A DNA stretch of 23,251 nt from a virus. This document shows positions 1 through 23,251 of the stretch, piece after piece. The notes under the pieces were generated by a model. The model worked only from the letters and a program-made list of their open reading frames with translations. It did not search any database and was not told the DNA's origin. A program made the position numbers and the translations under genes. Every line of letters starts with the position of its first letter. The stretch's first letter is position 1. The stretch covers positions 1 through 23,251 of IMG/VR virus record IMGVR_UViG_3300025120_000583. One strand, given 5' to 3'.

Positions 1-31
1 CCCGCCACGACATATTTTTGGAGCAGCAACA

Positions 32-2842
32 ATGAACACATTAGATTTTTTGGGGGGCGTACTTAGTGACAACGGGCACTACTGCGTGTTCGTCGCCAAG
101 AGCAAAGAAGACGCCCGTATACAGAAGTTCTACGATACTCTAGAGGAAGTAGAGCGCGCCGCACATAAGTTCGACGCCGATGGGTTTGACGTATACTTCG
201 CCCTGAGTACATACAAAGAGCCAACAAGCCGTAAAGGTATAAATGCTCACGAGTTGAAGTCCCTGTTCCTTGATCTGGATTGTGGACCCTCGAAAGAGTA
301 CCCTTCACAGGCGCTGGCCGTGGATGCGTTACGCGCTTTCTGTAAACAACTCTCCCTGCCTAAACCACTCATGGTCAACAGTGGCCGTGGGGTGCATGTA
401 TACTGGCCCCTTACCGAAGCAGTTTCGGCGGAGCAGTGGATAGACGCAGCTGAGAGATTGAAGCAGGCCTGCGCCGATAACGGTCTACTCGCTGACCCTG
501 CGGTTACTGCAGACGTGGCTCGTATCCTCCGCGTACCATCCACACACAACTATAAGGGCGACCCACCTTTACCTGTGGACTTCTTTGGTGTGTCTATGCC
601 TGACCCTGTTGTGCTTGACGAGTTCACGTCCAAGCTGGGCGTCCTGTCGAAGCCAGTTATCAAGATTGATCTGGGTGCCGATGCGCTGTACGAAGCCTAC
701 GCCGAAAACTCCGAGAATGTTTTCAAGACGATCATCAAGAAGACCGTCGAGGGGCGCGGATGTGCGCAGTTGAAGTTTATCGCCACACAGCAGACAGAAG
801 TGAGTGAGCCTCTGTGGAGAGCGGGGCTATCTATTGCAAAGTTCTGCAGTGACGGAGACACCGCTGCAGTAAAGATATCGAGCAAACACCCTGCATACAA
901 CGAAGCAGATATGCGCAAGAAGCTGGACGAGATCAAAGGTCCATACACCTGCGCACGTTTTGACGAGTTGAACGAAGGCACCTGCCGAGACTGTCCGTTG
1001 TGGGGCCAGATTAAATCTCCGATTGTACTGGGCAAGCGTATTCGGCAAAGCGAAGGCGAAGTAACTGTGTCTGCCCCAGTGCCCGGCAAGAAACAAAAGT
1101 CAGAAGACTTTGACATACCAGAATACCCGAAGCCGTACTTCCGAGGAGCGGTGGGCGGTGTGTGGTTGCATGCTGCCAATGACGACGGAGACCCTGACGA
1201 TCAACTTATTTACCATCACGACATATACATAACACGACGTCTGCACGACGTTGAACTAGGCGAGACATTGGTGTTTCGCCTTCATTTACCGAAGGACGGT
1301 GTACGGCAATTTAGTGTGCCTCTTACACATATAACTTCCCGTGAGGAGTTTCGTAAGTGCATGGCCAAAGAAGGCGTAACCGCATGGGGAAAGGCTCTAG
1401 ATAAACTTATGTCATATACAACAAAATGGGTAGACGAACTGCAACGCACCACCGTTGCTGACGAAGCGCACCGGCAGTTTGGCTGGGTCGATGACGACAT
1501 GGACGCATTTGTTCTAGGAGAGAAGCTGGTTGAAGCTGGCAGGATTACTTACAATCCACCGTCTTCGAAGACCGCAGGGTTTATGGACGCGTTCGAACCG
1601 AAAGGTAACAGAGAACGTAACCTAGAGTGCTTGGACTTTTACAACCAAGACGGGTTTGAACTGCACCAATACGTAGTAGGTATCGGTTTTGGCTCTCCGC
1701 TAATGGCGGTCACGGGTCTCAACAGCATGGCAGTGCATCTGTTTGGGGGCACAGGCGTCGGTAAAACCACTGCACAGTTTGCGGCTATGTCTATCTGGGG
1801 ACACCCTGAGCTTTTGTCGTTGCAGAAAGCCGACACGCACAACTCTCGCATGAACCGTGGGGAGGTAATGCATAGTCTACCACTTATCTCTGATGAGATG
1901 ACGAACGTATCAAGCATGGAGATGTCTGAGTATGTGTATCAAGTGTCAGGGGGTCGTCAGAAGAACAGGCTATCCGCTAACGGCAATGAAGAACGTGCGC
2001 GGGGCAAACCTTGGAAGCTCCTTGCATTGAGTTCGGCTAACACCAGTGCGTACGAGATATTGAGCAGGGAGAAGGCAGAGCCGAAAGCGGAGATGCAGCG
2101 GCTGTTCGAGATTAAAGTACCGAAGATGAACGTAGACACGAAGGCCACAGCCGATCTGCACGAGGACTTGAAACTGCACTACGGCCACATCGGGCCAGAA
2201 TATATACAATGGGTCATGCAGAACCGCGACGAGGTCAAAGCTATTGTTCAGAAGACTAAGGCTCGTTTGGACGAAGCTGCCAACCTCGGGCCTGAGAATA
2301 GGTTTTGGTCGAACGGTAACGCGGTAATCCTCACAGGGCTAATCATCGCCAAGAGACTTGGGTTGGTACAGTACGATGTGGGCAAAGTCTATCGTTGGGT
2401 AGTGAAAGAACTTATCCGCCGTAACAGTTTCGTGAATGACATCGGTGCATCTGTAGACGAGACCGTAGGTAACTACTTGTCAGAGAACTACAACAACATG
2501 CTCAAGATCGACAGTACTGAAGACCTGCGCGGTAAGAACGACAACGGGTTGGATCAGTTGGTACCTATCGGGGCATCGCCACGTAACACGCTGGTCGCAC
2601 GGTATGAGCCTGATACCAAGATGCTGTTCCTACGGATCAAGCCCTTTAGGGAATGGTGCACCGATCAGCAGATAAACTACGCCTCGTTGGTGGACGAACT
2701 CAAAGAGAAGAGAAACGCCAAGCGGATTAAGAAACGGCTGACCAAGGGCACAGACTTTAACATGCCTGCACAAGACGTTCTGCAGATAAAATTTGAAGGG
2801 TTTGATGAGGTTGTAGATGGAGCAGAAAACGCTGAAAATTGA
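32..2842 (+). CDS. Primase fused to DUF927-type helicase
   Basis: Probable phage replication protein that primes and unwinds DNA, 936 residues. The N-terminal third looks like an archaeo-eukaryotic/RepB-type primase: an acidic pair in LFLDLDC (residues 78-84), then SGRGVHVYWPL (117-127) and DVARILRVPSTHNYK (161-175). A possible zinc site uses C244, C307, C318 and C321. The C-terminal half resembles DUF927 helicases, with Walker A GGTGVGKT (572-579, K578) and a Walker B-like LISDEM with D621/E622. The ATG follows GGAG by about 8 bases. Its end overlaps the next gene by 26 bases. It is on the strand opposite the virion genes, as expected for an early replication module. Motifs are seen; the family names come from recognition, not a search. 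Whether the primase half is active cannot be judged here. Confidence 0.85.
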   Translation: MNTLDFLGGVLSDNGHYCVFVAKSKEDARIQKFYDTLEEVERAAHKFDADGFDVYFALSTYKEPTSRKGINAHELKSLFLDLDCGPSKEYPSQALAVDALRAFCKQLSLPKPLMVNSGRGVHVYWPLTEAVSAEQWIDAAERLKQACADNGLLADPAVTADVARILRVPSTHNYKGDPPLPVDFFGVSMPDPVVLDEFTSKLGVLSKPVIKIDLGADALYEAYAENSENVFKTIIKKTVEGRGCAQLKFIATQQTEVSEPLWRAGLSIAKFCSDGDTAAVKISSKHPAYNEADMRKKLDEIKGPYTCARFDELNEGTCRDCPLWGQIKSPIVLGKRIRQSEGEVTVSAPVPGKKQKSEDFDIPEYPKPYFRGAVGGVWLHAANDDGDPDDQLIYHHDIYITRRLHDVELGETLVFRLHLPKDGVRQFSVPLTHITSREEFRKCMAKEGVTAWGKALDKLMSYTTKWVDELQRTTVADEAHRQFGWVDDDMDAFVLGEKLVEAGRITYNPPSSKTAGFMDAFEPKGNRERNLECLDFYNQDGFELHQYVVGIGFGSPLMAVTGLNSMAVHLFGGTGVGKTTAQFAAMSIWGHPELLSLQKADTHNSRMNRGEVMHSLPLISDEMTNVSSMEMSEYVYQVSGGRQKNRLSANGNEERARGKPWKLLALSSANTSAYEILSREKAEPKAEMQRLFEIKVPKMNVDTKATADLHEDLKLHYGHIGPEYIQWVMQNRDEVKAIVQKTKARLDEAANLGPENRFWSNGNAVILTGLIIAKRLGLVQYDVGKVYRWVVKELIRRNSFVNDIGASVDETVGNYLSENYNNMLKIDSTEDLRGKNDNGLDQLVPIGASPRNTLVARYEPDTKMLFLRIKPFREWCTDQQINYASLVDELKEKRNAKRIKKRLTKGTDFNMPAQDVLQIKFEGFDEVVDGAENAEN

Positions 2843-3044
2843 TGATCTAAACCCCGACGGGTTGCGGATCACGGTAAACTGGGAGGATATGAGCGTCTCG
2901 GCGTCCATATTCGTCCCCTGCATCAACACCGAAAAAGGTATAGAACAACTTAAAAAGCTCGCAAAACGCAAAGAGTGGGCGTTTGAGACACAGGTTTGCA
3001 TAGAAGCCGGGAAATTAGGTTTACGAGCATGGCGTACTATGTAA
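2817..3044 (+). CDS. Small protein of unknown function downstream of primase-helicase
   Basis: A 75-residue protein I do not recognise. It is mixed charged and hydrophobic, with no membrane segment and a basic helix around KKLAKRKEW (about residues 45-53). The ATG lies inside the end of the primase-helicase gene in another frame (26-base overlap), with GAGG at 2807-2810 six bases upstream, so translational coupling is likely. It is the last gene before the terminator at 3107-3133, so it shares the replication transcript. A role accessory to replication is only a guess from position. A 143-codon antisense frame covers the same bases but crosses the terminator and has no supporting context. Confidence 0.7.
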   Translation: MEQKTLKIDDLNPDGLRITVNWEDMSVSASIFVPCINTEKGIEQLKKLAKRKEWAFETQVCIEAGKLGLRAWRTM

Positions 3045-3106
3045 CAGTGCACACACGACATTACTGCTCATAATGTTGTTCTCTGGTACTGTGAAAGTAC
3101 TTACTG

Positions 3107-3133
3107 GCCCCCACTTCGCGTGGGGGCTTTTTT
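3107..3133 (+). terminator. Rho-independent terminator ending the plus-strand operon
   Basis: A perfect 8-bp GC-rich stem, GCCCCCAC (3107-3114) with GTGGGGGC (3120-3127), encloses a TTCGC loop and is followed by six T residues. It lies between the convergent ends at 3044 and 3136. The T tract is only on the plus strand, so it should mainly stop plus-strand transcription. A weaker 5-bp hairpin, GTACT/AGTAC, sits just upstream at 3086-3100. Confidence 0.93.
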
Positions 3134-3135
3134 CG

Positions 3136-6100
3136 TTAGAAGTCGTACTGGTCTAAGATGCTTCTCTCAAACTCAGTGGTTGTAATCCCACCGCGCATGT
3201 CGCCAGTAGTCCGCTCAAAGGTGCGAAGCGAGTTTGCTTTTGTATCCGCGGTGATGACCTTCTTGCGAGTATCGGCATCTTTTGGCAGACCTGCGTTGTA
3301 CTCTTGTATGAGGCGCTCGACCTTAGCCAGCTCGTCCCTATCACCTTCACGGATAGCCATGTTACGGCGACGTAGTAGTTTGGTCCTTTCGCCGTTTACA
3401 GCATCCGCACGGCGGCGAGCGTTTTTGTTTGCCTCCAGCTGCTGAATATACGCTTGTGGTGCGAAGCCTAGACCCTGCATGACCACGTTGTACGGATTGA
3501 TGTCTGAAGTAATTGCGTCACCGCGTCGTGTTGTTGCGCCTTCTGTAGCGAATCGGAAGGACTTCATACCGTTTCGTATGGATGCAGGCATCATGGCTTC
3601 AACACCACGGTACACTTCACCTTCAGCCACCTGCCCAATACCGCGCTCGACGCTCAACCCTACACCGATAACTGGGCCACCAAGCTGCTCTATTAACGTC
3701 CACAAGGCGCTCTGATCTTTGTCGATGATAGGCGAACGATAAAGCAGGCTGTTAAGAGAGATACGGTTAGCTAAGTCTACACCTAAAATCTCATTTGCAA
3801 GCCCGCCCCAGATACCTTCGCCGTAAAACTGACGCTGCTGGGTTTCGAAGTCGTCTTCGTCATCATCTGCAAACATGTCGTACATAGCGCCGATTGCACC
3901 CATCATTGGCATGCCGCCCATACCCGCAAACAAACCAGTAGCGATTAGGAAGTTTGCGCCGCCCTTACGAGCTGCTTTGCTATTGTCGGCTACCAGCTGC
4001 GCTTCTTCGCGAGATATGCCTCTATCCTTCATAATCGCGTCCACGTTGGTTGGACCCGCGGACTCCTTTGCCAACTTAGCCATCATATAATACTTACTGA
4101 CCGCGAAGCGTTTGAAGAGGAACAAGATATTCCCGATTGGCCCCTGTGCTATAATCGGACGCCCCGCCGCTGCGGTAGAGCCTAGAGTAAACTCCGTGCT
4201 GTCAATCGCTTTCTGCGCCGCTGCGCGATAATCCTGCTCGGATAGCTGACCTTTCTTACGCTGCAGATTTTGAACCTCTAACATGTAAGCAGCTGTGAGC
4301 GTTGTCTCGCGGTTGAACCGTTCTGAGTGGTGGAACATAAAGCTCGAATACTTATTTACGGTCTCCATAGGAGCACTGCGTCCAACTTCCAAATCTTCCT
4401 GCACCATGGACTGATTGAACTGGCCTTGGTCGATACCCATAGAGATAAGTATATCTGCACGGACGTTGCGCAACGTCTCTGGCAAGTTGTTTAGGTCGTA
4501 ATTGGAGATAGATTTTCCAGCTACACCCATGTCTATTTCTTGCTCTACCGGCTGACCTTCTGGGCCTGTAACCATAACCGTGCGTTTGCTAGGCGCTCCC
4601 GCAAACAATTTAGTAGCGGACCCAAATGCTTTGCCAGTATTACGAATACCGTGCGAACCCGCGAGTACGGGCATGGCGCTCATGGCAACGTCGAAAAAGG
4701 TGATCGCTGCTGAAGAGAAGTTCAGACCCATCGTGAAGCCGAAACCTAAGCTGTTTACGACTTGCGAGTACTGCGGCACGTTAGGGCTAGACGCAAAACC
4801 AGCCATTTTATCCATCTTGTTGGCCATCATAGCGGTACTTGGATTCTCTTTGTACGGTTTCAGCTTTGCTCGGAACTTCTCGATCTCCGCTGCAGACTTC
4901 ATTTGCACCAGCTGCCTGTTAAGATCACGCCCCTTTTCTTTCATCATAGTGTAGGCATCGAATTCCATGCCCCCCATGCCTGTGGGCGTTACATCCCCAA
5001 TAAATCCTCGAACACCCTTACGGCGGCGTAGGTTCTGCAGGAACGAACGCTCGGGCATTGCGTCTAATGACAAGTCAACAAGGTCTTGCATTACCTTCTT
5101 GTAGCCCTCGTTAGTCTTGAACTCCTGTTCGTTAAACTCGACCGACTTCAGAATATCACGGATGAACCCACTGCTAGGCACTTTATCGAAGCTCATAGTT
5201 TGCGAAGATGTTGTAAGCTCTATGCCAGAGTCAAACGTATCGCCCTGAGATTTGTTGTACTCAAGCACCATATCGCTGGCCTGCTCGGCCTTACGCAATG
5301 TAGGGAAATACTCTACAGCCCGCTCAGAACGCCCGTCTTCGTCGATAAAGTTGTACGCCAGTCGATATTTACCCTTACGCATAAGTGGGAAGTACGGGCG
5401 GATAACCCCAGAATCCTTCTGCAAAATCTTTCTGAGCGATTCAAAAGCGTTCTGCCGCAGCGTCGGGTCTGAAATCGTGGCTTCCAAACGGGCCTCTAAC
5501 GCAGCGATGATATCGTCATACGTGTCTTGGAAGTAGTTCCGCATCTGCTTGTAGAAGTCTTGTCCCTCCTCATCCAGTTTTCTGAATTCCGCCTGCAACT
5601 TATCATACTCCGGGGAGCGTTCTGCATCGTCCCGAATAGTTTTCATGTACGCAGCATCTGTTCTCGACGGGTCAACCTTCAGGTAGGTACTTTGCGGGAT
5701 TATGTTGTTGAGGATAGCAGCCATCTCAGGTTTCTTGCGTTGCCACTTATGGAAGTTCCGCAAGATAGAGTCGAGCACGTCAGACTTTTTACGAAGCGCA
5801 CCGCTCTGCTGTTTGATAAGTAGGTTAAGCTCTTCCGCAAACGGGATTTTGCTTTTGGCCATATCAGTCAAGATGTTTACAGGCAGCATGTCCAGCGCAA
5901 AACTTCTAGCCTTGGGCGATATGCCTTCATTGTAAACAACATCCGCTAGGTCCGCGACTTTAGCCGAGGTCTCTGGAGCAAGATTAGCGGCGCTCTGGGC
6001 TAGTTTGTTTGCTCCGGCTTTAGTGGCAGACAGTAGCATCATCGAAGGCGCTGCTCGTGTAGCGGGGGACGGCGTTAGCATGCCGTTGATGATACGGTCT

Positions 6101-9100
6101 ACCTCGTCAAGCGCGCTGCCTATCGTTTTCGGCTGCTTACCCATAATCTTGCGCACAATGTTGCGCACAGCCGTAGTAAATTTATCCCAGCCAGAAACCC
6201 TACCACCATCAGTCTTGAGGAACGCTAACGCACTCTGGAACTGCGGGTTACTAAAGGCTTCGGCAACAAACTCGTCGAGATTGCGAGTGCCGTATACTTC
6301 GCCGAATTGAGCGCGCACTGCGTTCAACAAGCCTTGTAACTGTTTGGTTTGCGGTAAGGCTGGGTTTGCCAAAGACGCCGAGGTAGCTGCGTGGGTCATC
6401 TCGTGCAGAATAGTATGCACGTTCATGCCGTTGTTAGCGTCAAGGTAAATCGTATTTGTATCAGGCTCAAACAAACCAGCAGCAGTGCGCCCTGCTACAG
6501 GAGAGATATCGTCCATCACCTGCACTTTAGTAGTGCCGACAACTTCGGCCAATCTACCTGCGATCTGACGGATACGGCCTACTTGGCTTGTGGCCGCAAT
6601 AGCGTTGAGGGCAAACTGCAAGTCGCCACGTTGTAGAGCGTTCTGTATGCTAGGCAGTAGAGCCATGTCCAGACCATGCACGGGGTCGATAAGCAAGAAG
6701 CCTAGCTCGTTCTGGCTGTACGATAGGTTGTCGTAGAACTCTTGCGCGTCTACTTTTGTAAGTAGTTTCCCCTCGGCTCGCGTATCCTCGTAGGCATACA
6801 CGTTACCTTCTTTGTCAGTATACGTATATGTATCGGCGGCAACCGTTTCGTTACTACGAACTTTACGCCGTTTAAAATCTATTTCCGCTAAATAAGACTC
6901 GAGCGAAGTCTGGCCCTTTATCGGCTTGAAGGTTTTAGTCACGGGTCCAGCGGTGCGTTCACCAACAAGTTGTCCTGTAGCTCCAGCGCGTAAAGATTGA
7001 TCCGGCTCCGCAGGGGCTTGATAGTTTACTTCTGGAGACGCAAGGAAGCGGTTCAGCTGGTTCTTGAGGGCGTTATCCTCTTTTTGCTGGATGGACTTAG
7101 CGGCCTTAACCACACCAATCACGGCATCGGACGGATTATACTTAGACGTATTCCGTCTGGCTAATACAGCCGCGTCACGGGTAACAGCCATGGCACTGTT
7201 AGACATGTTGGCCTTTACCCACCTACGCGCTTCCATGGCGGCTTCTTGTGTCATACCCTCATAAAACTTAAATTCTTTTGGCCCGTAATAGAACCTACCG
7301 TCTATGTCCCCACCCGAAACTTTTTCGCCTTCTCGAGTCTGCTCTTTTGGACCCGTTACACTGACCGAACCCATTTCATCAAGGGCGTCTACGGGCCTAC
7401 GGAACCGCTTAAAGAACAGTTTTGCTGCTCTAGCATTAGCGTTTGCGTCGTCCGTCAACTGCGTATTTGAAGTTTTAAGTAGGGCTAAAATAGCACCTTT
7501 TTCTGTCGAAGTGGTAATGTCCGGTAGAGACCGCTCATTTACTTGCGTGTCGTGGTACTCTCGTACCCCCTCATTTTTCTTAAACGCAAACCTACGACCA
7601 AGCTCGGCTTGGGCAACTGCATTTTGCTCAGTCTCCATCGCCTGTATATCAGCCTGTGGTAGAGAAGCGCCGATTAATGGTGCAGTGCGCGGTGCGGGTG
7701 CCACAGGTGCAGGGATGTTTTGCCCTGCCGTACCTAGTTCTTGGCCCGGTGCAGCGTTTCGTAAGTCGGGCTGCGGAGCGGGGGCTTGGAGTGTAACCGG
7801 CTCGGTGACGATTGCATCGACTTCTTGCGCGAGGTCTGCAACTGCTTCCGGGGATACATCTTTTAGTGTATCGGACTCCTCTCCTGCTGATACTTTAGAT
7901 ACGCCATCAGGTGACAAATCTCTTCCCACTGAAGCCTTGTTAGGTGTTGCAGGGCCTCGGGAATCTCCAGCTGCACTTCCATCTCCTCCGAGCTGCGCCA
8001 TGCTAGGTCCACTACCTTCAGCGCCTGTTCCAGCTGCGGCAAGTCCAACTCCAGTTCCTGTTCCCAATCCTGTAGCATCAGTACCCCCTAACAACGCCGA
8101 GATACCCGCTTTTATCTTGTCCGCTTTTGCCTTCACTTTCGGGTTCGGGTTCTTTGCATATTTGAGAAGCTCTTTTTCCACCGCCTTGTCAGTAACGTCC
8201 AACCCAATGATCTTTTTGCGTAACGATGCTTCCCTAAAAACGCCGATCTCGTCGAGCATCTCTTCAGTGACTGTTCGTTTTGCACGGAACTCGGCTGCAG
8301 CCTGATCGAACTTTTGTTGGGTACCCTGCTCGGTGGCGGGCTTTACAACTTCAACGGTAGGCGCAGCTTCAACCTCGGGTTCTGCAGCGGTTTCGGCCTC
8401 GGGTTCTGCAGCTTCAACGGTAGGCGCAGCTCCAACCTCGGGTTCTGCAGCGGTTTCGGCCTCGGGTTCTGCAGCGGTTTCGGCCTCGACAGCAATCTCT
8501 TCTGCTGTCTGGGCGGGTTCAACAGTAGTTTCTTCTTTCGTTCCCGTGGTGGATTCAACAGTAGTTTCTTCTTTCGTTTTCGTAGTAGTGGGCGTAACAT
8601 CCGCAGGCTTGTCGCCAAATGCGCCAATAGTAGAGCGTGTACCGCCACCGATCAGACCACCTGCAATGGCAGCTTCACGATATTCCGCAATAGCTTCTTC
8701 GCTGTCGATAGGCAGGCCAGCTTGTGACCGCTCCAGCATTTGCTGACCGACTTCGGTTAGTCCTTCAGAAGTAGCACCGCCACCGGCACGGGATATTGTG
8801 CGGGTAAATATGGACTTGCCGATGGGTTTAAGAACACCACCTAGCAACAACTTGTCAGCTACACCTTCGAGTGCCGCTTGGCCGAAAGTAGCGACGAGCG
8901 CATCGCTCACATCAACTCGATCTTTTTTGCCCGCTGCGACTTCGTCTTCCTGCCGTTGGATGTTGTTACCAAACAGGATCGGCGCAGTTACAACACCGGC
9001 AGCGCCAGCACCGATAAGGAACGGAGCGGCCACACCTGTAGCACCAGCTAGAACAGGAGCAGCGACAGCAGCGCCGAGACCCAAACCGAGTTGTGGTATT

Positions 9101-9525
9101 TGCTCACCAACAAGTTCACCCGCGTAAGTCAACGCCGAGCCAATACTATCGACGTCAGTAGACTGCATGCGTTCAGGTTGGGTTAAAGATAAGCGCCCTA
9201 GCTCTTGCCCGGCGCGTTCTTCTACACCTTGACCATAATTCGCAAGGAACCCAAGACCAGTCTGCTCCCCAAGAGTGCCGACTGTTTCACCAACAGCTTG
9301 CTTGATTTGCTGCGTACCACGATCAAAACCACGACCAAGAGCAGTGCCATCGTCAAATTCTATCTCGGTACCATACCGCGCTTCGTAATCTTCAAGAAAC
9401 GCGGTTCTATCCTGCCGGATTTGGCCCGCCAGTCTAGCAAACTCTTCCTCTGTTGGAACGTCTCCAACAATACGCAGGTCATATCCTTGCCCGGTTTTAG
9501 GATCGTCGTATTGATAAACGCCCAT
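3136..9525 (-). CDS. Giant virion/ejection-type protein with zinc metallopeptidase motif
   Basis: A 2129-residue polyvalent phage protein, probably packaged in the virion and ejected with DNA (inferred from size, architecture and neighbours). Visible parts: a Gly/Ala-rich hydrophobic stretch at about 145-186 that could enter a membrane; an acidic Thr/Glu/Ala/Pro linker at about 310-395 built from tandem repeats; an Ala/Gly/Ser-rich low-complexity stretch near 480-530; a zincin motif HEMTH (1041-1045) followed by DEFVAEAF (E1085 or E1089 as possible third ligand); long charged helical segments; and a C-terminal region with GPIGNILFLFKRFA and a second hydrophobic Gly/Met-rich stretch. The ATG has AAGGTGA five bases upstream. 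It is the last gene of the minus block; no terminator was seen for this strand. It could be the counterpart of T7 gp16-type ejection proteins, but no transglycosylase motif was recognised. Confidence 0.8.
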   Translation of the reverse strand: MGVYQYDDPKTGQGYDLRIVGDVPTEEEFARLAGQIRQDRTAFLEDYEARYGTEIEFDDGTALGRGFDRGTQQIKQAVGETVGTLGEQTGLGFLANYGQGVEERAGQELGRLSLTQPERMQSTDVDSIGSALTYAGELVGEQIPQLGLGLGAAVAAPVLAGATGVAAPFLIGAGAAGVVTAPILFGNNIQRQEDEVAAGKKDRVDVSDALVATFGQAALEGVADKLLLGGVLKPIGKSIFTRTISRAGGGATSEGLTEVGQQMLERSQAGLPIDSEEAIAEYREAAIAGGLIGGGTRSTIGAFGDKPADVTPTTTKTKEETTVESTTGTKEETTVEPAQTAEEIAVEAETAAEPEAETAAEPEVGAAPTVEAAEPEAETAAEPEVEAAPTVEVVKPATEQGTQQKFDQAAAEFRAKRTVTEEMLDEIGVFREASLRKKIIGLDVTDKAVEKELLKYAKNPNPKVKAKADKIKAGISALLGGTDATGLGTGTGVGLAAAGTGAEGSGPSMAQLGGDGSAAGDSRGPATPNKASVGRDLSPDGVSKVSAGEESDTLKDVSPEAVADLAQEVDAIVTEPVTLQAPAPQPDLRNAAPGQELGTAGQNIPAPVAPAPRTAPLIGASLPQADIQAMETEQNAVAQAELGRRFAFKKNEGVREYHDTQVNERSLPDITTSTEKGAILALLKTSNTQLTDDANANARAAKLFFKRFRRPVDALDEMGSVSVTGPKEQTREGEKVSGGDIDGRFYYGPKEFKFYEGMTQEAAMEARRWVKANMSNSAMAVTRDAAVLARRNTSKYNPSDAVIGVVKAAKSIQQKEDNALKNQLNRFLASPEVNYQAPAEPDQSLRAGATGQLVGERTAGPVTKTFKPIKGQTSLESYLAEIDFKRRKVRSNETVAADTYTYTDKEGNVYAYEDTRAEGKLLTKVDAQEFYDNLSYSQNELGFLLIDPVHGLDMALLPSIQNALQRGDLQFALNAIAATSQVGRIRQIAGRLAEVVGTTKVQVMDDISPVAGRTAAGLFEPDTNTIYLDANNGMNVHTILHEMTHAATSASLANPALPQTKQLQGLLNAVRAQFGEVYGTRNLDEFVAEAFSNPQFQSALAFLKTDGGRVSGWDKFTTAVRNIVRKIMGKQPKTIGSALDEVDRIINGMLTPSPATRAAPSMMLLSATKAGANKLAQSAANLAPETSAKVADLADVVYNEGISPKARSFALDMLPVNILTDMAKSKIPFAEELNLLIKQQSGALRKKSDVLDSILRNFHKWQRKKPEMAAILNNIIPQSTYLKVDPSRTDAAYMKTIRDDAERSPEYDKLQAEFRKLDEEGQDFYKQMRNYFQDTYDDIIAALEARLEATISDPTLRQNAFESLRKILQKDSGVIRPYFPLMRKGKYRLAYNFIDEDGRSERAVEYFPTLRKAEQASDMVLEYNKSQGDTFDSGIELTTSSQTMSFDKVPSSGFIRDILKSVEFNEQEFKTNEGYKKVMQDLVDLSLDAMPERSFLQNLRRRKGVRGFIGDVTPTGMGGMEFDAYTMMKEKGRDLNRQLVQMKSAAEIEKFRAKLKPYKENPSTAMMANKMDKMAGFASSPNVPQYSQVVNSLGFGFTMGLNFSSAAITFFDVAMSAMPVLAGSHGIRNTGKAFGSATKLFAGAPSKRTVMVTGPEGQPVEQEIDMGVAGKSISNYDLNNLPETLRNVRADILISMGIDQGQFNQSMVQEDLEVGRSAPMETVNKYSSFMFHHSERFNRETTLTAAYMLEVQNLQRKKGQLSEQDYRAAAQKAIDSTEFTLGSTAAAGRPIIAQGPIGNILFLFKRFAVSKYYMMAKLAKESAGPTNVDAIMKDRGISREEAQLVADNSKAARKGGANFLIATGLFAGMGGMPMMGAIGAMYDMFADDDEDDFETQQRQFYGEGIWGGLANEILGVDLANRISLNSLLYRSPIIDKDQSALWTLIEQLGGPVIGVGLSVERGIGQVAEGEVYRGVEAMMPASIRNGMKSFRFATEGATTRRGDAITSDINPYNVVMQGLGFAPQAYIQQLEANKNARRRADAVNGERTKLLRRRNMAIREGDRDELAKVERLIQEYNAGLPKDADTRKKVITADTKANSLRTFERTTGDMRGGITTTEFERSILDQYDF
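8349..8474 (-). repeat. Two tandem 63-bp repeats in the acidic linker
   Basis: Bases 8349-8411 and 8412-8474 match except for one base (T versus C in GCTTCA/GCTCCA). A third partial copy of the CGGTTTCGGCCTCG part follows. The unit is 21 codons, so copy number can change without breaking the frame. It encodes the Glu/Ala/Pro/Val-rich linker at about residues 351-393 of the giant protein. Confidence 0.95.
8518..8578 (-). repeat. 36-bp period repeat encoding KEETTVE
   Basis: A 25-base stretch starting TTCAACAGTAGTTTC occurs at 8518-8542 and again at 8554-8578. It gives two copies of KEETTVE twelve residues apart. It adjoins the 63-bp repeats and belongs to the same linker. Confidence 0.85.
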
Positions 9526-9543
9526 GGATCACCTTCTTGTAAA

Positions 9544-12252
9544 TTAGATTACCTTGCGGCTCGCGGCATTAGGAACAGAAGCACCAAGACCATATTGACT
9601 ATACATTCGATTTATCCGCGCGTTAACTACATCCAACTCATTTTGGAGCCGTGTACGTACCGCCGCATCGGGGTCTTGGGCAGCGCCGTAAATCTTTCCG
9701 GCTGGTACTGGAGGTCTAAGCCCTGCCAACTTCGATTGTATGTCTTCTTTATCCTTTTGCAAACTTGTAAGGTACCCTGCAGGTATGGGTTTCGCTGCAG
9801 GTCCACGACCGGCTTTAGCCATCTGTGCCTGTCTAAGCAGTAGTTCAGCATCCAGCTTACGCTCTTCACGAGCACCTTTTTGGGCCTCTCGGTACGCCGC
9901 TAGGCCCGCTGATCCTGCTTTGCCGAAATCACCAGTGCTTATCAGCGTAAAGCCAGCTTGTGCCAGAGCCAACCACTTGTCTTGGTCCATCTTGCTCTTC
10001 TCAGCCGCAATACCGCTCTTCTTGCCAGTGCCAGTGCCAGTGCCAGTGCCGCCAGTGCCTGATTTTATTGCAGGGGGCATAGCAGCTGGATCAGTAACGG
10101 TTTTTAAGGCGGCGGCTATTTCTTTCTTCGCTGCAGGCTTTACGTCCTCTGCAGGCTTTACGCCCTCTGCAGGCTTTACGTCCTCTGCAGGCTTTACGTC
10201 CTCTGCAGCCTCGGCAGCACTATTGATAGCGGCTATACCTTCGGGGCTAGGTACCGTCGTTGCGCCACCTACAATAGCTCTTATTTTTGCCTCTCGTGCT
10301 CTTTCTGCGGCAGTAGCAGCGCCTCTGTCAGCGTCGATAGCGTTAATCCTAGCCGCTGCTTCTTGAGGGTTTGTAAGCCCTAAACCGGGAGCAACATACT
10401 GCTGAATTGCGCGATCCACCGTTGCAGGGATATCAGATAAGTACTCTCCGGTATCAGTTTGAGCCTCTGCAATTTGTAGTTGCCTAACTAACCCATTTTT
10501 GCGGCGGCTTAAAAGATCAACCAGAACTTCGTCATCAGAAGAGGCGATCTGCGCGTTAAGACTTGCAATTTCTGCCTCTATTTTTTCTTCTGGAGTAGAG
10601 ACTGAACCTATAGGCAAAAGCCCGTAGTCTTGTGCAGTATATTTTGGCGCTGTCGCCGTTTGCGCCGCTGCAGCTACCGGGTTTAAGTCGGGGACGTATA
10701 GTTCAGAAACACTGGACGGCCTGCCGTTTAACTCTGAAAGCCTTGGGGTCTCGCTCGGTCGAACACCGGGTGTGGGTACGTTGTTAAACCTAGTGTCTGT
10801 TACGTCAGCGGCTGTAGAAGTTTCCCCTGTACCTGTCGGGGTTTGGGGCTTCGAGCCTACACTAAAATAGGCACTTAAATCGCCCGCTTTAGCCGCTGCG
10901 TTTCTTGCAGCGTCCTCGGAACGAATCTCTTTAAGCCTGTCTACAAGAGGATCAAACACGCCAAAGGATGCGATGCCTTCGGCTTGGGGTCTTCTTGGGA
11001 CCGTTACGTCACTGCTCTGTGGGATAGGAACCGCCATCGCTGCGTCTTCTTGAGCAATACGCTGACGTAAATCCTCTGCAGCGGATATCGCTGACAACTC
11101 CGATCCGCGAGGCTGCGCGGCTACATTTTCTGGGGCAGTCCTATCGAACATCCCAGCATTAAAAAAGAATTCGTCTTCTTCGTCTCGTTTCTGCTGCGCA
11201 ATCGCCTCGGTTAACTCGTAGCCGGGAGCAAGGGTAATTAGGTTGCCCGCGGCATCGCGCCGTGCGCCGTAGTCGAACGGCTGTTCGGGAGCAACGGGGA
11301 GCAGATTACCCGCAGGATCGCGCTCTGCGCCTGTAGAATACCGTTTTATAGCCGCTTGGGCTTCAGCCAAGATTTCTGCGTCTGTCCTGCCGTCCCGAGA
11401 CACCCCACTAGATTCAGAAAGTACAAACGGCATCCCCGATTGTGTCGGCATATCAACAGTAGCTACAGGGAACGAGCGGAAATCATCTCTAGGTACAGGC
11501 ACAGCCATAGCCATGTCTTCTTCAGATATACGGCGACGAGCTGCCGCGTCTAGTGGTGCACCGCGTCGTCCACTACCTAAAGGAGCGTTGATACCCAACA
11601 TGCGGTCGATTTCTCTTTGCTGTGCAGCTTCAGATGCCATACGAGCCTGATTTCCTACTTCCGCCGCTGAGGTGCGCTGCGCCAACCCTTGAGGTCCGTA
11701 AGGGTCTACATATGGAGCCTCTAAGGACTCTAGCCCAGTCCTTTCCGAGTCAGTGGCAGGGAAGGAGAAGTATTCTGCGGCCATTGCCAGCATTTCTGGG
11801 TCGTCTTTATATTCTTCGTAAACGTCAGGGCGGTTTACTTTTAAACTTGCAATAGCACTGATAGTACCACCCGATAGTCCTCCCGCTTCAGCCATCCGCA
11901 CAACACCACCGTCGGCCATACGTTGTGGCTGATTCGGCTGTGCAGGTAGACTCGCGGCTTGAGCGTTAGGCACTCCGGTGTTCTGTGTCATGTCAGTCTT
12001 CGGCGCGAGAGACTTTGCAACTTGTGCGATGCCCTGCTGTGGTACACCCGCTGCCGACACAGCTTCTTGCGCTACAGTCGGCTGCATTAACCCTTGTTGT
12101 TTCTGCGTATCTGCGCGCATACGCTTGCGGCGCTCGATCTCACCCAAAACCATGAACTGCGGTGCAGACCCGGAAGGCTGCTGCATCTCTTGGATAAGCT
12201 GCTGCTCAGAAAAGTTTTTGAGCTTGTCTTGAGTGTCGATCATATTAAGCAT
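9544..12252 (-). CDS. Large low-complexity virion-associated protein
   Basis: A 902-residue protein of unknown function, rich in Ala, Pro, Glu and Gly. The N-terminus is helical and charged, with EIERRKRMRAD near 38-48. RMADGGVVRMAEAGG (111-125) is a motif I associate with marine phage structural proteins. The middle appears disordered, with tandem VKPAED repeats (about 682-707) and a Gly-Thr run (GTGTGTG). The C-terminal 200 residues hold WLALAQAGFTLISTGDFG and then predicted coiled coil (EERKLDAELLLRQAQMAKAG). The ATG overlaps the previous stop as TAATG; a second in-frame ATG lies three codons on. It is 18 bases from the giant gene, so it probably acts with it in the virion. The role is inferred from position only. 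Confidence 0.75.
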   Translation of the reverse strand: MLNMIDTQDKLKNFSEQQLIQEMQQPSGSAPQFMVLGEIERRKRMRADTQKQQGLMQPTVAQEAVSAAGVPQQGIAQVAKSLAPKTDMTQNTGVPNAQAASLPAQPNQPQRMADGGVVRMAEAGGLSGGTISAIASLKVNRPDVYEEYKDDPEMLAMAAEYFSFPATDSERTGLESLEAPYVDPYGPQGLAQRTSAAEVGNQARMASEAAQQREIDRMLGINAPLGSGRRGAPLDAAARRRISEEDMAMAVPVPRDDFRSFPVATVDMPTQSGMPFVLSESSGVSRDGRTDAEILAEAQAAIKRYSTGAERDPAGNLLPVAPEQPFDYGARRDAAGNLITLAPGYELTEAIAQQKRDEEDEFFFNAGMFDRTAPENVAAQPRGSELSAISAAEDLRQRIAQEDAAMAVPIPQSSDVTVPRRPQAEGIASFGVFDPLVDRLKEIRSEDAARNAAAKAGDLSAYFSVGSKPQTPTGTGETSTAADVTDTRFNNVPTPGVRPSETPRLSELNGRPSSVSELYVPDLNPVAAAAQTATAPKYTAQDYGLLPIGSVSTPEEKIEAEIASLNAQIASSDDEVLVDLLSRRKNGLVRQLQIAEAQTDTGEYLSDIPATVDRAIQQYVAPGLGLTNPQEAAARINAIDADRGAATAAERAREAKIRAIVGGATTVPSPEGIAAINSAAEAAEDVKPAEDVKPAEGVKPAEDVKPAAKKEIAAALKTVTDPAAMPPAIKSGTGGTGTGTGTGKKSGIAAEKSKMDQDKWLALAQAGFTLISTGDFGKAGSAGLAAYREAQKGAREERKLDAELLLRQAQMAKAGRGPAAKPIPAGYLTSLQKDKEDIQSKLAGLRPPVPAGKIYGAAQDPDAAVRTRLQNELDVVNARINRMYSQYGLGASVPNAASRKVI
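10024..10047 (-). repeat. Hexanucleotide repeat (GCCAGT)4
   Basis: Four perfect GCCAGT units on the plus strand, with another close by after GCC, encode the alternating Gly-Thr run of the 902-residue protein. In-frame hexamer slippage would change the run two residues at a time. Confidence 0.85.
10133..10208 (-). repeat. Four 18-bp repeats encoding VKPAED
   Basis: The unit GCAGGCTTTACGTCCTCT starts at 10133, 10151, 10169 and 10187; the second copy has one C change and a fifth begins at 10205. The coded hexapeptide is VKPAED or VKPAEG, a charged flexible linker in the 902-residue protein. The unit is six codons, so expansion stays in frame. Confidence 0.93.
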
Positions 12253-13307
12253 TATTGGAACGCCTTATACAGAGATAATCCAGAGAGGCCCGCGCCAGTC
12301 ACCTGCGAAAGTGTGCTAGGGTTTTGTTGCGGACTAGTAGTTGTGCCTGAAGATGTAGTTGTGCCTGTTGCAGCGATAGGCTGACCTGAAAGGATGCCGG
12401 TCATGTTGCCGATCTGCTCACGAGTGTAACCTTGCTGTTCAAGGAAGTTAGCGTACTCTAAGTCTAGGCCCGCTTGGCCTTCCGTTTGTATATCTTTACC
12501 CACACCTTCGCGTAGTTGTTCGTTCTGGATATCTGTCTGACGGTCAAGCTCGCCGAGCCGAGTAAGGTCGCCTGCGATCCCTTGGCCAGTTTTAAGTGCT
12601 GCGAGACCTGCGTTTGTGCCAAACTGATTCGAGGCCTCAACACCTGTCTCTACTCGTCCAAGTTCAGCTGCGCGCCGCTGCTCTGTAGTCATCTGTGCAG
12701 CTCTATCGGCACCGAACTGCTTTGCGGCGGCGTCAAATGCACTCTGAGAGCCTTTGGCTTGGATATTCGCCAGTTGACCCAACAACCCTTCTTCTGCAAG
12801 ACCCTGCTGCACTGCTTGGCGAGAACCGCCGAACGCACCGGCTTGCACTGCTTTCGCATCTCGAGCACCTTGCAAACGATTGAAGTCTGTGACCGCTGCT
12901 TCTTTTTGTTGGTCCGTAACCAGCTGTTGATACGGAGACATGTACTGAGAAACATTTTCACCAGTGAACATTGCGGGGTCGGAGTACCCAAACTCAGAGA
13001 AGTCACCGCCACCATACTGCCCAAGCGCAGTAGCGCGATCCATGCCTGCCTTGGCGTAATCCGTTGCTGCGCCTAACCCCGGAATACCAGTATCAGCTAT
13101 GCCGAGCATGTTATTCCGTGCGGCTGTTACGTTAGGGTCGGTGCCTGCAATGCGCTCGCCTGTGTAGGCTTCGTAGGGCTTGTTAAACTCTGCCTCTGCC
13201 TTTGCAAGGTTCCGTTCAAAATACGGCTTGGCCCACTCTGGCAAATCTGCCTGAGCAGCGCTGTTAGTCGTTGTTGTATTATATGTTGTACCACCACCGC
13301 CACACAT
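12252..13307 (-). CDS. Internal virion/ejection-type protein, MCGGG start
   Basis: A 351-residue protein of a type I associate with marine phage structural operons; function not established. It opens MCGGGGTTYNTTTT, followed by LPEWAKPYFERNLAKAE and a long Ala/Gln/Gly-rich helical body with no clear membrane segment, ending in a Ser/Thr/Gly-rich tail. The frame runs 18 codons further upstream, but the ATG at 13307 is preferred because AAGGAG (13314-13319) lies six bases before it and because the MCGGG start matches the neighbour. Its stop overlaps the next start as TAATG. Long helical Gln/Ala-rich composition fits an ejection protein such as P22 gp7/gp20 or T7 gp14/gp15 in general style, not by demonstrated homology. 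Confidence 0.75.
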   Translation of the reverse strand: MCGGGGTTYNTTTTNSAAQADLPEWAKPYFERNLAKAEAEFNKPYEAYTGERIAGTDPNVTAARNNMLGIADTGIPGLGAATDYAKAGMDRATALGQYGGGDFSEFGYSDPAMFTGENVSQYMSPYQQLVTDQQKEAAVTDFNRLQGARDAKAVQAGAFGGSRQAVQQGLAEEGLLGQLANIQAKGSQSAFDAAAKQFGADRAAQMTTEQRRAAELGRVETGVEASNQFGTNAGLAALKTGQGIAGDLTRLGELDRQTDIQNEQLREGVGKDIQTEGQAGLDLEYANFLEQQGYTREQIGNMTGILSGQPIAATGTTTSSGTTTSPQQNPSTLSQVTGAGLSGLSLYKAFQ

Positions 13308-13313
13308 AATTAG

Positions 13314-13319
13314 CTCCTT
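13314..13319 (-). promoter_or_regulatory. Shine-Dalgarno site overlapping the upstream stop
   Basis: AAGGAG on the minus strand shares bases with the TAA stop of the 548-codon gene (13318-13320) and sits six bases before the ATG at 13307. It fixes the start of the 351-residue protein and suggests coupled translation. Confidence 0.8.
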
Positions 13320-14964
13320 ACGCTTTCTTTGCCATGTACTCACGCATAGTGCGCGGTGCATCGTTTTCGGCTTCGTTTATAGCATCGAGGAACCCGCCTC
13401 CATACTTCTTTTCCAGTGCGTCTGCGGTCTTCTTGCGCAGTACAAACTCTCCATCGGCAAGTAATACATCTTGCTGACCTTCAAGGGATGCAGGAACTTT
13501 GTCATCCACGCCGGAACCATCGCCCGGTCCGTTGACTTCCCCCGCTTCACCGTTAGCGAAACGCTCTACTGTATCATCCAGCTCACCAGACTGCACCTTG
13601 TCTACTAAATCTCGTAGCGCGTCTTCACCATAAGCCGCTAAAAACTGCCCCAATACAACCGCTGATTCCTCTTGAGACTTCTCACCTTTTACTGCACTGA
13701 CCGCATCGGCGATCATAGTTTTCTCGTTATCGCCCGTTACTTCGCCGCCTTCGGCATAGCCCATGGCGGGGGCCGCAAGACTCGGGCCAAACGATAACAA
13801 ATCTCGGGTGCTTGACCCAATGTAACCCTGCCCGGGAACACCCATACCGGGAAGCAGTATGGACTTTTCCCCCGCGCCTGATCGCGCCAAAGCGTCTTCC
13901 GCGGATGTGTACCCAGTTTCTAGCATAGGCTGTGTTCTGTTTTTAAAGAAGTCAAAACTTGGTTGTGAGGTAAGCCCAAAATCCGTACCCCCAAAAGTGG
14001 CTTTTTCTTTTTGGTGGACTTCATTCAGAAAAGTATCTCTTTTCCGGTCAAAGGTCGGGTCGCCGTACTTTTTCTCTATGTAGCTACGGTACAACTCTAG
14101 TGGCGGAGTACTACCAGACTGTTGTGATGGCGTCATCATCATGCTCGACATATACGCTGGTGATATCTGGCGACGATCTAGCATGCCGCCCATAGCCATA
14201 CCTGTAGCTTGACTCTGTTTATAGGCCAGCAGTTGCTCATAGGTTGGATTAACTAGGAAGCGCGGAGACATCGGATCGTTAGGATCATAGTCAGGATTAG
14301 GGACAGGCTGAAAAGCTCCTTCCGCTGCCGCTCCACTCATGTCCACTGTCGATGCCGGAAGCCCAGTAGTATCCCCAAGGGCCGTAGGTGTTAAAGATAC
14401 TGTAGCCGCAGGGATATCGTTGTTGTCGCTGGCCATCATCGACTCCATCGCCGCATCACGGCGCTCTGCCTGTGTTTTGCGATACGCCGCTTCTTCTGCC
14501 GAGCCAGCCTCAAAATCCGGTCCTCTGAGTAAACCTCTAAGGCCGCTAACCGCGTCCCCTACAGTGTCCGCAATATTTAAACCGGCTTGACCCGTAGCCC
14601 CCTGCGTAATCTTGTTTGTAACTAGCCCGCCAATAAGACCGGGAAGCCCACCGGTAGCGGCACCAAAAAGAGCAGAAGCGTACTTCTGTTTATACGCATC
14701 GTTAGCATCTCTACGGATTTTTCGCTGCTTCCCGTCCACCATGATGTTGGCGTAACCGGGACCATCGTCATTGTTGTTACCGGCGCTATAATCATAAAAC
14801 TTCTTGTCACGGCTACCGCTGTCCTCGGTCAGCTGACCGTCCACGTAAGACATGCCGTCACCCGGGGTGAAGATGTTCGCAAGTGTCTCTTTAAAGCTGT
14901 TGCCAGAGCCTTTTTCGTCATCATTGCTGGAATCGTTTGCTGATCCTACACCGCCACCACACAT
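13318..14964 (-). CDS. Virion-associated protein, MCGGG start, tape-measure-like C-terminus
   Basis: A 548-residue protein, probably internal to the virion. It starts MCGGGVGS, like the next gene. There is a Gly-rich hydrophobic stretch at about 97-116 (LFGAATGGLPGLIGGLV), then Ala-GG motifs GMAMGGMLDR (255-264) and GYAEGGEVTG (402-411). The C-terminus has NGPGDGSGVDDKVPASL, then VLLADGEFVLR (478-510). This GPGDG...D..PA.L...GEFV pattern is one I recognise from phage tape-measure and other virion proteins. The ATG follows AAAGGG by about eight bases, a moderate ribosome site. The motif is seen; placing the protein inside the virion is inference. Confidence 0.75.
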   Translation of the reverse strand: MCGGGVGSANDSSNDDEKGSGNSFKETLANIFTPGDGMSYVDGQLTEDSGSRDKKFYDYSAGNNNDDGPGYANIMVDGKQRKIRRDANDAYKQKYASALFGAATGGLPGLIGGLVTNKITQGATGQAGLNIADTVGDAVSGLRGLLRGPDFEAGSAEEAAYRKTQAERRDAAMESMMASDNNDIPAATVSLTPTALGDTTGLPASTVDMSGAAAEGAFQPVPNPDYDPNDPMSPRFLVNPTYEQLLAYKQSQATGMAMGGMLDRRQISPAYMSSMMMTPSQQSGSTPPLELYRSYIEKKYGDPTFDRKRDTFLNEVHQKEKATFGGTDFGLTSQPSFDFFKNRTQPMLETGYTSAEDALARSGAGEKSILLPGMGVPGQGYIGSSTRDLLSFGPSLAAPAMGYAEGGEVTGDNEKTMIADAVSAVKGEKSQEESAVVLGQFLAAYGEDALRDLVDKVQSGELDDTVERFANGEAGEVNGPGDGSGVDDKVPASLEGQQDVLLADGEFVLRKKTADALEKKYGGGFLDAINEAENDAPRTMREYMAKKA

Positions 14965-14993
14965 ATGAAGACCCTTTTCATTAACTGGTTAAA

Positions 14994-15452
14994 CTATTGT
15001 ACTACACGTTGCTTATAATTTCCACCCACAACATCGTACCCTAGCTTTTGTAGCATGGCTCCAGTCTTATCGGCGCTCAAACCACTAGAAATACCCATGT
15101 AAACTTCCGCAGCGCTACGCTCTTTCGCCCACTTTTCAAAGGCTCGTAACAGCTGTAGGCCTACTCGAGAACCTCTGCTTTGTGGAGAGACATACCACAG
15201 TGTGTCGGAGGCTATCAAGTCCGTACCGAAATAATGCTCACCGATAGACCCAAGAAGTACACTATTAAGAGTGCCGTTATGAGTTCCAACATAGGCAAAG
15301 TACGTGTCGGGGTTAGATATGAAGTGGTGGACCATTCGACCGCATTTACTTGGGTCGTAGTTAAAATGCCGATATACACTCTCTTGGTGCATCCAGAACC
15401 CGAGGTCGATAACCCCCGGTACGTCTTTAGGTTCTATGGGGCGTATCGGCAT
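14994..15452 (-). CDS. GNAT-family N-acetyltransferase
   Basis: A 152-residue protein of GNAT size. These enzymes move an acetyl group from acetyl-CoA to an amine. It opens MPIRPIEPKDVPGVIDL, as many GNAT folds do. The acetyl-CoA loop is at about 89-97 (SPQSRGSRVG, a variant of Q/R-x-x-G-x-G/A), followed by helix LQLLRAFEKWAKE. The C-terminus has MLQKLGYDVVGGNYKQ, typical of the last strand region. The ATG is one base after the endolysin stop (TAGGATG), so the two are translated together. The substrate is unknown; it could modify a virion, host or cell-wall component. Confidence 0.8.
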   Translation of the reverse strand: MPIRPIEPKDVPGVIDLGFWMHQESVYRHFNYDPSKCGRMVHHFISNPDTYFAYVGTHNGTLNSVLLGSIGEHYFGTDLIASDTLWYVSPQSRGSRVGLQLLRAFEKWAKERSAAEVYMGISSGLSADKTGAMLQKLGYDVVGGNYKQRVVQ

Positions 15453-15453
15453 C

Positions 15454-16074
15454 CTACGTTAGCCACCCATGTATTTTCTTAGTCTGCTCCACGCGATCGT
15501 CTAACCCGTGATACCCGCCGTTCACCTTGCGCGTGATCCGTTTAATGGTCTCGGCGTTTACACCGTCATCCGCAATAGCGAATAGCCCGTTCTTATGAAA
15601 AAACCATAGCGCAGTTTCAAACGCATACTTATTAGCTAGTAAATCGGGGTCATCTAACACTTCTGGTAAGTCCATATCGTTTGCAAACGCGCGGACATTT
15701 GACTTGCCTGTGAGTTGAAGGAAGCCTTTTCCAGAAAATACAAACCCGTCATTTGATCCCTCTGAATTCCCCATTCGACCATTGTAAACTTTGTTTGCGA
15801 GACCTTGCGGGTTTTTGGCATACGGCTTTGCGTCGTCAACCGTTGGAAAGCGCGAGGGCCAAACAGCTTGAATGCGCTCAGGGGTTGAGTAATACAGACC
15901 CTCAGTCGTGCGCTTAAAGCCGCCGCTTTCGTGATGAGCCTGCCCAAGCAGGTGCGCGCCTCGTTCAGGAGGCAAGTTAAAATGCTTTGTGATGGCACGA
16001 GCTGTGTTCGGCCCAAAACTCCCATCAGCAGTAACGCCAACCCGCCCTTGAAGCACTTTCATTGCCTCGCTCAT
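15454..16074 (-). CDS. GH19 (chitinase/lysozyme-like) endolysin
   Basis: A 206-residue peptidoglycan hydrolase for host lysis. The N-terminus VLQGRVGVTADGSFGPNTA (8-25) resembles half of a peptidoglycan-binding repeat. The GH19 core follows: LLGQAHHESGGF with catalytic Glu49, TTEGLYY with the second acidic residue Glu58, GKGFLQLTG (115-123), and VNGGYHGLDDR (184-194). There is no signal peptide or membrane anchor, so it depends on a holin. The frame is open 50 codons upstream, but ATG 16074 is chosen because AAGGAG lies seven bases before it and the upstream stretch overlaps the holin gene. It lies 16 bases after the holin stop and one base before the acetyltransferase start. Confidence 0.92.
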   Translation of the reverse strand: MSEAMKVLQGRVGVTADGSFGPNTARAITKHFNLPPERGAHLLGQAHHESGGFKRTTEGLYYSTPERIQAVWPSRFPTVDDAKPYAKNPQGLANKVYNGRMGNSEGSNDGFVFSGKGFLQLTGKSNVRAFANDMDLPEVLDDPDLLANKYAFETALWFFHKNGLFAIADDGVNAETIKRITRKVNGGYHGLDDRVEQTKKIHGWLT

Positions 16075-16081
16075 TTCATGT

Positions 16082-16087
16082 CTCCTT
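16082..16087 (-). promoter_or_regulatory. Shine-Dalgarno site of the endolysin gene
   Basis: AAGGAG on the minus strand lies seven bases from the ATG at 16074, inside the short gap after the holin stop. It rules against the longer start at 16224. Confidence 0.85.
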
Positions 16088-16090
16088 CCA

Positions 16091-16480
16091 TCACTTCCGC
16101 TTGAATAAAGCCTGCGCGCCCCGAACACCGAAACTCGCTGAAATTGCAATTCCAAGGCTGTAAAAATACCAATCCGGCGCTTTGTTGAGCTGCTCAAAGC
16201 CACGATCAACCCAACCTTCTGCACCGGGAATCCAACATAAAATCAATGGGATAGACAAAACAATTACGAACCACTCGTCTTTCCAGCTTGACTTTGCGCC
16301 TTCTGCCATGATGCGTTCCCAATCGGCAACGCTAGTCTTCTCAGAAAGAAGTATCTGTGCTTTGGCCTTAGCCTCAGTCAACTTTAACTCTGCACTAGCG
16401 GCGTTCTTGTCAGCTTTACCCTGCAGCCACGAGCCTGCGAGGTTGGCTATTGGTCCCAGTGCGGCGGTGAATATACTCAT
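16091..16480 (-). CDS. Holin, three-TM (gene-transfer-agent-release type)
   Basis: A 129-residue membrane protein that resembles the 3TM holin family named for gene-transfer-agent release. A weakly hydrophobic N-terminus (MSIFTAALGPIANLAGSWL) is followed by a charged coiled segment (25-60), a strong membrane segment at about 69-86 (EWFVIVLSIPLILCWIPG) and another at about 103-120. The C-terminus is basic (FKRK). It directly precedes the GH19 endolysin, which has no export signal, so it should make the lesion that lets the enzyme reach the wall. Its ATG overlaps the previous stop as ATGA, tying its translation to the EF-hand gene. Confidence 0.85.
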   Translation of the reverse strand: MSIFTAALGPIANLAGSWLQGKADKNAASAELKLTEAKAKAQILLSEKTSVADWERIMAEGAKSSWKDEWFVIVLSIPLILCWIPGAEGWVDRGFEQLNKAPDWYFYSLGIAISASFGVRGAQALFKRK

Positions 16481-16791
16481 TTTCTACCCATCCATGCTGT
16501 TGCGCCCATGAAGGCACCGACGATCCCTGCACCTGAAATGTAGAACAAGTTGGAGATATCGCTCAGTGCCGTAACACGGTCCAGAGGTATAAAGAACATT
16601 GTAGCCGTAAAGACGCCCATACCTACCAGTGTCCAACGGGCCATGCGCAGTTGGGCTAGGTGTTTGCGCAGTGCATCCTCAGTCTCTCTGATTTCTTTGG
16701 CCTTCGTCATCTCGGCATCAGATACAACGCCGTCGCCATCCATATCGTAAGCATCGTACTTCGATTGGTCTTCAAGTTTCTTTGCCGCCAT
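16477..16791 (-). CDS. EF-hand membrane protein of the lysis cassette
   Basis: A 104-residue protein with one canonical EF-hand loop at 16-27 (DMDGDGVVSDAE; ligands D16, D18, D20, S24 and E27, with G21) before two membrane segments at about 54-70 and 82-100. The loop would lie outside the bilayer and could bind calcium. The ATG has AAGGAG eight bases upstream. Its end overlaps the holin start. I recall similar EF-hand/2-TM proteins from marine phages; their function is not known to me. A second holin, an antiholin, or a calcium-tuned regulator of lysis are possible. Confidence 0.8.
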   Translation of the reverse strand: MAAKKLEDQSKYDAYDMDGDGVVSDAEMTKAKEIRETEDALRKHLAQLRMARWTLVGMGVFTATMFFIPLDRVTALSDISNLFYISGAGIVGAFMGATAWMGRK

Positions 16792-16906
16792 CTTCTATAC
16801 TCCTTGCGTACGCAATCGCGTACCTCTTGTGGTGCGTTATTATAACAACTTTTCCAGCTTTGTCATATACAACGTAATCCCCGCGTTTATTCTGGTATAA
16901 CCTCAA
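16772..16906 (-). CDS. Possible 44-codon overlapping gene with TTG start
   Basis: An open frame from TTG (16906) to TGA (16772) encodes 44 residues including GDYVVYDKAGKVVIIT and HKRYAIAYARSIE, a beta-strand-like, charged sequence that reads like real protein. It fills most of the gap between the 54-codon gene and the EF-hand gene, overlapping each by about 20 bases. Against it: no clear Shine-Dalgarno before the TTG, no ATG or GTG in frame, and part of the sequence is the palindrome at 16808-16823. If real it would be read by coupling from the 54-codon gene. Function unknown. Confidence 0.4.
   Translation of the reverse strand: MRLYQNKRGDYVVYDKAGKVVIITHHKRYAIAYARSIEDGGKET
16808..16823 (-). 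repeat. Palindromic hairpin just before the EF-hand gene's ribosome site
   Basis: GTACGC (16808-16813) and GCGTAC (16818-16823) form a perfect 6-bp inverted repeat with a 4-base loop. It ends two bases before the AAGGAG site (16800-16805) of the 104-codon gene. In mRNA it could affect ribosome access. The same bases lie in the possible 44-codon gene, where the palindrome reads RYAIAYAR. Confidence 0.6.
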
Positions 16907-17051
16907 AGCAATACGTCACTATATTGGAGTTAGTGATAAGAACGCTTGCCTCATCTTTTGCACGCGCGCACGCACTGCTGTCCCCAAATTGACCAAGCTC
17001 ATAGTGCGTTACGTTGTTATTCATTATTTGGAACCAAACCAATATCCACAT
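16887..17051 (-). CDS. 54-residue protein of unknown function
   Basis: A short gene encoding a 54-residue protein with a brief hydrophobic start (MWILVWFQIM) and two cysteines (C29 and C47), ending TYCFEVIPE. The ATG abuts the stop of the 157-codon gene (TAAATG), and AGGGGA lies about eight bases upstream inside that gene, so the start is well supported. The hydrophobic stretch is too short to be a clear signal peptide. No family recognised. Position between membrane proteins suggests a lysis-cassette accessory, by context only. Confidence 0.65.
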   Translation of the reverse strand: MWILVWFQIMNNNVTHYELGQFGDSSACARAKDEASVLITNSNIVTYCFEVIPE

Positions 17052-17525
17052 TTACCATTTCCCCTGATATCTGCCTAAGTAATAAAAGCCTGTGACAACA
17101 CCAGCAGAAGCAATCAAAAATATAACTGCACCAACAATAAAATTGATAGCGTTGTCGATTGCCTCTTGCTTCTTGTAAGCCTGTTCGCGCCTAATTCTTC
17201 GCATCTCGCCTTCAATGGCGAGGACTTCTTTCCAAGCACTTGGCCCGTAAGTCCATGATATATGGTCTTTTATTTCCTTACGCATCGCCTCCATTTTCTT
17301 TTTCTGGGCGAAGATTTCGATAGCGTTGGCAGAATTATCGCTCATCATTTTGTAAAACGGAGGGTTCTTTGTCTTGTCCTCTGCGTATTGAAAGTCACTA
17401 AAAGCGCTACCCCATTTAGCTAGAGTACCGCTCATTTCTTGAATGTCCTTACCAGCGCTAATACCCTGCTTGAGAATATTGAAAGCGCTGGTGGCGAGGC
17501 CGACTGCTGTAACAGGATCAATCAT
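17052..17525 (-). CDS. Membrane-tailed protein of unknown function
   Basis: A 157-residue protein of a type I recall from marine phage genomes. It begins MIDPVTAVGLATSAFN, has a charged helical middle (AQKKKMEAMRKEIKDHISWTYGPSAWKE at about 73-100, given here only as a landmark of KKKMEAMRKE and YGPSAW), then a strongly basic run (MRRIRREQAYKKQ, 108-120) next to one membrane segment at about 127-150. The basic run should stay cytoplasmic, placing the C-terminus outside. It sits just upstream of the 54-codon and EF-hand genes, in the lysis cassette. Could be a spanin-like, holin-like or internal membrane protein; none is proven. Confidence 0.75.
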   Translation of the reverse strand: MIDPVTAVGLATSAFNILKQGISAGKDIQEMSGTLAKWGSAFSDFQYAEDKTKNPPFYKMMSDNSANAIEIFAQKKKMEAMRKEIKDHISWTYGPSAWKEVLAIEGEMRRIRREQAYKKQEAIDNAINFIVGAVIFLIASAGVVTGFYYLGRYQGKW

Positions 17526-17550
17526 ACGTCCATATACCTCGCGGTGCGAC

Positions 17551-17790
17551 CTACCGCTCCATCAAGCGGTCTATTTTTTCTTCAAGGCGGTCAAACTTAT
17601 TCATAATTTGCGATAGCACTTCAGAGCTGTCAGCCTTTGTAACATACTCTTTAGCCATTTCCTCGCGAGTTCTATTCAACAGAATAGTGACGCGCCTTAT
17701 CTCATCGTGCTGGGATTTAATCCACCAACCCAAACCGCTTATTACTGCGGCGAATACCAAGTTCAAAATTGCGTCCATTTCTATTGCCAT
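17551..17790 (-). CDS. Small one-TM coiled-coil protein
   Basis: A 79-residue protein with one membrane segment at about 6-24 (DAILNLVFAAVISGLGWWI) and then a charged helical region to the C-terminus, with heptad-like MNKFDRLEEKIDRLMER. The layout matches small phage holin-associated or inner-membrane spanin proteins, but no catalytic or lipoprotein motif is present. Its ATG overlaps the stop of the 27-codon ORF as TAATG; there is no strong Shine-Dalgarno nearby, so coupling probably supplies ribosomes. An in-frame ATG at codon 5 is an alternative start. Confidence 0.7.
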   Translation of the reverse strand: MAIEMDAILNLVFAAVISGLGWWIKSQHDEIRRVTILLNRTREEMAKEYVTKADSSEVLSQIMNKFDRLEEKIDRLMER

Positions 17791-17873
17791 TAGAAGACAC
17801 TACCACCTATAGGGGCAGGGGGCGTAATAGGTACGGAAACATCTTTACGCTCAGGAGTCTCTTTATCAGTCAT
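17790..17873 (-). CDS. 27-residue micro-ORF coupled on both sides
   Basis: A 27-codon frame starts MTDKETPERKDVSV and ends VPITPPAPIGGSVF. Its ATG overlaps the previous stop as ATGA and its stop overlaps the next ATG as TAATG, so it exactly fills the space between two genes. The product is charged at the front and proline-rich at the back, without a membrane segment. It could be a real micro-protein or only a device carrying ribosomes to the 79-codon gene. No family recognised. Confidence 0.55.
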   Translation of the reverse strand: MTDKETPERKDVSVPITPPAPIGGSVF

Positions 17874-18124
17874 ATCACTATCCTCAATTCACCTGTTGAA
17901 GTTTTATATACATCATTTACGGTAAGTCCGCCAGTAAGAGCTGCGGCGTTGTTCGCAAATACAGAAAGCCCCGTCAAATTAAGTGTATTCGCTCTTACAG
18001 GTCCGGGGTTTGATATCTGCTGGGCGTACACAGAAAAAGATCGTGTAACCTGCGCCGTATAGGTTTGGCTATACTCAGCTGGGGCTTGAGCAAAGAACGG
18101 TACAACAGCGTTACTTATTGACAT
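17870..18124 (-). CDS. Small tail-module protein
   Basis: An 84-residue protein, Ser/Thr/Ala-rich and beta-like, ending GGLTVNDVYKTSTGELRIVI, a C-terminal pattern I have seen in marine phage structural proteins. The frame is open 17 codons further upstream, but the ATG at 18124 is chosen because it overlaps the stop of the gp10-like gene as TAATG; the longer form would overlap that gene by 52 bases. Its stop overlaps the micro-ORF start as ATGA. Probably a minor structural protein; evidence is composition and position. Confidence 0.65.
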   Translation of the reverse strand: MSISNAVVPFFAQAPAEYSQTYTAQVTRSFSVYAQQISNPGPVRANTLNLTGLSVFANNAAALTGGLTVNDVYKTSTGELRIVI

Positions 18125-19992
18125 TACCTTCTCCCGTCGGGTCTTAGGTCGATGCGGGTCGTGCCAAGTCTCCACTGAGTGTTTACTTGATTAGATTCAA
18201 CTTTTATAGAAACCGCACGTCCCCGCATCCGAACGTCAAGCTGCTCAGTATACTGCGCTATCGGACTAGATACAGTCCGTACGGCGCTCCCACTTTGGGT
18301 CTGTGTGGTTCCACTGCCGGGGTAAGTCCGTGCATTTAGCGTGAACGTGGCCAGTGGATTGCCAGTAGAGTTTCTAAATCCTATATCAGGTATAACTCGT
18401 TTAACGGACATGAATTGCTCTCCGTCGCCGATATCAACGCCACTGGACTCTATGTAACTGTTAAGCGGGCTTGGAGGGTTCGTACTTCCGTCTGAAAATC
18501 CAGTTTCATGGAAGTAAATGTTGCCGTCAGGAGATGCAGCGATAGGCAAACCAGAAACGCCACCCTGATCCCAAGCGGTGCGGTCAATAGTGCCATAAAA
18601 CCATATCTTTTCGGCGTAGTTATATACAACGTAGCGGTCGTTATTTTGACTAGATGCGGAGGGATAGAACCACCAAACTTCGTTAAATTCAGTGTTGCTG
18701 CCCGCCGTGACCTTACTAATCTGAGAAGTGTTTACATTATTAAAGACGTATTCTTCTACAGGGCACGGTATAAGGCTTACGTTACCATCGTAGCGATAGA
18801 ATACATCGTTGCCCATCCAGTAAACGGCATCTCCGACGGCTACAGCAGCGTTCTGACTCAATATCGAAGTGTTGGTCGATACCTCACTTAGACCAAAGAT
18901 AAACGGTGCCCCTATAAATTGCATGGCACTAACTGATCTATCAGTAAATACGACGACCTGTTGTTTTGTCTGCACTGCAGCGACAATCTCAGAGCCAGTC
19001 CCGATACGTAGTTCTCCGGCGGTGTTTGTTGCTGTCGCCGCCCAATCAGTAAAACTCTCTTGATCCGAAAACCGTATAGTTAGCGGGTCTAGGACGCCCG
19101 GGTCTGCTTCAGGATCGCAACCAAAAGCGATAACATGCCGATCTCGTTCGGAAACCAGCACGATATTAGCCGCTTGGGGCTGGGCATTACCACTTATACT
19201 AGTAATGTTTACAGCGCGCGAGGATGTCCCCGCAGAGGTGTCCCAGTAGTAAATGCCCCCACCACGGGGGTTTGCCAAAAGGTCTTCACCAAAATTATCC
19301 ATAGACCAAAGTCGGAGATTAGCCCCCGGGATAGTGACGGAAGCTGCAGAGTTCCAAGCCCCACGCCCCCAAACACCCGCGCCCCAACCGCTACCTACAG
19401 CGGCGGAGTCTAGCCCAGTGTTGATCTGATACGCCGCAGCTACAGAAGCCCCACCACCTGTTGCAAGAGACGTGGCGGTCCCACCAGTATCTACAATGTA
19501 TTTATTAGCGTCTACGACCTCAACAACTTGATGTTCTTTGTTTATTTGGGCCGCTGTTATACCGCCTACGGCAGTGGCTCCAGATAACGTCACATAATCC
19601 CCAAGAAAAACTTCGTTACTCGAATCAGTAATCTTTATATACCCATTGCCTGAAGGATTTCCTACATTTACTGTTACAATAGGATTTGCTCCGAGCGTGA
19701 CAGAGCGACGAATGGGCGTAATGTCTATAGGTTGGGCACCATCTAAAACGTAGAGCTTTTGATTAGTTCCCGCACCTACAAGTCTAGTCCCTATTAAATT
19801 TGTCCAAGGGTGGAGATCACGGCACGTTCCAAGCATCGGGGAAGACGTGAGTTTAGTCCATCCGCCGATTGTCTCCGGCATACCCAAACGAAATCTTATT
19901 TTGTCGCCGTCACGCCATCCGCCTTCGTTGGTGTAATCCGTAGCATCTCGCACGATACCCGGGCGAAACTGGAGCTTTTGTAGTGGCATCAT
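18124..19992 (-). CDS. P22 gp10-like tail / packaged-DNA stabilisation protein
   Basis: A 622-residue structural protein that resembles the phage stabilisation family (P22 gp10), which closes the portal and forms part of the short tail. It opens with LQKLQFRPGIVRDATDY, then NEGGWRDGDKIRFR and GMPETIGGW (22-45), a pattern I recognise from marine podoviruses. The middle has beta-rich repeats such as GAGVWGRGAWN and WWFYPSASSQNNDRYVVYNY. The end has RMRGRAVSIKVES, then WRLGTTRIDLRPDGRR. It is longer than P22 gp10 (about 470 residues). Two ATGs stand together; GGAGG is three bases from the first (19992) and six from the second (19989), so the second may be the true start. Confidence 0.7.
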   Translation of the reverse strand: MMPLQKLQFRPGIVRDATDYTNEGGWRDGDKIRFRLGMPETIGGWTKLTSSPMLGTCRDLHPWTNLIGTRLVGAGTNQKLYVLDGAQPIDITPIRRSVTLGANPIVTVNVGNPSGNGYIKITDSSNEVFLGDYVTLSGATAVGGITAAQINKEHQVVEVVDANKYIVDTGGTATSLATGGGASVAAAYQINTGLDSAAVGSGWGAGVWGRGAWNSAASVTIPGANLRLWSMDNFGEDLLANPRGGGIYYWDTSAGTSSRAVNITSISGNAQPQAANIVLVSERDRHVIAFGCDPEADPGVLDPLTIRFSDQESFTDWAATATNTAGELRIGTGSEIVAAVQTKQQVVVFTDRSVSAMQFIGAPFIFGLSEVSTNTSILSQNAAVAVGDAVYWMGNDVFYRYDGNVSLIPCPVEEYVFNNVNTSQISKVTAGSNTEFNEVWWFYPSASSQNNDRYVVYNYAEKIWFYGTIDRTAWDQGGVSGLPIAASPDGNIYFHETGFSDGSTNPPSPLNSYIESSGVDIGDGEQFMSVKRVIPDIGFRNSTGNPLATFTLNARTYPGSGTTQTQSGSAVRTVSSPIAQYTEQLDVRMRGRAVSIKVESNQVNTQWRLGTTRIDLRPDGRR

Positions 19993-20010
19993 AAACCTCC
20001 GACGGCATTC

Positions 20011-20865
20011 TTATGCAATAGTTCCGGCACTGGACACGTTACCCGTAACAGTCAGATTCCCTGACCCGTCTATCCGCATGACATTTGTGCCGTTATAAGA
20101 AAAAGTTAAATTTACACCGGAAGCTGTAGCAACCCAGCTTTGAGTACCACCCGTAATTGTAATGGCCGACCCCAGCGTGGGGGTAGTAAGCGTGGGGCTT
20201 GCGGAAGGCGCTTTAGTATCGAGCTGCGTTTGAATAGCGGATGTAACACCATCTACATATCCAAGCTCTGTAGCCGTTAGTGTAGCAGGGATACCATCAA
20301 GAACATTTAACTCCGCAGTAGTCGAAGTCATGCTTGTCAACACATTCAACTCCGCCGTGGACGAGGTCATGTTGTCAAGAACATTTAACTCTGCCGCCGA
20401 AGCAGTGACTATGGTGCCACCTAATATCAAAGAACCCAGACTTAAATTTCCGGTAATGTCACTAACATTCGAAGTTGAACCGTCACCTGCGCAGGATACA
20501 ATTTTAGTAGTATTCCCCGGGATATTAACCCGGGAACCGCCAGAGGCTCCTTGATTAATCTGCACCGTTACTGAGGTGTTATTCCGCATAATGTACACAT
20601 GTTCAGCGTTGTCCGGCTCGACTGTAAGAACATGCCCGTTAGTAGGGCTACCAGACAACTCCAGTACTTTAAAATGCCCTGTCGAAACCTGACCGTCTGA
20701 AATGGTAAGTGTGCTACTAGAACCCGAAAGCCCTAACTGTCCTACACCGTTAGTAATACGATCTAGAATCTCCATATTGGTATTTACGGTGTTACCCCAT
20801 GTAGCGGACTGTTCACCACTAGCAGGTAGTTCTATCCCGCCGTTGTCTGTATATGTGCTAGGCAT
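20011..20865 (-). CDS. Tail fibre-like protein with AELNVLD repeats
   Basis: A 284-residue protein with the make-up of a trimeric tail fibre. The N-terminus has LPASGEQSATWGNTVNTNME, a common phage fibre start that may bind the tail. Three 13-residue repeats (AELNVLD/T..MTSST type) at 158-196 lead into ATELGYVDGVTSAIQTQLDTK. The C-terminus has SYNGTNVMRIDGSGNLTVTG, like the segment before chaperone domains in other fibres, but here it simply ends. The ATG follows GAGG by eight bases, beside the stop of the beta-repeat gene. Receptor binding or fibre-shaft role is inferred. Confidence 0.75.
   Translation of the reverse strand: MPSTYTDNGGIELPASGEQSATWGNTVNTNMEILDRITNGVGQLGLSGSSSTLTISDGQVSTGHFKVLELSGSPTNGHVLTVEPDNAEHVYIMRNNTSVTVQINQGASGGSRVNIPGNTTKIVSCAGDGSTSNVSDITGNLSLGSLILGGTIVTASAAELNVLDNMTSSTAELNVLTSMTSTTAELNVLDGIPATLTATELGYVDGVTSAIQTQLDTKAPSASPTLTTPTLGSAITITGGTQSWVATASGVNLTFSYNGTNVMRIDGSGNLTVTGNVSSAGTIA
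20278..20394 (-). repeat. Three 39-bp repeats encoding AELNVLD units
   Basis: The segment ACATT(T/C)AACTC recurs at 20303, 20342 and 20381, exactly 39 bases apart, giving three 13-residue units. The copies differ at several bases, so they are older than the 63-bp repeats at 8349-8474. Such repeats are usual in fibre shafts. Confidence 0.85.
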
Positions 20866-20874
20866 TGGTCATCC

Positions 20875-21789
20875 TCATGCTGCTACCTTCGTCCAAACCG
20901 TGCTTGGAGTAGGATTTACATCCGTCCAAGTGTCCCCGGGATTAGGATTTACACCCGTCCAAGTGTTCCCGGTATTTGGTATAATTGGCCCCCAGACAAC
21001 AGCAACTCCTATATTACCCTGAGCTACCACACCTGTGGGTACAACTACCGCTGTCCCTGTTGTTACTACCGACCCTACACTACCTGCAGCAGAAACTCCA
21101 GTTGCATCTACGCCAGCGCCCCCGTCTACCACAACGAAGTCGGCGTTTACTACCGCCGTGCCAGATACACCTGCTACACTGACCGTGGCGGTCCCTGTAA
21201 TCGTCGGGCTTCCAATTTCGCCCGTACTCTGGACTCCATCGGGGAAGACGTTGGCCGTGCCCACAATACTAGACGTGCCTATCGCACCCGACGCTGCAAC
21301 ATTAGTTACCGATACAACGACATTCTCTGTGGCAAATATTGTGACCTCGTCCACAGCGCCTGTAGCCGCAACGCCAGTAATAGCAAAAACAGCGTCGCCT
21401 TTTACTGTTGGAGAACCAAGAACGCCAGACAGCTGTGGTGATGTCACCGCTATATCGGCAGTGCCCACTACCGTAGTTGATCCGACCGCAGACGTAGCGG
21501 AAACCCCTGTAACTGCGAAACTTGCGTCAGCAGAGGCAGTTATTGAACCGACAAAACTGTTCAACTGATCTATAGCAAACGTGCCTATCGCACCCGCGTC
21601 TACCACTACGATATCGGGATTAACTAGAGCGGTCCCCGCTACGGACCCAAGCGTTAGGCCATTCTGATCCCCGGTAACTGTAACCGTACCAATAGCGGTT
21701 GACCCCACAACCCCTGTAGGGACAAATATAAGCTCCCCGCTCCCCGTATCGGCGAGGGCCGCACCAGAAAAGGGAGCAAAGCCTAGCAT
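20875..21789 (-). CDS. Beta-repeat structural protein of unknown function
   Basis: A 304-residue protein made of about ten loose repeats of 20-25 residues (pattern V.vtGV.atgavGs..v.GtA.v), rich in Val, Gly, Ala, Thr and Ser and poor in charge, so probably a beta-solenoid or stacked beta-sandwich. Near the C-terminus are 11-residue units TWTGVNPNPGD, TWTDVNPTPST and VWTKVAA. The ATG has AAGGA about six bases upstream. It lies between a tail assembly chaperone-like gene and two tail genes, so a tail or capsid-decorating role is likely. No enzymatic motif seen. Confidence 0.75.
   Translation of the reverse strand: MLGFAPFSGAALADTGSGELIFVPTGVVGSTAIGTVTVTGDQNGLTLGSVAGTALVNPDIVVVDAGAIGTFAIDQLNSFVGSITASADASFAVTGVSATSAVGSTTVVGTADIAVTSPQLSGVLGSPTVKGDAVFAITGVAATGAVDEVTIFATENVVVSVTNVAASGAIGTSSIVGTANVFPDGVQSTGEIGSPTITGTATVSVAGVSGTAVVNADFVVVDGGAGVDATGVSAAGSVGSVVTTGTAVVVPTGVVAQGNIGVAVVWGPIIPNTGNTWTGVNPNPGDTWTDVNPTPSTVWTKVAA
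20912..20977 (-). repeat. 33-bp repeats encoding the WT.VNP units
   Basis: GGATTTACA(T/C)CCGTCCAAG begins at 20912 and 20945, an offset of 33 bases (11 codons), with a weaker third unit toward 20880. It codes the TWT.VNP.P repeats at the C-terminus of the 304-residue protein. Confidence 0.85.
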
Positions 21790-21798
21790 TGTAAGTCC

Positions 21799-22119
21799 TT
21801 ATTCAGGTTTAGTGGGCCAAGTTACACTCGTTGGAAAGCCGGTTTGCTGCGGTACAGCTAACAAGGCAAGTCTATACGCTTCCCACTCGGCTTGCTTTTC
21901 AGCAGAGAGAACGTCCCACCTTATAGGGTTGGTAATTATAGGGTCAGTTTCAGTCGTAAGCCTTCTATCACGTTCAATCCGTGTATCATCTATAATCTGC
22001 AGTCTAATTTCCTCCGCAGTCACAGCATCGCGCTCCGCTTGTTCCGCAGCTTCTTCCGCAGTGGGCTCTCTTTCGACTTCTCCGTCAAAAAACAAGGTTA
22101 CTACTTCTTCTTCCGCCAT
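21799..22119 (-). CDS. Tail assembly chaperone-like protein
   Basis: A 106-residue protein that resembles phage tail fibre/tail assembly chaperones. The acidic N-terminal half is a coil (EREPTAEEAAEQAERDA, then IIDDTRIERDRRL). The C-terminal half has EWEAYRLALLAVPQQTGFP and ends VTWPTKPE, the R..L...P...G.P...WP..P signature of that family. It lies among the fibre genes, where such chaperones are usually found. GGAG is eight bases before the ATG. It would help fold or attach a fibre and not stay in the virion (family knowledge). Confidence 0.75.
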   Translation of the reverse strand: MAEEEVVTLFFDGEVEREPTAEEAAEQAERDAVTAEEIRLQIIDDTRIERDRRLTTETDPIITNPIRWDVLSAEKQAEWEAYRLALLAVPQQTGFPTSVTWPTKPE

Positions 22120-22129
22120 CTTACTACTC

Positions 22130-22738
22130 CTAAATTTCGTACATCACAAACCGTGAGCCATTGTATATAGTAGGCCCATAAGGATCGACTTTGATCTTAG
22201 CAAATTCAAGTCCTCCTTGATTAGTTACAAAAGTAGACCTAACTTGTATAAGTTCGTCGTTGTTGGAACTAACATAGTGCATAGTAAAATCTATCATAGG
22301 ATAGTTACCTGTCGCACCACTATTTGCGCCCGTTATCAAACAAGTACACTGAACTTGATAATAGTCTCCGCTTATGAAGTGAGTAGAGTTATACGCAATG
22401 TTTGAGCTGCTGCTAGTTATCAGGTTAGTACCATCTTTTGTATATATGCTTGACCCCGAGTCCCACCCCCGCCAATTTGTTTGGCCCGGGGCTTGCCAAT
22501 ACCAGCGCATGTATCCAGCGGTCCCCCCCAGCGTCACCTTATCCCAAACCAAAAGGTAGTTCTTATCTGTGTTAGGCGTAGCAAACTCTACAGACGCAAC
22601 AGAAGACGTAGTCGTTACTGTTGAGCTAACACCCCCCGCTGCCGCAATAGTAGCAGTTGTCGTGGCATCCATAGACGCAATATTCTGCAATTGCCTACTG
22701 TTATTAATTACGGATGTACCGCTTATCTGTATAGCCAT
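22130..22738 (-). CDS. Tail fibre-like protein
   Basis: A 202-residue protein that opens MAIQISGTSVINNSRQLQNI, a start I recognise from phage fibres and other tail-module proteins. A Thr/Ser/Ala-rich linker follows (26-50), then a beta-rich C-terminal region with YMRWYWQAPGQTNWRGWDSG and ending YNGSRFVMYEI, which may be a receptor-binding head. GGAG with good spacing precedes the ATG; the gene lies 21 bases after the S74 fibre. It could be a second fibre or a head domain made separately. The function is inferred. Confidence 0.65.
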   Translation of the reverse strand: MAIQISGTSVINNSRQLQNIASMDATTTATIAAAGGVSSTVTTTSSVASVEFATPNTDKNYLLVWDKVTLGGTAGYMRWYWQAPGQTNWRGWDSGSSIYTKDGTNLITSSSSNIAYNSTHFISGDYYQVQCTCLITGANSGATGNYPMIDFTMHYVSSNNDELIQVRSTFVTNQGGLEFAKIKVDPYGPTIYNGSRFVMYEI

Positions 22739-22759
22739 CTTCGTTCTCCTCTTGAACTA

Positions 22760-23251
22760 TTAGCCGTTAAGTTGTGCTTTAAGCTCGTCAATCTGAGCTT
22801 GTTGTTCTTTGATTGCCTCAATCAGCAGGCCAACCATGTTGCCATATGCCACATTCTTCATGCCATCTTCGTTCTCACAGACTGCTTCTGGTAACACTTT
22901 CTCAACGTCCTGTGCGATTACGCCTGTAGCACGCGCTGTGAAGTTAGGCTTTTTGGTGTGTTCACCTTCTTTGAAGGCATCGTTATCCCAATCAAAGGTC
23001 ACGCCCTTCAGTGACTTAACCTTGTCAAGAGCGCCATCAATGGCCTCAATATTCTTCTTGTAGCGAATGTCAGAGGTGCTATTTAAGTCACCCGTAACTG
23101 TTACACCTGCACTAGTCGTTTCAACCTTGGTAGACCCGTTATAGTACATTCTGGTTCCACCATTACGAGTGCCCCAAAAATACCATTCATTATCAATATC
23201 ATTATAGATACCTGAGGTATTGCTGTTGTCGTGCATAAACACAACACGACC
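22760..23251 (-). CDS. Tail fibre C-terminus with peptidase S74 self-cleaving chaperone (partial)
   Basis: The 3' part of a fibre gene, cut by the window edge; the frame is open through 23251 (GRVVFMHDN...), so the GTG at 23242 should not be taken as the start. It shows a fibre segment ending GVTVTGDLN, then the S74 intramolecular chaperone: SDIRYKKNI, with the catalytic Ser and a Lys five residues later (codon of Ser at 23072-23074), VTFDWDND, ATGVIAQDVEKVLPEAV, NMVGLLIEAIKEQQAQIDEL. In this family the domain helps trimerise the fibre and then cuts itself off at the serine. It ends in TAA followed at once by TAG. Confidence 0.88.
   Translation of the reverse strand, partial: GRVVFMHDNSNTSGIYNDIDNEWYFWGTRNGGTRMYYNGSTKVETTSAGVTVTGDLNSTSDIRYKKNIEAIDGALDKVKSLKGVTFDWDNDAFKEGEHTKKPNFTARATGVIAQDVEKVLPEAVCENEDGMKNVAYGNMVGLLIEAIKEQQAQIDELKAQLNG

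Follow-up and report, generated by a model that had tools for sequence, protein, structure and literature searches.

Comparison of viral homologues showed that a 27-codon micro-ORF in a 23,251-nucleotide stretch of DNA from an uncultured marine phage (IMG/VR record IMGVR_UViG_3300025120_000583, hereafter the window) evolves as a protein-coding gene under strong purifying selection at the protein level. From its sequence, the encoded microprotein looks like a ribbon-less, tail-only version of a zinc-ribbon protein that in related phages occupies the same slot behind the tail nozzle gene, and we rate it as a small accessory protein of the tail module that would be reduced to a docking tail.

A sequence-only reading of the window had described a frame bridging its neighbours by ATGA and TAATG, and the frame is present on the minus strand as claimed (Table 1). 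Its ATG overlaps the TGA of the upstream gene by four nucleotides (ATGA) and the final A of its TAA is also the first base of the 79-codon gene's start codon (TAATG), within a chain of four overlapping genes that runs from the nozzle homologue through the 84-codon and the 27-codon genes to the 79-codon gene. Since the junction between the nozzle-like gene (18124-19992) and the 84-codon gene is TAATG-overlapped too (18126-18122), the apparent lock on both sides of the micro-ORF is ordinary phage gene packing. When the 79-nucleotide spacer was dinucleotide-shuffled 20,000 times with the ATGA start held in place, 814 shuffles reproduced the one-nucleotide overlap with the downstream start and 1,030 put the stop end no more than 4 nucleotides from that start. 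The bridging geometry by itself is a 4-5% event and modest evidence for a gene; the conservation goes far beyond chance.

Table 1. Features of the micro-ORF locus. Positions are those of the window.
Feature	Position	Strand	Sequence or basis
27-codon micro-ORF	17790..17873	minus	MTDKETPERKDVSVPITPPAPIGGSVF then TAA; homologues intact in 49/49 contigs, purifying selection
Conserved C-terminal tail of the microprotein, residues 10-27, KDVSVPITPPAPIGGSVF	17793..17846	minus	resembles zinc-ribbon slot tails in end-anchored alignments
Shine-Dalgarno-like GAGGAT	17880..17885	minus	6 nt ahead of the micro-ORF ATG, within the last codons of the upstream gene
84-codon gene directly upstream, ends GELRIVI, constant partner	17870..18124	minus	GELRIV[VI] homologue upstream in 49/49 contigs
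622-codon tail nozzle homologue	18124..19992	minus	phmmer to solved chains, PHROG 3287
79-codon gene downstream, variable neighbour	17551..17790	minus	family next in 29/49 contigs; weak PHROG matches 462, 12220, 7885

Intact versions of the micro-ORF were found in 49 viral contigs of IMG/VR, with lengths of 27 (34 contigs), 28 (7), 31 (7) and 35 codons (1) and with all three kinds of stop codon represented. The IMG/VR scan with the micro-ORF family gave 39 contigs, a wider micro-ORF alignment added 8 (7 of them previously reached via the upstream gene) and two more were reached via the upstream gene; 26 of the 49 were first found by the micro-ORF alone, the remainder also or first by a neighbour gene. 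Acceptance of a frame in this count demanded ATGA, on which none of the 49 failed. The 27-codon form occurs in 19 distinct DNA versions (among 61 loci, which are redundant and include the window). Across these versions third codon positions vary at 26 of 26 codons, first positions at 7 and second positions at 9. Compared with the other 18 versions, the window gave 11 finite dN/dS values of 0.034-0.119, one comparison without amino-acid change and six with saturated dS, and the all-pairs pN/pS was 0.185. As third positions vary, first and second positions are mostly fixed and dN/dS is low, selection acts on the protein. The glycines G23 and G24 are, taken together, encoded by GGT, GGC, GGA and GGG, and because all four codons are found there we judged it unlikely that Gly-Gly is kept merely as a Shine-Dalgarno sequence for the next gene.

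Both comparisons proposed in the sequence-only reading, a search for the same frame in related phages and an estimate of synonymous against non-synonymous change, thus came out on the side of a gene, with 49 intact versions and the finite dN/dS values above. Its suggestion of an unannotated phage microprotein is borne out by the purifying selection, the intact frames, the retained ribosome-binding site described below and the lack of any PHROG match at E<=10. Frameshifts or stops in relatives, which it had named as the sign against a gene, were absent from the frame-carrying contigs; one related clade has a five-codon frame only and keeps the upstream gene.

The upstream gene is the constant partner of the micro-ORF, and the ATGA overlap joins the micro-ORF to a gene ending in GELRIV[VI] in all 49 contigs. 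The ORF list began this gene in the window at a GTG, for 101 amino acids. Started instead at the ATG at 18124, behind GAGAAGG, it has 84 amino acids, and this form, which is kept in relatives, is the best reading of the gene. An AlphaFold2 model of the 84-residue protein has a helix (residues 20-38) and a small C-terminal hairpin (mean pLDDT 78, pTM 0.39). A fold search with the model gave no match in the PDB at E<=0.001 and, in BFVD, top matches solely to uncharacterised or unnamed viral proteins, and one pattern-based scan of 84,980 bacterial and archaeal genomes with the protein alignment found no relative. The last codons of the gene carry the ribosome-binding site of its neighbour, as the Arg-Ile codons AGG-ATA of the window form a Shine-Dalgarno-like AGGAT. 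Counted over distinct sequences of GELRIV-ending upstream genes alone, which are related so that the counts are not independent, this arginine codon is AGG in 34/34 sequences with a tail-only slot and 19/19 with a ribbon slot (53/53 together), as well as in 9/9 with only a five-codon slot frame, and CGC or CGT in 4/4 without any slot frame. Among the other arginine codons of the same genes AGG accounts for 20 of 150. The GELRIV ending also occurs in another gene arrangement, in L223-L225, where the protein that carries it is followed immediately by a 668-codon protein (start offset -1).

Upstream of this pair lies the nozzle homologue. Residues 319-473 (about 150) of the 622-codon product match the solved chain 9nwi, named 'Capsid and scaffold protein', with a phmmer E of 1e-11, and the same residues match 8zkm and 8zkk, which are named nozzle, with E 9e-5. 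PHROG 3287 (virion structural protein) matches over the whole length, and homologues are labelled 'stabilization protein' in several phage records. A literature search by entry code for the nozzle structures returned no relevant paper. The nozzle homologue ends just upstream of the slot in 49/49 contigs with tail-only forms and in 75/75 testable ribbon loci, the latter taken from the best 80 of 129, of which 5 had too little DNA for the nozzle test. Comparison of the loci showed a fixed module that consists of the nozzle gene, a small gene of 81-99 codons and then the slot.

Related phages differ in what the slot holds: a zinc-ribbon protein (about 77 residues) that ends in a conserved tail, a tail-only form of 27-35 residues or, in some, no gene or a five-codon frame. 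A scan with the upstream protein covered the best 80 of 96 loci, 53 with the GELRIV end and 27 without, and the 53 slots comprised 14 tail-only forms, 21 zinc-ribbon proteins and 18 with neither. The slot of the sister clade mostly encodes the ribbon protein, whose last 20 or so residues resemble the microprotein. The slot ribbons share with the micro-ORF the place after the nozzle gene and the small gene, an M[ST]D start and, where the upstream gene ends in GELRIV, the ATGA start, with a 4-nucleotide overlap or a 7-nucleotide gap elsewhere. They are mostly 75-77 residues long with four cysteines (CxxC...CPxC) that are invariant in 19/19 aligned proteins and are wholly missing from the 27-residue protein. 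The latter has no cysteine and hence is a tail-only variant, not a zinc-ribbon protein. Ribbon tails are of the kind KRHTTITVTMPQAAGGGTL, and some end in ISGEA without GG; in the AlphaFold2 model of a ribbon protein the last eight residues are without confident structure. When the last 20 residues of six tail-only forms were compared with those of three slot ribbons and a zinc-ribbon protein of phage DSL-LC04 in end-anchored alignments (300 shuffles each), all 24 cross pairs had a shuffle fraction of at most 0.007, with representatives chosen by hand after the likeness had been noticed. The slot forms have the tail in common and differ in the head.

Mapped on a tree of 52 upstream proteins, the three slot states require 4 changes, compared with a mean of 21.1 after shuffling. 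The tail-only form of 35 residues, L195, is nested within the ribbon clade with high support in this tree, which is built on few columns and has no outgroup root. The five-codon frame, ATGAAGGATATT(T/C)TCTAATG or a one-base variant, accounts for 11 of the 18 loci with neither form (best 80 of 96), and in the upstream-protein tree its clade groups with L181, a tail-only form. In L169-L178 and L205 the homologue of the 84-residue gene is followed by ATG AAG GAT ATT TTC or TCC and TAA (MKDIF or MKDIS). We read the five-codon frame as a probable loss of the slot gene; what is left would be a remnant of that gene or a leader that serves coupling alone. Since this clade carries the same upstream gene and only the five-codon frame, the microprotein is not essential to the module. 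In L111 (about 4019-4670, on the same contig as L201), a GELRIV-type small gene whose slot start is broken is followed by part of a gene of the other small type (ending GTVTVSTT) and then by a complete zinc-ribbon gene; this mosaic slot looks like a recombination scar.

Among 12 phage-record regions around a nozzle homologue, the slot tail pattern was seen only in phage DSL-LC04, in its zinc ribbon domain-containing protein WJZ48122.1 (L233:855-1064). Like the slot proteins, WJZ48122.1 has two cysteine pairs and a C-terminus, QNVSIHTTTIPAAGGGVM, similar to the slot tails. In contrast to them, its gene is located before the holin and endolysin genes and upstream of the nozzle homologue, not after it, and DSL-LC04 is a freshwater phage assigned to a gammaproteobacterial host, whereas the slot-carrying phages are marine.

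Several other explanations of the micro-ORF have to be weighed against a tail-module protein. The frame is merely 27 codons long and, given ATGA, its bridging is matched by 4-5% of shuffles, but the 49 intact contigs, the strong purifying selection and the retained ribosome site refute a chance open frame, to which we assign a practically negligible probability. The sequence-only reading had alternatively proposed a coupling device that meters the 79-codon membrane protein; the hydrophobic N-terminus of the 79-codon product fits the reading as a membrane protein. The next gene, however, belongs to the 79-codon family (recognised by motif) in only 29 of the 49 contigs. In the other 20 it is an 87-codon membrane-like gene (5) or a gene of 208-427 codons (13), or the contig ends (2). 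Conversely, the micro-ORF is present in 7 of 80 loci among the listed matches to the 79-codon protein, with one or two loci not judgeable. Because the downstream gene changes and so few of these listed loci carry the micro-ORF, metering of the membrane protein is not its main role, and the amino-acid sequence itself is selected. A broader version, in which the frame is only a translational-coupling bridge and the peptide is irrelevant, would be in line with the overlaps at both ends of the micro-ORF and with the five-codon slot frames (11 loci, best 80 of 96), which keep ATGA, TAATG and, in 9/9 distinct sequences, the preceding AGG codon. A leader or coupling ORF would be expected to keep its frame and leave the peptide free to vary, yet codons change here while amino acids stay (finite dN/dS 0.034-0.119), and the tail of the microprotein is homologous to that of a larger protein. 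With dN/dS well below 1, coupling is refuted as the full explanation and we regard it as highly improbable; translational coupling may operate alongside the protein function but does not account for the conservation of the sequence. A component of a lysis cassette, for example a small regulator of holin timing, appears very unlikely as well. The 79-codon membrane-protein family in 29/49 contigs, the membrane-like 87-codon gene in 5 more and the endolysin-like gene further on (15454-16224, PHROG 181) would suit it, but 15 of the 49 contigs differ downstream (13 genes of 208-427 codons and 2 contig ends), the partner that stays constant (49/49) is the upstream one, and by inspection the peptide is without a transmembrane stretch or lipobox.

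We also considered that the slot encodes a regulatory or host-takeover protein of the late operon, with a ribbon that binds nucleic acid or polymerase and a tail that serves as an effector peptide. Zinc-ribbon proteins are often regulators, the four cysteines are invariant in the 19 aligned ribbons, the ribbon forms weakly match an FmdB-like regulator among the PHROGs (E 0.014) and the DSL-LC04 protein, also weakly, a DksA-like PHROG family (E 0.0005). Nevertheless, tail-only forms keep the tail and drop the ribbon. Moron-type regulators usually move about, whereas the slot follows the nozzle module at every testable locus, a point limited by the DSL-LC04 ribbon protein, which has a similar tail and sits elsewhere. 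On balance we consider a regulator unlikely.

The reading that we prefer, if tentatively and at somewhat less than even confidence, is an accessory part of a short tail that would act in the virion or during tail assembly and whose C-terminal tail would dock on the nozzle or on the 84-residue protein in the manner of T7 gp7.3. In the same place related phages carry either a folded domain with the tail or little beyond the tail, and this suggests that the tail is the part that does the work. The short charged head would be a dispensable filler, since the 35-residue tail-only L195 is nested inside the ribbon clade. The tail would comprise a beta-strand-like KDVSVPIT, a proline-rich turn and a GG-x-hydrophobic-aromatic end (GG-x-V-F) fitting into a groove of the nozzle or the 84-residue protein. 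A docking peptide would be the best explanation because 27 residues leave little room for a folded domain and KDVSVPIT and GG-x-V-F are conserved; the dock is probably the nozzle or the 84-residue protein because these are the fixed neighbours.

T7 gp7.3 (PHROG 1320; chain 9jyz_1) provides the precedent. According to PMC11784390, the C-terminal loop of gp7.3 (residues 84-98) is present in six copies, each of them anchored to two nozzle subunits where nozzle and adaptor meet; the protein outside this nozzle-binding tail, including its N-terminal part, is unresolved, and gp7.3 is proposed to help in seating the nozzle on the adaptor. Like the microprotein, gp7.3 is the product of a small, late structural-region gene, and its conserved tail, with K-x-[LV]-S-V, Gly-Gly and a hydrophobic end, may be comparable to the slot tails. 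This tail, KKSLSVARS[SA]GGG[IL]NI, is kept in 6/6 gp7.3 proteins, all of T7-like phages. In likeness to the slot tails the gp7.3 C-terminus ranked first of 56 (of 60 annotated T7 proteins) and second of 197 T7 ORFs, with a non-gene ORF above it, and the similarity is weak, with a shuffle fraction of 0.118 for the window form and 0.004-0.44 over ten tails. In contrast to the microprotein, gp7.3 has 99 residues and a lysine-rich head, and its gene lies one gene from gene 8 (portal, annotated head-tail adaptor) where the micro-ORF follows the nozzle gene. gp7.3 matches PHROG 1320 and the 27-residue protein matches no PHROG family at E<=10; a search for gp7.3 itself in seven long related contigs, run without a positive control, gave no match. 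In view of the weak similarity, the different gene order and the lack of a family match, we propose that the microprotein may work like gp7.3, not that it is gp7.3.

A wider proposal, which we hold to be quite unlikely as it stands, is that short-tailed phages possess a class of nozzle anchors with an invariant C-terminal tail of about 18 residues and any head, of which the microprotein would be a minimal complete virion part. In T7 gp7.3 the head would be a lysine-rich DNA-binding chain, many marine phages would have a zinc ribbon in its place, and the microprotein, several copies of which would line the tail channel, would have almost nothing. If the tail binds the nozzle, the principle of gp7.3 would extend to uncultured marine phages in a directly testable form.

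Gene callers have difficulty with genes of this length, and the 27-residue protein matched no PHROG or Pfam family. Large catalogues of small proteins exist, in which the sequence may be present. Searches of 50,697 GenBank phage records with the 27-residue (E<=10), 77-residue (E<=0.1) and 84-residue (E<=0.01) proteins, short queries of limited sensitivity, found no relative, and thus no cultured phage is known to carry these proteins. Sequence comparison of the 27- and 84-residue families with solved structures gave chance-level matches only, and four peptide strings of the slot family had no match in the full texts searched. At the DNA level the only GenBank phage records matched were those of Roseobacter phages CRP-902 and CRP-345, in the 79-codon and 157-codon genes.

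Genes nearby in the window are endolysin-like (15454-16224, PHROG 181), DNA-ejection-protein-like and acetyltransferase-like. The 2129-codon gene at 3136-9525 (minus strand) has matches to a DarB-like antirestriction PHROG and to further very large families, whose function is mostly unknown. A 54-codon frame on the minus strand (16887-17051) starts directly behind the 157-codon gene with MWILVWFQIMNNNVTHYELGQF and is probably another real small gene, because a clearly similar 59-codon frame occurs in L124 and L125.
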